NCBI RefSeq assembly: GCF_003254115.1
Contig: NZ_QKZV01000001.1
Span: 465,585-529,584, forward strand
DNA length: 64,000 bases
Reading direction: 5' to 3'
Source of the DNA: Hydrotalea sandarakina
GTDB lineage: Bacteria; Bacteroidota; Bacteroidia; Chitinophagales; Chitinophagaceae
The notes beneath the pieces were generated by a model. The model did not search any database and was not told where the DNA came from. It saw nothing but the letters and a program-made list of their open reading frames with translations. Position numbers and translations under genes: made by a program. Numbering within the stretch: the first letter of the stretch is position 1; the number at the start of each line of letters is the position of its first letter. Positions 1 through 64,000 of the stretch are shown piece by piece.

Positions 1-80
1 AACAAAGGTAACAAATTGCATGCAGAGATTTTTTTTTGCTTTAATTTACCTAAAAAAACTTAACGGTTTGTTATGTCATT

Positions 81-1349
81 ATGGAAATAAAGAGGCTTAG
101 TTTTGTAAATATGTACCGTTTTGTTGTTTTATTTATTGCTGCCTGTTCAAGTATCATTGCCTTACCTGCACAAAATTTAACGGGCATTTGGCGTGGTTTT
201 TTTATACAAAAAAATTATAATCCATTTTCAGGGCAATTTGTTGAAGATCGTTATAAATATGAAGTTCAAATTAATGAATTACCCAATAAGGCTTTAGAAG
301 GGGTAACCTATTCATATAAAACAACCGTTTTTTACGGAAAAGCGGCATTTAAAGGATTGTTTACACCTTCTACAAAAAATATTATTATTAAAGAAACGAA
401 AATGCTGGAAATTAAAGCCAGCGATTTAAGTGTGCCCTGTTTAATGACCTGCTATTTAGATTACAGCAAGGATGGTAAACAACAAATTTTAAGTGGTACA
501 TTTTCAAGTATAGGTGAAAAAGACAAAAATGATTGTGGCAGTGGTACGGTTTATTTAATGAAAGTTGCAGAATCAGATTTTGAACCGGCACCTTTTTTAA
601 AACAAAATCCTCAAGTAAAGCAAAATAATAATTCTGATTTACCAACTGGAAATACTGCCGATATTGCGAATAAAAACATACAAAAAATTCAACAAGCATT
701 AGGATTAACTCCCGATGGCAAATGGGGACCCAAAAGTAAAGCAGCATTAATGAGTAAATTACCCCAATTTCAGGGTGAATTAAATTTTGCCAATACAAAC
801 GCCATTAATGCTATTATTCAACAAATTGAAAACATTAACAAGTCTAATTCACCAAAAAAACAAACACAACCCAACTTGGCTATTCAACCTAAGCCAAACG
901 AATTAAAATTGAATTTAATTGATACAACCCACCCAGAAACTAAAAAAGAAGTGACTTTGCCCCCACCCGCAGAAATAACTACAAGGAAAAATAAATTAGT
1001 AAAAGAAATTTTTGTAAATGCAGCAGATGTTAAAATTGATTTTTATGACAATGGGGTTATTGATAATGACAGCATAACTGTATTTGATAACAATAAATTG
1101 GTTGTTAATCATGCCCGATTAAGTGAAAAACCCATTACTATCAATTTGCATTTATCAACTGAAGCACCAACTCATGAAATTATTACTTATGCCAATAACT
1201 TAGGAGATGTTCCACCAAATACCGCATTAATGGTAATTACGGCAGGTAACGAGCGACATGAAATATTCATTACATCCGATGAAAGTAATAATGCCAAAGT
1301 AATAATAACTTATAAACCCAAAACGGTACAAGTACAACGAACTTATTGA
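81..1349 (+). CDS. Secreted protein with peptidoglycan-binding-like segment and DNG-type C-terminal domain
   Basis: This is a 422-residue exported protein of unknown function. The N-terminus has a Sec signal (hydrophobic stretch about 12-28 ending LPAQN). Met11 at position 111 is an equally plausible start and would give a more compact signal peptide. Residues about 30-165 form a beta-rich region I do not recognise. Residues about 200-232 (IQKIQQALGL, TPDGKWGPKSKAAL) have the PG_binding_1 pattern of short helices around a D-G-x-W/F-G-P motif, which suggests contact with peptidoglycan. A Pro/Asn/Lys-rich linker follows. Residues about 318-415 are a compact domain with motifs FYDNGVIDNDSITV and NLGDVPPNTALMVIT. 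That domain recurs at the C-terminus of the OmpA-family protein at 49397-52162. The gene converges on the lipoprotein at 1364, with 14 bases between them. The family resemblance is seen in the sequence; a cell-envelope role is inferred. Confidence 0.75.
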   Translation: MEIKRLSFVNMYRFVVLFIAACSSIIALPAQNLTGIWRGFFIQKNYNPFSGQFVEDRYKYEVQINELPNKALEGVTYSYKTTVFYGKAAFKGLFTPSTKNIIIKETKMLEIKASDLSVPCLMTCYLDYSKDGKQQILSGTFSSIGEKDKNDCGSGTVYLMKVAESDFEPAPFLKQNPQVKQNNNSDLPTGNTADIANKNIQKIQQALGLTPDGKWGPKSKAALMSKLPQFQGELNFANTNAINAIIQQIENINKSNSPKKQTQPNLAIQPKPNELKLNLIDTTHPETKKEVTLPPPAEITTRKNKLVKEIFVNAADVKIDFYDNGVIDNDSITVFDNNKLVVNHARLSEKPITINLHLSTEAPTHEIITYANNLGDVPPNTALMVITAGNERHEIFITSDESNNAKVIITYKPKTVQVQRTY

Positions 1350-1363
1350 ATAAATAACAATTT

Positions 1364-1951
1364 TTATTGATTAAATTTTAAAGAATCAACCAAAGTACCA
1401 CAAACAATTTTACTTCCGGGTAAGTACGGATTTTGAATGGTTGTTGAATTACTTAACCAATCTGCACCCGCATTGTTGAATGCTTTATCACAATGAAAAT
1501 GATAAACCGGAGCTTTGCTGTATTGAACAGTTCTAACAAGGTCGTACAATGCTTGGCTTATCGTAGCAAAATCTTTTAATTTTTCTTGCAAAGAGGTTTC
1601 AGCAACCAATCCCTTTAAATCAGCCTGTATTCCGGTAACATTTTCTTTCGCAGTTTCAATAATAATTGAGTCTGCTTTAAGTAAGTTAAAAGGCAAACTA
1701 TCACTTGCTATTATCATATTTTCTGCAGCAGCATTGGCATTGTTTAATTGCTGATTGTATAAAGCATTTGATATGTCATAATATTGCTGAAGAAAATTAG
1801 TAAAAATTGAATCAAACTGTGTTTGGTGCTTTGAAACCATTAAAGGCGAATCTACATTTGGAGAAACATCAACCTTCTTGTCCTTTTGCTTACAGGCTAT
1901 TAATCCTATTAAAAGCATTACACTTAAACAACCATTAACTACTTTGCACAT
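1364..1951 (-). CDS. DUF3347-domain lipoprotein
   Basis: A 195-residue lipoprotein: the signal peptide ends in a lipobox (LIGLIAC, Cys20) followed by a Lys/Asp-rich tether. The rest matches the pattern I know from DUF3347. A helical part carries YYDISNALYNQQLNNANAAA at about 57-76. A C-terminal part reads YHFHCDKAFNNAGADWLS, then NPYLPGSKIVCG. In many Bacteroidota this domain is attached to CusB-like metal-efflux adaptors, where the His/Cys motif is thought to contact copper. Here it stands alone with His, Cys and the late Cys retained. A periplasmic metal-binding role is inference. No efflux pump gene lies nearby. Transcribed leftward, convergent with the gene at 81. Confidence 0.72.
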   Translation of the reverse strand: MCKVVNGCLSVMLLIGLIACKQKDKKVDVSPNVDSPLMVSKHQTQFDSIFTNFLQQYYDISNALYNQQLNNANAAAENMIIASDSLPFNLLKADSIIIETAKENVTGIQADLKGLVAETSLQEKLKDFATISQALYDLVRTVQYSKAPVYHFHCDKAFNNAGADWLSNSTTIQNPYLPGSKIVCGTLVDSLKFNQ

Positions 1952-2063
1952 AATCTTACTTTATTTAAAGGTTAAATTCAAATGTAGGAAAATAGAATCA
2001 TAAATATTACATAAAATAATTCCAATATATAAATTTACATTCGCTTCATTCCTACCCTAAATA

Positions 2064-2071
2064 TATCTTTG
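2064..2071 (+). promoter_or_regulatory. -7 promoter element of the ABC-F gene
   Basis: TATCTTTG fits the Bacteroidetes housekeeping -7 consensus TAnnTTTG. It ends 21 bases before the ATG at 2093. The TTG at 2069 lies inside this element, so a TTG-initiated longer protein would start upstream of the transcript. That supports the ATG as the true start. No clear -33 TTG is visible. Confidence 0.55.
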
Positions 2072-2092
2072 CCGAAATCATACTGTTTTAAA

Positions 2093-4030
2093 ATGCTGAT
2101 AGGCTTACAAAATGTAACATTTGAATTTGGTTCAAGAATAATTGTTGAAGATGCTACCTGGCATATACAACCCGGTGACAGAGTTGGATTGATTGGGTAT
2201 AATGGTACGGGTAAATCAACACTTTTGAAAGTATTAGTGGGTGAATATACTCCTACAAAAGGGGTGGTTGAAAAAGGAAAAGATACCACCATTGGTTACT
2301 TACATCAAGACCTATTAAGTTTTGATACGAATGATTCTATTTTAGAAGTTGCAATGGGTGCATTTGAAAAAGTAAAACAACTGGAAAAAGAAATTGAAGC
2401 CATTGCGAAACAATTAGAAACAACGGAAACAGAAGCATTACTAATGGAATATACCCATAAATTGCATGAGTTAGAAGAAGCGGGAGGATATACCATTCAT
2501 CATAAAACGGAAGAAGTATTACAAGGCCTTGGCTTTCAAAACTCCGATTTGCAAAAACCCTATAAACAATTTAGTGGCGGTTGGCGAATGCGGGTTCTGT
2601 TAGCCAAAATGATTCTACAACAACCTGATGTTTTGTTATTGGATGAACCTACCAACCACCTTGACTTACCTTCTATTGAATGGTTAGAAAAATATTTAAA
2701 ACATTACCAGGGAAGTGTGGTAATAGTAAGTCACGATAAATATTTTTTGAATAAAATGGTGAATAAAATTGTGGAGTTATACCAACAACAGCTCCACATT
2801 TATGCGGGTAACTTTGATTATTACGAAAAAGAAAAGGAACTACGCATTGAATTACAGCAAAAAGCATATGAAAATCAGCAGGATTATATTCGACAACAAG
2901 AACGTTTTATTGAGCGTTTTCGATCGAAAGCCACCAAAGCTGCGGCAGCACAAAGTGCCATAAAAAGATTGGAAAAAATAGATCGATTAGAAAACGTGAA
3001 CATAGAAAGGCCAAACATTAAAATTAATTTTCAGATAGAAAAACAACCCGGTAAAATTATTTGTGAACTCAAAAACATTCATAAAAGCTTTGGCGACATA
3101 ACATTATTAAATAATGCACATGCCGAAATTGAAAGAGGCGACAAAATTGCTTTAATAGGCGCAAACGGAAAGGGAAAATCCACTTTACTTAGAATTATTG
3201 CCGGAACGGAAACCCAGGAAGGGAATAGAATTTGGGGGCACAATGTTCAAGAAAGCTTTTATGCCCAACATCAATTGGAAGCATTAAACTTAAACAATAC
3301 TATTTTAGAAGAAATGCAATCCTGTGGGAGTAACAAAACTGATCTGGAATTGCGCAGTTTATTAGGTTGCTTTTTATTTGGCGGTGATGATATTGATAAA
3401 AAAATTCGTTTGCTCAGTGGAGGTGAAAAGGCACGTGTAGCATTGGCCAAGGTAATTGTTAGTAGAAGTAATTTTTTAATATTAGATGAACCTACCAACC
3501 ATTTAGACATGCATTCGGTTGAACTGTTGGCAGAAGCTTTAAATAAATATGAAGGAAGTTATTTGTTGGTGAGCCACGACCGTTTTTTTATTGATAAAAC
3601 TGCCAATAAAATTTGGGAAATTGTTGATCAACAAATAAAGGAATTCAAAGGCACTTATCGTGAATGGCTGGATTGGAATGAGCGAATGGCTAAACAACAA
3701 AATTCAGCTAAAAATTCAGCCCAGGAACCCATAAAATCAACTCCTCCAAAAAATACTGATACAGAGCAGAAAAAACAAAATACCGGTAATGCACAAAAAA
3801 AGGAATATGCACAAGTTCAAAAAAAGTTTCAACAAACAGAAGCTTTACTGGAACATTTAAATGAACAAAAGTTGGAACTTGAAATGTCATTGGCACACCC
3901 TAATATTTATAAGGAACCTCAAAAAATGGCTGAATTAGAGAAAGCGTATCAAACTGTTGTACAAAAATGGAATGAAGCGCAAGCTAACTATGAAAGCTTG
4001 TTTGAAAAATTAATGGAATTAGAAGGTTAA
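2093..4030 (+). CDS. ABC-F family ATP-binding protein (Uup/EttA-like)
   Basis: A 645-residue soluble protein with two tandem ABC ATPase domains and no membrane segment, the ABC-F layout. Domain 1 has Walker A GYNGTGKST (about 35-43), signature FSGGWRMR (about 159) and Walker B LLLDEPTNHLD (about 182). Domain 2 has Walker A GANGKGKST (about 356), signature LSGGEKAR (about 440) and Walker B FLILDEPTNHLD (about 461). The linker between them is the charged helical PtIM type. The C-terminal about 110 residues are a Lys/Gln-rich segment and coiled coil, as in Uup. Members of this family act on the ribosome or on branched DNA; which applies here cannot be read from sequence. The ATG at 2093 is preferred over an in-frame TTG at 2069. 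The stop overlaps the stop of the convergent gene at 4027 by 4 bases. Confidence 0.93.
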   Translation: MLIGLQNVTFEFGSRIIVEDATWHIQPGDRVGLIGYNGTGKSTLLKVLVGEYTPTKGVVEKGKDTTIGYLHQDLLSFDTNDSILEVAMGAFEKVKQLEKEIEAIAKQLETTETEALLMEYTHKLHELEEAGGYTIHHKTEEVLQGLGFQNSDLQKPYKQFSGGWRMRVLLAKMILQQPDVLLLDEPTNHLDLPSIEWLEKYLKHYQGSVVIVSHDKYFLNKMVNKIVELYQQQLHIYAGNFDYYEKEKELRIELQQKAYENQQDYIRQQERFIERFRSKATKAAAAQSAIKRLEKIDRLENVNIERPNIKINFQIEKQPGKIICELKNIHKSFGDITLLNNAHAEIERGDKIALIGANGKGKSTLLRIIAGTETQEGNRIWGHNVQESFYAQHQLEALNLNNTILEEMQSCGSNKTDLELRSLLGCFLFGGDDIDKKIRLLSGGEKARVALAKVIVSRSNFLILDEPTNHLDMHSVELLAEALNKYEGSYLLVSHDRFFIDKTANKIWEIVDQQIKEFKGTYREWLDWNERMAKQQNSAKNSAQEPIKSTPPKNTDTEQKKQNTGNAQKKEYAQVQKKFQQTEALLEHLNEQKLELEMSLAHPNIYKEPQKMAELEKAYQTVVQKWNEAQANYESLFEKLMELEG

Positions 4031-5025
4031 TATCCCGGCATTGCAAATTCCAAAACAATTTTATATTGTAGTTTTGAAATAGTTGCATACTGGTTTGTTT
4101 TAACCAATTGCATGGTTACAAAAGGTGCATTGTCTTTATCTATATCTGAAAATTTTACAAAAGTTACTTTAGGTTCATTGCTGGTATGTGTTCTTTGTAA
4201 AAAGTACACATAACCATTACCCATTGCGGCCTTTACGTTATCAAAAGCTGCCTGATATTCATTAATTGCGTCTGCTAAACCATCAAATCCTGTCTTGGAG
4301 TAGCTATAAAACATGGTATCATTTTGCTGTCTTTGACCATCGCATTGAAAAGGCATAATGTCAACCGGACAACCTGATTTTTGAATGGTGTTTTCAATAT
4401 GATTTACGCCTGATTTAACAGCTAATGCCATATTAAAACTACCTATGGGCTGTTGTTTCAAAACCCAATAATAATAAACAGGTTTAGGCGGTACAATTTT
4501 TAATATTACCTTATAACTACTATCCGCACTATTCTTCTTCAACTGCAAAAACATATTAAAATCGAAAAAACCGTTATTAACCGCATAAGCCATTTTTTTC
4601 TCAAAAACCAAATTGCTTTCCGGTTGATAATTGCCATTTTTAATAACTAATTTTCTATTTAACGCCTTATACATTTGTGCAGTCAACCTCTTAATTTGCT
4701 CTAAGCCTTCATTAATGGAATTGGTATGTGCAAATGTATATTCAACCCAAACTTTACTTTGACTTTCAGAAAAAAGGTAGCCTTGTAAGGCACCGGGTAA
4801 AATTTTTTTCAGTTGAAATAAATGAACTTTAAAAGCATATTCTTCCGGTTGTTGCAACACCGGCTTAAATTTATATTGATTGAATTGGTTATTGCTGTTA
4901 TTTAACACATTCGCCAATTCGGCGGCAAAAGCATCTTTTTTGGCAAAGTTATCTACATAAAACCTTTGCGCATCAGCAATACCAATTGAAAACAATAGCA
5001 TAAGTATGCTTAAAAATGTTTTCAT
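4027..5025 (-). CDS. Secreted protein of unknown function
   Basis: A 332-residue protein with a clear Sec signal peptide (MKTFLSILMLLFSIGIADAQ, cleavage likely after ADA). I do not recognise the mature part. It is alternating beta/alpha in character, contains aromatic-rich stretches such as PPKPVYYYWVLKQQP around residue 180, and has two Cys (about 217 and 226) that could form a disulfide. There are no membrane segments after the signal, so it is probably periplasmic. The 3' end overlaps that of the ABC-F gene. The upstream neighbour on the same strand is the formimidoylglutamase-like gene, 75 bases away, so co-transcription is possible but not shown. Confidence 0.7.
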   Translation of the reverse strand: MKTFLSILMLLFSIGIADAQRFYVDNFAKKDAFAAELANVLNNSNNQFNQYKFKPVLQQPEEYAFKVHLFQLKKILPGALQGYLFSESQSKVWVEYTFAHTNSINEGLEQIKRLTAQMYKALNRKLVIKNGNYQPESNLVFEKKMAYAVNNGFFDFNMFLQLKKNSADSSYKVILKIVPPKPVYYYWVLKQQPIGSFNMALAVKSGVNHIENTIQKSGCPVDIMPFQCDGQRQQNDTMFYSYSKTGFDGLADAINEYQAAFDNVKAAMGNGYVYFLQRTHTSNEPKVTFVKFSDIDKDNAPFVTMQLVKTNQYATISKLQYKIVLEFAMPGY

Positions 5026-5100
5026 TGAAAGGCAAATAGGGTGAACGGATATACAAAGATATTCCTATTTTTCAATTCATCCTACTTTTTATCCACAATA

Positions 5101-6156
5101 TTAGAACTGGGCAAGCATGGCTTTTACGAAATCTGAAACCAAATAACTGAGCAACTTTCCGGTAGTATTACTTTGTCTGCCATCCTCCATTCGGGTGGCA
5201 GCCTCACATATGTGCAAATAAGCCGGCCGCGTATTCCAAGCCATAAAGTTCAGGTATTGGCGAGCATGAATTGGGCTAATTCCCGAAGGGCTTCCGGCAC
5301 TACTTAAAGTATTTTCAATAGCATCAACGTCAAGTTCAATACCGCATAATCCGCCTTCAGTAAAAGCAGCAGCATGTGCTAATGCTTGTTGAAAACTTCT
5401 TTTTTCATGCAAAAAAATATCTTCATAAGTAATACAGTCAATAAATGGATTGTTTACAATATCCATCCATATATTCTGTGAAATATAATTTTCGTGTAAG
5501 CCCAGAATACAATATTTTTCTAAATAACCGTCTTCCTCTGCGTAACGAAAAGCATTACCGCTATGTCTACCTTCCATGGCCCTGTAATCGGCGTGTGCAT
5601 CTAAATTCACTACATTAATTTGCGGCAAATCAATTATACCTGCTTTATACCAGCCTTTTGCTGCACCTTTTATACAAGGATAGGCATTATTATGACCTCC
5701 GCCAATGATGATAGGTATTTTTTTTTGTTGTGTTATTTCATGAATATATTGCTCAACCGTGTCATCAATTGTGTTTACTGCATGTCGGTAGGCATCAATT
5801 TTTTCTTCATAATTAAATGCATTTATTTCAATCACATCAACCAAAGAAGAAAAATCAAAATATCCTGCCATTAAAATTTCACGACCATCCAAAAAATCGT
5901 TGCTTTGAATGTTTAAAAATGATTGCAGAAAAGCATTCCATGCGGTATTGGTTCCCCCTACTCCTTCATTTGCTTTTACACCAATATCTTCAGGAATTCC
6001 AAGTACAACAAAATCCGCATCGGAATCGGCAATAGCATCTCTGAATTGTGCACCCGACAAAACTGTTTGTACGCGTTCACCTAATTTTGTTTCATACCTA
6101 CGAATACGCACTAACGATAAAATGTCTTCTTTTTTAAACAAATGAAGGTAAGGCAT
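5101..6156 (-). CDS. Ureohydrolase (arginase family), probable formimidoylglutamase
   Basis: A 351-residue member of the arginase/agmatinase/formimidoylglutamase superfamily, which uses a binuclear Mn centre to cleave guanidino or formimino groups. The metal-binding motifs are visible: GGGHNNAYP (about 152-160), NLDAHADYRAMEGRHSGNAF (about 185-204) and ELDVDAIE (about 275). About 110 extra N-terminal residues precede the catalytic core. The gene lies 48 bases downstream of the antiporter gene, in the same leftward run as imidazolonepropionase (8456-9688). Formimidoylglutamase acts directly after that enzyme in histidine degradation, giving glutamate and formamide. This context favours HutG-type activity over arginase or agmatinase. 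The substrate remains an inference. Confidence 0.8.
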   Translation of the reverse strand: MPYLHLFKKEDILSLVRIRRYETKLGERVQTVLSGAQFRDAIADSDADFVVLGIPEDIGVKANEGVGGTNTAWNAFLQSFLNIQSNDFLDGREILMAGYFDFSSLVDVIEINAFNYEEKIDAYRHAVNTIDDTVEQYIHEITQQKKIPIIIGGGHNNAYPCIKGAAKGWYKAGIIDLPQINVVNLDAHADYRAMEGRHSGNAFRYAEEDGYLEKYCILGLHENYISQNIWMDIVNNPFIDCITYEDIFLHEKRSFQQALAHAAAFTEGGLCGIELDVDAIENTLSSAGSPSGISPIHARQYLNFMAWNTRPAYLHICEAATRMEDGRQSNTTGKLLSYLVSDFVKAMLAQF

Positions 6157-6204
6157 ACACTAATTGATTAGTTGTTATAAAATTAGGCGAAACCTATTGC
6201 ATAA

Positions 6205-8349
6205 TCAATCTTTTTTCTTTTTGAAAATCAAATCAATACCTTTTCCAATAGAGGTTTCAATTCCCTTAGCAATAGGTGCTAACGGAATTCCATCATATTC
6301 ATTTTCCAGATGAGTATTATTTTGTTCAGGATAGATGATAATTTTATTATTGGCTTCAAAATATTTTTCCAATTTATAAGGTATGTTTTCCAGAAATGGA
6401 TTATATGACAAGGAGCCTTTTCTTGAAGATACAAATACCAATAAATCTGTTTTCGTAATATTTCTGGAAAGAATTAAAAAGTCTTCCCAATTCAAAAACT
6501 CTTTAAAGGCCGGAATAAAATTAATTTTATGGCTTGCACAATATTCTTGAATGGCTTCATAGGTTTTATTGGTACCAAAAATCAATACCGGTATAGTCAA
6601 TTCTTGTGATAAATAAATTATTTTTTTTAACCATGCACTAAATCCGGTTTCTAACTCTTCCAATGCAGGGATAATTAGTACTATTCTTTTATTGTAAACA
6701 AAGGGAGTAGCTAAATGCGTAATGAAAATATTTTTATTGATTTTGCTTAAAATATTTTCAAACTTGTCACTAATTAAACTTTCTAAAATACCATTTTTGT
6801 GAGGCCAGCCAAGTATAACATAATCGGCTAACACTTCACGTGTAATTCGCGAAATACCACTTGATACATTGTGGTCAATTGTAGTTAAGGTATTTACTTT
6901 ATTTTCTGTAGCAGAGGCTTGTTGTATATATGCTTCTAATTTGTTTTTTGAAAGGATAATATTTTTTTCAGCCGTTTCATCATTAGGTACAACTGTTAAG
7001 ATAGTAATTGGATTGCTTGATTTTTTATCCTTAATTAATAATGCAAGATCTAAAATTCTATCTACCGTTTCAACATTAGCAGTAGGAATTAAAATTTGCT
7101 CACTATTCATACTGCTCGATTCCAATATGGCTTCTTCCGTCATTTCTTTATTCAGCAATATTTTCTTGGCAGCTTTTTCGGTAGCAATGGTGGCAAAAAC
7201 ACAGGTTGCTAAAATTAATAATATGGTACCGTTTAAAATATTTTCATCAATAATATTTGCTTTAAAGCCTATTAAAATAATAGCCAGTGTTGCTGCGGCA
7301 TGCGAGCTGCTTAAACCAAAAATTAATTGTCGTTGCTCTTTGGAATATTTTAGTATGAGTTGCGTTAATAGTGCAGCAAGCCATTTACCCGATAAAGCAA
7401 CGGCAATTAATGTGCCTGCTACTATTAATGCTGCCGGGCCATGCGTAATTACACTAACATCCACAACCATACCCACTGAAATTAAAAAGAATGGAATGAA
7501 AAGTGAATTGCCCATGAATTCAATTCTATTCATTAATGCAGAAGAATGTGGAATTAATTTATTTAAAGCCAGCCCGGCCACAAAAGCACCTATAATTGGT
7601 TCAACGCCTGCCACTTCGGCTAAGAAAGCAGCAAAGAAAACAACAGCCAATACAAAAATATAGTGTGAATGTTTTTCACTTTCCAAAACCCTGAAAAACC
7701 ATTTGGCAATTCGTGGAATTAATAAGAACATGATTGCCGAGAATATTGTTAAAGAGACTAATAATCTTATCCAAAAATCTGCATTCAAGGTTCCGGCATG
7801 ATTGCCCATAATAATGGCAAAAATGATAAGTACCGCAGTATCTGTTAATACTGTTGCACCAACGGTAATGGCAACAGCCTGATTTTTCGCTATACCCAGT
7901 TTACTAACAATTGGATAGGCAACTAATGTATGTGTTGAAAACATACTTGCAGTTAAAAAACTGGCATTAAAATCATATCCCAACAAATAATGGCAAACAG
8001 GAAAACCAATACCCAAGGGTACTATAAATGTTAAGAATCCAAATAAAAAACTTTTGTTTTGATTGGCTTTAAACTCATTAATATCTAATTCTAAACCTGC
8101 AATAAACATTATATACAACAAGCCAATGGTGGAAAATAAATCAACAGCAGAATTTTTTTCCAATACATTAAAACCATGTGGCCCTATTATTACACCCGCA
8201 ATAATTAGTCCGATAATACCCGGTATATTTAGTTTTTTCAGTAAAAGAGGAGACAATAAAATGATAAATAATATTAACGAGAATATTAATACAGGATTGT
8301 GTAAAGGCAGATGAAACTCATGAGCAAAATGCTTAAAAAAATCATTCAT
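6205..8349 (-). CDS. Cation:proton antiporter (CPA2/KefB type) with cytoplasmic UspA-like region
   Basis: A 714-residue inner-membrane protein. Residues about 20-395 hold roughly 12 hydrophobic segments typical of the Na+/H+ exchanger family, including the characteristic GLIIAGVIIGPHG near residue 50 and GVEPIIGAFVAGLALN near 248. The remaining about 310 residues are soluble and resemble two UspA-type nucleotide-binding modules (alternating beta strands and helices) rather than the RCK/TrkA domain of KefB. The gene sits between imidazolonepropionase and the formimidoylglutamase-like gene on the same strand (106 and 48 base gaps). This suggests either a shared transcript or insertion of an unrelated gene. 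The transported ion (Na+ or K+) cannot be told. Confidence 0.9.
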   Translation of the reverse strand: MNDFFKHFAHEFHLPLHNPVLIFSLILFIILLSPLLLKKLNIPGIIGLIIAGVIIGPHGFNVLEKNSAVDLFSTIGLLYIMFIAGLELDINEFKANQNKSFLFGFLTFIVPLGIGFPVCHYLLGYDFNASFLTASMFSTHTLVAYPIVSKLGIAKNQAVAITVGATVLTDTAVLIIFAIIMGNHAGTLNADFWIRLLVSLTIFSAIMFLLIPRIAKWFFRVLESEKHSHYIFVLAVVFFAAFLAEVAGVEPIIGAFVAGLALNKLIPHSSALMNRIEFMGNSLFIPFFLISVGMVVDVSVITHGPAALIVAGTLIAVALSGKWLAALLTQLILKYSKEQRQLIFGLSSSHAAATLAIILIGFKANIIDENILNGTILLILATCVFATIATEKAAKKILLNKEMTEEAILESSSMNSEQILIPTANVETVDRILDLALLIKDKKSSNPITILTVVPNDETAEKNIILSKNKLEAYIQQASATENKVNTLTTIDHNVSSGISRITREVLADYVILGWPHKNGILESLISDKFENILSKINKNIFITHLATPFVYNKRIVLIIPALEELETGFSAWLKKIIYLSQELTIPVLIFGTNKTYEAIQEYCASHKINFIPAFKEFLNWEDFLILSRNITKTDLLVFVSSRKGSLSYNPFLENIPYKLEKYFEANNKIIIYPEQNNTHLENEYDGIPLAPIAKGIETSIGKGIDLIFKKKKD

Positions 8350-8455
8350 AATGCTAATATTATTAAAATAAAATCTGTGTGTTTCAGCAATATAATTGAA
8401 AAAACTTAAAGAAAAATTTGGAAAAATGATTTTAACAATAAAGTATTACAAAAAA

Positions 8456-9688
8456 TCATATCCAATTTCCATTAATCATAACCTTATCAATTACAGGCGT
8501 ACCAAAATGATAGGGAATATAAGCAACTGACGGTATGGGTTTGGTGAAGATTAAGTTTGCTTTTTTACCAACAGTAATACTACCCAATTCATTTTCAATA
8601 TTCATTGCAAATGCACCATTAATTGTTGCTGCATTAATTGCCTCTTCAGGTAAGAATTCGTTTTGTATACAAGCTAATGCAACTACAAAATTCATATTAC
8701 CACTGGGCGATGAACCGGGATTATAATCTGATGCCAAGGCTAAAGCACAATTCTCATTCAACATGTTTCGAACAGGTGCATATTGCATACGTAAGAAAAA
8801 TGCAGCAGTTGGCAAAATTGTACCTATTGTATTAGAATTGGCTAATGCATGTATGGACTTTTCGTTCATATCTTCTAAGTGGTCAACTGATAGGGCTTTG
8901 TGTTTTACCCCCACTTCTACTCCGCCACTTACAGATAATTGATTGGCATGTATTTTTGCACGCAAACTGTATTTATATGCGGCTTCTAAAATAATTTCCG
9001 TATCTGTTACTGAAAAAAAGTTATGTTCACAAAACACATCTACAAAATCAGCTAATTGTTCTTTAGCTATTATGGGTAACATTTCATTTATAACCAATTC
9101 TATATAACCTTGTTTATTGTTTCTATGCGTTAAGGGAATTGCATGAGCCCCTAAAAATGTTGCTTTTATGGGTATTGGTAATGATGCTTTTAATTGTTGA
9201 ATTACGCGTAGCATTTTTATTTCATCAGCAACAGTTAATCCATACCCGCTTTTAATTTCAATTGCTCCAGTACCTAATTGCATTACTTCTTCAATACGCT
9301 TCTTTGCTGCTTCATAAAGTTGTTGTTCGGAGGTAGCTTGCAAGGCGGCTGCAGAGTTTAAAATTCCGCCTCCTCGTGCTGCAATATCGGCGTAACTTAA
9401 TCCGTGCAGTTTGTCAACAAATTCCTGTTCACGGGTTTTGGCAAAAACAATATGGGTATGGCTATCGCACCAAGTTGGTAAAACAGAAGCATGTTTCGCA
9501 TCATAAACAACATCAAAATGCTTTTCCGGTACATTGTTCATGCTACCCATTTCCTCAATAATACCATTCTTAATTACTAAATAGGCATTTTCAATTGTGG
9601 GTAATTGCTGCATTTGTTTACCCCTAAGCAATTCATTACTTTGCCGAACATTTAATAAGTAGTGTATGTTAGTAACTAATATCAGCAT
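8456..9688 (-). CDS. hutI: Imidazolonepropionase
   Basis: A 410-residue metal-dependent amidohydrolase that hydrolyses imidazolone-5-propionate to N-formimidoyl-glutamate, the third step of histidine degradation. The sequence shows the metal-binding pair in CDSHTHIVFAKTREQEF (about 74-90), HAIPLTHRN (about 186), HANQLS (about 252), the DHLEDM segment (about 275) and the family hallmark SDYNPGSSPSGNMN (about 325-338). Length and motif order fit HutI. HutH and HutU are not in the window, so the upper pathway must be encoded elsewhere if it is complete. It heads a leftward run with the antiporter and the formimidoylglutamase-like gene. The divergent neighbour is the CrtA-like gene at 9774. Confidence 0.93.
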   Translation of the reverse strand: MLILVTNIHYLLNVRQSNELLRGKQMQQLPTIENAYLVIKNGIIEEMGSMNNVPEKHFDVVYDAKHASVLPTWCDSHTHIVFAKTREQEFVDKLHGLSYADIAARGGGILNSAAALQATSEQQLYEAAKKRIEEVMQLGTGAIEIKSGYGLTVADEIKMLRVIQQLKASLPIPIKATFLGAHAIPLTHRNNKQGYIELVINEMLPIIAKEQLADFVDVFCEHNFFSVTDTEIILEAAYKYSLRAKIHANQLSVSGGVEVGVKHKALSVDHLEDMNEKSIHALANSNTIGTILPTAAFFLRMQYAPVRNMLNENCALALASDYNPGSSPSGNMNFVVALACIQNEFLPEEAINAATINGAFAMNIENELGSITVGKKANLIFTKPIPSVAYIPYHFGTPVIDKVMINGNWI

Positions 9689-9773
9689 GTTATATAATTT
9701 ATGATAATTTTTTTAGCATACAATTATACTTTAATAGCAAATACAATCAATAAATGTTATAACCGGCCGGCCT

Positions 9774-10469
9774 ATGATTTGCTTTTTACACATTGTAAGA
9801 TACCCAAAAAAATTTGCTTTTTTCGGTTTACTTTCAATGGCAGTTTTCCGAATACCCTTAAGTTTTAACAAACAAATTCATTTTTATAAATTAATGGGTT
9901 GTGGTAAAAATGGAAGTTTTGATTTGCAAGCCGATTGGCGCCAATGGGCTGTATTAACTGTTTCAAAGCATCAAAACATAGGCAATAAACAGGTAGGAAA
10001 ATTTTTAACGCTTTGGTGGAAAACTTTTCGATGTGAAATACTGCAAATTGCTTTGCAACCTATTGAAGGCCACGGCACTTGGGATGGCAAACTTTGTATG
10101 GGTAAACTTCCGCCAAAATCAGATTATGATGGGCCTATTGCCGTGTTAACACGAGCTACGCTTTTTACAAAAAAAGCCAAACGTTTTTGGCAGCATGTAA
10201 ATAATGTTTCAATGGAGTTGAAGCATTCACCTGGATTAATCTTATCTGTTGGGTTAGGTGAAATTCCCTGGTATCGGGGTGCAACGCTAAGTATATGGAA
10301 ATCAAAAGATGCGATGCGACAATTTGCTTATGCACAGCCATTTCATAAAGAAGTAATTACAAAAACAAGAAAAGAAAACTGGTATAAAGAAGATATGTTT
10401 GTTCGTTTTATACCCATAAAATCAACAGGAACTTTAAAGGGAATTGATCCATTTGAGGGAAAGTTGTAA
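9774..10469 (+). CDS. CrtA-like (spheroidene monooxygenase family) protein
   Basis: A 231-residue protein resembling the spheroidene monooxygenase (CrtA) family, whose founding members oxygenate carotenoids. Recognised features are the N-terminal RYPKKFAFFGLLSM segment, the FYKLMGCGKNGSFD motif, QPIEGHGTWDGK near residue 100, VLTRATLF near 127, and GEIPWYRGATLSIWKS with KTRKENWYKEDMFVRF near the end. CrtA enzymes bind haem; I cannot point to a specific axial ligand. No carotenoid synthesis gene (crtB, crtI, crtY, crtZ) is present in the window, so the substrate here is unknown and need not be a carotenoid. It is divergent from hutI (85 bases). Confidence 0.7.
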   Translation: MICFLHIVRYPKKFAFFGLLSMAVFRIPLSFNKQIHFYKLMGCGKNGSFDLQADWRQWAVLTVSKHQNIGNKQVGKFLTLWWKTFRCEILQIALQPIEGHGTWDGKLCMGKLPPKSDYDGPIAVLTRATLFTKKAKRFWQHVNNVSMELKHSPGLILSVGLGEIPWYRGATLSIWKSKDAMRQFAYAQPFHKEVITKTRKENWYKEDMFVRFIPIKSTGTLKGIDPFEGKL

Positions 10470-10689
10470 ATTGCGCACAAATGGTTATACATAATTACAC
10501 TATACTACCCTATTTGCTGCACTTTGCATGGATGTATCGTGGGTTAAACCCAATGCCCGATCATTAGCTTGGTTTCACCTGTATTTTACTAAAATTATTC
10601 TTTTAGTTTTTTTCTTTTTTAAATTAATTTCTTTTGTTGCTATTATAAAAGCGCAACAACTATTATTATTCATATTAAACTATTTATAT

Positions 10690-12135
10690 ATGCAAAATCA
10701 TAATGCTTTATTTGTTAACTCTGAAATTGGCACTTTAAAACGATTATTGGTACATAGCCCTGACAGCGGATTGGGAAAAGTAGTGCCCTCTAAAGCTCAA
10801 GATTGGTTATTTGAAGATATTGTTCACTTAAATACAATTCGAAAAGAAGAGTATGATTATTATACTAAAATTCTTCTACTGTTTTTAGATCCGGAAAAAG
10901 TAAAAAATAAAATTCCGGCCATTGATGCAGAAGAAAATAACCGAAACTTTTATAAGCCGGAACATCCTGACTTTTTTCGCTCTGATAAAGTTATTGAGCT
11001 GGAGTGGTTGTTAGCTGAAATTTTAATGAATGATTCAATAAAACACAGCTTGGTTGCTTCCGTTTGCGCAATAGAAGGTTGTACGTTTAATACACAAAAT
11101 ACATTGATGCAATATGATGCCGCTTCACTTGCCAAAACATTTATAAGCGGGGCCGCTAAAAACAAAGAAATGCTGTTCGCACCAATTCCTAATTTTATTT
11201 TTACACGCGATATTGGCATAACTATAAAAGATCATGTATTATTGAATAAGCCTGCGAAAAAAGCACGTACACGTGAAGCATTATTAGCTAAATACATATT
11301 TTTTAATCACCCATTTTTTAAAGATTATCGCAACAACATCATAGAGTTAACAGATTCCTATCAAAATTTACTATTACCCAAAGAAGAGGATGAACGTAAA
11401 ATTACTTTGGAGGGTGGCGATATTATGGTTATCAGCAACAATCATTTATTGGTGGGTGTAAGTGAACGTACATCGGCTGAAGCTGCTGCAAGAATTACAC
11501 ACACTGTTTTTGAAAAAAACTTAATGGAAAAAGTTACCATTATTAAAATTCCCAAAAAACGTGATTACATGCATATTGATACCGTTTTTACACAGGTAAA
11601 ACGAAATGTTTGGGTGATGTTGGGTAATTTTTCAAAAAAAGCAGTTTTGCATGAAGATGAAGACATGATTGAAAGAACATTAGAATTAAAAAAAGAAGAG
11701 AAAATAAAAATTAAACAATTCAAAAAATCCGATCCCAATAATAGCACACACTTTGATAGTTTGGAAGAATTATTGATAGACATAAGTAAAACCGATTTTC
11801 ATTGCAAAGAAGAGGACATTAAGATTATTTTTTCAGGGAACAATGAATTTCCATACAGTGCCAGAGAACAATGGACTGACTCGTGCAATTTATTAGCCCT
11901 AAAAGAAGGTGTTGTTTTAGGATATGATAGAAATGACAAAACAGCTGAAGCATTTAAAACCGCGGGTTTCAATGTAATTCATGCTAAAGAATTAATACCT
12001 AAACTGGTTGCCGGTGAAATAAAAGTTTCTGATATTAATGACACTTTAATTCTAATGCCATCAGCCGAATTATCACGAGCCAGAGGAGGATTTCATTGTA
12101 TGAGTATGCCCTTGTTACGCGAACAAATAAATTAA
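10690..12135 (+). CDS. Arginine deiminase-like amidinohydrolase
   Basis: A 481-residue member of the guanidine-group-modifying (pentein) superfamily, most like arginine deiminase, which converts arginine to citrulline and ammonia. Visible active-site elements are NFIFTRDIG (Asp, about 179), LEGGDIMV (about 252), HIDTVFTQV (catalytic His with Asp, about 295) and the C-terminal ARGGFHCMSMPL carrying the nucleophilic Cys (about 472). The N-terminal motif LKRLLVHSPDSGLGKV is typical. The protein is about 70 residues longer than classical ArcA, with a Lys/Glu-rich insertion about 320-370. The frame is open upstream to 10528, but the extension is hydrophobic, low-complexity and begins with no family similarity, so the ATG at 10690 is chosen. 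The CtlX-like gene follows after 7 bases and is surely co-transcribed. Confidence 0.85.
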   Translation: MQNHNALFVNSEIGTLKRLLVHSPDSGLGKVVPSKAQDWLFEDIVHLNTIRKEEYDYYTKILLLFLDPEKVKNKIPAIDAEENNRNFYKPEHPDFFRSDKVIELEWLLAEILMNDSIKHSLVASVCAIEGCTFNTQNTLMQYDAASLAKTFISGAAKNKEMLFAPIPNFIFTRDIGITIKDHVLLNKPAKKARTREALLAKYIFFNHPFFKDYRNNIIELTDSYQNLLLPKEEDERKITLEGGDIMVISNNHLLVGVSERTSAEAAARITHTVFEKNLMEKVTIIKIPKKRDYMHIDTVFTQVKRNVWVMLGNFSKKAVLHEDEDMIERTLELKKEEKIKIKQFKKSDPNNSTHFDSLEELLIDISKTDFHCKEEDIKIIFSGNNEFPYSAREQWTDSCNLLALKEGVVLGYDRNDKTAEAFKTAGFNVIHAKELIPKLVAGEIKVSDINDTLILMPSAELSRARGGFHCMSMPLLREQIN

Positions 12136-12142
12136 TTGAACT

Positions 12143-13057
12143 ATGCAAAATACGAATCATCTTTTAATGATAAAACCTGTTCGTTTTACATTTAATGAAC
12201 AAACAGCTGTGAATAATGCTTTTCAACAAAAAGAAGCGGATAGCGCAGTTGCCATAAGAGCTGCTAATGAGTTTAATCATTTCGCTGAAAAACTTATACA
12301 GCATGGTATTGATGTTACCATTGTAGAAGATACACCTGAACCGCATACACCCGATTCAATATTCCCCAATAATTGGATCTCTTTTCATAGCAATGGTACA
12401 ATTGTATTATACCCCATGTTTGCACCTAACAGACGATTGGAAAGGAAGCCGGGGGTTTTACATGCAATCAGTAAAAAATTTAGTATCCGGCATCAAATAG
12501 ATTTATCCTACTTAGAAAATCATCATCAATTTTTAGAAGGAACTGGTAGTATGGTATTAGATCGTGAGCATAAAATTGCTTATGCCTGTTTATCACCCCG
12601 AACAAACGAACATGCTTTAAAAATTTTTAGTGAAAAAATGGGATATTCCATTCTAGAATTTCATGCAAACGACAAAAATAATATGCCCATTTATCATACC
12701 AACGTTATGATGTGCGTAGCAGATAAGTATGTTGTAATTTGTTTAGATAGTATTACCAATAACGATGAAAGAAAAAAAGTTGAAGAAGTTATTCAACAAA
12801 CCGGTAAAAAAATTATTCCAATTAGTTTTGAACAAATGGAACATTTTGCAGGCAACATGTTACAGGTAATGAATGAAAAAGGGAATAAATTTCTAGTAAT
12901 GTCAAGCCAGGCTTATGAAAGTTTAACTAAAGAGCAAATTGAAGAACTCAATTCATTTAATACTATTATTCACTCCAATATCAATACAATCGAAAAAAAT
13001 GGTGGGGGAAGTGCAAGATGTATGTTGGCAGAAGTTTTTTTGCCTTTAAAAAACTAA
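12143..13057 (+). CDS. ctlX: CtlX-type amidinohydrolase (citrulline hydrolase-like)
   Basis: A 304-residue pentein-fold hydrolase. It begins with a segment characteristic of the citrulline-utilisation hydrolase CtlX group and related dimethylarginine hydrolases (LLMIKPVRFTFNEQTAVNN). Active-site motifs are TPDSIFPNNWIS (about 71), FLEGTGSMVLDREH (about 132), YHTNVMMCV (His, about 191) and GGGSARCMLAEV with the nucleophilic Cys near the end (about 293). CtlX proteins hydrolyse citrulline to ornithine. With the upstream arginine deiminase, 7 bases away, this would give an arginine-to-ornithine route without ornithine transcarbamylase. The alternative is dimethylarginine hydrolysis. Convergent with the CHAD gene, separated by 4 bases. 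Confidence 0.8.
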   Translation: MQNTNHLLMIKPVRFTFNEQTAVNNAFQQKEADSAVAIRAANEFNHFAEKLIQHGIDVTIVEDTPEPHTPDSIFPNNWISFHSNGTIVLYPMFAPNRRLERKPGVLHAISKKFSIRHQIDLSYLENHHQFLEGTGSMVLDREHKIAYACLSPRTNEHALKIFSEKMGYSILEFHANDKNNMPIYHTNVMMCVADKYVVICLDSITNNDERKKVEEVIQQTGKKIIPISFEQMEHFAGNMLQVMNEKGNKFLVMSSQAYESLTKEQIEELNSFNTIIHSNINTIEKNGGGSARCMLAEVFLPLKN

Positions 13058-13061
13058 TTTT

Positions 13062-13859
13062 TTATTTACCAGTTGAAACCGGCATCTGCTGTTGTAGCAG
13101 GTGCCTTACTTGTTTTTCGCGCTGTTGTAAGTTACTATATAAAACTAATTGCGCTGCACTTAAATGTTGTTGCAAATCTTTATCAATATTTTTTTGGGCT
13201 TGAATGGCTGCAAAATAATCTTCAATAATTATCAAATCATGCCAATTACCAATAGCTTCTTGTAAATGATTAAAATAAGCAAAGTTTACTTCCTCCATTT
13301 CATCGCTTTCTGAATTAACCCATCGAATAGCATTCATCCATCGCTTTATTTTTTTTCTGTAATCGTGCCATTCTTCAATAGCTATATTTTTTCTTAATTG
13401 TTCTAACAACTCAACTTTTAATTTCTGCATATACTGTTCAGGCAATAATGCATTGGTTTCTTCCACCAAGGGTCCGCATACATCAATTACCTTTTGCAAG
13501 GTATGTTTATGTTTAGGAATGTGTTGCAAAAAAATATGCTGTGCATAAATTATTGATCCTTCTAAACCTAAAATGGTTTCCAATTCCGGCATTTTACTTT
13601 GTTGCAGCCATTGCTGTAACAATTGCATTTCACGTAAAGTTCCCGCTTCATCGAATATAGATTCTATTAATTTAATGGCTTTTTTAATTCGATGTTTGGG
13701 ATAAACTGTTTTTAAAAAATGAATAATTGTCCTAAATTTTTTCAATTCTATTCTTAAATCATGTAAAGCTGTATGGCTTGAAGTCAATTCTACCTCATAT
13801 AAGTTATTAAACAAATTTTTTACCCTTAGCGCATAGTATTTTTGAAAAGGGGAAGCCAT
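13062..13859 (-). CDS. CHAD domain protein
   Basis: A 265-residue all-helical protein of the CHAD family (conserved histidine alpha-helical domain). Conserved charged residues sit at regular helix spacing: HDLRIELKKFRTIIHFL at about 32-48, the REMQLLQQWL segment near 77, and WHDYRKKIKRWMNAIRW at about 160-176. CHAD domains bind inorganic polyphosphate; in other bacteria they occur with CYTH triphosphatases or at polyphosphate granules. No CYTH or polyphosphate kinase gene is in the window. It is a single gene, its 3' end 4 bases from the end of ctlX, so the two transcripts must meet there. Confidence 0.85.
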   Translation of the reverse strand: MASPFQKYYALRVKNLFNNLYEVELTSSHTALHDLRIELKKFRTIIHFLKTVYPKHRIKKAIKLIESIFDEAGTLREMQLLQQWLQQSKMPELETILGLEGSIIYAQHIFLQHIPKHKHTLQKVIDVCGPLVEETNALLPEQYMQKLKVELLEQLRKNIAIEEWHDYRKKIKRWMNAIRWVNSESDEMEEVNFAYFNHLQEAIGNWHDLIIIEDYFAAIQAQKNIDKDLQQHLSAAQLVLYSNLQQREKQVRHLLQQQMPVSTGK

Positions 13860-13960
13860 AAAACTTAATTTTTCGCTATTAAGTAAATGTTCACATTACA
13901 ATTTACAAAATTGTATTAAATATACCTATTTTATTGTCGGAAATGAAGAAATATTAATAT

Positions 13961-14857
13961 TTATTTAGCACCAATAAATATAAGTTTCAAAGCTTTTGAA
14001 AAATCGGTGGGTTCAAATTGAAACAATCTTTGGGCTTTTTGAATATTTAATCCACCTTTTTTTGTACGCATAACAGGTTCTTTAAAATTTTCACCGGTTA
14101 CTGGTGTAACAAGTGTATTGGGCATTTTCAGTAATTCCAACATTTTTAAAACCATTTGATATGGAGTTAAATAATTACTGCCTGAAATGTGAAAAATGCC
14201 TGTAATATTTTCTTGAATAATGTTATGCACAGCTAAACAAAGGTCATTGATATAGGTTGGAGTTCGAAACTGGTCGTTAACAATGTTAACAGGCTGTCCT
14301 TTTTGCACTTGTTGCAAAATAGTGTGTAGAAAATCTTTTCGTACATCATTTATTGAGCTTCCATAAATAAAACTGGGTCGAATAATTGAATAGGGCAATC
14401 CGCTTTCCATAACAATTTGTTCAGCCATTAATTTGGTAGTGCCGTAAAAATTAAGTGGATTTTTAGGGTCATCCTCACAATGCGGTCCACCTTCTCCAAA
14501 CACAAAATCAGTAGAAATATAAATGAAGTGTACAGCATGTGATAATTTTTGGGCAGCTTGTAATAACCTATCAGTTCCCGAAACATTCACCTCTATGGCA
14601 TATTCACGATTAATATGACATTCATCGGGTTTGCTCAATGCCGCAGCATGCAGAATAATTGTGGGAGAATACCATTGTATAGTTTCATTGATTTTGGTAG
14701 TATCTGTTATATTCATCATCCTATAATTGATGGAATTATAAGAATGAATGGATGTTGGCCTGCTTCCGGTTGCCAAAAAATCAATATTCTTATTCAAAAA
14801 ATATTGCACCAAATGTGATCCAACAAAGCCATTTGAACCGGTAATGAGAATTTTCAT
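13961..14857 (-). CDS. SDR-family NAD(P)-dependent reductase (RmlD-like)
   Basis: A 298-residue extended short-chain dehydrogenase, closest in pattern to dTDP-4-dehydrorhamnose reductases (RmlD). It shows the N-terminal Rossmann motif ILITGSNGFVGSHL, the HAAALSKPDEC segment near residue 75, ISTDFVFGEGG near 110, and the catalytic YGTTK motif (Tyr and Lys) near 130. No other rhamnose-pathway gene (rmlA, rmlB, rmlC) is adjacent, so the substrate is uncertain. An in-frame TTG lies 15 bases upstream (14872), but the ATG at 14857 places the Rossmann motif at the normal distance from the start. It stands alone, divergent from pfkA across a 283-base gap. Confidence 0.85.
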   Translation of the reverse strand: MKILITGSNGFVGSHLVQYFLNKNIDFLATGSRPTSIHSYNSINYRMMNITDTTKINETIQWYSPTIILHAAALSKPDECHINREYAIEVNVSGTDRLLQAAQKLSHAVHFIYISTDFVFGEGGPHCEDDPKNPLNFYGTTKLMAEQIVMESGLPYSIIRPSFIYGSSINDVRKDFLHTILQQVQKGQPVNIVNDQFRTPTYINDLCLAVHNIIQENITGIFHISGSNYLTPYQMVLKMLELLKMPNTLVTPVTGENFKEPVMRTKKGGLNIQKAQRLFQFEPTDFSKALKLIFIGAK

Positions 14858-15035
14858 AATGCTTTTTTTCAAATAAAACGCTGTTAAGTTGTACTGTAAA
14901 ATAAGTTTAAAAAAATGGTTTTAAGTAAAGCATATTTTTTTGACAAAAATCAACTATCCCTGCTATTAAGCCCCCAATTGAAACAAATAAAGTTGGCCAA
15001 TATGAAACATAAATTAAACCTTTATCGGTTCGATG

Positions 15036-15063
15036 TTGGTATGCCGCTAATTACTTACTTTTG
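15036..15063 (+). promoter_or_regulatory. Probable pfkA promoter
   Basis: TTG at 15036-15038 and TACTTTTG at 15056-15063 match the Bacteroidetes -33/-7 pattern (TTTG, 17-23 bases, TAnnTTTG) with a 17-base spacer. A transcript starting about 6 bases downstream would carry a leader of about 70 bases containing a 17-codon reading frame (15073-15126) before pfkA. The rest of the 14858-15140 gap is AT-rich, and I see nothing else in it. Confidence 0.6.
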
Positions 15064-15140
15064 CATCTTCAAATGAAAAAGCATTGTGCTTTAAAAATTA
15101 TTAAAAAAATCATACTTAGACGATAATTTTTCAATTTAAA

Positions 15141-16130
15141 ATGACAGAGAAGAAAAAAGTTACAAAAATTGGTGTATTAACTTCCGGTGGTGATGCCCCC
15201 GGTATGAATGCTGCCATTAGAGCAGTAGTTAGAACCGGCATTTATTATGGATTGGAGGTTTTTGGTATTATGCGGGGTTATAATGGAATGTTGGAAGATG
15301 ACATTATACCCATGAATAGCAGAAGTGTTGCAAACATTATACAACGTGGTGGTACTATTTTAAAAACTGCCCGCAGTAAAGATTTTTTTGAAACGGAAGG
15401 CAGAAAAAAAGCCTATGCCAACTTAAAAAAATATGGCATTGATGGATTGGTAATTATTGGTGGTGATGGTAGTTTTAGAGGAGCACAAAAATTTGCCAAT
15501 GAATTTGATATTCCCTGTATTGGCATACCCGGTACTATTGATAAAGATATGGCGGGTACAGATTATACAATTGGTTTTGATACTGCTGTGAATACTGCAG
15601 TGGAAGCAATTGATAAAATTCGCGATACAATGGATGCACATGACCGTTTATTTATTGTTGAAGTAATGGGTCGTGATGCGGGTTACATTGCTTTGCACAG
15701 TGGTATTGCAACGGGTGCTGAAAATATTCTAATACCTGAAACAAAAACAGATATTGAAGCCCTCATTCATTCTTTAACAGAAAAAGAAAAAAGAAAAAAA
15801 CTGGTTAACTTAATAGTTGTAGCTGAAGGTGAAGAATTTGGCGGTGCTGAAGAAATTGCAAAAGTGATTAAGGAGCGTGTGCCCAATGCCGATACTCGGG
15901 TATGTATTTTAGGACATATTCAACGAGGCGGGGCGCCCAGCTGTCATGATCGTTTAGTTGCCAGCCATATGGGTTATTATGCGGTTGAAAGTTTACTGAT
16001 TGGCCGTCATAATGTAATGGTTGGTGTAATAAATAATAAAATACATTATACTCCTTTAGATATGGCCGTTAAAGAACGGCAAGCCATTGGCCAGGAATGG
16101 ATGAAAATTGTAAAAATTCTGGCATCATAA
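15141..16130 (+). CDS. pfkA: 6-phosphofructokinase
   Basis: A 329-residue ATP-dependent phosphofructokinase that phosphorylates fructose 6-phosphate in glycolysis. It carries GVLTSGGDAPGMNAAIRAV near the start, the GGDGSFRGAQKF motif (about 108) and PGTIDKDMAGTDYTIGFDTA (about 130-149), with the catalytic Asp of TID. The GGDG and PGT combination is that of ATP-using enzymes rather than pyrophosphate-using ones. The usual Asn of TIDND is Lys here, a neutral lineage difference as far as I can tell. MGRDAGYIAL and HIQRGGAPSCHDR (late substrate-binding motif) are also present. Pyruvate kinase follows after 28 bases and they probably form one operon. Confidence 0.96.
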   Translation: MTEKKKVTKIGVLTSGGDAPGMNAAIRAVVRTGIYYGLEVFGIMRGYNGMLEDDIIPMNSRSVANIIQRGGTILKTARSKDFFETEGRKKAYANLKKYGIDGLVIIGGDGSFRGAQKFANEFDIPCIGIPGTIDKDMAGTDYTIGFDTAVNTAVEAIDKIRDTMDAHDRLFIVEVMGRDAGYIALHSGIATGAENILIPETKTDIEALIHSLTEKEKRKKLVNLIVVAEGEEFGGAEEIAKVIKERVPNADTRVCILGHIQRGGAPSCHDRLVASHMGYYAVESLLIGRHNVMVGVINNKIHYTPLDMAVKERQAIGQEWMKIVKILAS

Positions 16131-16158
16131 AATTTAGCTAAGCAAACAAACCTACCAT

Positions 16159-17652
16159 ATGTCAAAAAACATTCAAAAATACCTGTACACCAATATGAAC
16201 AAAGAGGCAGGTATTGAACATGCTTATCATAGAACAAAGATTGTTGCCACAGTTGGCCCGGCCTGCAATACTTATGACAAATTGTTAGAATTGGTTCAAG
16301 CAGGTGTTAATATTTTCCGTTTAAATTTTTCGCATGGCACGCATGAAGACAAGCTGGAAGTAATTCAGCATATACGCAAAATAAATGCAACACAACCCTA
16401 TAATATTGCCATTTTAGGCGATTTGCAAGGCCCTAAATTGCGGGTTGGTGAAATTGAAAACGGCGGATTAGAAATTAAGGCAGGCGATATACTTACATTT
16501 ACCTCAAAGGAAAAAGTAATTGGCACAAAAGAAAAAATTTATGTTTCCTATCCCAATCTGCATAATGATGTAGAAGTTGGAAACAAAATTTTAATTGATG
16601 ATGGAAAAATAGAAGTGGTAGTTGACTCGGTTACTGCTAATGGCGATGTTAAGGTTAAAGTTACTTACGGCGGTGTTTTGTTACCCAAAAAAGGCGTTAA
16701 CCTTCCTGACACTAAAATTTCATTACCCGCTATGACAGAAAAAGACATTGCCGATTTTGAATTCATCGTTGCCAATGAATTAGATTGGATTGCACTTTCG
16801 TTTGTTAGAAAAGCAGAAGATATTATTGACCTGAAAAGAAGGGTTAACGAAAAAAAGAGCAAGATTAAAGTAATGGCAAAAATTGAAATGCCCTCCGCGC
16901 TTGCCGATTTAAGAAATATTATTATTGAATCTGACGGAATAATGGTTGCTCGTGGTGATTTGGGTGTTGAATTGCCAGTTGAAAAAGTACCAATGGCTCA
17001 ACGTGATATTATTCGCAAATGCATTCACAGAGCTAAACCTGTAATTGTTGCTACCCAAATGATGGAAAGCATGATGGACAGAGTTAAACCTAACAGAAGT
17101 GAAATTACCGATGTGGCTAACGCTGTACTAGAAGGTGCTGATGCCGTTATGTTAAGTGGTGAAACCGCTACCGGCAATCACCCTAAGTTGGTAGTTGAAA
17201 CCATGCGAAAAATTATCACTGAAGTAGAAAATACGGAATATAGATACAACCGTGAAGAGGATTTAAAACCACAACCCCACTCACCTTCTTTTTTAAGCGA
17301 TGCAGTTTGTTATAATGCTTGTAAAATTGCAGAAGATGTAAACGCCCAAGCTTTAATTGGAATGACACAAAGTGGTTATACCGCATTTATGTTGAGCAGT
17401 TACAGACCCAAAGCACCACTGTATATTTTCACTAAAGAACGATCATTGGTAAATCAACTCAGTTTAAGTTGGGGAGTTCGTGCTTTTTATTATGGTGAAG
17501 AAGAGAGCCTGGATGATATTATCTTCGATCAAATTAATATTTTAAAAGAACGAGGATTTATTAAGACCAATGATGTAGTTGTAAATACAGGCAGTACACC
17601 GGTTGACCAACATTTGCCTACCAATGTTTTGAAAGTTACAAAAGTTGATTAA
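16159..17652 (+). CDS. pyk: Pyruvate kinase
   Basis: A 497-residue pyruvate kinase that transfers phosphate from phosphoenolpyruvate to ADP. Family motifs in order: TKIVATVGPAC (about 27), FRLNFSHGTHE (about 54), GDLQGPKLRVGE (about 86), KIEMPSALADL (catalytic Lys, about 241), MVARGDLGVELP (about 266), ATQMMESM (about 297) and LSGETATGNHP (about 331). The C-terminal allosteric domain is complete. Met13 at 16195 is an alternative start that would give an N-terminus closer to the family norm. It follows pfkA by 28 bases and is closed by a strong hairpin terminator, so the two irreversible kinases of lower and upper glycolysis share a transcript. Confidence 0.96.
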   Translation: MSKNIQKYLYTNMNKEAGIEHAYHRTKIVATVGPACNTYDKLLELVQAGVNIFRLNFSHGTHEDKLEVIQHIRKINATQPYNIAILGDLQGPKLRVGEIENGGLEIKAGDILTFTSKEKVIGTKEKIYVSYPNLHNDVEVGNKILIDDGKIEVVVDSVTANGDVKVKVTYGGVLLPKKGVNLPDTKISLPAMTEKDIADFEFIVANELDWIALSFVRKAEDIIDLKRRVNEKKSKIKVMAKIEMPSALADLRNIIIESDGIMVARGDLGVELPVEKVPMAQRDIIRKCIHRAKPVIVATQMMESMMDRVKPNRSEITDVANAVLEGADAVMLSGETATGNHPKLVVETMRKIITEVENTEYRYNREEDLKPQPHSPSFLSDAVCYNACKIAEDVNAQALIGMTQSGYTAFMLSSYRPKAPLYIFTKERSLVNQLSLSWGVRAFYYGEEESLDDIIFDQINILKERGFIKTNDVVVNTGSTPVDQHLPTNVLKVTKVD

Positions 17653-17674
17653 TATGTTATAAATCACTCATCAT

Positions 17675-17704
17675 AAAAGATTCTTCATTCGAAGAATCTT
17701 TTTT
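17675..17704 (+). terminator. Terminator after pyk
   Basis: A perfect 12-base stem (17675-17686 with 17691-17702), loop ATTC, followed by a T run. Its position directly after pyk marks the end of the pfkA-pyk operon. The stem begins with four A, so it could also act on leftward transcripts, but none is expected here. Confidence 0.85.
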
Positions 17705-17735
17705 ATTTTTAAACAATTCATAAACCTAATATGCC

Positions 17736-19592
17736 ATGCGAAAAATTGTATTACTACTGCTGTTATTACCCGTATTTTCTATTGCCCAGAATGCCGACTC
17801 TGTTTGGATTGTTCAAAACTATATAAAAAAAGAAGTTTACATACCTATGCGTGATGGAATAAAATTGTTTACTTCCATATATATTCCGAAAGATAATACC
17901 GAAAAACATCCCATATTAATGACACGTACTCCCTATTCATGCGCACCCTACGGTGAACATGAATATAGAAAGTTCTGGCGCAATCATTATAAAACATACC
18001 TGAAAGAAAACTTTATAATGGTTATACAAGATGTGAGAGGTAAATGGATGAGTGAAGGTGAATTCGTAAATATTAGACCTTATAATCCCAACAAAAAATC
18101 GAAGAATGATGTGGATGAAGCCTCTGACACTTATGACACAATTGATTGGCTAATTCACAACATTGAAAATAATAATGGAAACGTAGGGGTATTTGGTATT
18201 TCATATCCCGGATTTTACACAGCTATGGCAGCACTGAGTAATCATCCTGCTTTAAAAGCAGTAAGCCCGCAGGCCCCTGTAACCGATTGGTTTATGGGCG
18301 ACGACTTTCACCACAATGGTGCTTTTTTTGCAATGGATGCATTCGCTTTTTACTCTTCCTTCGGAAAGCCGCGACCCAAACCCACTACCGTTGGCCCTAC
18401 CCCTTTTAACTATCCCATTAAGGATAATTACAGGTTCTATTTAACTACAGGTGCATTACCTAACTTAACCAAATTATTAGGTGATAGTGTAGCATTTTGG
18501 AATGACTTAATGAATCATCCCAACTATACTCAATGGTGGCAAGAAAGAAATGACAGAAACTTCATGCAACATATTTTGCCAACCACTGCATCGTTAGTTG
18601 TAGGTGGCTTATTTGATGCAGAAGATTGCTTTGGCGCATGGAATTTATACAAAGCCATAGAATTAAAAGCCAAAAACAATAATAAATTAGTAATGGGGCC
18701 TTGGTATCATGGACAATGGGCAAGCGGTGATGGTACACATTTAGGGAACATTTATTTTGATAGTAACACAGCTGATTGGTATGCTACCAATATTGAAATA
18801 CCATATTTCAATTATTATTTAAAAGGAACCGGCAGCATTGATAAAATTGCAGAAGCTAATATATTTTTTAGTGGGGAAAATAAGTGGCATCAGTTTAATG
18901 TATGGCCGCCTGCTAACATTCAAACATCAAAACTTTATTTACAACAAAATGGGAAATTGAGTTTTGAGCCGGCTAAAACTTTCAATATTTCATTTTCAGA
19001 ATATACCAGCGACCCCGCAAAGCCGGTACCGTACACAGATGGTGTGCATGAGTATAGAACCAGGGAATACATGACAGATGATCAACGTTTTGCTGCCACT
19101 CGTCCCGATGTATTGGTATATGAAACACCTACTTTAACCAACGACGTAACTTTAGCTGGTCCATTAACTGCACATTTAAACGTTAGTATTTCAACAACCG
19201 ATGCAGATTTTGTAGTGAAATTAATTGATGTTTTTCCGGAAGACTTTGAATACAACAATTCATCTACTTATCCAATGGGTGGCTATGAAATGTTGGTTAG
19301 AGGCGAAGTAATGCGAGGCCGTTATAGAAACAGTTTTGAAAAACCGGAACCGTTTAAGCCAAACACACCAACCATTGTTCAATATACTTTACCCGATGTT
19401 GCACACACCTTTAAAAAGGGTCACAAAATAATGGTGCAAATTCAAAGCAGTTGGTTTCCGTTAGTGGATAGAAATCCGCAACAATTTGTAGATATATATC
19501 ATGCCAAAGACAGCGATTTTAAAAAGGCAAATATTCGCATTTACAATAATGATTCATATTTATTGTTACCTGTTTTGCCTAATAATCAGTAA
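17736..19592 (+). CDS. CocE/NonD family hydrolase (peptidase family S15)
   Basis: A 618-residue secreted alpha/beta hydrolase of the X-Pro dipeptidyl-peptidase S15 / CocE group. The signal peptide is MRKIVLLLLLLPVFSIAQ. The hydrolase core shows DVRGKWMSEGEF (about 100), the nucleophile elbow GISYPGF with Ser156, an acidic segment GGLFDAEDCFG (about 291-301, Asp candidates 294 and 297) and GPWYHGQW with His325. From about 400 on comes the C-terminal jelly-roll domain of this family. Members hydrolyse peptides, glutaryl-cephalosporins or esters, so the substrate here is open; a periplasmic X-Pro or acyl-peptide hydrolase is likely. The GH20 gene follows after 49 bases. Confidence 0.9.
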   Translation: MRKIVLLLLLLPVFSIAQNADSVWIVQNYIKKEVYIPMRDGIKLFTSIYIPKDNTEKHPILMTRTPYSCAPYGEHEYRKFWRNHYKTYLKENFIMVIQDVRGKWMSEGEFVNIRPYNPNKKSKNDVDEASDTYDTIDWLIHNIENNNGNVGVFGISYPGFYTAMAALSNHPALKAVSPQAPVTDWFMGDDFHHNGAFFAMDAFAFYSSFGKPRPKPTTVGPTPFNYPIKDNYRFYLTTGALPNLTKLLGDSVAFWNDLMNHPNYTQWWQERNDRNFMQHILPTTASLVVGGLFDAEDCFGAWNLYKAIELKAKNNNKLVMGPWYHGQWASGDGTHLGNIYFDSNTADWYATNIEIPYFNYYLKGTGSIDKIAEANIFFSGENKWHQFNVWPPANIQTSKLYLQQNGKLSFEPAKTFNISFSEYTSDPAKPVPYTDGVHEYRTREYMTDDQRFAATRPDVLVYETPTLTNDVTLAGPLTAHLNVSISTTDADFVVKLIDVFPEDFEYNNSSTYPMGGYEMLVRGEVMRGRYRNSFEKPEPFKPNTPTIVQYTLPDVAHTFKKGHKIMVQIQSSWFPLVDRNPQQFVDIYHAKDSDFKKANIRIYNNDSYLLLPVLPNNQ

Positions 19593-19641
19593 GCTGTTTT
19601 ACCAACCAATTATTAATTATATAGTACCCAAACTAACGATT

Positions 19642-21291
19642 ATGAAAAAATACTTGCCATTGTTATTCATAAGCTTTTTGTTTTCGAAAAACATGTTAGC
19701 GCAGCAAAACATAGTATCCATTATACCCGAACCATCGAACATACAATTAAAAAAAGGAACATTTAAATTAACAACTAACACTCCTATTATAGTAACAGAC
19801 GATGGCGATTTAAACACGGCGCATTTTTTCAATGATTATCTTTTAAAGTATTACCATTTTAAATTACCCATTCAAAAAAACAGAAAATCGGAAGGTATAA
19901 TTTTTCAAACCAAAAAGTTTATTCAAGTACCGAATAATCCGGAATATTACAGTTTTCAATCTTCCCCACATAACATAATCATTTCAGGCAATAGTTATGC
20001 AGGCACATTTTATGGAATGCAAACCCTTATTCAACTTTTACCTGTAAAAACCAATAAACCATTAACAATTCCGGCAGTTGTAATTGAAGATGAACCACGG
20101 TTTGCTTATAGAGGTATGCATTTAGATGTTGGTCGCCACTTTTTTTCTGTTGATTTCATTAAACAGTACATTGATTTAATTGCCCTGCATAAAATGAATA
20201 CTTTTCATTGGCATTTAACAGAAGATCAGGGATGGCGAATAGAAATAAAACAATACCCCAAATTAACAACGGTAGGGGCTTATCGTAACGGAACAATTAT
20301 CGGACATGCACCCGGCACCGGAAACGATTGTATTCGTTATGGCGGCTATTATACACAACAAGAAATTAAAGATATTGTACAATATGCCGCTAATCGTTTT
20401 ATTACCGTAATTCCAGAAATTGAAATGCCCGGACATGCCTCGGCTGCCATTGCTGCTTACCCTGAACTAAGTTGTTTTCCTGATAAGAATACCCCTACCC
20501 CCGCCAATAAAAATTTATGGTGCGGCGATACCACCGGTAAACAAGTTCAGCAAGGTTGGGGTGTTTTCGATGATGTTTTTTGCCCTTCAGAATATACTTT
20601 TCAATTTTTACAAAATGTTTTAAATGAAGTAATGGATTTATTTCCATCTAAATACATACATATTGGTGGCGATGAATGCCCTAAAACATACTGGAAAGCT
20701 TCACCTTTTTGCCAACAATTAATGAAAGAACAAGGACTAAAAGATGAACACGAACTTCAGAGTTATTTCATTCATAGAATAGAAAAATATTTAAACAGTA
20801 AAGGCAGGCAAATTATTGGCTGGGATGAAATTTTGGAAGGAGGGCTTGCCCCCAATGCAACGGTAATGAGTTGGCGTGGCGAAAAAGGCGGTATTGAAGC
20901 TGCACAAATGCATCATAATGTAATAATGACGCCCGGTGCCTGGTGTTATTTTGATCACAGCCAAAACAAACCGGAAGATTCCTTAACAATAGGTGGTTAT
21001 ACACCGGTACAAAAAGTGTATAGTTATAATCCGATACCCAACAATTTAAGTGTTGATGAAGCAAAATACATTTTAGGTGCACAAGGGAATGTTTGGACAG
21101 AATATATGAAATACAACACTAAAGTTGAATACATGATTTTGCCCCGTATGAGTGCATTGAGTGAAGTTTTGTGGACAAAACCCGATAAAAAAAATTGGAA
21201 AAACTTTGCAACAAAACTTCAATTAGCAACCAACAGATATCAACTATGGAATGTTCATTACAATGAAAAATGGCAACAAAACGCTAATTAA
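19642..21291 (+). CDS. Beta-N-acetylhexosaminidase (GH20)
   Basis: A 549-residue secreted glycoside hydrolase family 20 enzyme that releases terminal N-acetylhexosamine from chitooligosaccharides or glycoconjugates using the substrate acetamido group. The signal peptide ends NMLAQQ. Residues about 30-150 form the GH20b alpha/beta domain, followed by the TIM barrel from RFAYRGMHLDVGRHFF. The catalytic Asp-Glu pair is Asp344-Glu345 in HIGGDECPK. Further substrate residues lie in WHLTEDQGWRIEIK, PEIEMPGHASAA, MSWRGEKGG and GAQGNVWTEY. The frame is open back to 19501, overlapping the upstream gene, but the ATG at 19642 begins a canonical signal peptide. It sits upstream of the NagB fusion, which fits GlcNAc salvage. 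Confidence 0.94.
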   Translation: MKKYLPLLFISFLFSKNMLAQQNIVSIIPEPSNIQLKKGTFKLTTNTPIIVTDDGDLNTAHFFNDYLLKYYHFKLPIQKNRKSEGIIFQTKKFIQVPNNPEYYSFQSSPHNIIISGNSYAGTFYGMQTLIQLLPVKTNKPLTIPAVVIEDEPRFAYRGMHLDVGRHFFSVDFIKQYIDLIALHKMNTFHWHLTEDQGWRIEIKQYPKLTTVGAYRNGTIIGHAPGTGNDCIRYGGYYTQQEIKDIVQYAANRFITVIPEIEMPGHASAAIAAYPELSCFPDKNTPTPANKNLWCGDTTGKQVQQGWGVFDDVFCPSEYTFQFLQNVLNEVMDLFPSKYIHIGGDECPKTYWKASPFCQQLMKEQGLKDEHELQSYFIHRIEKYLNSKGRQIIGWDEILEGGLAPNATVMSWRGEKGGIEAAQMHHNVIMTPGAWCYFDHSQNKPEDSLTIGGYTPVQKVYSYNPIPNNLSVDEAKYILGAQGNVWTEYMKYNTKVEYMILPRMSALSEVLWTKPDKKNWKNFATKLQLATNRYQLWNVHYNEKWQQNAN

Positions 21292-21381
21292 CTATAATAA
21301 CTGCAAACGTTTGCTTTTATTTTTCTGTTACGATGGATAATTTGTAAATTTAACCTGCAAAAAAACGCAAAATCATATTTT

Positions 21382-23319
21382 ATGTCCACAACTACCAAAC
21401 CACACAAATTCAATGTTGATTTAATTGACAGTTTTGAAAAAATTCCCGTTCAAATATTCGACAGCACAGAAGACGGTTCATTATTTGTTGCCAGGGAAAT
21501 TGCTTCATTAATTAAAGAAAAACAAGCTAAAAATTTACCTTGTGTTTTAGGATTAGCTACCGGTGCCACTCCTATTCGCCTTTATGCGCATTTGGTTAAC
21601 TTACATAAAACGGAAGGGTTAAGCTTTAAAAATGTTATTACATTTAATTTAGATGAATACTATCCTATTGAAAGAGATGCTTTCCAAAGTTATTGGAGTT
21701 ATATGCATCGTCATTTATTTGATCATGTAGATATTCCAAAGGAAAACATTCATTTACCCAACGGTGAATTATCAAAAGAAGAAGCCAGAAAAGCTTGTGA
21801 AACTTATGAACAATTAATTGAAAATGCCGGAGGAATTGATTTACAAATTTTAGGCATTGGGTCCAATGGACATATTGGTTTTAATGAGCCCGGTTCAAGC
21901 ATTTACTCAAAAACAAGATTGGTTTCTTTAGATAATACAACACGCATCAACAATGCTTACGAATTTCAAAATATTTCCGAAGTTCCCAGAATGGCCATTA
22001 CAATGGGTATAAGTACCATTTTAAAAGCCAAAAAAATTATTTTAATGGCATGGGGTTCTAAAGCCAGTATCGTTGCAAAAAGTGTGGAAGGACAGGTTAC
22101 CGAACAAATACCTGCCAGTATATTACAACAGCACAACAATTGCACTTTTGTTCTTGACCACAATGCAGCAGCTGAATTAACCCGCATTAAATCGCCTTGG
22201 TTAACGGGTGAAGTTGAATGGACACCTAAAGTAATTAAACGGGCAGTTGTTAATATGGCACTTAAATTAAATAAGCCTGTATTAAGCTTAACAACGCATG
22301 ATTACAATGAAAATGGATTAAGCGATTTATTGGTTGAAAAAGGTGATGCTTACGACATTAACTTACAAGTTTATTATATGCTTCGCGATAGCATTACCGG
22401 TTGGCCCGGCGGAAAACCCAATGTTCATATTCCGGGACATCCGGAAAGAAGCACCCCTTACCCCAAAACCTGCTTAATTTTTTCTCCTCACCCCGATGAT
22501 GATATTATAAGCATGGGCGGAACCTTTATGCGTTTACACGATCAAGGACACGATGTACATGTAGGTTATCAGGCAAGTGGTAACATAGCCGTAACGGATG
22601 AATTTGTTACCAGATTTTTAGATTTCGCAGTGGGTTTTGAAGACTTATTCGGCATTGACAAGAAAAAAACAGAAGCCATTTTGAGTGAAGCCAAACGCTT
22701 TTTAGCTACCAAGAAAAAAAATGAAATAGATACACAAGAAATTCGTGCAATAAAAGGATTAATAAGGCGCTGTGAAGCCAGAGCCACTTGTCGTTATGTA
22801 GGCATTGGCGACAGTAATGCGCATTTCATGAACTTGCCTTTTTATGAAACCGGTACCATCGAAAAAAATCCATACTCCGAAAAGGATATTGAGATTACAA
22901 TCGACTTATTACAAAAGCTGAAACCACATCAGGTATATTGCGCCGGCGATTTAGCAGACCCACATGGAACTCATAAAGTATGCTTAGATATTGTTTTAGA
23001 AAGTCTAAAACGCATTAAAGCTTCCGGTGAAAAATGGATTGAAGATTGTTGGTTATGGTTGTATAAAGGTGCATGGCAAGAGTGGGATATTACCGAAATT
23101 GAAATGGCTATTCCTATGAGCCCCGACCAAGTAATGAAAAAAAGATATGGAATTTTCATACACCAATCACAAAAAGATATGGTTCCTTTTCAAGGCTCAG
23201 ACAGTCGCGAATTTTGGCAAAGAGCAGAAGACCGTAATGCAACCACAGCACATTTATACGCAAGTTTAGGACTAACACAATATGCTGCTATGGAAGCCTT
23301 TGTAAGAATGCATTATTAA
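21382..23319 (+). CDS. nagB: Glucosamine-6-phosphate deaminase fused to a PIG-L/LmbE deacetylase domain
   Basis: A 645-residue two-domain protein. Residues about 1-270 are a NagB-type isomerase/deaminase that converts glucosamine 6-phosphate to fructose 6-phosphate and ammonia. It shows GLATGATPIRLYA, the catalytic NLDEYYP (about 90) and GIGSNGHIGFNEPGS (about 157-171). Residues about 365-645 are a PIG-L/LmbE-type zinc deacetylase with SPHPDDDIISMGG (about 368-380) and a later DPHGTHKV zinc motif (about 530). This fusion is known in Bacteroidota. The deacetylase half may act on an N-acetylglucosamine derivative, making a one-protein GlcNAc-6P or related salvage enzyme, but this is inference. 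It is 90 bases after GH20, and the PAP2-like gene follows at 22 bases. Confidence 0.93.
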   Translation: MSTTTKPHKFNVDLIDSFEKIPVQIFDSTEDGSLFVAREIASLIKEKQAKNLPCVLGLATGATPIRLYAHLVNLHKTEGLSFKNVITFNLDEYYPIERDAFQSYWSYMHRHLFDHVDIPKENIHLPNGELSKEEARKACETYEQLIENAGGIDLQILGIGSNGHIGFNEPGSSIYSKTRLVSLDNTTRINNAYEFQNISEVPRMAITMGISTILKAKKIILMAWGSKASIVAKSVEGQVTEQIPASILQQHNNCTFVLDHNAAAELTRIKSPWLTGEVEWTPKVIKRAVVNMALKLNKPVLSLTTHDYNENGLSDLLVEKGDAYDINLQVYYMLRDSITGWPGGKPNVHIPGHPERSTPYPKTCLIFSPHPDDDIISMGGTFMRLHDQGHDVHVGYQASGNIAVTDEFVTRFLDFAVGFEDLFGIDKKKTEAILSEAKRFLATKKKNEIDTQEIRAIKGLIRRCEARATCRYVGIGDSNAHFMNLPFYETGTIEKNPYSEKDIEITIDLLQKLKPHQVYCAGDLADPHGTHKVCLDIVLESLKRIKASGEKWIEDCWLWLYKGAWQEWDITEIEMAIPMSPDQVMKKRYGIFIHQSQKDMVPFQGSDSREFWQRAEDRNATTAHLYASLGLTQYAAMEAFVRMHY

Positions 23320-23341
23320 AATAAAAACTTATCTTGCAGGG

Positions 23342-23998
23342 GTGAATACAGAAAATAATGCTTTACCCCTAATATGGAAAAATGCCTGGCAACAACCCAC
23401 CTTTAAAGCTAAATTATTAATAGGCGTTGCGGTGTTGACAGGCATTTTAATTATTTTCCCCTATTTTTTTCAATTTATTGAAAGTAGAGACGGCTTTGTA
23501 TTACCCGATAGAATATTAAACGATTTACCTTCAGTAAACTTATCGTTGCCAATATTTTTCGTTATTTGGGTAATGGTTTTAATACTAATTATTGAAGCAA
23601 TTCGCGATCCTGAAATTTTCTTACTTTTTTTATGGGCTTACATTTTCTTAAATATATCAAGAATAATTACCATTAGTCTAATCCCTTTAAATCCACCTGA
23701 TAATCTTATTCCGTTAACCGACCCTATTAGTAACTATTTTTATGGATCTGGTTTTATTACAAAAGACTTGTTTTATTCCGGCCATACTTCCACCCAATTT
23801 CTAATTTTCCTGGTATTGAAAAAAAACAAATTAAAAAATTTGGCCTTATTATCAACCATGTTAATTGGTGTAATGGTATTAATACAGCACGTTCATTATA
23901 CAATTGATGTTGTTATGGCGCCTTTTTTTGCTTTTTTGGTTTATAAATTAGCTCAATATTGGGTTTCACCCACATTTCAAAACAATTACGCTGATTAG
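23342..23998 (+). CDS. PAP2-related membrane protein resembling sphingomyelin synthase (PAP2_C)
   Basis: A 218-residue integral membrane protein with about six hydrophobic segments. Two active-site motifs match the sphingomyelin synthase / PAP2_C group: FYSGHTSTQF (about 140-149) and HVHYTIDVVMAP (about 181-192). These supply the two His and the Asp of the phosphotransfer triad. Eukaryotic relatives move a phospho-head group onto ceramide. Many Sphingobacteriia make sphingolipids, so a lipid head-group transferase or phosphatase is plausible. The start is GTG at 23342, 22 bases after nagB; I see no in-frame ATG before the conserved part. The 3' end abuts the convergent D15-like gene, with 1 base between them. 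Confidence 0.75.
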   Translation: MNTENNALPLIWKNAWQQPTFKAKLLIGVAVLTGILIIFPYFFQFIESRDGFVLPDRILNDLPSVNLSLPIFFVIWVMVLILIIEAIRDPEIFLLFLWAYIFLNISRIITISLIPLNPPDNLIPLTDPISNYFYGSGFITKDLFYSGHTSTQFLIFLVLKKNKLKNLALLSTMLIGVMVLIQHVHYTIDVVMAPFFAFLVYKLAQYWVSPTFQNNYAD

Positions 23999-23999
23999 T

Positions 24000-25094
24000 T
24001 TAAAAGGCTTCGCCTAGTTGCAAATAAAATCCCTGATTATTTCCCTGTCCAATACCATAATCTAAACGCAAGTTTAATTTTTCACTTTTGGTTAGTTGAA
24101 TACGCAAACCACCACCATAAGCATATTTTAAACCGCTCAAATTAAAATCACTAACACTTTTTCCAACTTCACCGGTACTGCCAAATATTACCATACCCAA
24201 CCTTTTATATAATGAAAACCGATATTCAGATTGAAAAACAAAAGACTGTTTATCGCGATAACGACCACTATAATAACCTCGCATACTATTAGCCCCACCT
24301 AAAGAAGCCAAACTTCGTAAAGGAACAGCATCACCAATATTTGAAAAGCTGTATAACTGAAATGCAAATACCTGCTTTGGAAATGTTTGTATGTATTTTC
24401 TTATATCCACTACAACATTTGTATAATTAAATGAGGAACCTATTAAATTATCAAAATGATTGAAATAAGCTTGTGCAAACATGCCTTTATTAGGTGCAAA
24501 AGCATCATTTCTGTTATCGTAGGTAAAGCTCATGCCTAAACCACTTACCGTATATCCATTTCTACCGGCAATATTTTCTTTATCAAATAAGCCTCCGGGT
24601 ATATATTGAATATTGTAAACATGTTGCATTTCGTATAATACGCCACCAAAGAAATGATGTCCTAAATGCTTAAGCAAATGCAAATTCACATAGTACTGAT
24701 GAAAACTATAATTCTCAACTGACGAGTCAGGTGAATTATTCCCTAAACCCCAAAATTTATCAGGAAAGGAACTGAAAGAAATTTGTTCATTAAGGATATA
24801 CTTTTCGTTTTTAAAATATTCAGCACCATTAACAGCCGCTACAAATTGTTGTTTTAATGAATACAATAAGATTGATTGTAAATTCGAAGTACGAGAAATA
24901 GTATCCGATTTTGACAAATGAAAGGTAGCAGAACCGGCCAAACCAAATGACCAGCTAGTTTCAATGGATTTTGCTATAACAGGAAAATAAAGTATCCTTT
25001 TTGAAAAAAGACTGTCCTTTTTACTCTCCTGCGCAAATAAAAAATGGCATATCAAACAATTTAGTAGAAGGATCAGTAATGACTTTTTGAGCAT
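24000..25094 (-). CDS. BamA/TamA-family (surface antigen D15) outer-membrane protein
   Basis: A 364-residue outer-membrane beta-barrel. The signal peptide ends CHFLFAQ. The mature protein has alternating amphipathic strands rich in Tyr, Phe and Gly. The D15-type features are GMSFTYDNRNDAFAPNKG near residue 190, SLASLGGANSMRGYYSGRYRDKQ near 280 (the RGY/RGF-type substrate lid motif) and a C-terminal strand ending in Phe (LQLGEAF). There is room for only the barrel, with no POTRA domains, so it is a short family member rather than BamA itself. The role is unknown; patatin-type or polysaccharide-export barrels look like this. It is a single gene. Confidence 0.82.
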   Translation of the reverse strand: MLKKSLLILLLNCLICHFLFAQESKKDSLFSKRILYFPVIAKSIETSWSFGLAGSATFHLSKSDTISRTSNLQSILLYSLKQQFVAAVNGAEYFKNEKYILNEQISFSSFPDKFWGLGNNSPDSSVENYSFHQYYVNLHLLKHLGHHFFGGVLYEMQHVYNIQYIPGGLFDKENIAGRNGYTVSGLGMSFTYDNRNDAFAPNKGMFAQAYFNHFDNLIGSSFNYTNVVVDIRKYIQTFPKQVFAFQLYSFSNIGDAVPLRSLASLGGANSMRGYYSGRYRDKQSFVFQSEYRFSLYKRLGMVIFGSTGEVGKSVSDFNLSGLKYAYGGGLRIQLTKSEKLNLRLDYGIGQGNNQGFYLQLGEAF

Positions 25095-25240
25095 AAATAA
25101 GCAGTAAATATAAGCGCAAATACATAATTAAAAGAAAAGCCTACAATTTTGGAAGAATTAATTTATTTTTAGTTCACACAATGGTCACAATTTTATAATA
25201 ATTAATTAACATTGCAGTTACTTTGATAAATAACCCTCGA

Positions 25241-26053
25241 ATGAACAAATGGAATAGTAACTTTGAATTAGGTGATACTATAACTGCGGAGCAAATGGAT
25301 TTTTTTGACAAACACGGCATCATCGTGTTTCGTAATTTTTTAACTCCCGAAAAAGTATCCCTTTATTTAGATGAATTAAAAAAGCTTGAGTATGCCTGGC
25401 TTGCCGAAGGAAAAGAAAAAATAAATGGTATTCCTTTAAAATTCGGTAAAGATGAGCATAATAACAAAACCATTCAACGGCTTTGTTTTACTTCTTTATT
25501 TAGTAAACCTTTACATGAATTATTAGAAGATAAACGCTTAAAAGCACTAATTAAATTATTGGGCAACTATGAAGGAAGAATTGCCGAAAATGAAAAAGAT
25601 GGTTTAGTTATTAACAATTACATCAATACTCCTAACAGCACATTTACGCAAATGGGATGGCACACCGACAGCCCACGTGATTTGTTTTTAGGCCAAAAAA
25701 TTATGCCAATGCTCAACGTAGGTATTCATTTAGATACCTGTTTATTTGAAAATGGCGGATTACGTGTACTCCCGGGTACACATAAACAAAATATTTTGCA
25801 ACTTTTGTTTGGAAAGAAATATTTTGTTGATTACAGTGATGACCCAAGAGAAGTTGGTTTTGATATTTATGCCGGCGATTTAACCGTTCATGATGGTCGT
25901 ACCTGGCATAGGGTTAAACAATCACCCTTGGTAGGTGAGGCAAGCCGAAGAAGAGTAATGTATGTACCCATTATTACAGGCAAGTTTAAACCCAAACACG
26001 AAAAAAGTAAAACTCCCTTTTACCACAGATTTACCAAAGTAGTTCATCATTAA
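25241..26053 (+). CDS. Phytanoyl-CoA dioxygenase (PhyH) family protein
   Basis: A 270-residue Fe(II)/2-oxoglutarate-dependent oxygenase of the PhyH family. The iron ligands can be read: the HxD pair in MGWHTDSPRDLF (about 143-154) and the distal His in HDGRTWHRVKQSP (about 222-234), followed by an Arg-rich stretch (EASRRRVMYVP) for 2-oxoglutarate. The N-terminus FFDKHGIIVFRNFLTPEKV is characteristic. An in-frame TTG exists 18 bases upstream, but that TTG lies in a TTACTTTG sequence resembling the -7 promoter element, so the ATG at 25241 is preferred. The substrate is unknown. The SDR gene follows 70 bases downstream. Confidence 0.88.
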   Translation: MNKWNSNFELGDTITAEQMDFFDKHGIIVFRNFLTPEKVSLYLDELKKLEYAWLAEGKEKINGIPLKFGKDEHNNKTIQRLCFTSLFSKPLHELLEDKRLKALIKLLGNYEGRIAENEKDGLVINNYINTPNSTFTQMGWHTDSPRDLFLGQKIMPMLNVGIHLDTCLFENGGLRVLPGTHKQNILQLLFGKKYFVDYSDDPREVGFDIYAGDLTVHDGRTWHRVKQSPLVGEASRRRVMYVPIITGKFKPKHEKSKTPFYHRFTKVVHH

Positions 26054-26123
26054 CAAATTCAATGTAATGCTTAACAAACATCACATTGGCTAAGTTGTTA
26101 AAAGTTATTATGCTTTAACATCA

Positions 26124-26909
26124 ATGCGTATGCATGGTTATTTTTTAGTTACAGGTGCTAGCAAAGGAATTGGCAAAGCCATTGCTGAAATATTAGCTGC
26201 TGAAAAAAAGAATTTAATACTTATAGCAAGAAGTGAAGAAATTTTAGCCAATTTAGCGGAAACACTTAAGCAAAAATATGCAATTGAGGTACACTACCTG
26301 GTATGCGATTTAGCTAAAGAAAATGCAGCTGAAGATGTATATAATTGGATTAAGGATCATCAGTTTAGTATTGCAGGTTTAATTAATAATGCCGGTTATG
26401 GTTTAAGCGGTGCGTTTGAAAAATATCCATTAATGCAGCATGAGGACATGATGCGTTTGAATATGTTTGCACCCGTTCAATTAACATATTTGCTTTTACC
26501 CTTGTTAAAACAACAACCGAAAGCTTATATATTGAATGTTGCAAGTGCCGCTGCTTATCAAGCTGTTCCGGGCTTAACCTTGTATGCTGCAACAAAAGCT
26601 TTCTTATTAAGTTTTTCCAGAGGTTTGCAATATGAACTAAAAAATACAAACATCAGTGTTACTGCTGTTTGTCCCGGCGCAACCGATACTGATTTCCCAA
26701 ACAGGGCACAGGTGAGTGAAAAAGCCCAAAAAGCCGCATCTAAACTGAATATGTCAGCAAATGAGGTGGCAAAACTTGCAATTAAAGCTATGTATGCAGA
26801 AAAAACAGAAGTTATAACAGGTTTTGTAAACAAATTGGGGGCATTTTTTGCATGGCTCCTTCCTAAAAAATGGGTTGAAAAAACAGCAGCCGGAATTTAT
26901 AAAGAATAA
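26124..26909 (+). CDS. Short-chain dehydrogenase/reductase
   Basis: A 261-residue classical SDR with NAD(P) motif VTGASKGIGKAIAEIL, LINNAGYGLSG (about 88-98), a Ser in NVASAAAYQ and the catalytic YAATKAF (about 154-160). The C-terminal ILAWLLPKKWVEK-like stretch is hydrophobic and basic, a pattern seen in membrane-associated fatty-acid or ketosteroid-type reductases of this group. The substrate is not known. Met3 at 26130 is an alternative start. It is on the same strand as the PhyH gene, 70 bases away, and may be co-transcribed. tRNA-Arg follows with its own promoter. Confidence 0.88.
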   Translation: MRMHGYFLVTGASKGIGKAIAEILAAEKKNLILIARSEEILANLAETLKQKYAIEVHYLVCDLAKENAAEDVYNWIKDHQFSIAGLINNAGYGLSGAFEKYPLMQHEDMMRLNMFAPVQLTYLLLPLLKQQPKAYILNVASAAAYQAVPGLTLYAATKAFLLSFSRGLQYELKNTNISVTAVCPGATDTDFPNRAQVSEKAQKAASKLNMSANEVAKLAIKAMYAEKTEVITGFVNKLGAFFAWLLPKKWVEKTAAGIYKE

Positions 26910-26925
26910 ATTTTTGTTTTTACGT

Positions 26926-26956
26926 TTTGCTTTTCAGTATTAACCTATTATATTTG
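26926..26956 (+). promoter_or_regulatory. tRNA-Arg promoter
   Basis: TTTG at 26926-26929, a 19-base spacer and TATATTTG at 26949-26956 match the full Bacteroidetes -33/-7 consensus. The tRNA starts 22 bases after the -7 element. The tRNA-Lys gene in this window has the same arrangement with the same spacer. Confidence 0.8.
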
Positions 26957-26977
26957 CAACCCAATTAATAAAACACT

Positions 26978-27051
26978 GGCCCCGTAGCTCAACTGAATAG
27001 AGCATTTGACTACGGATCAAAAGGTTTCAGGTTTGAATCCTGACGGGGTCA
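26978..27051 (+). tRNA. tRNA-Arg (anticodon ACG)
   Basis: A 74-base cloverleaf. Acceptor GGCCCCG pairs with CGGGGTC, the D stem is GCTC/GAGC, the anticodon stem TTTGA/TCAAA encloses loop CTACGGA with anticodon ACG, and the T stem TCAGG/CCTGA encloses TTTGAAT. The discriminator base is A and CCA is not encoded. A34 would be modified to inosine to read CGU, CGC and CGA. Confidence 0.95.
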
Positions 27052-27056
27052 CTAAA

Positions 27057-27086
27057 AACTGTAACTTGCTGGTTACAGTTTTTTTT
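27057..27086 (+). terminator. Terminator after tRNA-Arg
   Basis: A 9-base stem AACTGTAAC/GTTACAGTT (27057-27065 with 27072-27080) with a 6-base loop, followed by a run of T. Flanking A residues mean it may also end leftward transcripts from the DUF2452 gene, whose stop lies at 27096. Confidence 0.85.
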
Positions 27087-27095
27087 ATTTATATA

Positions 27096-27890
27096 TTATG
27101 CAACCTCTACCCATGTGTGGTCCGCTAACAATTGCACAGAAGCTATAAATTGTTTAAAAGGTCCCAAACCTGCTCCCCATTCTTTAGGAGCTACCAATGA
27201 AAGTAAATAGTTTCCATCTTTCTTTTCATACAAATGGTACACTTGTCCAATTTGTGGTTTAAAATTTATTTGGGCATCATATATCATTAAACTAAGCTCT
27301 TTTCGCTTTCGTATTTCTTGTGCTTGCTTTGCCAACAGTTCAATTTGTTGTTTAATTTGTTCCAACTGCATATTGGTTTGTTCTTCCATTGCAGTTAATG
27401 CTTTATGTTTTATAACACCTTGCTTTGTTGGCTTCACCACTACACTGCCTACTGAAGATGCATAAGGTAACACACTCATTTGCTTGTAATAAACTTCTTT
27501 ATTCACAAAGGCATCACCGTTGGGTTTAACCCCGCTATTCTGCAGCAACAAGTAGCCATTAGGTAAAATAGTATGATGAACAGTTAATACCAATTCTTCA
27601 TTTTTAAAAAACTGTGTAATAAAATTTGACGCATCAGGTATTTCGGCTTGTATGGTATCGGCTAATTCTTGGTAGTCACATGGTTGTTTACTTCCATCGG
27701 GAATTACTGAAAATTGTGCATAATAAGCATCATTTTCATGCGTAATCCAGTTCATGCTTATTTGCAAAGCTTTCCCATTATTTATTGATTCAATTTTATA
27801 ATGGCCACTTTTGGGAACTATTCCAAATTCATAATTACATTTTTCGGGGAATAGTTGCCAGCTGGCTAAAAAATTATAGGCTTGTACCAT
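27096..27890 (-). CDS. DUF2452 domain protein
   Basis: A 264-residue soluble protein. The C-terminal half matches the DUF2452 pattern: ALTAMEEQTNMQLEQIKQQI (about 146-165), an adjacent helix LLAKQAQEIRKRKELS, then FKPQIGQVYHLYEKKDG and APKEWG with a final VQLLADHTW. The N-terminal about 125 residues form a beta-rich domain I do not recognise. The function of the domain is unknown. Transcribed leftward, 55 bases downstream of the YhcH gene and probably in the same transcript as YhcH and the BamA-like gene. Confidence 0.78.
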   Translation of the reverse strand: MVQAYNFLASWQLFPEKCNYEFGIVPKSGHYKIESINNGKALQISMNWITHENDAYYAQFSVIPDGSKQPCDYQELADTIQAEIPDASNFITQFFKNEELVLTVHHTILPNGYLLLQNSGVKPNGDAFVNKEVYYKQMSVLPYASSVGSVVVKPTKQGVIKHKALTAMEEQTNMQLEQIKQQIELLAKQAQEIRKRKELSLMIYDAQINFKPQIGQVYHLYEKKDGNYLLSLVAPKEWGAGLGPFKQFIASVQLLADHTWVEVA

Positions 27891-27945
27891 AGTGCTGAAT
27901 AATTAACTGCAAATATTACAATTCAACAATTAATTGGTTGCTTTT

Positions 27946-28395
27946 TTATAAAGCAACTTTAATAACTACTTTTTTCACCAAACATTTTTTCTGCAAAAAA
28001 ATACCGGGCATATGTACATCGTGCGGAAAAAATACAGCAAACATTCCCTCCATTAAAGTTGAATAAAATGAAGGTTGTGCATCATAAATAATGCAATCAT
28101 TATTAATATCAATATGTTTTTGCTTGGGCATTGCCTGAAGAAATCCATGCCCTATTTGTTCATTACCTTTTATCACATAATGCACATCAGTGTATATTAA
28201 GTGCGATTCCATATTTTCTTTCTCAGGCTCAACTGTTTCATAACTATTGATAAGTGCAAAAATTTTTGAGCCTTCTATTTCATGTTTCCCTTCAGATAAA
28301 TTCTGTAAATCATTATTTTGTAAAAATTCGAAGGCTTTAAGCAATGGTGTTGAAAACTTATAATGATTTAGATTATGAAGATAGTCAATGATCAT
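27946..28395 (-). CDS. YhcH/YjgK/YiaL family protein
   Basis: A 149-residue cupin-like protein of the YhcH/YjgK/YiaL (EbgC-like) family, with the expected N-terminus IIDYLHNLNHY, the central ESHLIYTDVHYVIKGNEQIG and the metal-binding segment FFPHDVHMPG (two His). Relatives are linked to sugar catabolism (sialic acid, 2,3-diketogulonate, beta-galactosides), usually as anomerase- or isomerase-like helpers. Here the context is an outer-membrane protein gene ending 5 bases upstream, with no sugar pathway adjacent, so the specific substrate is unknown. Confidence 0.88.
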   Translation of the reverse strand: MIIDYLHNLNHYKFSTPLLKAFEFLQNNDLQNLSEGKHEIEGSKIFALINSYETVEPEKENMESHLIYTDVHYVIKGNEQIGHGFLQAMPKQKHIDINNDCIIYDAQPSFYSTLMEGMFAVFFPHDVHMPGIFLQKKCLVKKVVIKVAL

Positions 28396-28400
28396 AACGA

Positions 28401-30269
28401 TTAATTTACTGTAACAAAATCAGGTTTTTTTATGTATTGGCTATTGTATTTAAATTGTAAGTTTGATTGAACACCAATATTCCAAGGTGACATTCCTATT
28501 GTTGTTCTTGGGAAATATTGAATCCTCAATTCTATTGTTCCAAAAACTAAGTTTTCATTTCTTGTTCTTACTCCACCACCCCAAGCCGTATAAACATCAC
28601 CATAACTAAATCCTTCGCCAATTGGTTTTAAGTAAGAAATATTTCCAAATGCAAAAGGTGCAAAGCTAAACCCAAAAAACTTCCAAGTATTATAAAAAAC
28701 CGATTCACAACTACCAGTTACTCTACTAGAACCATTATACCCAATTATATTGTTGAATGAAGGAATACCAAATTGGCTATTTACCCTTAACGGTTCATTT
28801 AAAAAAGTATTGATTTGCTGAGTAAAACTTCCATTAATAAAATGACGTACCAACCATCGGCTATTGCCCAACCTGCGAAGGCGTGAGAATGACTCTAAGC
28901 TTGCTAAGAAACTAATGTCTTGAAAACTTCCATTATTAAAATATCCACCAAATTTTAGTTCATAATTAAAAAATGCCTGCTTGGGTGTAACTACATATTT
29001 CTGCAAATCAACCCCTGCATATGGGCGTGTATAACCCTGCTTGTTTGTCCAACCAAACAAAGCCGATAGATTATAACCGGCAGGAATATCTTCGTTTCTA
29101 CCAAAACCGTAAATGAAATTGGTTCTGTAATAATCTTGTTTAAACCTGGTAAATGCGCCTAAAACACTTACTAAATTGGCATATTGAAAATTATATTGCG
29201 TTTCATATAAATTCGGAATTTCCAAAAAATCGTTTTTTACCAATCGAAGTGCAACAAAATCTTTAGGTTTTCTTGAATTTGTTTCATGTAATAAACGTCT
29301 TGCAGAAACGTTGTAACCTGCCCACATGTCATATGAAGCATACCTATACTTAAACATTTGATTATACAATGAATCGCTTACATACTGATTGGTGGTATAA
29401 TGTAAAGATGCATTTAATGAACCTGTCCACAATGCATAAGGACTAACAAGCGGTAAATCTAATGAAGTATAAACTTGTGTTTCTTCTCTTCTACCGCTAT
29501 TAAATGCGGGCGCATTGCCTTGATAACCAACTGTAAAATTGGCAAACGTACCGGCAATATTTCTTCGCAAATACTCTGCACCAAAAGCATAACGTGTTCT
29601 ACGAGTTAAATCATATAAATTTTCAATTTTAACCCTTTGTCCATTCCCTAAAAAGTTTTCATCTTGAACCTCGGCATAAATACTTTGTCCATTTCCACCA
29701 TCACCGGAACCACTTATAGGGAAGACATCTTTATAAAAAACAGTTAAATCAACAGAGTCATAATCGGGTGAATTACCGGTAATAATAATTCGGGCATCCT
29801 GCAAATAGGGCTGATCGCGTAAATAACGTTCATTGTCGGCTACCAAGTAAGGTGACATGGGTTGCCCTTTCTTAAAAAATAAATTTTGGGCTATGAATGA
29901 TTTTCTTGTTTTTAAATGGATAGAGTTACCTATTTCATCAAATAAATTTTTCTTTTTCAGGGCTGTATCATTTACGGATTCCCCAAATCGAACATCAACA
30001 AAATGTATGCTTCGTATAATTGCACCATTGTATAAAGCAAATGGTGTAATGTTATTAATGGTTACAATGGCGGTATCTTCAGGCGGCGGTGTGCTATTCA
30101 CAATACTTTTTACCAATTTTTCAAAAAGCCCTTTATGAGGTGTTAAAAATTGTAAAGTAGTATCTAACTGCGATTTTTTTTCTTGTGCTAAACAAAAATT
30201 ACAGCTACATAACCAAATGCACACACATAGAATAAAGGGGCTTATTATATTATATTGAGTAAGCCGCAT
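28401..30269 (-). CDS. BamA/TamA-like outer-membrane protein with POTRA-like N-terminus
   Basis: A 622-residue exported protein; the signal peptide is long and Cys-rich, ending NFCLAQ. Residues about 65-190 look like one or two POTRA-type modules (IRSIHFVDVRFG, LFFKKGQPMSPYLVADNERYLRDQ, DLTVFYKDVFPIS), with the FxxG and N-E-R-x-L-R pattern seen before D15 barrels. From about 200 onwards come amphipathic strands of a barrel (ENFLGNGQRVKIENLYD is the usual first strand). The C-terminus is not a classical terminal Phe (PDFVTVN). The closest guess is a lineage-specific TamA/BamA relative. It probably begins an operon with YhcH (5-base gap) and DUF2452. Confidence 0.78.
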   Translation of the reverse strand: MRLTQYNIISPFILCVCIWLCSCNFCLAQEKKSQLDTTLQFLTPHKGLFEKLVKSIVNSTPPPEDTAIVTINNITPFALYNGAIIRSIHFVDVRFGESVNDTALKKKNLFDEIGNSIHLKTRKSFIAQNLFFKKGQPMSPYLVADNERYLRDQPYLQDARIIITGNSPDYDSVDLTVFYKDVFPISGSGDGGNGQSIYAEVQDENFLGNGQRVKIENLYDLTRRTRYAFGAEYLRRNIAGTFANFTVGYQGNAPAFNSGRREETQVYTSLDLPLVSPYALWTGSLNASLHYTTNQYVSDSLYNQMFKYRYASYDMWAGYNVSARRLLHETNSRKPKDFVALRLVKNDFLEIPNLYETQYNFQYANLVSVLGAFTRFKQDYYRTNFIYGFGRNEDIPAGYNLSALFGWTNKQGYTRPYAGVDLQKYVVTPKQAFFNYELKFGGYFNNGSFQDISFLASLESFSRLRRLGNSRWLVRHFINGSFTQQINTFLNEPLRVNSQFGIPSFNNIIGYNGSSRVTGSCESVFYNTWKFFGFSFAPFAFGNISYLKPIGEGFSYGDVYTAWGGGVRTRNENLVFGTIELRIQYFPRTTIGMSPWNIGVQSNLQFKYNSQYIKKPDFVTVN

Positions 30270-30377
30270 TGACAGATTTTGGTGATTTTTAGCCAGGCAA
30301 TATAACCATTTGAAAGTTAAGACAAATAATAAAGTTTGAAAAATTTAGACATGAGTAAAATTTAAACGCTTAACAAA

Positions 30378-30408
30378 TAAAAAAACTCCGAAATAATATT
30401 TCGGAGTT
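30378..30408 (-). terminator. Terminator of the deacetylase-DUF2911 operon
   Basis: An 11-base perfect stem (30384-30394 with 30398-30408) with a 3-base loop. On the minus strand it is followed by a run of T (A-tract 30378-30385 on the plus strand). It lies 21 bases beyond the stop of the DUF2911 gene. Confidence 0.85.
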
Positions 30409-30429
30409 AAATGAGGTATTTAAAAAATA

Positions 30430-30942
30430 TTATTTTACCATGAAGCCTACACTTACATCGCCCCATAATAAACTAACTTCACCTGAGGGTGCAATAGTGA
30501 AAGTCATTCTTTCCGTAAAAGCATGCTTTAATGGTTTAGCAGTAAAACGCATAACATCATCTTTTTGATTATACTCAGTTCCCCATTGATTCCAGGTTTT
30601 ATTAAGAATAAAAGTCCATTCATCTTTACCTGGAATACTGTATAAGCTATACTTACCGGCCTTAAGTGTTTTACCATCAATCGAAACATCTTTATTAATT
30701 TGAAATACAGTTGCTTCATTAGCACCGGTGCGCCATACTTGTCCGTAAGGAGCAATATCTTTACCAAGGGTTCGTCCCTTAATGGCAGGTTGACTATAAT
30801 CAATAGTAATGGTTACGCCATTGTGGGTTGTAACGGAAGCTGAAGCGGGCGGACTGGGACGCTTACTTTTGTCTTGTGCACATGCCTGAAAGGCTATAAA
30901 TGATAGACAAAGTAATCCCATCAAAAAAATAGCTTTTTTCAT
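30430..30942 (-). CDS. DUF2911 domain secreted protein
   Basis: A 170-residue secreted protein: signal peptide to about residue 22 (FQACAQ), then a single DUF2911 domain with ITIDYSQPAIKGRTL, GQVWRTGANEATVFQ, GKTLKAGKYSLYSIPG and DEWTFILNK. This beta-rich domain is common in Bacteroidota and of unknown function. Cys20 precedes AQ, so this is more likely signal peptidase I cleavage than lipoprotein processing. The polysaccharide deacetylase gene ends 5 bases upstream, so the two are co-transcribed, and a terminator follows. Confidence 0.9.
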   Translation of the reverse strand: MKKAIFLMGLLCLSFIAFQACAQDKSKRPSPPASASVTTHNGVTITIDYSQPAIKGRTLGKDIAPYGQVWRTGANEATVFQINKDVSIDGKTLKAGKYSLYSIPGKDEWTFILNKTWNQWGTEYNQKDDVMRFTAKPLKHAFTERMTFTIAPSGEVSLLWGDVSVGFMVK

Positions 30943-30947
30943 ATATT

Positions 30948-31784
30948 TTATTTTTGTTGAACAATTGGATAGTGGTCAATGGTTTCAAAAACATTTCGAG
31001 GATCTTGTTTTAATAATTGAATAAATGCATTAAGTGAATCAACATATTGCGGTTTTGCAAACATTCTGTCATGTGCCAAAATAACCATCATATTGGGTTG
31101 ATTGGTATAACCAATATCGAATTTATTATTCACTTCCTTAGCCAACTCAGTAGCACTTTGCTTAGGAATATTACCTTTAACAAATTGCCATTCTACATCC
31201 CATCCAATAATTTTATATCCTAAAGAATCTAACTTTTTGGCTACTTTTTCGCTTGTTTTAGGCCCGCGAAATTCTCCATTTCCCGCCCATGTATTTCTGC
31301 CGGGAAGGCGAACAATTTTTAAAGGAATTTGCATATCCTGTTGTGCCTTCAAAATATCATTTACTGCACTATCAACATGCGTGTAATAAAAATTATAATT
31401 ATCGCGAAATGCATGTGTATAACTATGATTGGCCACTAAAAATTGTGGATATGATTTCTTTAAACTATCTAAAATTCTTTTGCGCAAAGGATCAATATCA
31501 TAGTGTGCGGCAACAGCAAAAAATGTAGCCTTTACACCTTGATTACGGAATGTTTGCGCACAATTTTGTGTACCCGGCGGTTGTGGCGAATCATCCCATG
31601 TTAAAAAAATATATCTTTTGGAACTGTCATATTTAATTGGTGTACCAGGAACCAGTGTATTAACAACTGTTTTGCCGGCAGTTGAATCGGAATTTTGAAC
31701 AGGCTTTTTCCCATTATTACAAGAAAACAATAATAAACTGCCGGTAATAAAGCAGCCATTTAGCAGGTGTTTCATTAATTTCAT
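30948..31784 (-). CDS. Polysaccharide deacetylase (NodB) family lipoprotein
   Basis: A 278-residue lipoprotein with lipobox LLLFSC (Cys22). The NodB homology domain is intact: motif 1 FLTWDDSP (two Asp), motif 2 NHSYTHAF (two His for the metal), motif 3 RLPGRNTWAGNG, motif 4 GWDVEW and motif 5 LAHDRMF. Members remove acetyl groups from peptidoglycan, chitin or exopolysaccharide with a Zn or Co ion. The substrate is probably an envelope glycan, by location. Met4 (31775) is an alternative start giving a shorter signal peptide. The DUF2911 gene follows within 5 bases. Confidence 0.88.
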   Translation of the reverse strand: MKLMKHLLNGCFITGSLLLFSCNNGKKPVQNSDSTAGKTVVNTLVPGTPIKYDSSKRYIFLTWDDSPQPPGTQNCAQTFRNQGVKATFFAVAAHYDIDPLRKRILDSLKKSYPQFLVANHSYTHAFRDNYNFYYTHVDSAVNDILKAQQDMQIPLKIVRLPGRNTWAGNGEFRGPKTSEKVAKKLDSLGYKIIGWDVEWQFVKGNIPKQSATELAKEVNNKFDIGYTNQPNMMVILAHDRMFAKPQYVDSLNAFIQLLKQDPRNVFETIDHYPIVQQK

Positions 31785-31934
31785 AAATAAAAAAGTATTA
31801 ATTTATTAAGCAACTTATAAGAACATGTAAATATATTTCATTCCAATTTGTAACTACTGCTAAAGTTAATATGTGGATAGTTAAAAAAAAAGGCATAATT
31901 TTAGAACATTCGGTATTTAATAAAACTTTGGCTT

Positions 31935-32846
31935 ATGACTATTAGCAGAAGAAATTTTTTAGTAAGCAGTTCAATGGCTGCATTAGGAACAATGATATTA
32001 CCAAAATATGTAAGTGCTTTGGGGAATACAAATAAAATTGTAACCGGTATTCAACTTTATTCAGTACGTGATGACATGAAGGCAAATCCTTTACAAACCT
32101 TGCAACAATTAGCATCAATGGGCTATACACAGGTAGAACATGCCAATTATGTTGACAGGAAATTTTATGGTTATTCTGCTAAAGCCTTTAAAAAAATACT
32201 AAGCAATTTGGGTATGAATATGCCCAGCGGCCACACAGTTTTAAAACCCGAACATTGGGATGCTGCAAAAAAAGATTTTACTAAAGAATGGAAACACACC
32301 ATTGAAGATGCTGCCATTGTTGGGCAACAATATGTTATTAGCCCTTGGTTAGACGATTCCATGCGAACAAATATAGATCAGCTAAAAAATTATATGGAAG
32401 TATTTAATAAATGCGGGCAACTATGCAAACGCTGGGGTTTAAAGTATGGTTATCATAACCATGATTTTGAGTTTAAAGAAATAACACCCGGCACCACCAT
32501 TTATGATGTTATTCTTCAAAATACAGATCCCGCTTTAGTTACACAACAATTAGACATTGGCAACTTATATAATGGCAATGCTACTGTTATGCCTATTTTA
32601 AATAAATATCAGGGCAGGTTTGCTTCTATGCATGTTAAAAATGAAATTCTTTCTTCAGGTGGAAATGAACATTATGAAAGCAGCTTATTAAATAATGGTG
32701 TTGTGCCGGTGAAGGAAGCCATTGATTATGGAAAAGATAAAGGCGGCACTCATTTGTTCATTATTGAACAAGAGTCATACCAAGGAAAAGCGCCACTTGA
32801 TTGTGCAAAAGAAAATTTAGCCATTATGAAAACATGGGGCTATTAA
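31935..32846 (+). CDS. Tat-exported sugar phosphate isomerase/epimerase-like TIM-barrel protein
   Basis: A 303-residue AP endonuclease 2/xylose isomerase-like TIM-barrel protein. It starts with a twin-arginine signal (SRRNFLVSSSMAALGTM), so it is folded in the cytoplasm and exported. The barrel is shown by GIQLYSVRDDMKANPLQTLQ, GYTQVEHANY, YGYHNHDFEF (about 175), QQLDIGNLY (about 217) and MHVKNE (about 240). The His, Glu and Asp residues at these positions would bind a divalent metal. Many such genes in Bacteroidota are secreted and of unknown substrate; inositol or sugar isomerisation is the usual guess. Convergent with cysM. Confidence 0.88.
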   Translation: MTISRRNFLVSSSMAALGTMILPKYVSALGNTNKIVTGIQLYSVRDDMKANPLQTLQQLASMGYTQVEHANYVDRKFYGYSAKAFKKILSNLGMNMPSGHTVLKPEHWDAAKKDFTKEWKHTIEDAAIVGQQYVISPWLDDSMRTNIDQLKNYMEVFNKCGQLCKRWGLKYGYHNHDFEFKEITPGTTIYDVILQNTDPALVTQQLDIGNLYNGNATVMPILNKYQGRFASMHVKNEILSSGGNEHYESSLLNNGVVPVKEAIDYGKDKGGTHLFIIEQESYQGKAPLDCAKENLAIMKTWGY

Positions 32847-32880
32847 ACAAGTATTTTGTTAAGTAAATAATTCAATTAAC

Positions 32881-33762
32881 TTAATCAAATAAATCGCTTG
32901 ATAAATATCTGTCACCTCTGTCGCAAATAATACATACAATTAATCCTTTATCTAATTGAGCGGAAAGTTGTTCGGCAGCATATACAGCACCGCCACTGCT
33001 CATTCCGGCAAAAACAGCTTCCTCACGAGCTAAACGTTTGGTCATTGTACGTGCATTTTGCTCTGAAACATCTATTAAAGCATCTACTCTATTTCTATCA
33101 AAAATTTTGGGTAAATAAGCTTCTTGCCATTTGCGAATACCCGGAATTTTGGAACCTTCCGTGGGCTGACAGCCAATGATTTGAACTGAAGGATTTTGTT
33201 CTTTTAAATATCGTGATACACCCATAATGGTACCTGTAGTACCCATTGATGAAACAAAATGCGTTACTTTACCCGCAGTATCACGCCAAATTTCGGGGCC
33301 GGTAGTTGCATAGTGCATTTTATAATTATCTGGATTAGCAAATTGATTGAGCATTAAATATCCCCCTTCTGCAACCCTTGCATTTGCATAATCAATTGCT
33401 CCTTCCATTGATTGTGCTTTGGGTGTAAGTGTAACCTTTGCACCATATGCCTGCATGGTCAATACCCTTTCGCGGGTAGCATCTTCAGGCATTACCAGTT
33501 CTATATCAACATTAAACAAACGAGCAATCATTGCCAATGCAATACCGGTATTGCCGCTGGTAGCTTCAATTAATTTCATACCAGGTTTAAGTTCACCACG
33601 TTCTAATGCCCCTTTTATCATACCGTATGCAGCACGATCTTTTACACTTCCACCCGGATTAGTGCCTTCTAACTTAGCAAAAATTTGGACATTTTTATTT
33701 TTTGAAATATGTTTCAATTCAATCAAAGGTGTATTACCTATAAAATCTAATAATCCTGCCAT
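32881..33762 (-). CDS. cysM: Cysteine synthase B
   Basis: A 293-residue PLP-dependent O-acetylserine (thiol)lyase that makes cysteine from O-acetylserine and sulfide or thiosulfate. It shows NTPLIEL at the start, the PLP lysine in NPGGSVKDRAA (Lys about 42), the substrate loop EATSGNTGIALA (about 65-76) and GTTGTIMGVSRYL. The length and SVKDRAA motif, and the lack of the longer C-terminus of CysK, point to CysM. It lies downstream of ahcY on the same strand, but a terminator hairpin lies between them. Confidence 0.93.
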   Translation of the reverse strand: MAGLLDFIGNTPLIELKHISKNKNVQIFAKLEGTNPGGSVKDRAAYGMIKGALERGELKPGMKLIEATSGNTGIALAMIARLFNVDIELVMPEDATRERVLTMQAYGAKVTLTPKAQSMEGAIDYANARVAEGGYLMLNQFANPDNYKMHYATTGPEIWRDTAGKVTHFVSSMGTTGTIMGVSRYLKEQNPSVQIIGCQPTEGSKIPGIRKWQEAYLPKIFDRNRVDALIDVSEQNARTMTKRLAREEAVFAGMSSGGAVYAAEQLSAQLDKGLIVCIICDRGDRYLSSDLFD

Positions 33763-33848
33763 ACATTTTATTTTGCCATTGCAAGTTAGAAAATGAGTGG
33801 ATAAATCACACGTTAATTTTACTAATTAGCAAAATTTAATATTGGAAC

Positions 33849-33884
33849 AAAAAAAGCCCGATGTAAAAAACATCAGGCTTTTTT
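33849..33884 (-). terminator. Terminator after ahcY
   Basis: A hairpin with one internal mismatch, flanked by A7 and T6 tracts. It pairs A-tract, GCC and GATGT (33849-33864) with ACATC, GGC and T-tract (33870-33884). It is nearly symmetrical and could work in both directions. It sits 19 bases after the ahcY stop. Confidence 0.8.
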
Positions 33885-33903
33885 GAACGAATTATCATTA
33901 TGA

Positions 33904-35229
33904 TTAATAACGATACATTTCTGCTTTAAATGGCCCTTCTTTGGAAATACCCAAATATTTAGCCTGAACATCGGTTAAGGTATCTAAACGAACACCTATT
34001 TTACTTAAATGTAAACGAGCAACTTTTTCATCTAATACTTTAGGAAGCACATAAACTTTGTTTTCATATTTATCAGCATTATTCCAAAGTTCAATTTGTG
34101 CTAAAGTTTGATTGGTAAATGAAGCACTCATTACAAATGAAGGGTGACCAGTAGCACAACCTAAATTCACCAAACGACCTTCCGCTAACACAATCACATC
34201 TTTATTGTCAATGGTATATAAATCAACTTGAGGTTTAATGGTGTTTTTAGTATGTCCATAGTTAGCATTTAACCATGCCATATCAATTTCAATATCAAAA
34301 TGGCCAATATTACATACAATAGCTTTATCTTTCATTTTACGGAAATGGGGTTCCGTAATTAAATCGCGACAACCTGATGCGGTAACAATAATATCAGCTT
34401 CTTCAACAGCTTCAATCATGGGTTTTACTTCATATCCGTCCATTGCAGCTTGTAATGCACATATTGGGTCAACTTCAGTAACAATAACACGGCAACCTGC
34501 ACCACGTAATGAAGCGGCAGAGCCTTTACCCACATCACCATAACCTCCAACTACTGCTACTTTTCCTGCCATCATAACATCGGTAGCACGACGAATGGCA
34601 TCTACTAAACTTTCTTTACAGCCATACTTGTTGTCGAACTTTGATTTGGTAACTGAATCGTTTACATTAATGGCGGGAATAGGCAAAGTTCCTTTTTCCA
34701 TTCTTTCATATAAGCGATGAACCCCTGTTGTAGTTTCTTCCGATAACCCACGAACATTTTTAACCAATTCAGGATATTTATCGAATACCATATTGGTTAA
34801 ATCACCCCCATCATCCAAAATCATATTTAAAGGTCTGTCTGCGCTACCAAAAAATAAAGTTTGTTCTATACACCATTCGGCCTCTTCAACAGTTTGACCT
34901 TTCCATGCAAACACACCAATACCGGCAGCAGCAATTGCAGCAGCAGCATGGTCTTGGGTTGAAAAAATGTTACATGAACTCCATTTTACTTCAGCACCTA
35001 AAGCAACCAATGTTTCAATTAAAACAGCAGTCTGAATAGTCATGTGTAAACATCCGGCAATACGTGCACCTTTTAAAGGTTGAGAAGCACCATATTCGGC
35101 ACGTAAAGCCATTAAGCCGGGCATTTCAGCTTCGGCTAATTTTATTTCTTTACGACCCCAATCAGCCAAGCTAATATCGGCCACTTTATAGGGTAATTTA
35201 AAATCAATAGCGTAAGTAGTAGATGACAT
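33904..35229 (-). CDS. ahcY: Adenosylhomocysteinase
   Basis: A 441-residue S-adenosylhomocysteine hydrolase that splits SAH to homocysteine and adenosine with bound NAD. Motifs in order: [16 protein letters not shown] (about 59), the catalytic Asp/Glu region [29 protein letters not shown] (about 190), the NAD site [15 protein letters not shown] (about 228-242), [10 protein letters not shown] (about 307) and [16 protein letters not shown]. The C-terminal KAEMYRY (Lys/Tyr) closes the NAD pocket of the partner subunit. It belongs to the activated methyl cycle. Its 3' neighbour cysM also handles sulfur amino acids. Confidence 0.97.
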
Positions 35230-35248
35230 AATTTTTTATTTAGGATTG

Positions 35249-35256
35249 CAAAGATA
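35249..35256 (-). promoter_or_regulatory. -7 promoter element of ahcY
   Basis: The minus-strand sequence TATCTTTG matches TAnnTTTG and lies 20 bases upstream of the ahcY ATG. I see no good -33 TTG at the proper distance. Confidence 0.5.
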
Positions 35257-35353
35257 ACCTGGAAGCATAAATTTCCGAATTAAACCAATAATTTCAGGAA
35301 ATATTTAAGAAATATAGCCGTTATTTAGTAAAATTTGCTAAAAACTAAAGACT

Positions 35354-35854
35354 ATGCCGAAGCAAAAAGGACAATCTACCGATTATGAAATACCCAATGG
35401 ATTAGATGCGGTAGATTTAGAAATTTTACGACTTTTGGAAACCAATGCCCGATTAACCATTAAAGAAATTGCAGACAAAGTTCATTTAAGTACATCACCC
35501 GTACACGAACGCATAAAAAAATTAGAACAAACCGGTGTTATTCAACAATATGTTACATTGTTAAATGCCGCAAAAATTAATAAAGGTTTATGGGTAATTT
35601 GTTATGTTTCATTAAAGCAACACAACAAAAATGCCGGATTGAAATTTATTAAGGCCATACAGGCAATGCCTGAAGTAAAAGAATGTTATAGTATTTCAGG
35701 CGAGTTTGATTTTATGTTAAAAGTGGCTGTTAAAAACATGGAAGATTACTATGATTTTCATGTCAATCAATTAAGTGAAGCAGAAAATATAGGGCATGTG
35801 CAAAGTGTTTTTGTAATGGGTATTGTAAAGCAAACGCATACGCTTCTTTCTTAA
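35354..35854 (+). CDS. Lrp/AsnC family transcriptional regulator
   Basis: A 166-residue regulator. The N-terminal helix-turn-helix is ILRLLETNARLTIKEIADKV with the recognition region HLSTSPVHERIKKLEQTGVI (about 22-66). The C-terminal RAM/AsnC ligand-binding domain (about 75-160) has a typical CYSISGEFDFMLKVAV segment. Lrp-family proteins sense amino acids or related metabolites as oligomers. It is divergent from ahcY across 124 bases, so it may respond to methionine-cycle or other amino acids and could act on ahcY, but no operator palindrome is clear enough to call. Confidence 0.92.
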   Translation: MPKQKGQSTDYEIPNGLDAVDLEILRLLETNARLTIKEIADKVHLSTSPVHERIKKLEQTGVIQQYVTLLNAAKINKGLWVICYVSLKQHNKNAGLKFIKAIQAMPEVKECYSISGEFDFMLKVAVKNMEDYYDFHVNQLSEAENIGHVQSVFVMGIVKQTHTLLS

Positions 35855-35871
35855 TTCAAGCAAATATTTTA

Positions 35872-36363
35872 TTAAAATGAGCGCTGCATTACATAATCAT
35901 TCATAAAATAACCGTTACCTATGTCATTATCTTCTTCTCTAATTATTTGAAAACCCATTTTAGCATAAAAAGACAAAGCATTGTTGTGACGATTTACATT
36001 CAATATTAAAGCAACTGCTCCTTTTGATTGTATTTCTTGAATGATATGATTCAATAAAAGCTTTCCTAAACCTGTACCCTGCGCTTCGGGTAAAACATAT
36101 AATTTTTGAAGTTTAAACGTTTGAGGACTGATTTCATTAAAAGCTGCAAAACCAATTGTTTTATCTTCATTAACCGCTAATAAATATTGGTAACCATTTT
36201 GAATTTGATGCTCCAGCTCACTTGTATTATACATTAATTGAAGCATATAATTAATTTGAGCCTCGCTTAAAATAGCACCATAGGTGTTGGGCCAGGTTTT
36301 ATATGCTATTTGCTGAATAATCGGTACATCAGCAGTTGTAGCTTGTTGAATTTTCACACTCAT
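35872..36363 (-). CDS. GNAT family N-acetyltransferase
   Basis: A 163-residue acetyltransferase with the GNAT acetyl-CoA motif LPEAQGTGLGKLLLNHI (about 91-107) preceded by the strand LQKLYVL, and the late LNVNRHNNALSFYAKMGFQ segment. The acceptor cannot be told; single-domain members acetylate small amines, peptides or antibiotics. Its start overlaps the stop of the PAP2 gene by 4 bases, so translation is likely coupled. Confidence 0.9.
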   Translation of the reverse strand: MSVKIQQATTADVPIIQQIAYKTWPNTYGAILSEAQINYMLQLMYNTSELEHQIQNGYQYLLAVNEDKTIGFAAFNEISPQTFKLQKLYVLPEAQGTGLGKLLLNHIIQEIQSKGAVALILNVNRHNNALSFYAKMGFQIIREEDNDIGNGYFMNDYVMQRSF

Positions 36364-36974
36364 AAACCACCTTTATTTTTGTGCTCTTTTTTACGTTGAA
36401 AATATTTTTGAGTAAGCCATCTTCCGGCATAAGCACTTCCTGCACCAATAATAGCAGCTGTTAATACATCACTGGGATAATGTTCACCCAAATACAATCT
36501 TGAATAACCAACTGCAGTAGCCCAGGCAAAGGCAGGAACGGTAACATACCATTTTTTAAACGTCAATGCCAAAGCCGTTGCATTAGCAAATGCCAAAGAA
36601 ACATGGCCTGAAGGCATGGAATACCCGGCTTCACTTGCATCATAAGGATGCACTAACTGTGGGTACGTGGTATAAGGCCTTGGACGGTTTACTGATAATT
36701 TTACTGCTTCGGCCAAAGCTGCAGATATGATTACACTTCCACCAACCGCATAGGCTTGCTGCCGTAAAGATTGATTATTTTTTAAGGTGGCATAAAACCA
36801 AATTCCTGCAGGAACGCCTACACTTAATGGATAAGCAGAACTTGTTGCCCCTCTCCACACAATGCTATTGGGTTGATTAGGATTAAGCCTTGTTAACAAA
36901 TCAATATCAACATTTTGAGCATAACTGCTATGCAGTGTTCCTAATAACAGAAATAAAAAAAATAATTTTTTCAT
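36360..36974 (-). CDS. PAP2 family phosphatase
   Basis: A 204-residue protein with a signal peptide (LHSSYAQ) and membrane segments. The three acid-phosphatase motifs are in order: KLSVNRPRPY (about 89-98), YSMPSGHVS (about 118-126) and SRLYLGEHYPSDVL (about 158-171). Such enzymes dephosphorylate undecaprenyl pyrophosphate, phosphatidic acid or phosphatidylglycerol phosphate on the periplasmic side. It lies 20 bases downstream of valS and overlaps the GNAT gene, so valS-PAP2-GNAT looks like one transcript. Confidence 0.9.
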   Translation of the reverse strand: MKKLFFLFLLLGTLHSSYAQNVDIDLLTRLNPNQPNSIVWRGATSSAYPLSVGVPAGIWFYATLKNNQSLRQQAYAVGGSVIISAALAEAVKLSVNRPRPYTTYPQLVHPYDASEAGYSMPSGHVSLAFANATALALTFKKWYVTVPAFAWATAVGYSRLYLGEHYPSDVLTAAIIGAGSAYAGRWLTQKYFQRKKEHKNKGGL

Positions 36975-36994
36975 GCCGCTTTACTTTGTTGCAT

Positions 36995-39628
36995 TTACTG
37001 TAATGATTTCAACGATTCTTCAATTGTTTGAATACGGGCTAAGGCATCGGCTTTTTTCTTTTGTTCCATTGCAACTACAGCAGGCGAAGCGTTTTGTACG
37101 AATTTTTCATTATTCAATTTCTTCTCAACACTTTGCAAAAAATTCTTCTGATAAGCCAAGTCTTTCAACAAGTTTTCTTTTAATGCAGTATTATCAATAG
37201 CCACAGTTGATACAATATATAGTTTATGCGTTTCAACAGCTACCACAATGCTGTTTGCAATAGTATTATTTACTATTTGAAAGCTAGAAGCATTTACTTG
37301 CTTTGAGATAAGGTATTGAATGTTGCTAAAAACTTGAGCGTTGGTTGTTTCTACAAATAGTTCTATGGCATCTTTAGGCTTAATATTATTTTTTACTCTT
37401 GCCTCGCGAATAGCAGTTATTACTTGCTTCAACAATTCACCCTCTTCCAAAACTTTTTGATTGTGTTGTAAGATGGGTAACATTAGTTTTACACACAGGT
37501 CGCTATTTCTGTTAGCTAACTGATGATAAATTTCTTCAGTAATAAAAGGCATGTAAGGGTGCAACAATTGTAATAATGCATCAAAATATTCAACTGTTTT
37601 TGTGTATACTTTTTTAGAGATGGGCTGTTCAAATCCGGGCTTAACCCATTCTAAATACCAACTGCAAAAATCATCCCATATTAAAGAGTAAATAACTTTT
37701 AATGCCTCACTGAGTTTAAACTGTTGCATTAAATATTCCACTTCTTGCTGCACTTGTGCTAATCTGTTTTCAAACCATTGCAGCGCAAATGTGGTATCGT
37801 TGGTATTTATTTCATTATCGGTAATCCTTACTTCCCACAACTTCACTAGTTTAAGGGCATTCCAAATTTTATTGTTAAAATTTCTACCTTGTTCCAAACT
37901 GGCTTCATCAAACAAAATATCATTACCAGCAGGTGAAGCAATCATAATTCCAAACCTAACGGCATCGGCTCCATAAGTATCAATTAATGCTAATAAATCG
38001 GGTGAATTTCCCAGGCTTTTACTCATCTTTCTCCCCAATTTATCACGTACAATACCCGTAAAATATACGTTTTTAAATGGCAGTTGATTCATAAATTCAT
38101 AACCGGCCATTATCATTCGTGCTACCCAAAAGAAAATGATTTCAGGCGCAGTTACCAATGTATTGGTTGGGTAATAATATTGAACGTCAGCATTATTCGG
38201 TTGGCTTAATCCCTTAAAAACTTCAAAAGGCCATAACCAAGAAGAAAACCAGGTATCTAAACAATCTTCATCTTGATGAATTTGCTGTAAGGTTAATTGG
38301 GGATTATTTTTTTGCAATTCAATTAATGCCTCTTCAGCAGTAGCTGCAACAGCATAATTTCCCGAAGCATCATACCATGCAGGAATGCGATGCCCCCACC
38401 ATAATTGCCGGCTAATACACCAATCCTTAATATTACTCATCCAATGGTTGTATAAGTTTTTAAACTTTGCCGGATGGAAAGCAATATCATTCTCCATTAC
38501 TGCCTGCAATGCAGGTACAGCAAGTTCTTTCATCTTTACCCACCATTGCAAACTTAAACGCGGTTCAACAACAGCATCTGTTCTTTCTGAATATCCAACT
38601 TCACTGGTATAATCTTCAACTTTTACAATATGGTTAGCTTCTGTTAATTTTTCTACTAATAATTTTCTGGCTTCAAAACGATCTAAGCCCACCCCTATTT
38701 GCGCTAGTTCATTTAATGTACCATCATCATTCAAAATATCAATAACAGGTAAATTATGTTTTATACCCAAGGCATAGTCGTTAGCATCGTGTGCAGGGGT
38801 AATTTTTAAAGCACCGGTTCCAAAATCCATTGCTACATACTCATCAGTAATAATGGGTATTTCTCTATGAATTAAAGGAACAAAAACTGTTTTACCGTGT
38901 AAATGCTTATAACGCTCATCATTCGGATGTACGCAAATTGCAACATCGCCCATAATAGTTTCAGGCCTTACTGTTGCAATAGTAATATATTCGTTTGTTG
39001 CTGCGCCATTATTAATAGCGTAGCGGATGTAGTATAATTTTTGGTGTGTTTCTTTTCTAATTACTTCTTCATCACTCAATGCAGTTTTAGCTTTTACATC
39101 CCAATGTATCATTCTTTGACCACGATAGATATACCCTTTTTTATACAAATCAATAAAAACTAGTATTACGGATTGATAATAATCATCGTCCATTGTAAAA
39201 CTGGTTCTATTCCAATCAACACTGCAACCCAGTTTTTTTAGTTGCTCTAAAATTATACCTCCATATTTTTCTTTCCATTCCCAAGCGTATTCTAAAAATT
39301 TTTCACGAGATAAAGATGATTTAGCAATACCTTTTTCCCGAAGCATGGCCACCACCTTTGCTTCTGTGGCAATAGAAGCATGGTCTGTACCCGGAACCCA
39401 ACAGGCATTTTTGCCCTGCATTCGCGCTCTGCGTATTAAAATATCCTGAATGGTATTATTTAAACAATGCCCCATATGTAACACTCCTGTAACATTTGGT
39501 GGAGGCATTACTATGGTATATGGCTCACGTTTATCGGGTACACTGTTAAAGTACCCTTTTTGCAACCAATGTTGATACCATTTGTTTTCAATTTCGGTAG
39601 GAATAAAATTTTTACTTAATTCAGACAT
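36995..39628 (-). CDS. valS: Valyl-tRNA synthetase
   Basis: An 877-residue class I aminoacyl-tRNA synthetase. It shows the HIGH-type signature PPPNVTGVLHMGH (about 43-55), a CP1 editing domain with TVRPETIMGDVA and PAHDANDY, a class-specific WCISRQLWWGHRIPAWY (about 400-416) and the KMSKS loop GRKMSKSLGNSPD (about 530). The anticodon-binding domain and the C-terminal coiled coil (KLNNEKFVQNASPAVVAMEQKK, in two parts) that contacts tRNA-Val are also present. Length and motifs are complete. A -7 promoter element lies 24 bases upstream. Confidence 0.97.
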   Translation of the reverse strand: MSELSKNFIPTEIENKWYQHWLQKGYFNSVPDKREPYTIVMPPPNVTGVLHMGHCLNNTIQDILIRRARMQGKNACWVPGTDHASIATEAKVVAMLREKGIAKSSLSREKFLEYAWEWKEKYGGIILEQLKKLGCSVDWNRTSFTMDDDYYQSVILVFIDLYKKGYIYRGQRMIHWDVKAKTALSDEEVIRKETHQKLYYIRYAINNGAATNEYITIATVRPETIMGDVAICVHPNDERYKHLHGKTVFVPLIHREIPIITDEYVAMDFGTGALKITPAHDANDYALGIKHNLPVIDILNDDGTLNELAQIGVGLDRFEARKLLVEKLTEANHIVKVEDYTSEVGYSERTDAVVEPRLSLQWWVKMKELAVPALQAVMENDIAFHPAKFKNLYNHWMSNIKDWCISRQLWWGHRIPAWYDASGNYAVAATAEEALIELQKNNPQLTLQQIHQDEDCLDTWFSSWLWPFEVFKGLSQPNNADVQYYYPTNTLVTAPEIIFFWVARMIMAGYEFMNQLPFKNVYFTGIVRDKLGRKMSKSLGNSPDLLALIDTYGADAVRFGIMIASPAGNDILFDEASLEQGRNFNNKIWNALKLVKLWEVRITDNEINTNDTTFALQWFENRLAQVQQEVEYLMQQFKLSEALKVIYSLIWDDFCSWYLEWVKPGFEQPISKKVYTKTVEYFDALLQLLHPYMPFITEEIYHQLANRNSDLCVKLMLPILQHNQKVLEEGELLKQVITAIREARVKNNIKPKDAIELFVETTNAQVFSNIQYLISKQVNASSFQIVNNTIANSIVVAVETHKLYIVSTVAIDNTALKENLLKDLAYQKNFLQSVEKKLNNEKFVQNASPAVVAMEQKKKADALARIQTIEESLKSLQ

Positions 39629-39651
39629 AAATTAGTTACATTGAAATGCTG

Positions 39652-39659
39652 CAAAAGTA
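39652..39659 (-). promoter_or_regulatory. -7 promoter element of valS
   Basis: The minus-strand sequence TACTTTTG matches TAnnTTTG and lies 23 bases before the valS ATG. No clear -33 element is seen. Confidence 0.5.
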
Positions 39660-39736
39660 AGGAATTGCAACGGCCATCTGTTAGTAATTGAACGGAATTT
39701 GATGCGAAGTTTAAAAAATTGTAATTTCACCCTCAC

Positions 39737-41059
39737 ATGTTTGCAATTGTTGATATTGAAACTACCGGAGGGCATGCACACAATGGTGGCATTACTGAAA
39801 TAGCTATTGTGTTATTTGATGGCAAAAAAATTGAAGGAGTTTACGAAACTTTGATTAATCCGCAAATGCCCATTCAGCCCTTTGTGCAAACACTTACCGG
39901 CATAACCAATGCAATGGTAGCCAACGCACCCCTATTTTCGGCTGTTGCGCCACATATATATCATTTATTGAAAGATCGCATTTTCGTAGCACACAACGTA
40001 AATTTTGATTATGCTTTTGTAAAACAACATTTAAATGCCTGTGGAATTGAATTAAATACACAAAAGCTGTGCACCATTCGTTTATCGAGAAAAATTTTTC
40101 CCGGATTACCCAAATATGGTTTAGGAAGTATTTGTAAAACCCTTCAAATTAATCATAGCCAGCAACATCGGGCATCGGGCGATGCTTTAGCTACTACCGA
40201 ATTATTCAAGCTGTTAATACAAAACGATAAAAGCGGTAACTTACAAAAAATGATGAAAGGCAGATCAATTGCTACCTATTTACCACCTCACATTCCTGAA
40301 GAACAATTTATTAATATACCGGAAAAACCAGGTGTATATTATTTTTATAACCAGCAAAAAAAAATTATATACGTTGGCAAAGCCAAAAATTTAAAAAAAA
40401 GGGTAACGCAACATTTTGCTAACAATAAAACCACCGCACAAAAACAAGCTTTTTTACGAGAGGTTTATGCCATTGAGTTTAATGTTTGCAGCAGCGAATT
40501 TACTGCTGCAATATTGGAGAGTATTGAAATAAAAAAAAGGTGGCCGAAGTATAATAAAAGCCAAAAATTTAAAGAACAAAAGTTTGGCTTATATCATTTC
40601 ATCGATAACAAAGGCTATGAACGCCTGGCTATTGACAAATGGAAGAAACAACTAAATCCCTTAGCAGCATTTAGTTATATAACCGAAGCGAATAATTGCT
40701 TGTGGAACCTAATTCATGAATTCGAACTGATTCCTTACTTATGTTTTTTAGATAAAAACGAACCGGATTATCCTTTACCTGATACATTCGAATACAACGC
40801 AAGAGTAAAGAAGGCCATCCAATCGTTAGAAGCCCAAGCAATTACATGTTCCATAAAAGATGGTTCACATTATATTTTAATTGAAAAAGGCATGTTTACG
40901 GGTATGGGTACATTGCAAAATGAACCTGAACAAACTGCATTAACAGTTGAAATGCTTAAAAACGCATTAACACCTTACCCTGAAAACGATGTTATTAAAC
41001 ACCTTATTCAACAATATATCCGCAATTATCCCGAACAGGTTATTTACTTCAACAATTAG
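39737..41059 (+). CDS. DEDDh exonuclease fused to a GIY-YIG endonuclease domain
   Basis: A 440-residue nuclease. Residues about 1-165 are a DnaQ-type 3'-5' exonuclease: Exo I VDIETTGG (Asp6, Glu8), Exo II HNVNFDYAFV and Exo III HRASGDALAT. Residues about 198-280 are a UvrC/Cho-like GIY-YIG domain: PGVYYFYNQQ, KIIYVGKAKNLKKRV and the downstream Glu in SEFTAAILESIEIKK. The remaining about 150 residues resemble no domain I can name. This layout occurs in Bacteroidota and parallels the DnaQ-Cho proteins of other phyla, which act in excision repair by cutting a damaged strand and trimming it. The exact role is inferred. A weak hairpin with a T tract follows the gene. Confidence 0.88.
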   Translation: MFAIVDIETTGGHAHNGGITEIAIVLFDGKKIEGVYETLINPQMPIQPFVQTLTGITNAMVANAPLFSAVAPHIYHLLKDRIFVAHNVNFDYAFVKQHLNACGIELNTQKLCTIRLSRKIFPGLPKYGLGSICKTLQINHSQQHRASGDALATTELFKLLIQNDKSGNLQKMMKGRSIATYLPPHIPEEQFINIPEKPGVYYFYNQQKKIIYVGKAKNLKKRVTQHFANNKTTAQKQAFLREVYAIEFNVCSSEFTAAILESIEIKKRWPKYNKSQKFKEQKFGLYHFIDNKGYERLAIDKWKKQLNPLAAFSYITEANNCLWNLIHEFELIPYLCFLDKNEPDYPLPDTFEYNARVKKAIQSLEAQAITCSIKDGSHYILIEKGMFTGMGTLQNEPEQTALTVEMLKNALTPYPENDVIKHLIQQYIRNYPEQVIYFNN

Positions 41060-41098
41060 GCATTAAATAATCTAATGCTATTTTAAAAATTTTTTTTT
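41057..41098 (+). terminator. Weak terminator after the exonuclease gene
   Basis: A short stem GCATTA/TAATGC (41060-41065 with 41073-41078) begins 1 base after the stop and is followed by T4 and then T9. The stem is short, so this is a tentative call. Confidence 0.4.
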
Positions 41099-41156
41099 AA
41101 CTGTCAGCAATTATATTCGCTGCCCGAATTCAAATATTTTATTAAATATTTTGTGT

Positions 41157-43394
41157 ATGTTACCAGAAAATATCAATGCATTAGTAGCTGCTAATGTACA
41201 AATAAGCATAAACCAAATTAATTCCGTTATTACCCTTTTAAATGAAGGGGCAACGATACCCTTCATTGCCCGATACAGAAAAGATAAAACCGGAGGTTTA
41301 GATGAGGTGCAAATAGAAAAAATTCAAGATGAGTATAAACGTTTGCAACAATTTTTTCAACTAAAAGCAAGCATTGAAAAAAGTATAACCGAGCAGGGTA
41401 AAATGACGGAAGCACTGCAAGAGCAATTAAACAAAGCCACTACCGTTGCAACATTGGAAGATATTTACCTACCATACAAACCAAAACGTAAAACCAAAGC
41501 TCAAACAGCAAAAGAAAATGGTCTTGAACCCTTGGCACTTCAAATTTTAGAACAACAAAATATTGATGTAGAAGCTTTAGCACAAAATTTTATTAATGAA
41601 TCTGTAGTTGATGCTGCCAGTGCATTACAAGGCGCAAGAGATATTATTGCAGAAAGTATAAATGAAGATGCCGGCATACGTGCCAAACTTCGGCACTTGT
41701 TTGAGCAAAAAGCTTTGTTTCAAAGTAAAGTATTAACAGGCAAGGAAACAGAAGGTATTAAGTTTAAAGATTACTTTGATTTTCAAGAGTCGGTAACCAC
41801 CATTCCCTCTCATAGAATTTTGGCTATTTTAAGAGGGTTTTTAGAAGGTTTTTTAAAAATTAGTATTGCACCAAATGAAGAAGAGGCTATAGCAATTATT
41901 GAAGAACAATTTATTACCAATTATGGCAATGCTGCTGTTGAACAAGTAAAAAAGGCCATTAAAGATGCATATAAAAGACTTTTACAACCAAGCTTAGAAA
42001 CAGAATTGCGTTCTGCATTAAAACAAAAAGCTGATGAAGAAGCTATTCAAGTTTTTGCAGAAAATTTAAAGCAATTATTATTAAGTGCACCATTAGGCAG
42101 TAAAAGAATTTTAGCCATTGACCCCGGATACAGAACCGGTTGTAAAGTAGTGTGTCTTGATGAAACAGGTGCATTACTGCATCATGATTTAATTTATGTT
42201 CATGAAAGCAACAAACTACAGCAAAGCAGTGCCGTTATTTTACATTTAATTGACAAATTTAAAATAGCTGCTTTTGCTATTGGCGATGGTACCGCAGGGC
42301 GAGAAACGGAGCAATTCATAAAATCATTAAATACAGGATTGCCTGTATTTTTAGTAAATGAAGACGGTGCATCAGTATATTCTGCTTCTGAAATTGCCAG
42401 AGAAGAATTTGGCGATTATGATGTAACAGTAAGAGGTTCCGTTAGTATTGGAAGACGTTTAATGGATCCATTGGCAGAATTAGTAAAAATTGACCCAAAA
42501 AGTATTGGTGTTGGTCAATATCAACACGATGTAAATCAGTTTCGCCTAAAAGAGAAATTAGATCAAACAGTAGTTAATTGTGTGAATGCTGTTGGTGTAA
42601 ATATTAATACTGCGAGTAAACATTTATTAAGTTATGTAAGTGGAATCGGGCCTACATTAGCCGCACAAATTATTGAATACAGAAATAGTATAGGAAAGTT
42701 TACCAATAGAAAACAAATTTTAAATGTTCCCCGCTTAGGACAAAAAACCTTTGAGCAATGTGCCGGTTTTTTACGTATTAAAGACGGGGATAACCCTTTA
42801 GATGCCAGTGCAGTGCATCCCGAAGCATACCATATTGCTGAAGCCATTGCCAACGATTTACAAACCAATGTGCAACAACTGATTGGCAACGAAACTTTAT
42901 TAAATAAAGTAAAACCTGAAAAATACGTATCGGAAACAATTGGAACATTGACCATTCAAGATATTTTGAATGAATTGAAAAAACCCGGATTAGATCCTCG
43001 AAATGAAATTGAACAATTTGAATTTGCAGGTATATACAGTATAGAAGATGTTAAGCCTGGTGATATTTTACCGGGAATTGTTACGAATATTACACGCTTT
43101 GGTGCATTTGTAGACATTGGTGTAAAGCAGGATGGTTTAGTACATATTAGCGAAATTGCCAATCGTTATATAACCGACCCTTCAGAGGTATTAAAATTAA
43201 ACGAAAAGGTAAAAGTTAAAGTTCTGGAAGTTGATGTAGTTAGAAAACGCATTGCACTTTCTATTAAACAAGCAGCAGCAACAGGTGAAACAGTAAAAAA
43301 AACAAAACCATCTCATAAAAAAACTGACTCTGATTTAAGTAACATGAGTGTTGAAGATGCACTTTCGGTTTTAAAAAAGAAATTCGGCAAATAA
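41157..43394 (+). CDS. tex: Tex family RNA-binding transcription accessory protein
   Basis: A 745-residue Tex/Spt6-like protein that binds nucleic acid and is linked to transcription. The order is: N-terminal helical Tex domain with GATIPFIARYRKDKTGGLDEVQ (in two parts, about 30-50), a YqgF/RuvC-like domain beginning RILAIDPGYRTGCK (about 318), helix-hairpin-helix elements SGIGPTLAAQIIEYR and VPRLGQKTFEQCAGFLRI (about 495-540), and a C-terminal S1 domain (PGDILPGIVTNITRFGAFVDI, about 635-655). The frame opens with a TTG 6 bases earlier, but the ATG at 41157 begins the conserved LPENINALVA. It is monocistronic. Confidence 0.95.
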   Translation: MLPENINALVAANVQISINQINSVITLLNEGATIPFIARYRKDKTGGLDEVQIEKIQDEYKRLQQFFQLKASIEKSITEQGKMTEALQEQLNKATTVATLEDIYLPYKPKRKTKAQTAKENGLEPLALQILEQQNIDVEALAQNFINESVVDAASALQGARDIIAESINEDAGIRAKLRHLFEQKALFQSKVLTGKETEGIKFKDYFDFQESVTTIPSHRILAILRGFLEGFLKISIAPNEEEAIAIIEEQFITNYGNAAVEQVKKAIKDAYKRLLQPSLETELRSALKQKADEEAIQVFAENLKQLLLSAPLGSKRILAIDPGYRTGCKVVCLDETGALLHHDLIYVHESNKLQQSSAVILHLIDKFKIAAFAIGDGTAGRETEQFIKSLNTGLPVFLVNEDGASVYSASEIAREEFGDYDVTVRGSVSIGRRLMDPLAELVKIDPKSIGVGQYQHDVNQFRLKEKLDQTVVNCVNAVGVNINTASKHLLSYVSGIGPTLAAQIIEYRNSIGKFTNRKQILNVPRLGQKTFEQCAGFLRIKDGDNPLDASAVHPEAYHIAEAIANDLQTNVQQLIGNETLLNKVKPEKYVSETIGTLTIQDILNELKKPGLDPRNEIEQFEFAGIYSIEDVKPGDILPGIVTNITRFGAFVDIGVKQDGLVHISEIANRYITDPSEVLKLNEKVKVKVLEVDVVRKRIALSIKQAAATGETVKKTKPSHKKTDSDLSNMSVEDALSVLKKKFGK

Positions 43395-43432
43395 AAAAAT
43401 GCGACTGTTTTGCAAAAAGCATTACAGTCGCA
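43392..43432 (-). terminator. Terminator of the susCD operon
   Basis: A 9-base stem TGCGACTGT/ACAGTCGCA (43400-43408 with 43424-43432) with an inner TGC/GCA stem, followed on the minus strand by a T tract (plus-strand A7 at 43393-43399). It lies 27 bases past the susD stop. On the plus strand no T run follows, so it is not tex's own terminator. Confidence 0.82.
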
Positions 43433-43459
43433 CTTAAATTAAAAAAAGTACCTTACGTG

Positions 43460-44767
43460 TTAGTTACTTTCCGAAAAGGGTAGCGGGAATTGTTTCCAAA
43501 TATGATCGGTAGGTCTATCTAAAGGCAAAGTACTTAGTAAATTATACCTACGCACATCTACCCACCGATGCCCCTCATAAAACAAAGAAAATCTTCTTTG
43601 TTTCAGCATTTCAGTAATCAAAGCTGATTGAGTAAGAGGCCCACTGTAATTAGGCAAATTGTGGCCATTGCGAATGATATTAATGGCAGTTTGAGCATCA
43701 GTTAAAGCATTGGTTTGAATTTTTGCTTCTACATAAATTAATATCAATTCTTCATTCCTAATAATGGACACCGGATCCGTATTTGTTTTGAAAATTGCCA
43801 CATCATAGTTACTGGTTAAACCACTTTGTGTAGCGGGAGTATTACGTAAAGCAACTTTATTTATTCTGTCATCGCCAGGTTCCATATCTGTTACATATGA
43901 AGGCTGTGCCAAACGATTTTCACCTGTATTATTCAATGGCAAATACAAAGGATTTAATTGATCGCCCGATGCTGTTGAAAATACATGATTCACCCCAGTA
44001 TAAAAATTACCATTTAAATTAAAGAAGGAGGCATTTAAGTCTGTTAAGGCAGCTGTCCAGTTTTGTTGATACACATCTACCCTTGCAGCCAAAGCCCGAT
44101 TAAATTGAATTAAACCACTTGCAGTATTAAAACCGGAAAAGCCTGATGATAAATTAAATATAACATCGCTACCGGTTAGGTCTGCCTGCCCCTGATTCAA
44201 TAAATTACTAATGGCGGTAAGTGCATCACTTAATCCAACAATAGGTCCCAATTTATTATAATCTGCCACATCAACCCTTATACCATTTTCATAAGTTAAA
44301 TTCAAATTCAATAAAAGTTGATAAGCAATAATTGTTTTGGCAAAACCGGTATATGCTTTGCGCTGAGCATCTGTTATATAAGTTGAATTGGTAGCAGCTT
44401 GAATTAGAATGTAAGCGTTACGAATGGTATTATACCTTGACCCCCAAGGATTAGTAAGATAAAATGTATTATTATCTAGCACTGCATTACCGGCACCCAA
44501 CAAATCAGATGTGTATCGAGGTTCAGAACCGGAAAATCTGTAGCCTTCACGCCCAATCATACTTACAACATCTAAATATATTGCAATATTATTGCGCATA
44601 CCCGATTCTGTTCCGGTAACCAAATTATTCAATTCACTAATGGTAGGATCACTTGTTATTTGTTGTGATGTAGGACCATTCAAATATGGTATAGGTTCTT
44701 TCTTACATGCAGTATTCATTAGCAAACTGATGCTAATTAGCAATACTGAGAATTTAAAATTTTTCAT
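43460..44767 (-). CDS. SusD/RagB family outer-membrane lipoprotein
   Basis: A 435-residue lipoprotein (lipobox LLMNTAC, Cys21) of the SusD-like nutrient-binding family, the extracellular lid of a SusC channel. The alpha-helical TPR-like scaffold is evident. The C-terminal family motifs are DPVSIIRNEELILIYVEAK (about 327-345), the AINIIRN repeat and LLKQRRFSLFYEGHRWVDVRR-like text (about 388-408). At 435 residues it is shorter than typical carbohydrate-binding SusDs. Its gene starts 18 bases after the SusC gene ends. No glycosidase or sensor gene is adjacent, so the ligand is unknown. Confidence 0.93.
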   Translation of the reverse strand: MKNFKFSVLLISISLLMNTACKKEPIPYLNGPTSQQITSDPTISELNNLVTGTESGMRNNIAIYLDVVSMIGREGYRFSGSEPRYTSDLLGAGNAVLDNNTFYLTNPWGSRYNTIRNAYILIQAATNSTYITDAQRKAYTGFAKTIIAYQLLLNLNLTYENGIRVDVADYNKLGPIVGLSDALTAISNLLNQGQADLTGSDVIFNLSSGFSGFNTASGLIQFNRALAARVDVYQQNWTAALTDLNASFFNLNGNFYTGVNHVFSTASGDQLNPLYLPLNNTGENRLAQPSYVTDMEPGDDRINKVALRNTPATQSGLTSNYDVAIFKTNTDPVSIIRNEELILIYVEAKIQTNALTDAQTAINIIRNGHNLPNYSGPLTQSALITEMLKQRRFSLFYEGHRWVDVRRYNLLSTLPLDRPTDHIWKQFPLPFSESN

Positions 44768-44785
44768 ATATTAATAATTTTATTT

Positions 44786-47710
44786 TTAAAATGATATAGC
44801 AACATGAAATTGAACACGTTTTGAAGTTGGGAAAGGAGTAACATCAACACCTGAAGAAAAACCAACACCAAAGTTTGATACCTCAGGATCGTAACCAACA
44901 TAAGGTGTTATTACAAACAAATTATTGGCTGATACACCCAATTGTATGCGTTCAATATTTTTAATGCGATAAGGAACAGTATAATACAAACCAATTTCCC
45001 TGAATTTAACAAAGCTGGCATTTTGCACAAAAGGTTTTGAAGAAACGCCTAATGCAGCAATTCTATTTTCTCCAGCTGTTTTACCATTACTTTGCATCAC
45101 ATCAAAGTCGGGACTGGTGCCGCCTAAATCCGTTAACAGCTGTGTTAAATTAATAACATCACCACCCTGTTTCCAGTGAATTAAGAAGCGCAAAGACCAA
45201 TTTTTGTGAATTGTGAAATCGTTTAAAAAGTTCATTTGGAAAGTGGGTTCAGCATCGCCTAATTTCCCAATACCACCATTGCCATTTAAACCTACTATTT
45301 GAGTTGCTGAAGCACCTTGTTGAATAAAATATGTACCCAAAGTTGTACCAAATGCACCTAACGGGAATGCAGGAATATTCAATTGTGTAATCAAAGAACG
45401 ATTCAACCAAAAGTTTGTAGTTGAGGTCCATCTGAAATTTTTTCCTTCAAATGGTATTGCTTTCAAGCTTAACTCAATACCTCTGTTTCTTAAACTACCG
45501 GCATTTAAATATTTTGTAGCAAAACCGGTTGAAGCCGGTACTTGTCCTTGCATTAATAAATCTTTTACTACTTTATTGTAGAATGTGGCTTCTAAGCTTA
45601 ATTTCCCTTCTAACACACTTATGTCAACCCCTGCTTCTAATTCAGTTTGCCTTTCTGAACCTATACTTCCATCACCCAAAGTATTTGAAACCAATGAACC
45701 GGGATAACCACCAATATTAGAAGAATTTAGTGGGGTAAACCGACTAATATAAGCCGGGAAATTGCTTGACTCACCATAAGCAACCCTTAATTTTAAATCG
45801 TTAATGGTTTTACTTTTCCAAAAATTCATTTTTGATAAATTCCATGCCACATTTGCTTTTGGATAAGTAAAGTATTTTTTATAGTCACCATTATTGGTTG
45901 ATTGATCAAAACGTAAACCTGCTGTAATGTTTAAATAGTTTTTGAACGCAAATTCTTCCTGCACAAAAACACCATCATTTTTATATTGTGTTCTAAACTG
46001 TGAAACGTTGATAGCGCCAGCCTGATCAAGATTGGTTTGAATACCGATTAACTGTGTAGCAACATTTAAAATGTTATCGTATTTACCATATTCGTGGGTT
46101 AAACCTGCAGTAGTAATAAAAGATAAATCATCTGCCGGTTTATAAGAGTTTACTAAAAATCCTGCCCAGTTTGTATTTACATTATTGGTCATACCCTGAA
46201 TACTATGTCCTTTTGTGGTATTCACTTCAAATTGTAAAATAGAGGGAAATACAGCTGTTGTTTTTAAGTTGTAGTAATCTAATCCACCTCTTGCTATGAT
46301 GCGAGTAGTCATTTTGTTTGACTGTTGAATAATGGCATCCAAATTAACACCGCCAATATAACGATTGGTTAATTCATTATTTGTCATTAAATCGCGTGTT
46401 TGTAATGGGTTAGATGCAGCATAAGGGTTGTTGGGGTAATTACCATTTGCATCGGGAAATAATTGTGCAAATGAAGGTGTAGATGAAAGTGCTACCCCGA
46501 ACGTTACCCCTGCGTTATCGTTATTCGTTAATCCCCTGTCGGCTGAAGAATTAATAAATGTTGAACTATAGCTTAGTTTTATTTTATCATTAATACGATG
46601 ATCAATGTTCACACGTAATGAATTGTTGGCATAGCCTGTACGTTTAATAATGCCATCTTCTTTACGCAATCCGCCTGCTAAATAAAAAGTTGTTTTATCA
46701 TTGCCACCACTAATGGATAAACGGGAATCACGAATCAATCCTTTTTGTCCATACATTACTTTTTCATAATCGTATAATTTTCCTGCAGCTTTTGCAGAAT
46801 CATAAGCTGCAACATCCCAACCTTGTGATTGAACGATAGCATCAGTTAAAGGGCGTTGTCCCAAATATCTGATAATAGAGTTAAAACCCACATCTTGTGA
46901 AAAATTAAATCTGGTTTTACCTGCTTTACCTCTTTTAGTTGTAATAATTACAACACCTGCTGCTGCTTGTGCACCATAAATACTGGCTGCTGATGCGCCT
47001 TTTAGTACTTCAACACTTTGAATATCTTCCGGATTTAAATCGGCAATTCTATTCGATGCATTGTCCTGATTAGAAGAATTACCTGCCGCTGCTGCTGCAG
47101 TTACTGCATTTAAACCTGCTGATGTTGCTGAGTTGTTTACAATAACTCCATCTACTACAAATAACGGTTGCGAATTGCCGAAAATGGTTGTTACACCTCT
47201 TAACTTTATAGAAGTTCCGCCGCCGGGTGCACCGGAATTGGAAACAATATTAGCTCCCACCACTTTACCATTTAAAGCCGCATCAAAAGTTTGTGCAGGT
47301 GCAGTACCGGCTAATTCACGCGCACCAATTACTGCAACTGCATTAGCAGCATTACTGCGTTTTACAGTTGTGGCCAAACCTGTTACCACAACCTCATCTA
47401 ATCGAGCATAATCTTCTTTTAAAGCCACATTAAATGAGGTTGTTTCATTGGTAATTTTAAAACTTTGAGTTCTATATCCTGTAAAACTTATTTCAATGGT
47501 AGAGCCAACAGAAGCCTTTAATGAAAAATGCCCTTCAGCATCACTTAATGTACCTGTTTGTGTGCCTTTTACAGAAATGTTAGCCCCGGCAACAGGGTTC
47601 CCATTTTGGTCAGTAACTTTTCCGGAAATGTTTTTTTGTTGAGCTATTGCCAAAGCCGGCAATAACAGTAGCAGCCAACAGAATAGCTGCACTCGTTTTT
47701 TCATCTGCAT
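44786..47710 (-). CDS. SusC/RagA family TonB-dependent outer-membrane receptor
   Basis: A 974-residue TonB-dependent transporter of the SusC type. In order: signal peptide (PALAIAQQ), a carboxypeptidase-like beta-sandwich domain (ISGKVTDQNGNPVAGANISV, about 29-48, through SFTGYRTQ), a short TonB-box-like segment DEVVVTGLA (about 104), a plug with the SusC hallmarks LRGVTTIFGNSQPLFVVDGV and VEVLKGASAASIYGAQAA (about 230-250) and GVVIITTKRGK, and a 22-strand barrel to the end. It energises uptake of a bound nutrient with TonB. Met3 (47704) is an alternative start. SusD follows directly. The barrel ends VQFHVAISF with the usual terminal Phe. Confidence 0.95.
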   Translation of the reverse strand: MQMKKRVQLFCWLLLLLPALAIAQQKNISGKVTDQNGNPVAGANISVKGTQTGTLSDAEGHFSLKASVGSTIEISFTGYRTQSFKITNETTSFNVALKEDYARLDEVVVTGLATTVKRSNAANAVAVIGARELAGTAPAQTFDAALNGKVVGANIVSNSGAPGGGTSIKLRGVTTIFGNSQPLFVVDGVIVNNSATSAGLNAVTAAAAAGNSSNQDNASNRIADLNPEDIQSVEVLKGASAASIYGAQAAAGVVIITTKRGKAGKTRFNFSQDVGFNSIIRYLGQRPLTDAIVQSQGWDVAAYDSAKAAGKLYDYEKVMYGQKGLIRDSRLSISGGNDKTTFYLAGGLRKEDGIIKRTGYANNSLRVNIDHRINDKIKLSYSSTFINSSADRGLTNNDNAGVTFGVALSSTPSFAQLFPDANGNYPNNPYAASNPLQTRDLMTNNELTNRYIGGVNLDAIIQQSNKMTTRIIARGGLDYYNLKTTAVFPSILQFEVNTTKGHSIQGMTNNVNTNWAGFLVNSYKPADDLSFITTAGLTHEYGKYDNILNVATQLIGIQTNLDQAGAINVSQFRTQYKNDGVFVQEEFAFKNYLNITAGLRFDQSTNNGDYKKYFTYPKANVAWNLSKMNFWKSKTINDLKLRVAYGESSNFPAYISRFTPLNSSNIGGYPGSLVSNTLGDGSIGSERQTELEAGVDISVLEGKLSLEATFYNKVVKDLLMQGQVPASTGFATKYLNAGSLRNRGIELSLKAIPFEGKNFRWTSTTNFWLNRSLITQLNIPAFPLGAFGTTLGTYFIQQGASATQIVGLNGNGGIGKLGDAEPTFQMNFLNDFTIHKNWSLRFLIHWKQGGDVINLTQLLTDLGGTSPDFDVMQSNGKTAGENRIAALGVSSKPFVQNASFVKFREIGLYYTVPYRIKNIERIQLGVSANNLFVITPYVGYDPEVSNFGVGFSSGVDVTPFPTSKRVQFHVAISF

Positions 47711-47884
47711 AAATGTAGTTTTGGTTTAATAATTAGTTAAGCAACATTGTAATTTAATAAAATTTTCAGAAAACTAACATTTGTTTTACAATCTCATTAA
47801 ATAGTACTAAATGCATTTAACATTCGTTGAATATATTAAAAATTAAAATTTTTCGATTATTGTAATTATGTACAATTTTGCGCC

Positions 47885-49066
47885 ATGCATTTACAAAAGA
47901 AAGATGTGATTTTAATGGCCATCTGCACCGGTTTAATTGTAGCCAACATTTATTATATTCAACCATTAATTGTATTAATATCCCACACATTTAATGTTCC
48001 TGAAAATATAGCCGGAAGCACTACTTACCTTACACAAGCCGGATATGCCGCGGGTTTATTGATTTTGGTTCCACTCGGCGATATGATTGAACGCAGAAAA
48101 CAAATTATAGCTACTACCCTTTTAGCCATTATTGCTTTAATTGGTGTAGCAACGGCTCAAAGTTTTGTTGCATTACAAATCAGTTGCTTTTTTGTAGGGG
48201 TTGGTTCCATTGTACCTCAATTAATTTTACCATTGGCAGCAACCCTTTCCGATCCCAACCAACGAGGTAAGGTTGTTGGTACTGTAATGAGCGGACTTTT
48301 AGTGGGTATTTTACTTTCGCGTACATTAAGCGGTGCAGTGGCTGAATGGATGGGCTGGCGGAGCATGTTTTGGATAGCCGCCATTTTATGTTCATTTTTG
48401 GCCATTTTCATGCAAAAACGATTTCCCAAAAATTATGTTTCATTTCCCGGTCATTACGGACAATTAATGCATTCTTTAATTCAATTAATTAAAACACAAC
48501 CTGTTTTAAGAGAAGCTACTGCCATCAATATGTGTTGTTTTGCAGTATTTGGCAGTTTTTGGACAACCATGGTTTTACATTTATCAAATGCACCCTTTCA
48601 TTATGCATCTCATCAAATTGGTTTATTTGGAATTGCAGGGGCTGCCGGTGCCATTACTGCCCCTTTTGTTGGTAAATTAGGCGATAAAGGTTCACCCAGA
48701 AAAACCATTAAAATGGGCTTATCTTTATTTTTAATAAGTATAACAGTACTGTATTTAGGAAGAGATAGTTTATGGTTTATGATATTGGGTACCATTTTCA
48801 TTGATATAGCCCAACAATCAGTTCATGTTACCAATCAAACCCGTGTTTATGCACTTTTGCCTGAAGCCCGTAATCGTTTGAATACCGTTTTTATGAGCAT
48901 GAGTTTTGTAGGTACAACTTTGGGTTCGGCCATTGGTTTGTATTTATGGAAACTGGGTGCCTGGCATGGTGTAATGATAGGTTCCATTATTATTATAGGT
49001 ATTGCCTGGATTATTTTTATGAGTACGAAATCTAAGAAAATTTTGATATCAAGAACAATTTCATAA
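47885..49066 (+). CDS. MFS transporter
   Basis: A 393-residue major facilitator with twelve predicted hydrophobic segments. The cytoplasmic loop motif between segments 2 and 3, GDMIERRKQI (about 62-71), and its repeat in the second half, GKLGDKGSPRKTIK, are typical. The N-terminus GLIVANIYYIQPLI is seen in Bacteroidota and proteobacterial drug/sugar efflux members of the family. The substrate cannot be told. Divergent from the SusC gene (174-base gap). The region after it (49067-49320) is AT-rich and holds no recognisable gene. Confidence 0.9.
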   Translation: MHLQKKDVILMAICTGLIVANIYYIQPLIVLISHTFNVPENIAGSTTYLTQAGYAAGLLILVPLGDMIERRKQIIATTLLAIIALIGVATAQSFVALQISCFFVGVGSIVPQLILPLAATLSDPNQRGKVVGTVMSGLLVGILLSRTLSGAVAEWMGWRSMFWIAAILCSFLAIFMQKRFPKNYVSFPGHYGQLMHSLIQLIKTQPVLREATAINMCCFAVFGSFWTTMVLHLSNAPFHYASHQIGLFGIAGAAGAITAPFVGKLGDKGSPRKTIKMGLSLFLISITVLYLGRDSLWFMILGTIFIDIAQQSVHVTNQTRVYALLPEARNRLNTVFMSMSFVGTTLGSAIGLYLWKLGAWHGVMIGSIIIIGIAWIIFMSTKSKKILISRTIS

Positions 49067-49320
49067 ATACATAATCACAAAAAAGCAAGAGTATTTGCAA
49101 CAGGACCATAACATTATTTTTTCAAGAATATTATATCATAGTTCTAACAAAAAAATCTGCATCATTCAATAATCATAGCATTCAAATATGAACATAAATG
49201 AATGGGAATTTACACTGAATGGTATTTTACATCAACACAAATAAATTACGCATTGTTATTTCTTAAGGCTAATTTTCTTTGAATAAATGGCCATATGATA
49301 TGTATGGAAAATTCCGATGA
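49067..49320. other. Gene-free AT-rich stretch
   Basis: Between the MFS gene and the leftward terminator at 49321 I see no convincing gene, RNA or repeat. No clear plus-strand terminator is visible for the MFS gene either. Confidence 0.5.
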
Positions 49321-49361
49321 ATAAAAATAAAAAGCCCCTTTCAATTTTCATTAAAAGGGGC
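49321..49361 (-). terminator. Terminator of the OmpA/PD40 gene
   Basis: An 8-base GC-rich stem GCCCCTTT/AAAGGGGC (49334-49341 with 49354-49361) and 12-base loop, followed on the minus strand by a T-rich tract. It lies 36 bases beyond the stop of the gene at 49397. Confidence 0.85.
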
Positions 49362-49396
49362 AATTTGTAACCGTTGGAACTGAATGCGGTTAGTAA

Positions 49397-52162
49397 TTAC
49401 TGCTTCTTCAGTTTTACAAAGTATATAATGGTATTGTGCATTAAATCATTTGAAATGCTTACCTCTGTACGTTTGCCGGTATCATCAGTAATAACCATTA
49501 ATGCTGAGTTTGGCGGTATTTCTCCCAAATTCTCTGCAAAGAATATCATTTCATTGCGTTTTTCATTAGGCTCAACCGGCACTTTGAAGCTAATGGCTTT
49601 ATCGGTTTTTAACTCTTGTTTGTACACAATAATTTCTGAATTATAAATTACAGATACACTATCGTGGTCATAAGTACCATTATCATATAAATCAACGTGC
49701 ACAGAATCTGATGTGGTATAAACTGTAAATACCTGATTAATTGAACGATGATTGATAGCTGTTAATAATAGTCTGCTCTTAATTTCAGAAATAGAATCAA
49801 GGGTTGCTATCTTTCTGTCTTTTTGTTTCAGTTCATTTTCCAAATGTGCCGGTAGGGCTTGATTAACAACATTATTATTATTGTTCGATGTAACTGGTTT
49901 TGACACATATGGATTATTTGCTGCAGCATTCTTTTGGGCATTTTTTTCTTTGGCAGCTGCCTTACGTGCCTCTTTTTCAGCTTGTAATCTTGCCCTACGC
50001 TCAGCCGCAGCTCTAGCTTTCTCTTCACGCCTTAAACGAGCAGCTTCAGCTTCTTGTTGTTGTTTCAAACGTTTTTGTTCTCTTAATTCAGCTAAATGCT
50101 CTGCCCTTGCTCTTGCTTTTTCTTCACGCAATAACTGTCTCTCTGCTTTTAAATTATTATTAGCCTTTGTAGTAGGTTCATCAGGAATATACCTGAATGG
50201 ACGTCGGCCATTGGTAATATCATCTAATATTTGATCAATATCCAATTCTTTTCCTGATGGAACCCATTTCGGATTCTTAGCCTTGGTAACAATAATATCT
50301 GAACGTCGATTGACAATTTGTTGAGCAGTATCATAGGTAGCATCATCTTTACAAGGTAAGATTAAGTGTTGTTCGCCATAAAAATCAACATTAATTCTTG
50401 ATGCAGCAATATGATGCTTGATTAAGTACATTTTTACTGCTAATGAACGAGCTTTTGATAAACGCAAATTCAAATCAAATTTACCTTTACAATCGGTGAA
50501 TGAACCTATTACCACATTGTATTCAGGATTATCTTTTAATAATTGAATAATGGTATCTAAGCTATTTTTGTCTTCAGGTCTTACTTTGGCTTTATAAAAA
50601 TCAAAGTTTACTGAAACGCGTTTAATAGTAGCACTATTCAGTGAATCTAAAATATGTTTCCTTCTTTCAGCTTCTTCATCTAATTTGTTCACAGGAATTG
50701 AAACTACAGGAACATTATTCTTTGCACTGGTATCAGGTGTATTCAACTTTGAAGAATCAATGGGTTCGGGTTGTTTAACCTCAGGCAAAGGAGGGAGTTT
50801 GATAGATTGAAATATTTCCAAACAGCATGGCGATTCTCTATCAGAAGTTAAATAACTTGTATCTGCATTGCCAAAACTATCATAATAAATATCATCTTTA
50901 ACTGAATTAATGGGAAGCCCTAAATTTTCAGCAGTGTTCCATTGGTTGGAAACAATATTGCCTTTGCTTTTATAAATATCCATGCCACCAAGCCCTACCC
51001 GTCCGTTTGAGCTAAAATAAAGCATACTGCTATCTGCTAAAAATACCGGGAACATATCATCATCAGGTGTATTAATGGCAGCCCCCAGGTTTTCAGGTGC
51101 AGCATTGGGTAAGCCAAAACTATTTAATGAAACTTTCCATATATCATATTTACCCAAACCGCCGGGCCTATCGGATGCAAAAAATAAATATTGTCCATCT
51201 TTTGTAATGAATGGATGCCTTGCATTATACCCGGGGGCATTGACGAAACTATCTAATGCAAAAGGTTTATCCCAAGGCGCATCAACCGATGAACGTGTAG
51301 CCGTATAAATAAGATATTTGTTGGCATCTGATTTTTGGTCTTCATTCCATCCTGTAAAATATACCCGTAAGCCGTCAGCCGAAAACTGCGCTGCTGCTGC
51401 ATCATAAGGTAATGTTTGTTGAAATAATTTTGAAACGGTATTTTGATTGGTATTGTATTGATATAAAGCAGAACGATAGATTACCTGTTTATTTTTTCCA
51501 ACTGTATCAGGCCTTGAGCTTGAAAAAACAAAAATACTGTCATTCAATTTTGCATAAGCATAGTTTGACCCCAAGGCATTAATTGGTGAAGGCAATTTTT
51601 GAATAGTAAAGCGTTTAACATTTTGTTGTTGTTCAATATTGAACCTGCAATCGGCCATTTCTTTCAAAGCCAACGCAGTATAGCTGTCTTGTTGTGTGTA
51701 TTCTGTTGTAAATTTTGATAACGCTTCTATTGCTTTTTCAGGTTCATTCATTGCCCTTAATGAAACTCCGTACCACAAATAAGCCATAACATCTGGCTTC
51801 TTTTCTAAACTTAAATATTTTTCATAATTAGGTAATGCATCTTGATAGTCATGATACAACCTGTATGACTCTGCTAACTGGTGTAATAAATATATTTCTT
51901 TTGCTCCTTTGGGTCGTTTACCATGTTTGTGCACAACAGGTGTATAAGGCAATACGTCTTTGCTGTCAAAGTTACCATACAAAGCTTTGCTGTACAATTG
52001 TGCAGCACCATAGTAATTTTTTTCTTTAAACAATTCATCAGCTCTTTTCGTATAAGCGCGAATAGACTGAGCATTTAAGAGAGATGAAGATAAACACATT
52101 ACTATGATAGCAGTAATGCATTTTGGAAATAACGGAGTTAGTAATGTTACACGTTTTACCAT
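49397..52162 (-). CDS. OmpA family protein with TPR, PD40 propeller, coiled coil and DNG-type C-terminal domain
   Basis: A 921-residue envelope protein. In order: signal peptide (SSLLNAQS), TPR-like repeats (about 33-190: ADELFKEKNYYGAAQLYSKA and following), a WD40-like PD40 propeller (about 200-480: ADGLRVYFTGW, KDGQYLFFASDRPGGLGKYDIW, DSSMLYFSSNGRVGLGGMDIY), an OmpA C-terminal peptidoglycan-binding domain (about 515-640: VNFDFYKAKVRPEDKNSLD, LRLSKARSLAV), a very charged Arg/Glu/Ala coiled coil (about 680-770), and a C-terminal domain (about 825-921) with YDNGTYDHDSVSV and NLGEIPPNSALMVIT. This resembles PorE/SprE-neighbour OmpA proteins of the type IX secretion machinery. The C-terminal domain is shared with the gene at 81. 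Regulation: separated from PorP by a terminator. Confidence 0.92.
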   Translation of the reverse strand: MVKRVTLLTPLFPKCITAIIVMCLSSSLLNAQSIRAYTKRADELFKEKNYYGAAQLYSKALYGNFDSKDVLPYTPVVHKHGKRPKGAKEIYLLHQLAESYRLYHDYQDALPNYEKYLSLEKKPDVMAYLWYGVSLRAMNEPEKAIEALSKFTTEYTQQDSYTALALKEMADCRFNIEQQQNVKRFTIQKLPSPINALGSNYAYAKLNDSIFVFSSSRPDTVGKNKQVIYRSALYQYNTNQNTVSKLFQQTLPYDAAAAQFSADGLRVYFTGWNEDQKSDANKYLIYTATRSSVDAPWDKPFALDSFVNAPGYNARHPFITKDGQYLFFASDRPGGLGKYDIWKVSLNSFGLPNAAPENLGAAINTPDDDMFPVFLADSSMLYFSSNGRVGLGGMDIYKSKGNIVSNQWNTAENLGLPINSVKDDIYYDSFGNADTSYLTSDRESPCCLEIFQSIKLPPLPEVKQPEPIDSSKLNTPDTSAKNNVPVVSIPVNKLDEEAERRKHILDSLNSATIKRVSVNFDFYKAKVRPEDKNSLDTIIQLLKDNPEYNVVIGSFTDCKGKFDLNLRLSKARSLAVKMYLIKHHIAASRINVDFYGEQHLILPCKDDATYDTAQQIVNRRSDIIVTKAKNPKWVPSGKELDIDQILDDITNGRRPFRYIPDEPTTKANNNLKAERQLLREEKARARAEHLAELREQKRLKQQQEAEAARLRREEKARAAAERRARLQAEKEARKAAAKEKNAQKNAAANNPYVSKPVTSNNNNNVVNQALPAHLENELKQKDRKIATLDSISEIKSRLLLTAINHRSINQVFTVYTTSDSVHVDLYDNGTYDHDSVSVIYNSEIIVYKQELKTDKAISFKVPVEPNEKRNEMIFFAENLGEIPPNSALMVITDDTGKRTEVSISNDLMHNTIIYFVKLKKQ

Positions 52163-52312
52163 GCTAATGTTATAAAAGAGAAATTCTATGTGTGAATATA
52201 GGCACTGTTTTCAGCACATAGGTAAAAAATGCCCAATAAGTTTTTAACATTATGTGGGTAACTATTTCTTGCACATTTCACATTTTTGTAGATATTATGT
52301 GTTTCTACACTG

Positions 52313-52346
52313 TAAAAAAAAAGTTATTCTGTTCAATCAGAATAAC
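52313..52346 (-). terminator. Terminator after the PorP/SprF gene
   Basis: A perfect 9-base stem GTTATTCTG/CAGAATAAC (52323-52331 with 52338-52346) with a 6-base loop. On the minus strand a T10 tract follows (plus-strand A tract 52313-52322). It separates the CHU_C-PorP unit from the OmpA gene, which must have its own promoter in 52163-52312. Confidence 0.85.
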
Positions 52347-52374
52347 CTTGCACTAACCCAATAAGCTGATAGGA

Positions 52375-53361
52375 CTAAAGACGGGGGCAAATAAATTTGG
52401 TAGCAGGAATTTTTTTGCGATGTACATAACTTATGGAAATTTCGTATGCACCACGGTATTGTGAAGCTGTATTTAAAGATGATACATTAATATCATAACT
52501 TAACCCAACAATAAAACCATTTAAGTTAATTCCAATATTGGGCGCTATGGCATCATGATTTCTATACATTATACCTGCTATTAAATCTTTTGTATAATCG
52601 AGTGTGTAATTCATATACAACCCCCCTGCTAATTCACTGGCGGCACCTTGCATTTCATAAACAACATGGGGTGTTAATTGTACTAAATCACTCACAGCAA
52701 TTCTTGTTCCGGCATGAAAAGAATAACGAATAGGTATAAAGCTGTTGCTGGCTTGCAAAAATTTATCTGTTGGTTGTGTAGGATGGTATAAACTTACTCC
52801 AACAAAAGGATTTATTTTTTTATGAGGATCACCATCATAATACATAACACCAACGCTTCCATCTAAAGTATAGGCTGATGTTTTTGAAAAAATTTCATTA
52901 GATGGTAAAGTAGGGTCATATCCTACCAATGGATTAAACTGATTTCCAAATTTCAATTTTGATGGATCAACACCCCGATAAATGAAACCCAATTGAAAGC
53001 CACCACTTAAACGCTTGTATTCACTTAAATGAACTTGATAGGATAATGATAAATAGCTGTTGGTGTAATTATATCCACCATCGCCAGCAGTTTGGTTTAA
53101 TACCATTAAGCCTATTCCAAAATTATTCGGTAATGCGGCATCCAAACTAATTCCATTCGTTACTAAAGGTGTTGCTACCGACGACCATTGGTTTCTTGAA
53201 TTTGCTGTTGCGCGGTAATTCCCATCAATAACACCGGTCATTGCCGGATTTAACCACATTGGACTGGCATAATACTGTGTAAAATGCGGATCAATTTGTG
53301 CTTTTACCATTGTGGCACAAATTATAAAACCCAACATTATATAGTATTTCAATTGTCGCAT
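52375..53361 (-). CDS. PorP/SprF family type IX secretion system outer-membrane protein
   Basis: A 328-residue outer-membrane beta-barrel protein of the PorP/SprF family. The signal peptide ends MVKAQ. The mature N-terminus has the hallmark DPHFTQYYASPMWLNPAMTG. Further on are NQWSSVATPLVTNGISLDAAL, LSLSYQVHL, SGGFQLGFIYR and a late SYDINVSSLNTASQYRGAYEISISY, the typical closing strands. SprF-like proteins are known to help particular type B sorting-domain proteins across the outer membrane by the type IX system. The partner is clear here: the CHU_C protein gene ends 14 bases upstream on the same transcript. Confidence 0.94.
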   Translation of the reverse strand: MRQLKYYIMLGFIICATMVKAQIDPHFTQYYASPMWLNPAMTGVIDGNYRATANSRNQWSSVATPLVTNGISLDAALPNNFGIGLMVLNQTAGDGGYNYTNSYLSLSYQVHLSEYKRLSGGFQLGFIYRGVDPSKLKFGNQFNPLVGYDPTLPSNEIFSKTSAYTLDGSVGVMYYDGDPHKKINPFVGVSLYHPTQPTDKFLQASNSFIPIRYSFHAGTRIAVSDLVQLTPHVVYEMQGAASELAGGLYMNYTLDYTKDLIAGIMYRNHDAIAPNIGINLNGFIVGLSYDINVSSLNTASQYRGAYEISISYVHRKKIPATKFICPRL

Positions 53362-53375
53362 ATTCAGATATTACC

Positions 53376-55841
53376 TTATCGAATTAATGTTATTGAACCA
53401 CTTTTCTTTACTTTCGAATCGTTTTGCAATGTAGCTTCGAAAGTATAGTAATAAACTCCCACCGGCATTTTGGTGCCATTGTATGTACCATCCCACCCTT
53501 GCGATTGTGCATTACTAATATATAGCAATTGTCCCCACTGATTATAGATGGATAACTTCATTGTTTTAATGGTATTTCCATAAACATAGAAAACATCATT
53601 ATTACCATCGCCGTTAGGTGTAAATGAATTGGGTATAAAAATAGCATCACCAATAGGATTCAAGGTAGTTGCCGAAACTGAACCAGGCGCACTTTCTTGA
53701 CAAGGCAAATTGCCTAATGCTTTTACTTGGAAATTAATGGTTTGATTTGGTCCTAACCCTGTAACTAATTCTTCTAAAGCAGTTGGTCCAGCTGCAGGTA
53801 ACTGAAAGGTGGTACCGTTATCTAAACTAATTAAGTAACTAGTAGCTCCCGGAACAGGTTGCCAAGAAAATAATATGCTGTTTGCTGTAACAGTATCTGC
53901 AGTAACAACAGGTGTACTTAAAGCAGTTGCAACTTTTATACTAATGGTTGCATTAGTTGCCGCACAAATGGGTGGATTGGTATTGGCCAGCACCACATAA
54001 TTTGCATTAGTATTAATTGCAGGTGTTACATAGGTAGTACCGGTAAACAATAAAGTATTGTTACCAACCATGTACCAATTATATGTTACCCCTGTTTGTG
54101 GAGAAACAATAGTCAATGTATCTTTTCCTCCCGGGCAAACAGTATCTGAACTTGCTTGTATTGTAAAGGGTTTAGGACTAGTTGAAAACTGTACTTTAGT
54201 ACTGTCGGTAACTTTACAAATGCTATCAGTTATAGTAACTTTATAAATTCCATTGGTATCAACGGTTATACTATTGGTTGTATCACCGGTTGACCACAAA
54301 TAACTACTAAAACCGGTACCGGCGTTTAAAACTTTAGTTGTATCATTACAAACTGTAGTTACTGCTGCCAATTGAGATTTTAAAGCATCAACTTTTATTG
54401 TTACTTGCCCTTTACACACATACGGACTATCTGTGTAGGTTACTGTGTAAGTAGTTGTTTGTGAAGGAACAACTTTAATGGTTGTTGTAGTATCGCCTGT
54501 TGACCATACCAAAGTAGGTTTGGGTGGCTTTACTAATGAAGAGTCAGGATAGTAAGCCCAAATACCATCAATTCTTGCCCAAATTACACGTTTTGCAATC
54601 GGATCGTAGTATGAATAACCATTGGAGGTGTTCATAGGTGCCGGTGGTGGAATGGCACCCGTACCAACAAATTCAGTAAATCCGGTATCAACACCCCAAT
54701 TAAATCGAAATGTTTTATTGGTATTCACTAAATATTGGTTTAATGGATAATCGCCCGATGGTTGAAATCCACCAAACAAATAAAATCTATTTTTATCATA
54801 ATCATACGATAAAACTCCTTCATATTGAATGGAGCTGTTATTCGTAGGTAGAATATTGGTGAAGGTATAAGTGTTTAAGTCTAATGCATATAAATCTCTC
54901 AACCAACAAAACATGCCATTAGCGGTTGCCCAAGGACTACCTAATGAACAGGTACCGCTTAATTCATTGCCATCACAACTTCCTTGACCTGAAAAAAGGA
55001 ATAATGTTTTTCCATCTGCAGAGGTACCCATTAAGTTACCCCCTTTGGGCGGATTGCAATCGCTTAAATTAGGCCGTTTCTGAATCCAGGATAAATTATT
55101 TTCAAAAATCCAGTTTTTAACTGTAAAGCCACCATATCCGCCATAAAAGCCAGGGCTATTGGTTATAGGGTTCCAATAACTGCTGGCATTATAACTGGTA
55201 TTATCAAAAGCACCGTTACCAATTTGTGCCCATGCACCTCCACTTGCAGAAACTGCATAAACATTATCTGTTCCCGCACGCCATAATATTAATCTATTAT
55301 TGGTGTAATCGTACGTAAATTCGGTATAGTTACCCGGCCAACCGGGCCAATTGCTTGCCGGAATTTCTGTTTTAATATTATTCTTTAAGTCGTAACGAAT
55401 AATATGCTGATTGATGATGGAATATAAATATTGATTGGCTTTATCATACCCGTAAGGTTTTATGTTAAAATTAGCCTGATCAATACCACTGCTACCAATT
55501 AGTAAAACCCATACTCCCGGGGGCTCACTATCAACATGTACCGGTTTAATTGCTGTTAAAGTAACCGTGTCGCCTTTACAAATGGTTGTATCATTTTGTA
55601 CAATCATTTTAGCAGGACAAGAAAAAGGGGGAACACTATCAAAACTTTGCATACCTACACCAGTAGGACTTTTGAGCGATTTGATAGAAGCATTTAATGG
55701 GAGATGTTGACTTTGAATTTGTCGATTTTCAAGTCCCCCCAATGTAGGCTTTGCAACATTTAATGTATTACCGGAAGAGAAACCCAATAATACAAATGCA
55801 ACAAAAACCAATAAGAACGTTAAAGTAAAATACTTATTCAT
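53376..55841 (-). CDS. Type IX-secreted surface protein with CHU_C (type B) sorting domain
   Basis: An 821-residue secreted protein. Signal peptide to about residue 25. A Cys-containing segment follows (FSCPAKMIVQNDTTICKGDT, about 72-91). Residues about 100-430 hold Kelch-like repeats (LIGSSGIDQANFNI, TYDYTNNRLILWRAG, TLFLFSGQGSCDG, SYDYDKNRFYLFGGFQPSGD). Two Ig-like/PKD-type SprB repeats with STGDTTTTIKV and LWSTGDTTNSITV lie around 445-545. A fibronectin III-like module (PVVTADTVTANSILFSWQPVPG) is followed by the C-terminal gliding-motility/CHU_C domain (FIPNSFTPNGDGNNDVFYV, GWDGTYNGTKMPVGVYYYTF). This is a type B type IX cargo, likely surface-displayed or released adhesin. It is co-transcribed with PorP/SprF. 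Confidence 0.93.
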   Translation of the reverse strand: MNKYFTLTFLLVFVAFVLLGFSSGNTLNVAKPTLGGLENRQIQSQHLPLNASIKSLKSPTGVGMQSFDSVPPFSCPAKMIVQNDTTICKGDTVTLTAIKPVHVDSEPPGVWVLLIGSSGIDQANFNIKPYGYDKANQYLYSIINQHIIRYDLKNNIKTEIPASNWPGWPGNYTEFTYDYTNNRLILWRAGTDNVYAVSASGGAWAQIGNGAFDNTSYNASSYWNPITNSPGFYGGYGGFTVKNWIFENNLSWIQKRPNLSDCNPPKGGNLMGTSADGKTLFLFSGQGSCDGNELSGTCSLGSPWATANGMFCWLRDLYALDLNTYTFTNILPTNNSSIQYEGVLSYDYDKNRFYLFGGFQPSGDYPLNQYLVNTNKTFRFNWGVDTGFTEFVGTGAIPPPAPMNTSNGYSYYDPIAKRVIWARIDGIWAYYPDSSLVKPPKPTLVWSTGDTTTTIKVVPSQTTTYTVTYTDSPYVCKGQVTIKVDALKSQLAAVTTVCNDTTKVLNAGTGFSSYLWSTGDTTNSITVDTNGIYKVTITDSICKVTDSTKVQFSTSPKPFTIQASSDTVCPGGKDTLTIVSPQTGVTYNWYMVGNNTLLFTGTTYVTPAINTNANYVVLANTNPPICAATNATISIKVATALSTPVVTADTVTANSILFSWQPVPGATSYLISLDNGTTFQLPAAGPTALEELVTGLGPNQTINFQVKALGNLPCQESAPGSVSATTLNPIGDAIFIPNSFTPNGDGNNDVFYVYGNTIKTMKLSIYNQWGQLLYISNAQSQGWDGTYNGTKMPVGVYYYTFEATLQNDSKVKKSGSITLIR

Positions 55842-56248
55842 GCGTTCAATAATAAAATTTTACAACCAATCACATTAACACTTCCACTTATCCATTTTTA
55901 TTTTTTGCAGGGGGTAACTACAAAACAAAAAATGAGAAATCATTTCATTAAACGGCAGGGTGAATAAATTATTGTATAACAGTTCTAAAATACATTAATT
56001 TTTTAATGAAAACAAGATAAACCGCATCAAATCGGCGAAATATCCATTACTTTTTTCTTTTGTTTATTTGTTACATGATCGTTTTCTAATATTTAGAGAT
56101 GTTCATTTCCTAAAAAATGCTGCATAAAACATTATTCAAACTTATAAATAGCTTAAAAATGATGGTAAATTCCATCGCTTTTAATCATTTCAATAAAAAT
56201 GTTTAAATTCCCTGTTTGTTTTCAATTACATAAACCAAGACTTAACAT
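55842..56248. other. Divergent intergenic region
   Basis: This 407-base AT-rich stretch lies between the leftward CHU_C gene and the rightward BNR-repeat gene and must hold both promoters. I see no clean -33/-7 pair on either strand, no RNA gene, and no reading frame worth calling. Confidence 0.5.
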
Positions 56249-59200
56249 ATGAAATGGCTACCCGCTCGCATGAAAAAGGCAATTATGATTTTATTGCTTG
56301 CTGTACCATCTTTTTGGGGAAACGCCCAACAAATTAGCAAGGAAACAAATGAATCAGTTAACAAGCCCATTTACAATCCTGCACTATTCAACGGATTAAA
56401 GTGGCGTAACATTGGGCCCTGGCGCGGCGGAAGATGCTTGGCAGTAATGGGAATACCTAATGAGCCTTATACTTATTATGCCGGCCAAACAGGCGGTGGC
56501 GTATGGAAGACAACTGATGGTGGCAATACCTGGAAATGTGTATCCGATTCGTTTTTTACCTGTAGTTCAGTTGGGGCAATTGCTGTGGCCAATAACAACC
56601 ATAACATTGTATATGCAGGTACCGGTGAAGCCGAAATGCGGAATAACATTTCCTTTGGTGATGGTATATACAAATCAATTGACGCAGGAAAAAGCTGGAA
56701 ACATATTGGTCTTGAAAAAACTTATGCCATTGGCACCATTGCCGTTAATCCTTTAAATGATAATGAATTATATGTAGCTGCAATGGGAAAGGTTTATGGC
56801 CCTAATAAAGAACGAGGCCTATATAAATCAATTGATGGCGGTAATACATGGAAGCAAATTTTATATATAAACGACAGTACAGGATGTGTTGATGTAAAAA
56901 TTGATCCTGCCAACCCACTCATTATTTACGCATCCATGTGGCAAGCCTACAGAACACCTTACTCATTAAGCAGCGGTGGCAAAGGTTGTGGTTTGTATAA
57001 ATCAATGGATGGTGGAAATACCTGGCAGTCATTATCCGAAAACCCCGGCATGCCAAAAGGACTAAAAGGAAAAATAATATGCACTATCTCTGCTGCTAAT
57101 CACAATAGAATATGGGCAATTGTTGAAAATGCCAATAGCGGTGTATTTCGTTCTGATGACGGGGGAAACACCTGGCAATTAGTTAGTACAAAAAATGATT
57201 TAACCCAACGCCCTTGGTACTTTAATCAAATATTTGCCGATCCTAAAAATGAAAATACTGTTTACGTTTTGAATGTTGAATTTTGGAAATCAGTAGATGG
57301 GGGATTTACTTGGGATAAAATTGCTAATAGGCATGGTGATAATCATGATATGTGGATTAATCCCAATAATCCTAATAATTGGATAATGGGTGATGATGGT
57401 GGGCCACAAATTACTTTTGATGCTGGCAAAAACTTTACTGCGCCTAATTTACCCACCGCACAATTTTATCACGTAAACTTAGATAATGAATTTCCTTACA
57501 ATGTTTACGGTGCACAACAAGATAATACCAGCGTACGAATTGCCAGCAGAAGTGCAAATGAAGGCATTGGTATTCGTGATTGGTATCCGGTGGCAGGTGG
57601 CGAAGCAGGTTATATAGTTCCCGATCCGTTAAACGCCCAAATAACTTATGGGGGGGAATATGATGGACAACTAAGTACCTATAATAAATCAAACGACCAA
57701 AACAGAAACATTTCTGTTTATCCCGAACAGCATAGTGGTGAAGGCGCCATAGTTATGAAGTACCGATTTAATTGGACTTACCCTATTGCTTTTTCTCCAT
57801 TTAACCCCAAAATGCTATATGTAACTTCTAATCATGTACATAGAACAACAGATGGCGGACAAAATTGGGAAACAATTAGTCCTGACTTAACCCGCAATGA
57901 TCCTGCTACCCTTCAGCCAAGTGGTGGTCCTATTACTTTAGATAACAGTATGGCAGAAGTTTACGGTACCATATTTGCGTTTGCTGAATCACCCGTACAA
58001 AAAGGTGTTTTATGGACCGGTTCCGATGATGGACTAATTCATGTAAGTAAAGATGATGGCAAAACTTGGGAAAATGTTACCCCAACTAATTTACCAAAGT
58101 GGGCATTAATAAGCTATGTGGAGCCCTCTCATTTTGATGCTGCAACTTGCTATGTTTCAGCCACACGTTATCAAAGTGATGATACCAAACCTTACTTGTT
58201 TAAAACACACGATTTTGGCAAAACATGGATTGCCATTAATAATGGAATACCCGGCTACAATCGTTGTATTCGACAAGATCCCAGCCATGCTAACATATTA
58301 TATTGTGGCACAGAAACCGGCATATTCATTTCATTTGATGAAGGGGAACACTGGCAAAGTTTACAACTAAATTTACCGAATACACCTGTACGCGATATTC
58401 AAGTACAAACCCGTGATAATGACTTGGTAATTGCCACACATGGTCGTTCTTTTTGGATATTAGATGATATAACCCCCATATATCAATTAAACGAAAAATT
58501 GGCCAATCAGGCAGCCATATTATTTAAGCCAAGAAAAACATACAGAACCCCGGCCGGAACAAGTTCAACACAACCGCCATTAACTGAGGGAGAAAATGCG
58601 CCGTTGGGTGTAATTATTCGTTACTATTTTAAAACGGCTCCTTCAAAAGAAATTCATTTAGCAATTAAAACAGATAAAGGCGACAGCATCATTACTTATT
58701 CATCACAACACAATTACTTTGGCGAACCCATTAGTAATAATGCTAATTTTATTCCCAATCCTAAGCAAAAACGTCCCGGAATTTTAACAGCCAATAGCGG
58801 CATGAATACTTTTATTTGGGATTTACACTACCCTGATGCTAAAGCCGATACTTCTGCCACTTTTGAAGGTGCTTTAACAGGCCCTACCGCTGTACCCGGA
58901 AACTATCAATTAGCTTTATATATCGGTGACTCTTTAATTCAAGAGCAAAGCTTTTCCGTGATTAACGATCCAAGGAATACCTTTACCACTGCCGATTTAG
59001 AAAAACAATTTCAATTGGAACAAGAGATTCATGACTTATTAAATATTATTGGAAAAACCACTAAAAACATTCGAGATGTTAGAACAAAAATTGCCAATTA
59101 CGAAGCCAATATTAAACAAACTGATTCCATAAAGCAATTTAACGCATTAACAAAACCTTTCATAATGGGCTTAACTGAAGTAGAAAATACTTTAATGAAT

Positions 59201-59449
59201 CCCAAAATATTAGCCGCAGAAGATAACTTACGTTTCCCGGTAAGACTGGAAGAAAAACTTTCAGCCTTAAACGCTGCTGTTCAACAAGCCGATGCACCGC
59301 CCACTGCTTCCATGTATAGCAGCTTTTCACATTTAAAAGAACAAATTAATAACCAATTAAGCAAGTATAAAACTTTAATAAGTCAATATGCCACGAAAAT
59401 AAATGAGTGGATTTCCCATCAGCAAAACACTTTTATCGATTTGAAATAA
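56249..59449 (+). CDS. Secreted BNR/sortilin-like beta-propeller protein (glycosyl hydrolase-like)
   Basis: A 1066-residue exported protein. The signal peptide is MKKAIMILLLAVPSFWGNAQ from Met8 (56270); Met1 at 56249 adds 7 residues. Residues about 45-760 form a propeller of repeated BNR/Asp-box motifs: TDDGGNTW variants such as TTDGGNTWKCVSD, SIDAGKSWKHIG, SMDGGNTWQSLS, SDDGGNTWQLV, TTDGGQNWETIS and SKDDGKTWENV. The C-terminal about 300 residues have a sandwich-like region then a helical stretch. Such proteins in Bacteroidota are annotated glycosyl hydrolase or VPS10-like, but catalysis is unproven; Asp-boxes are structural. A secreted sugar- or peptide-binding role is equally possible. The rpmI leader begins about 85 bases downstream. 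Confidence 0.88.
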   Translation: MKWLPARMKKAIMILLLAVPSFWGNAQQISKETNESVNKPIYNPALFNGLKWRNIGPWRGGRCLAVMGIPNEPYTYYAGQTGGGVWKTTDGGNTWKCVSDSFFTCSSVGAIAVANNNHNIVYAGTGEAEMRNNISFGDGIYKSIDAGKSWKHIGLEKTYAIGTIAVNPLNDNELYVAAMGKVYGPNKERGLYKSIDGGNTWKQILYINDSTGCVDVKIDPANPLIIYASMWQAYRTPYSLSSGGKGCGLYKSMDGGNTWQSLSENPGMPKGLKGKIICTISAANHNRIWAIVENANSGVFRSDDGGNTWQLVSTKNDLTQRPWYFNQIFADPKNENTVYVLNVEFWKSVDGGFTWDKIANRHGDNHDMWINPNNPNNWIMGDDGGPQITFDAGKNFTAPNLPTAQFYHVNLDNEFPYNVYGAQQDNTSVRIASRSANEGIGIRDWYPVAGGEAGYIVPDPLNAQITYGGEYDGQLSTYNKSNDQNRNISVYPEQHSGEGAIVMKYRFNWTYPIAFSPFNPKMLYVTSNHVHRTTDGGQNWETISPDLTRNDPATLQPSGGPITLDNSMAEVYGTIFAFAESPVQKGVLWTGSDDGLIHVSKDDGKTWENVTPTNLPKWALISYVEPSHFDAATCYVSATRYQSDDTKPYLFKTHDFGKTWIAINNGIPGYNRCIRQDPSHANILYCGTETGIFISFDEGEHWQSLQLNLPNTPVRDIQVQTRDNDLVIATHGRSFWILDDITPIYQLNEKLANQAAILFKPRKTYRTPAGTSSTQPPLTEGENAPLGVIIRYYFKTAPSKEIHLAIKTDKGDSIITYSSQHNYFGEPISNNANFIPNPKQKRPGILTANSGMNTFIWDLHYPDAKADTSATFEGALTGPTAVPGNYQLALYIGDSLIQEQSFSVINDPRNTFTTADLEKQFQLEQEIHDLLNIIGKTTKNIRDVRTKIANYEANIKQTDSIKQFNALTKPFIMGLTEVENTLMNPKILAAEDNLRFPVRLEEKLSALNAAVQQADAPPTASMYSSFSHLKEQINNQLSKYKTLISQYATKINEWISHQQNTFIDLK

Positions 59450-59533
59450 GTTAAATACGGGATTTTTAATGCACAAAAACCATATGGATATTAAATTTTT
59501 GGGGTGAAAAGTAGGTTTATTCGTAAAGATGCT

Positions 59534-59541
59534 TACATTTG
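59534..59541 (+). promoter_or_regulatory. -7 promoter element of rpmI-rplT
   Basis: TACATTTG matches TAnnTTTG. A transcript starting some 6 bases on would carry a leader of about 80 bases (59547-59627) before rpmI. No -33 TTG is well placed. Confidence 0.55.
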
Positions 59542-59546
59542 CACTC

Positions 59547-59627
59547 CAAAATTTTTTCCCGTAAGGTTCAACAAGTGCATCCCGGTGGGTGCCACCAGCA
59601 GGGTATAATCTGAAGAAAAGATTATTT
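59547..59627 (+). promoter_or_regulatory. Probable structured leader of rpmI-rplT
   Basis: The leader can form GGTGG/CCACC (59584-59588 with 59592-59596) or, exclusively, GCATCC/GGGTGC (59577-59582 with 59587-59592, one GU pair). A second hairpin AATCT/AGATT (59607-59611 with 59619-59623) ends 4 bases before the rpmI ATG. In several bacteria L20 binds such leaders to repress its own operon. This is a candidate by position and fold only. Confidence 0.4.
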
Positions 59628-59825
59628 ATGCCAAAAGTTAAAACCAACTCAAGCGCAAAAAAACGCTTTAAAGTTACCGGAACAGGTGAAATAACCTTCC
59701 AAAAATCTTTTAAACGCCACATCCTCACCAAAAAATCTAAAAAAAGAAAAAGAGCATTAAACAAAAAAGGTATTGTTGGCCCTGCTAACAAAGATTTTGT
59801 GATGCGTTTATTACGTTTAAAATAA
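59628..59825 (+). CDS. rpmI: 50S ribosomal protein L35
   Basis: A 65-residue, strongly basic ribosomal protein with the L35 pattern: [20 protein letters not shown] at the start, then [20 protein letters not shown]. The frame is open back to a GTG at 59589, but the ATG at 59628 begins the conserved MPKVKT. L20 follows after 42 bases. The third partner of the usual set, infC, is not upstream; the nearest upstream gene is the BNR-repeat protein. Confidence 0.97.
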
Positions 59826-59867
59826 CACATTATTTCACCACTCTATTAAGAGAAAAAATATTAAATT

Positions 59868-60212
59868 ATGCCACGTTCCGTTAATGCAGTTGCTTCTAGA
59901 GCAAGAAGAAAAAGAATATTAAAACAAGCCAAGGGCTACTATGGCAAACGTAAAAATGTATATACCGTTGCCAAAAATATTGTTGAAAAAGGTATGACCT
60001 ACAGCTATGTAGGCCGCAAATTAAAGAAAAGAGAATACCGCCAATTATGGATTGCCCGTATTAATGCAGCTGTTAGGGCTGAAGGCTTAACATACAGCCA
60101 ATTTATCCATAAATTATCTGTAAAAGGTATTGAATTAGATAGAAAAGTTTTGGCTGATTTAGCTATGAACAATCCTGAAAGCTTTAAAGCGTTGGTTGAT
60201 TCTGTTAAATAA
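59868..60212 (+). CDS. rplT: 50S ribosomal protein L20
   Basis: A 114-residue basic protein that binds 23S rRNA early in large-subunit assembly. Typical segments: [47 protein letters not shown] and [11 protein letters not shown] with a final [11 protein letters not shown]. It is the last gene of the rpmI-rplT operon, followed by a strong terminator. In the known cases L20 also acts as the autogenous repressor of this operon, which fits the folded leader upstream of rpmI. Confidence 0.98.
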
Positions 60213-60237
60213 GTTACATTTCTTTTACAATGTATTA

Positions 60238-60262
60238 ACCGGGCTCAACAAGCCCGGTTTTT
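60238..60262 (+). terminator. Terminator of rpmI-rplT
   Basis: A GC-rich 8-base stem ACCGGGCT/AGCCCGGT (60238-60245 with 60251-60258), loop CAACA, followed by T6. It is the strongest terminator in the window. Confidence 0.92.
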
Positions 60263-60291
60263 TATGTTATATATGCAAACAGCGCCATAGG

Positions 60292-60330
60292 AATAAAAAA
60301 AAGTTCAGCCAAATAATTGACTGAACTTTT
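60292..60330 (-). terminator. Terminator of lpdA
   Basis: A 10-base stem AAAAGTTCAG/CTGAACTTTT (60299-60308 with 60321-60330) followed on the minus strand by a T run. It lies 23 bases beyond the lpdA stop and faces the rplT terminator. Confidence 0.85.
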
Positions 60331-60353
60331 GAATATTTAAAAGGCATCACATA

Positions 60354-61760
60354 CTAAATATCAATTGCTTCACCGTATGCAGCTGCAGTAGCTTCTTTTA
60401 AAGCTTCGCTCATGGTAGGATGCGGATGAACAGCATTTAAAATTTCATGAGCGGTAGTTTCCAATTTACGTGCAACAACTGCCTCAGCAATCATTTCAGT
60501 AACATTGGTGCCAATCATATGGCAACCCAAAAATTCACCATATTTTGCATCAAATATTACTTTAACAAAACCCTCAGTTGCACCAGCAGCACTGGCTTTA
60601 CCACTGGCAATGAATGGGAATTTACCAACTTTAATATCATAGCCGGCTTCTTTAGCGGCTTTTTCAGTATAACCTACACTGGCAATTTCAGGTGTGCAAT
60701 AGGTACAACCCGGAATGTTATTATAATCAATTGTATCAGGTAAATGGGCAATTTTCTTTTCCAAATATGCCATGTGTTCAGCAGCGTTAATACCTTCTTT
60801 TGAAGCAACATGCGCTAATGCCTGGCCGGGTGTACAATCACCTATAGCATAAATTCCGGGAACGGTGGTTTGCTGATATTTATCAACAACAATTTTACCT
60901 TTTTCGGTTTTAATGCCATTTTCTTCTAATCCAATATTTTCAATGTTAGCAACAACACCAACTGCACTTAAAACTATATCAGCTTCCAAGGTCATTATGC
61001 TACCATCCTGTTTCTTAACCTGGGCTTTAACACCTGTGCCGGTTGTATCAACACTTTCAACAGAAGCATTAGTGAAAATTTCAATACCTTGTTTTTTATA
61101 TTGTTTTTCTAATTCTTTTGAAATTTCTTCATCTTCAACAGGAACAATTCGTGGCATAAATTCAACGATGGTTACTTTGGTTCCCAAGCTATTGTACACA
61201 TACGCAAATTCAACACCGATGGCGCCACTTCCTACAACAATCATGCTTTTGGGCTGAACGGGCAATACCATGGCTTCTCTGTAACCAACTACTTTTTTAC
61301 CGTCTTGTTTTAAATTCGGCAATTCACGACTTCTACCACCGGTTGCTATTACTATGTATTTTGCTTCTACTATTTGTTTTGAGCCATCGGCAGCAGTTAC
61401 TTCAACCTTCCCTTTTGCTTTAACTTTACCGGTGCCCATTATCACATCAATCTTATTCTTCTTCATTAAAAACTGAACACCTTTACTCATTTTATCGGCA
61501 ACACCCCTACTACGTTGAATAACAGCAGGAAAATCGTGAGTGCCGGTAGCTTGAATACCATAGTTTGAACTATGTTTTAAATAGTCATACACATTGGCAC
61601 TTTTTATTAAGGCTTTAGTAGGAATACAACCCCAGTTTAAACAAATTCCTCCTAAGCTTTCTTTTTCTATAATAGCCACTTTAAAACCTAATTGAGAAGC
61701 TCTGATTGCTGCGGGATATCCGCCAGGGCCACTTCCGATTACAATAACATCGTATGCCAT
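60354..61760 (-). CDS. lpdA: Dihydrolipoyl dehydrogenase
   Basis: A 468-residue FAD flavoprotein disulfide reductase, the E3 subunit that reoxidises lipoamide in 2-oxoacid dehydrogenase complexes and the glycine cleavage system. It has the FAD site VIGSGPGGYPAAIRA at the start, the redox disulfide GGICLNWGCIPTKAL (Cys about 40 and 45), the NAD site VVGSGAIGVEFAYVY (about 175-189), the second FAD motif GIYAIGDCTPGQALAHVA (about 303-320) and the C-terminal His-Glu pair in HPHPTMSEALKEA. No E1 or E2 gene is adjacent, so this single copy probably serves several complexes. Confidence 0.97.
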   Translation of the reverse strand: MAYDVIVIGSGPGGYPAAIRASQLGFKVAIIEKESLGGICLNWGCIPTKALIKSANVYDYLKHSSNYGIQATGTHDFPAVIQRSRGVADKMSKGVQFLMKKNKIDVIMGTGKVKAKGKVEVTAADGSKQIVEAKYIVIATGGRSRELPNLKQDGKKVVGYREAMVLPVQPKSMIVVGSGAIGVEFAYVYNSLGTKVTIVEFMPRIVPVEDEEISKELEKQYKKQGIEIFTNASVESVDTTGTGVKAQVKKQDGSIMTLEADIVLSAVGVVANIENIGLEENGIKTEKGKIVVDKYQQTTVPGIYAIGDCTPGQALAHVASKEGINAAEHMAYLEKKIAHLPDTIDYNNIPGCTYCTPEIASVGYTEKAAKEAGYDIKVGKFPFIASGKASAAGATEGFVKVIFDAKYGEFLGCHMIGTNVTEMIAEAVVARKLETTAHEILNAVHPHPTMSEALKEATAAAYGEAIDI

Positions 61761-61818
61761 AATTTTAAAAATTAAGATGAGTGGTAATTAACAAAATTGT
61801 TTTACCAAAATATGGGTG

Positions 61819-61826
61819 CAAAAATA
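61819..61826 (-). promoter_or_regulatory. -7 promoter element of lpdA
   Basis: The minus-strand sequence TATTTTTG matches TAnnTTTG, 58 bases upstream of the lpdA ATG. No -33 match is obvious. Confidence 0.4.
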
Positions 61827-61901
61827 CTGGCTTATCATGAAATGGAAAAAAGAGAGTTATTCACTTTAACATGAAAACAAAGAATTATATATAGTGAAAA
61901 T

Positions 61902-62726
61902 TTATTTATTCAGGAAATAAATGCGAATGGTTTGATAAAACAATGTGTTGGAAGTTACACTTCCTGTTGAAACATTGCGTGTTGAAAAACTACGTAAGCC
62001 AAATAATGCAGCCATTTTACCATTATTTACAGCCAATTCTAAGTAATTAGCAGCATTAAACATAGCCAGCACCTCTCCTTTTGGCACATCAGAATAGTGA
62101 TTACTAATTTTATTTATGCCGGCACTATGAGGTACACTAATTTCGAATGGTCTTCCGGCAGCTGCTTCTTCAAATTGTTGGCGGGTAATATTAACAATTA
62201 CATTATCAAACTTATCAATCAACAATATTTGACCTTCAATCCAGTTACTACCTACTAAAGGTTGTAGCGCAATTTTTTGTTGAAAATTGGTCGCATTTTT
62301 TAAAAAATCTTCCGGTAATACATTACACAATAATTGATGAATCACCAATGCTAATTGTTGTGTTATGTTTAATATGGAAAAATGTGTACTTAAAGGAATG
62401 CTATAAACAAATTTTGGGGAAGGCACCAACATGGTAGCAATACCATTATCGGGGCATATTATAAATTGATCATTGTGTTTTATCAACAAAAACTGCTCGT
62501 TATTGCCTTCAAAACAATCAATTAATAAAACATGAATAGTGCCTTTGGGGAAATAGGTGTAAGCTTGACTACATACAAATGCAGCATGAGGATAATTTGT
62601 TGCATTTAATTCATGATTGATATCAACCAATAAAGCTTGTGCATTTTGAGATATAATTTGTCCCTTAAAAGCAGCAATAATATAATCATGAAAACCTATA
62701 TCGGATGAAAGTGTTATAACTGACAT
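61902..62726 (-). CDS. SAM hydroxide adenosyltransferase (DUF62) family protein
   Basis: A 274-residue member of the DUF62 family, which hydrolyses S-adenosylmethionine to adenosine and methionine. Halogenases such as fluorinase are relatives. It shows ITLSSDIGFHDYIIAAFKG (Asp at 9 and 14) at the N-terminus, DINHELNATNYPHAAFV (about 35), HVLLIDCFEG, the conserved FIICPDNGIATM (about 89-100) and the C-terminal domain motif IDKFDNVIVNITR. A 23-residue halide loop of fluorinases is not apparent, which favours the hydrolase activity. Its gene follows the SDR gene by 27 bases and is likely co-transcribed. Confidence 0.88.
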   Translation of the reverse strand: MSVITLSSDIGFHDYIIAAFKGQIISQNAQALLVDINHELNATNYPHAAFVCSQAYTYFPKGTIHVLLIDCFEGNNEQFLLIKHNDQFIICPDNGIATMLVPSPKFVYSIPLSTHFSILNITQQLALVIHQLLCNVLPEDFLKNATNFQQKIALQPLVGSNWIEGQILLIDKFDNVIVNITRQQFEEAAAGRPFEISVPHSAGINKISNHYSDVPKGEVLAMFNAANYLELAVNNGKMAALFGLRSFSTRNVSTGSVTSNTLFYQTIRIYFLNK

Positions 62727-62753
62727 GTTTCTGGAACGTTCGCAGCACTAAAA

Positions 62754-63557
62754 TTATTTTACCAATTCGCCATCTTTATAAAAAAAACGCTTAATTAATT
62801 TATCTGTTAACGATGGGAATAATTTATTCATCCAAACAGTTTCTTTTCCTTGTGCAGTTAATACCAACGTGCGTTTACGCTTTTCAATGGCTTTCATAAT
62901 ATGCTGGGCACATTCTTCTGCAGTCATTAACTTAGACTCATCCAAAGGACTTTCGCCTTGTGGTTTAGCATCTTTATTCAACGCTACATTTCTAATATTG
63001 GATGCAGTAAAACCCGGGCAAACCCACATTACATTTACGCCCTCATCCATTAATTCTGTTCTTAATGCTTCCAACCAGCCGTTCATTGCAAATTTCGAAG
63101 CTGAGTAGCCACATCTTCCGGGCAAACCTCTATAACCGGCAATTGATGAAACACCCAATAGAGTGCCTTTAGTCTGAATTATATATGGAAGTGCAAATTT
63201 TGTACAATAAACAGCCCCCCAAAAGTTTACATCCATTAAACGTTGTAAGGTTTCAATACTTGTTTCCTTGAATAAGGAACGCATGGAAATTCCCGCATTA
63301 TTAATCAAAATATCTATCGTGCCATAAACTTTTATTACGGCATTGATAAAATTTTTACAATCAGTTTCATTACTTACATCAGCAGCTTGTACCATTAATG
63401 GTTTTCCGGCATGAATAGATTGCAACATATATAATTTATCATAGTTACGGCCACAAGTTGCCACCTTAGCACCTTGCGCTATAAATGCTTCAACTAAGGC
63501 TTTCCCTATACCTTCAGAACCACCGGTAATAACAACTACTTTATTTTTAAACACCAT
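62754..63557 (-). CDS. Short-chain dehydrogenase/reductase
   Basis: A 267-residue classical SDR: NAD(P) motif VVITGGSEGIGKAL (about 8-21), ILINNAGISM, VSSIAGYRGLPG and the catalytic CGYSASKFAMNG (Tyr, Lys). The C-terminal KLFPSLTDKLIKRFFYKDGE is basic. It resembles dehydrogenase/reductase (DHRS7B-like) SDRs often involved in lipid reduction. The frame is open upstream to 63716, across the tRNA-Lys gene, which is not coding; the ATG at 63557 is the start of the conserved part. The TAATTTTG -7 element 18 bases before it supports this. Operon with the DUF62 gene. Confidence 0.9.
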   Translation of the reverse strand: MVFKNKVVVITGGSEGIGKALVEAFIAQGAKVATCGRNYDKLYMLQSIHAGKPLMVQAADVSNETDCKNFINAVIKVYGTIDILINNAGISMRSLFKETSIETLQRLMDVNFWGAVYCTKFALPYIIQTKGTLLGVSSIAGYRGLPGRCGYSASKFAMNGWLEALRTELMDEGVNVMWVCPGFTASNIRNVALNKDAKPQGESPLDESKLMTAEECAQHIMKAIEKRKRTLVLTAQGKETVWMNKLFPSLTDKLIKRFFYKDGELVK

Positions 63558-63575
63558 AAATGAATGTATTATTTG

Positions 63576-63583
63576 CAAAATTA
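63576..63583 (-). promoter_or_regulatory. -7 promoter element of the SDR-DUF62 operon
   Basis: The minus-strand sequence TAATTTTG matches TAnnTTTG and lies 18 bases upstream of the ATG at 63557. It would exclude an upstream start at 63716. No -33 TTG is clear. Confidence 0.45.
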
Positions 63584-63636
63584 AGGTTCTGTTTTTGTAG
63601 TGTGTATAAATATATTGAGAATTGATTGTAAAAAAA

Positions 63637-63667
63637 TTTGGTGAAAAAAACTTTTCTCCTATTTTTG
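63637..63667 (+). promoter_or_regulatory. tRNA-Lys promoter
   Basis: TTTG at 63637-63640, a 19-base spacer and TATTTTTG at 63660-63667 match the Bacteroidetes -33/-7 consensus. It has the same spacer as the tRNA-Arg promoter, and the tRNA begins 23 bases after the -7. Confidence 0.8.
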
Positions 63668-63689
63668 CACTCCCAAAAACAAACGGTAC

Positions 63690-63762
63690 GATTCCGTAGC
63701 TCAGTTGGTAGAGCAATACACTTTTAATGTATGGGCCCTGGGTTCGAGTCCCAGCGGGATCA
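63690..63762 (+). tRNA. tRNA-Lys (anticodon TTT)
   Basis: A 73-base cloverleaf. Acceptor GATTCCG pairs with CGGGATC (one GT pair), the D stem is GCTC/GAGC, the anticodon stem ATACA/TGTAT encloses loop CTTTTAA with anticodon TTT, and the T arm CTGGG/CCCAG encloses TTCGAGT. The discriminator is A and CCA is not encoded. Confidence 0.96.
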
Positions 63763-63769
63763 CTGAAAA

Positions 63770-63797
63770 CCTCATCAAATATTGATGAGGTTTTTTT
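63770..63797 (+). terminator. Terminator after tRNA-Lys
   Basis: A perfect 8-base stem CCTCATCA/TGATGAGG (63770-63777 with 63783-63790) with a 5-base loop, followed by T7. Confidence 0.9.
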
Positions 63798-63875
63798 ATT
63801 TTAATAAATTTTCTAACATTATACAATTTCTCTATCAACGGTATAATATTGACGATTAAACATTTTATCAATAAA

Positions 63876-63902
63876 ATAAAAAAAGAGGCAAATGCCTCTT
63901 TT
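63876..63902 (-). terminator. Terminator downstream of the gene cut at the right edge
   Basis: A 9-base stem AAAAGAGGC/GCCTCTTTT (63881-63889 with 63894-63902) with loop AAAT. On the minus strand it is followed by T residues. It lies 30 bases beyond the stop codon at 63932 and supports a leftward gene entering from the right. Confidence 0.75.
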
Positions 63903-63931
63903 ATGGATATTGGGTCAGGGATAATTGTATT

Positions 63932-64000
63932 TTAATTCGGCTCAATAATTTTAATAACGGCGTTTTGTAAGTTTGAATTAATAAACAATTGACATGACAA
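63932..64000 (-). CDS. 3' end of a gene with the same DNG-type C-terminal domain (partial)
   Basis: Only the last 22 codons are inside the window, reading CQLFINSNLQNAVIKIIEPN before the stop. Aligned by eye with the ends of the proteins at 81-1349 (HEIFITSDESNNAKVIITY) and 49397-52162 (TEVSISNDLMHNTIIYFVK), the pattern of hydrophobic strand, Ser/Asn turn, Asn and final strand is the same. The stop is followed by a terminator hairpin, as expected for a real gene end. I infer that this is the C-terminus of a third protein with this domain. The rest of the gene lies outside the window and must be read to confirm. Confidence 0.55.
   Translation of the reverse strand: MSCQLFINSNLQNAVIKIIEPN

Follow-up and report, generated by a model that had tools for sequence, protein, structure and literature searches.

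A widespread, unnamed C-terminal domain of Sec-exported Bacteroidota proteins with a possible role in T9SS-like sorting or docking

The window, a 64,000-nt stretch of the Hydrotalea sandarakina genome (contig NZ_QKZV01000001.1), contains open reading frames at positions 81-1349 (plus strand) and 49397-52162 (minus strand), whose products we hereafter refer to as P0001 and P0002. P0001 (422 aa) consists of a signal peptide, a calycin/lipocalin-like N-terminal β-barrel (residues 35-162, positions 183-566; eight strands in the AlphaFold2 model), a PG_binding_1-like insert (residues 185-223, positions 633-749), a Pro/Lys-rich linker, and a C-terminal domain (residues 303-411, positions 987-1313) delimited by profile, alignment, and a nine-stranded model. 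The insert scores 16.7 bits against PF01471, below the Pfam gathering score of 23, and an orthologue (L037) lies above it at 26.9 bits. Foldseek returned weak nitrobindin and streptavidin matches for the barrel (E ≥ 5e-3). In 61 genomes, every strong match to the barrel has the C-terminal domain as well, and no exchange of the calycin module between this domain and T9SS tails was seen. P0001, a small lipoprotein gene (1364-1951, minus strand), and an ABC-F gene (2069-4030), together spanning positions 81-4030, form a neighborhood that is conserved in many relatives; the P0001 orthologues have thrS, infC, and rplT on their opposite side. As candidate operon partners, these five recurring neighbors look like conserved housekeeping gene order rather than a functional unit, and no dedicated shuttle gene was found to recur beside carriers of the domain.

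P0002 (921 aa) has a PorE-like architecture of TPR, PD40 propeller, and OmpA peptidoglycan-binding domain (positions 50348-50605, minus strand; PF00691 51.1 bits, cut-off 27.2), after which come a basic spacer and, at the end, the C-terminal domain (residues 817-915, positions 49418-49714, minus strand; profile match 105.5 bits). PD40 and OmpA score over their cut-offs and TPR below its own (E 1e-4). Against the T9SS_PorE model NF052230, the protein reaches 216 bits, under the curated whole-protein cut-off of 600. It is adjoined by a gene for a PorP/SprF-family outer-membrane protein (52375-53361, minus strand; PF11751 181.8 bits; TIGR03519 206.7 bits, cut-off 90.55), which in turn adjoins a protein with a T9SS type B C-terminal domain (53376-55841, minus strand; PF13585 and TIGR04131 over cut-off). 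This minus-strand row of type B cargo, PorP/SprF, and PorE-like protein (49397-55841) matches the situation in Porphyromonas gingivalis, where the type B cargo PG1035, PorP, and PorE form one complex (PMC9143113).

A first-pass annotation, made from the sequence alone, had proposed that the two proteins share their C-terminal 100 or so residues. BLASTP bears this out, aligning residues 299-404 of P0001 with residues 803-910 of P0002 at 35% identity and 60% positives over 108 columns (68.6 bits, E 2e-16) and delineating a common domain of approximately 107 residues, in which 36 columns are identical. The first of two motif blocks reads DNGVIDNDSITV in P0001 and DNGTYDHDSVSV in P0002, and the second reads NLGDVPPNTALMVIT and NLGEIPPNSALMVIT, respectively. 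Both blocks are present in both proteins as described, but their spacing is not exactly equal, as had been claimed; the blocks are 50 and 51 residues apart, indicating a one-residue indel between them. The proteins do end shortly past the domain, with 13 residues remaining in P0001 and 6 in P0002. A third, partial copy to which the annotation alluded does not exist in the window, in partial or whole form: a six-frame profile search recovered P0001 and P0002 alone, the next best match being a 32-aa segment with an i-E of 0.13. Searching the whole genome with the profile likewise yielded two copies and no third; one candidate (L003) with an initial E of 0.04 fell to an i-E of 1 with a better profile and was dropped.

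Using a profile built from these two sequences, we found matches in 41 of 61 related genomes. A 65-row profile detected the domain in 187 of 299 Chitinophagales genomes and in 62 of 393 genomes sampled across Bacteroidota; many of the 62 belong to one family, whose largest genus is seemingly Flavobacterium. Named GTDB contigs hold at least 587 candidate stretches that code for relatives, and among the best 80 of these are Sediminibacterium, Hydrotalea, Flavihumibacter, Ferruginibacter, Segetibacter, and Cnuella. The annotation knew no functional name for the domain, and we found none: when single members or 65 diverse members were scanned, neither Pfam nor NCBIfam nor the PDB sequences offered a credible match. 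Near-matches to Ykof, DpnI, and other Pfam families were single, sub-cut-off, and different from member to member, and a Lin-12 match among PDB sequences (E 0.57) was attributable to chance. As a control, a type A tail profile from the same genome retrieved solved T9SS tails from the PDB, showing that the PDB sequence search works. In PHROGs, 9 of the 65 members matched one unnamed family, phrog_12858 (best E 3.6e-6). A limited literature search of open-access papers likewise found the domain neither annotated nor described. We conclude that this is a real and widespread C-terminal domain that lacks a name.

AlphaFold2 predicts the domain to be a nine-stranded β-sandwich (66 aligned sequences, mean pLDDT 84, pTM 0.77), and a model of full-length P0001 (pLDDT 81.6 overall, mostly above 90 within the domain) reproduces the same domain fold. 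This prediction of a common fold supports the view that the domain is genuine and uncharacterized. Foldseek against the PDB returned nothing at E ≤ 0.001; the weak matches were Ig-like or other sandwiches, among them the calcium lectin LecB (TM 0.37), and no T9SS tail was present among the 50 matches listed. Conserved residues concentrate in two loops, one between strands 2 and 3 and the other between strands 6 and 7. In a set of 278 distinct proteins, D323, D328, D330, and G375 (P0001 numbering) are invariant, and N380 and P379 are retained in 276 and 273 proteins, respectively. These loops, which hold the Asp/Asn pattern that the annotation had pointed out, are the most conserved part of the domain. 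The three invariant aspartates form the D-x4-D-x-D loop of P0001 (positions 1047-1070, plus strand), aligned by motif with DNGTYDHD in P0002 (49661-49684, minus strand); the second loop, N-L-G-x-x-P-P-N-T in P0001 (residues 373-381, positions 1197-1223, plus strand), aligns with NLGEIPPNS in P0002 (49505-49531, minus strand). If the strands follow an Ig-like order, the two loops may lie at the same pole of the predicted sandwich.

In all 278 proteins, no more than 50 residues separate the end of the domain from the C terminus, and in 264 no more than 20, so that the question raised in the annotation of whether it is always C-terminal can be answered in the affirmative. Two copies occur in 2/278 proteins, and a clearly internal copy in none. 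In a pair of proteins with the domain twice (L103:5987-7264 and L105:5608-7170), the first copy is the more divergent. By a simple heuristic, approximately 200 of 215 scored proteins carry a Sec type I signal; we note that this heuristic is rough and mislabels several proteins, including P0001, as lipoproteins.

More than 15 unrelated modules precede the domain. The largest partner group includes the eight-stranded calycin-like barrel seen in P0001; others are PorE/OmpA/PD40, WD40, two-component-type propellers, WG repeats, helical proteins, LamG with HYR, legume lectin with SprB repeat, M16 peptidase, and AhpC/TSA thioredoxin. Carriers also include lipoproteins (L210, L221) and possible outer-membrane barrel fusions (L097, L211), for which an amphipathic-strand test on the sequences is suggestive (P 0.04 and 0.03); a third candidate, L332, was not significant. 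The linkers preceding the domain contain 12% Pro and 13% Lys. The M16 peptidase with the domain at its end is encoded at L064:3732-6956, and an open frame of ~1,070-1,120 aa with the domain in four genomes of one genus (g233) is likely the same protein. Several Chitinophagaceae (L053, L055, L057, L058, L059, L063, L070, L072, and L073) have adjoining gene pairs of ~375 and ~280 aa, each member of which combines a calycin-like N-module with the C-terminal domain.

These partners narrow the earlier idea that the domain is joined to peptidoglycan-binding domains. That link stands for P0001, P0002, and close relatives but not in general: an OmpA domain was seen in P0002 and close orthologues but nowhere else, the PG_binding_1-like insert is found only in P0001 and some relatives, and the majority of the 278 proteins lack both. 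The cell-wall reading holds only for P0001, P0002, and their close relatives.

Genomes that encode the domain also encode SprA, without exception in both the phylum and the order samples. SprA is present in 62/62 domain-positive genomes of the phylum sample, compared to 320/393 overall, and the domain is absent from all 4 SprA-negative genomes among the 299 of the order sample. Naive hypergeometric P values, which ignore descent, are 8e-7 for the phylum, 0.004 for the class (based on six SprA-negative genomes among those listed), and 0.02 for the order. The co-occurrence is confounded by descent, and SprA-negative lineages are few. The Hydrotalea genome itself encodes SprA, and nine tails of type A and another nine of type B score over cut-off in it. 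In several Flavobacterium-type genomes (L214, L216, L217, L219, and L222), there are one or two genes for secreted proteins of ~190-275 aa, in which a low-complexity N-terminal part precedes a divergent version of the domain with the C-terminal consensus SNEWNLATG; no family model matched the ones that were scanned.

A link to the slot occupied by T9SS tails, which the annotation had not considered, is what the evidence points to. A 190-residue N-module that we call A9 is followed by a type B tail in 20 proteins, by a type A tail in one, and by the new domain in 17 distinct proteins; all A9-module proteins that are complete in the DNA examined end in one of these three. A9 homologues with T9SS tails occur in relatives, the Hydrotalea genome included, and one genome (G031) has the new-domain form together with a second A9-module copy of 684 residues. 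In a tree of A9 modules, the rows with the new domain group together as a single clade nested among those of type B (support 91/79), and this topology of aligned sequences fits a single exchange of a type B tail for the new domain. Kinship between the tails is not indicated by sequence: the domain has no match among the T9SS tail models TIGR04183/PF18962, TIGR04131/PF13585, and NF033708 in the Pfam and NCBIfam scans, and hhalign gives probabilities of 0.4%, 0.2%, and 0.7% for types A, B, and C. The same method gives 77% for type A versus type B and 23% for type A versus type C, and as the latter value is low for two known tails, this comparison can miss remote kinship. Identity with type C was rejected, as NF033708 is absent among the matches listed for 65 members up to an E of 10 and hhalign assigns the 0.7% above.

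Because of its terminal position, the Sec signals and varied partners of its carriers, the exchange in the A9 slot, the restriction to SprA-encoding genomes in the samples, the predicted sandwich, and the T9SS of the same genome, the best-supported reading of the domain is as a new T9SS-like C-terminal sorting or docking domain, a reading that we advance tentatively. We hypothesize an autonomous Ig-like β-sandwich that forms the very end of Sec-exported proteins in Bacteroidota and would be recognized by an outer-membrane factor linked to the T9SS, most likely through a surface formed by the D-x4-D-x-D loop and the N-x-G-x-x-P-P-N-T loop. The preceding module would thereby be exported, retained, or docked. 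In P0002, which is PorE-like and expected to be periplasmic, the domain would not be exported and would instead dock to the adjacently encoded T9SS outer-membrane complex of PorP and type B cargo. The PorE-like and barrel-like fusions suggest that the domain can also act in the periplasm. A more specific version, in which the domain is a fourth class of T9SS sorting signal, unrelated in sequence to types A, B, and C, found in Chitinophagales and Flavobacterium-type bacteria, recognized by its Asp loop, and doubling as a docking handle on PorE-like proteins, is conceivable and more doubtful.

Several observations weigh against sorting: no sequence kinship links the domain to tail types A, B, and C, the 50 Foldseek matches listed do not include a T9SS tail, the A9 exchange is a single event, the SprA link is confounded, a recurring shuttle gene is absent, and some partners (PorE/OmpA, M16, thioredoxin, lipoproteins, possible barrels) belong to the periplasm or membrane. 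These last can be accommodated by a periplasmic envelope tether that, similar to the OmpA C-terminal domain in function and unrelated to it, would sit behind a Pro/Lys-rich spacer and fasten soluble, membrane-embedded, or lipid-anchored proteins to either the cell wall or some partner in the periplasm, with no export across the outer membrane. The linker composition and the fusions to PorE/OmpA, PG_binding-like, M16 peptidase, thioredoxin, and barrel-like proteins fit such a tether, as do the periplasmic location of PorE and its binding to peptidoglycan (PMC9143113, PMC7192894). We consider a tether less likely than sorting or docking; P0001 and P0002 already have wall-binding segments of their own. 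LamG/HYR and legume lectin/SprB modules usually belong to surface cargo, as does A9, whose other homologues carry a type B tail, and this also speaks against confinement to the periplasm. Since some partners nevertheless fit the periplasm, we liken the domain to those that sort or dock T9SS cargo but refrain from assigning it to a T9SS tail family.

The same loops could instead serve ligand binding, with the Asp triad coordinating calcium, the sandwich holding a glycan or peptide, and the end position reflecting domain order only. The invariance of D-x4-D-x-D in 278/278 proteins, the near-invariance of the second loop, the weak LecB match, and the retention of D-x4-D-x-D in a similar C-terminal segment of distant Bacillota phage tail proteins are all consistent with this idea, but a plain binding module would be expected to occur internally or in tandem at times, and the scarcity of double copies and lack of clearly internal ones make it improbable. 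We give still less credence to a structural C-terminal cap that stabilizes exported proteins and is conserved for folding only. Turn Gly, Pro, and Asp residues can indeed be kept for folding, and there is a weak Ig-like resemblance; yet the N-terminal partner folds are unrelated and occur elsewhere without the domain, and a generic cap leaves the C-terminal confinement in 278 proteins unexplained.

T9SS cargo prediction relies on known C-terminal tails. A further tail class would therefore add unrecognized candidates for surface or secreted proteins in most Chitinophagales. T9SS genetics are established in Flavobacterium, and with relatives of the domain in Flavobacterium-type genomes, the sorting idea is directly testable in Flavobacterium johnsoniae. 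Should the domain prove to be merely a periplasmic tether, it would still represent an envelope domain that is common, has no name, and carries an invariant acidic loop.

Among known systems, T9SS tails were divided into three classes in a 2023 review, in which type C is the third sequence family (PMC10202324). The domain resembles type A tails (PF18962, TIGR04183) in its extreme C-terminal position, its length of ~100 residues, its predicted β-sandwich, and its occurrence on many unrelated Sec-exported Bacteroidota proteins. It differs in that kinship is absent by hhalign, the Por_Secre_tail motifs are missing, and nine strands are predicted, compared to the seven of the Ig-like sandwiches seen in solved type A tails (PMC11285876, PMC12618676). 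With type B tails (PF13585, TIGR04131), it shares a slot on homologous A9 N-modules but no sequence kinship. A 2025 study shows that dedicated PorP/SprF shuttles recognize type B tails (PMC12618676), whereas the new domain has no recurring PorP/SprF neighbor except at the P0002 locus. The likeness to type C (ChiA type, NF033708) is the C-terminal position, set against an hhalign probability of 0.7% and the absence of NF033708 among the families listed. Compared to PorE-type OmpA/PD40/TPR proteins, P0002 has the same TPR-propeller-OmpA order and a gene beside porP and type B cargo but possesses ~290 extra residues with the domain at their end. Outside Bacteroidota, a tail-hub-like protein of a Parageobacillus phage (L235:2762-4360) has a C-terminal segment resembling much of the domain, and a similar protein lies on a 54,976-base Anoxybacillus element with phage-like tail genes (L236:1-531 with L237:4904-5977). 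These segments match the domain at E values of 2e-4 and 3e-5. Similarity to phrog_12858 and to the Bacillota phage tail hub segments is weak; the phage segments, which are C-terminal, keep D-x4-D-x-D followed by an N-G hairpin but differ in that the identity (~29-32%) extends over only part of the domain, the P-P-N-T loop is lacking, and they have no known function.
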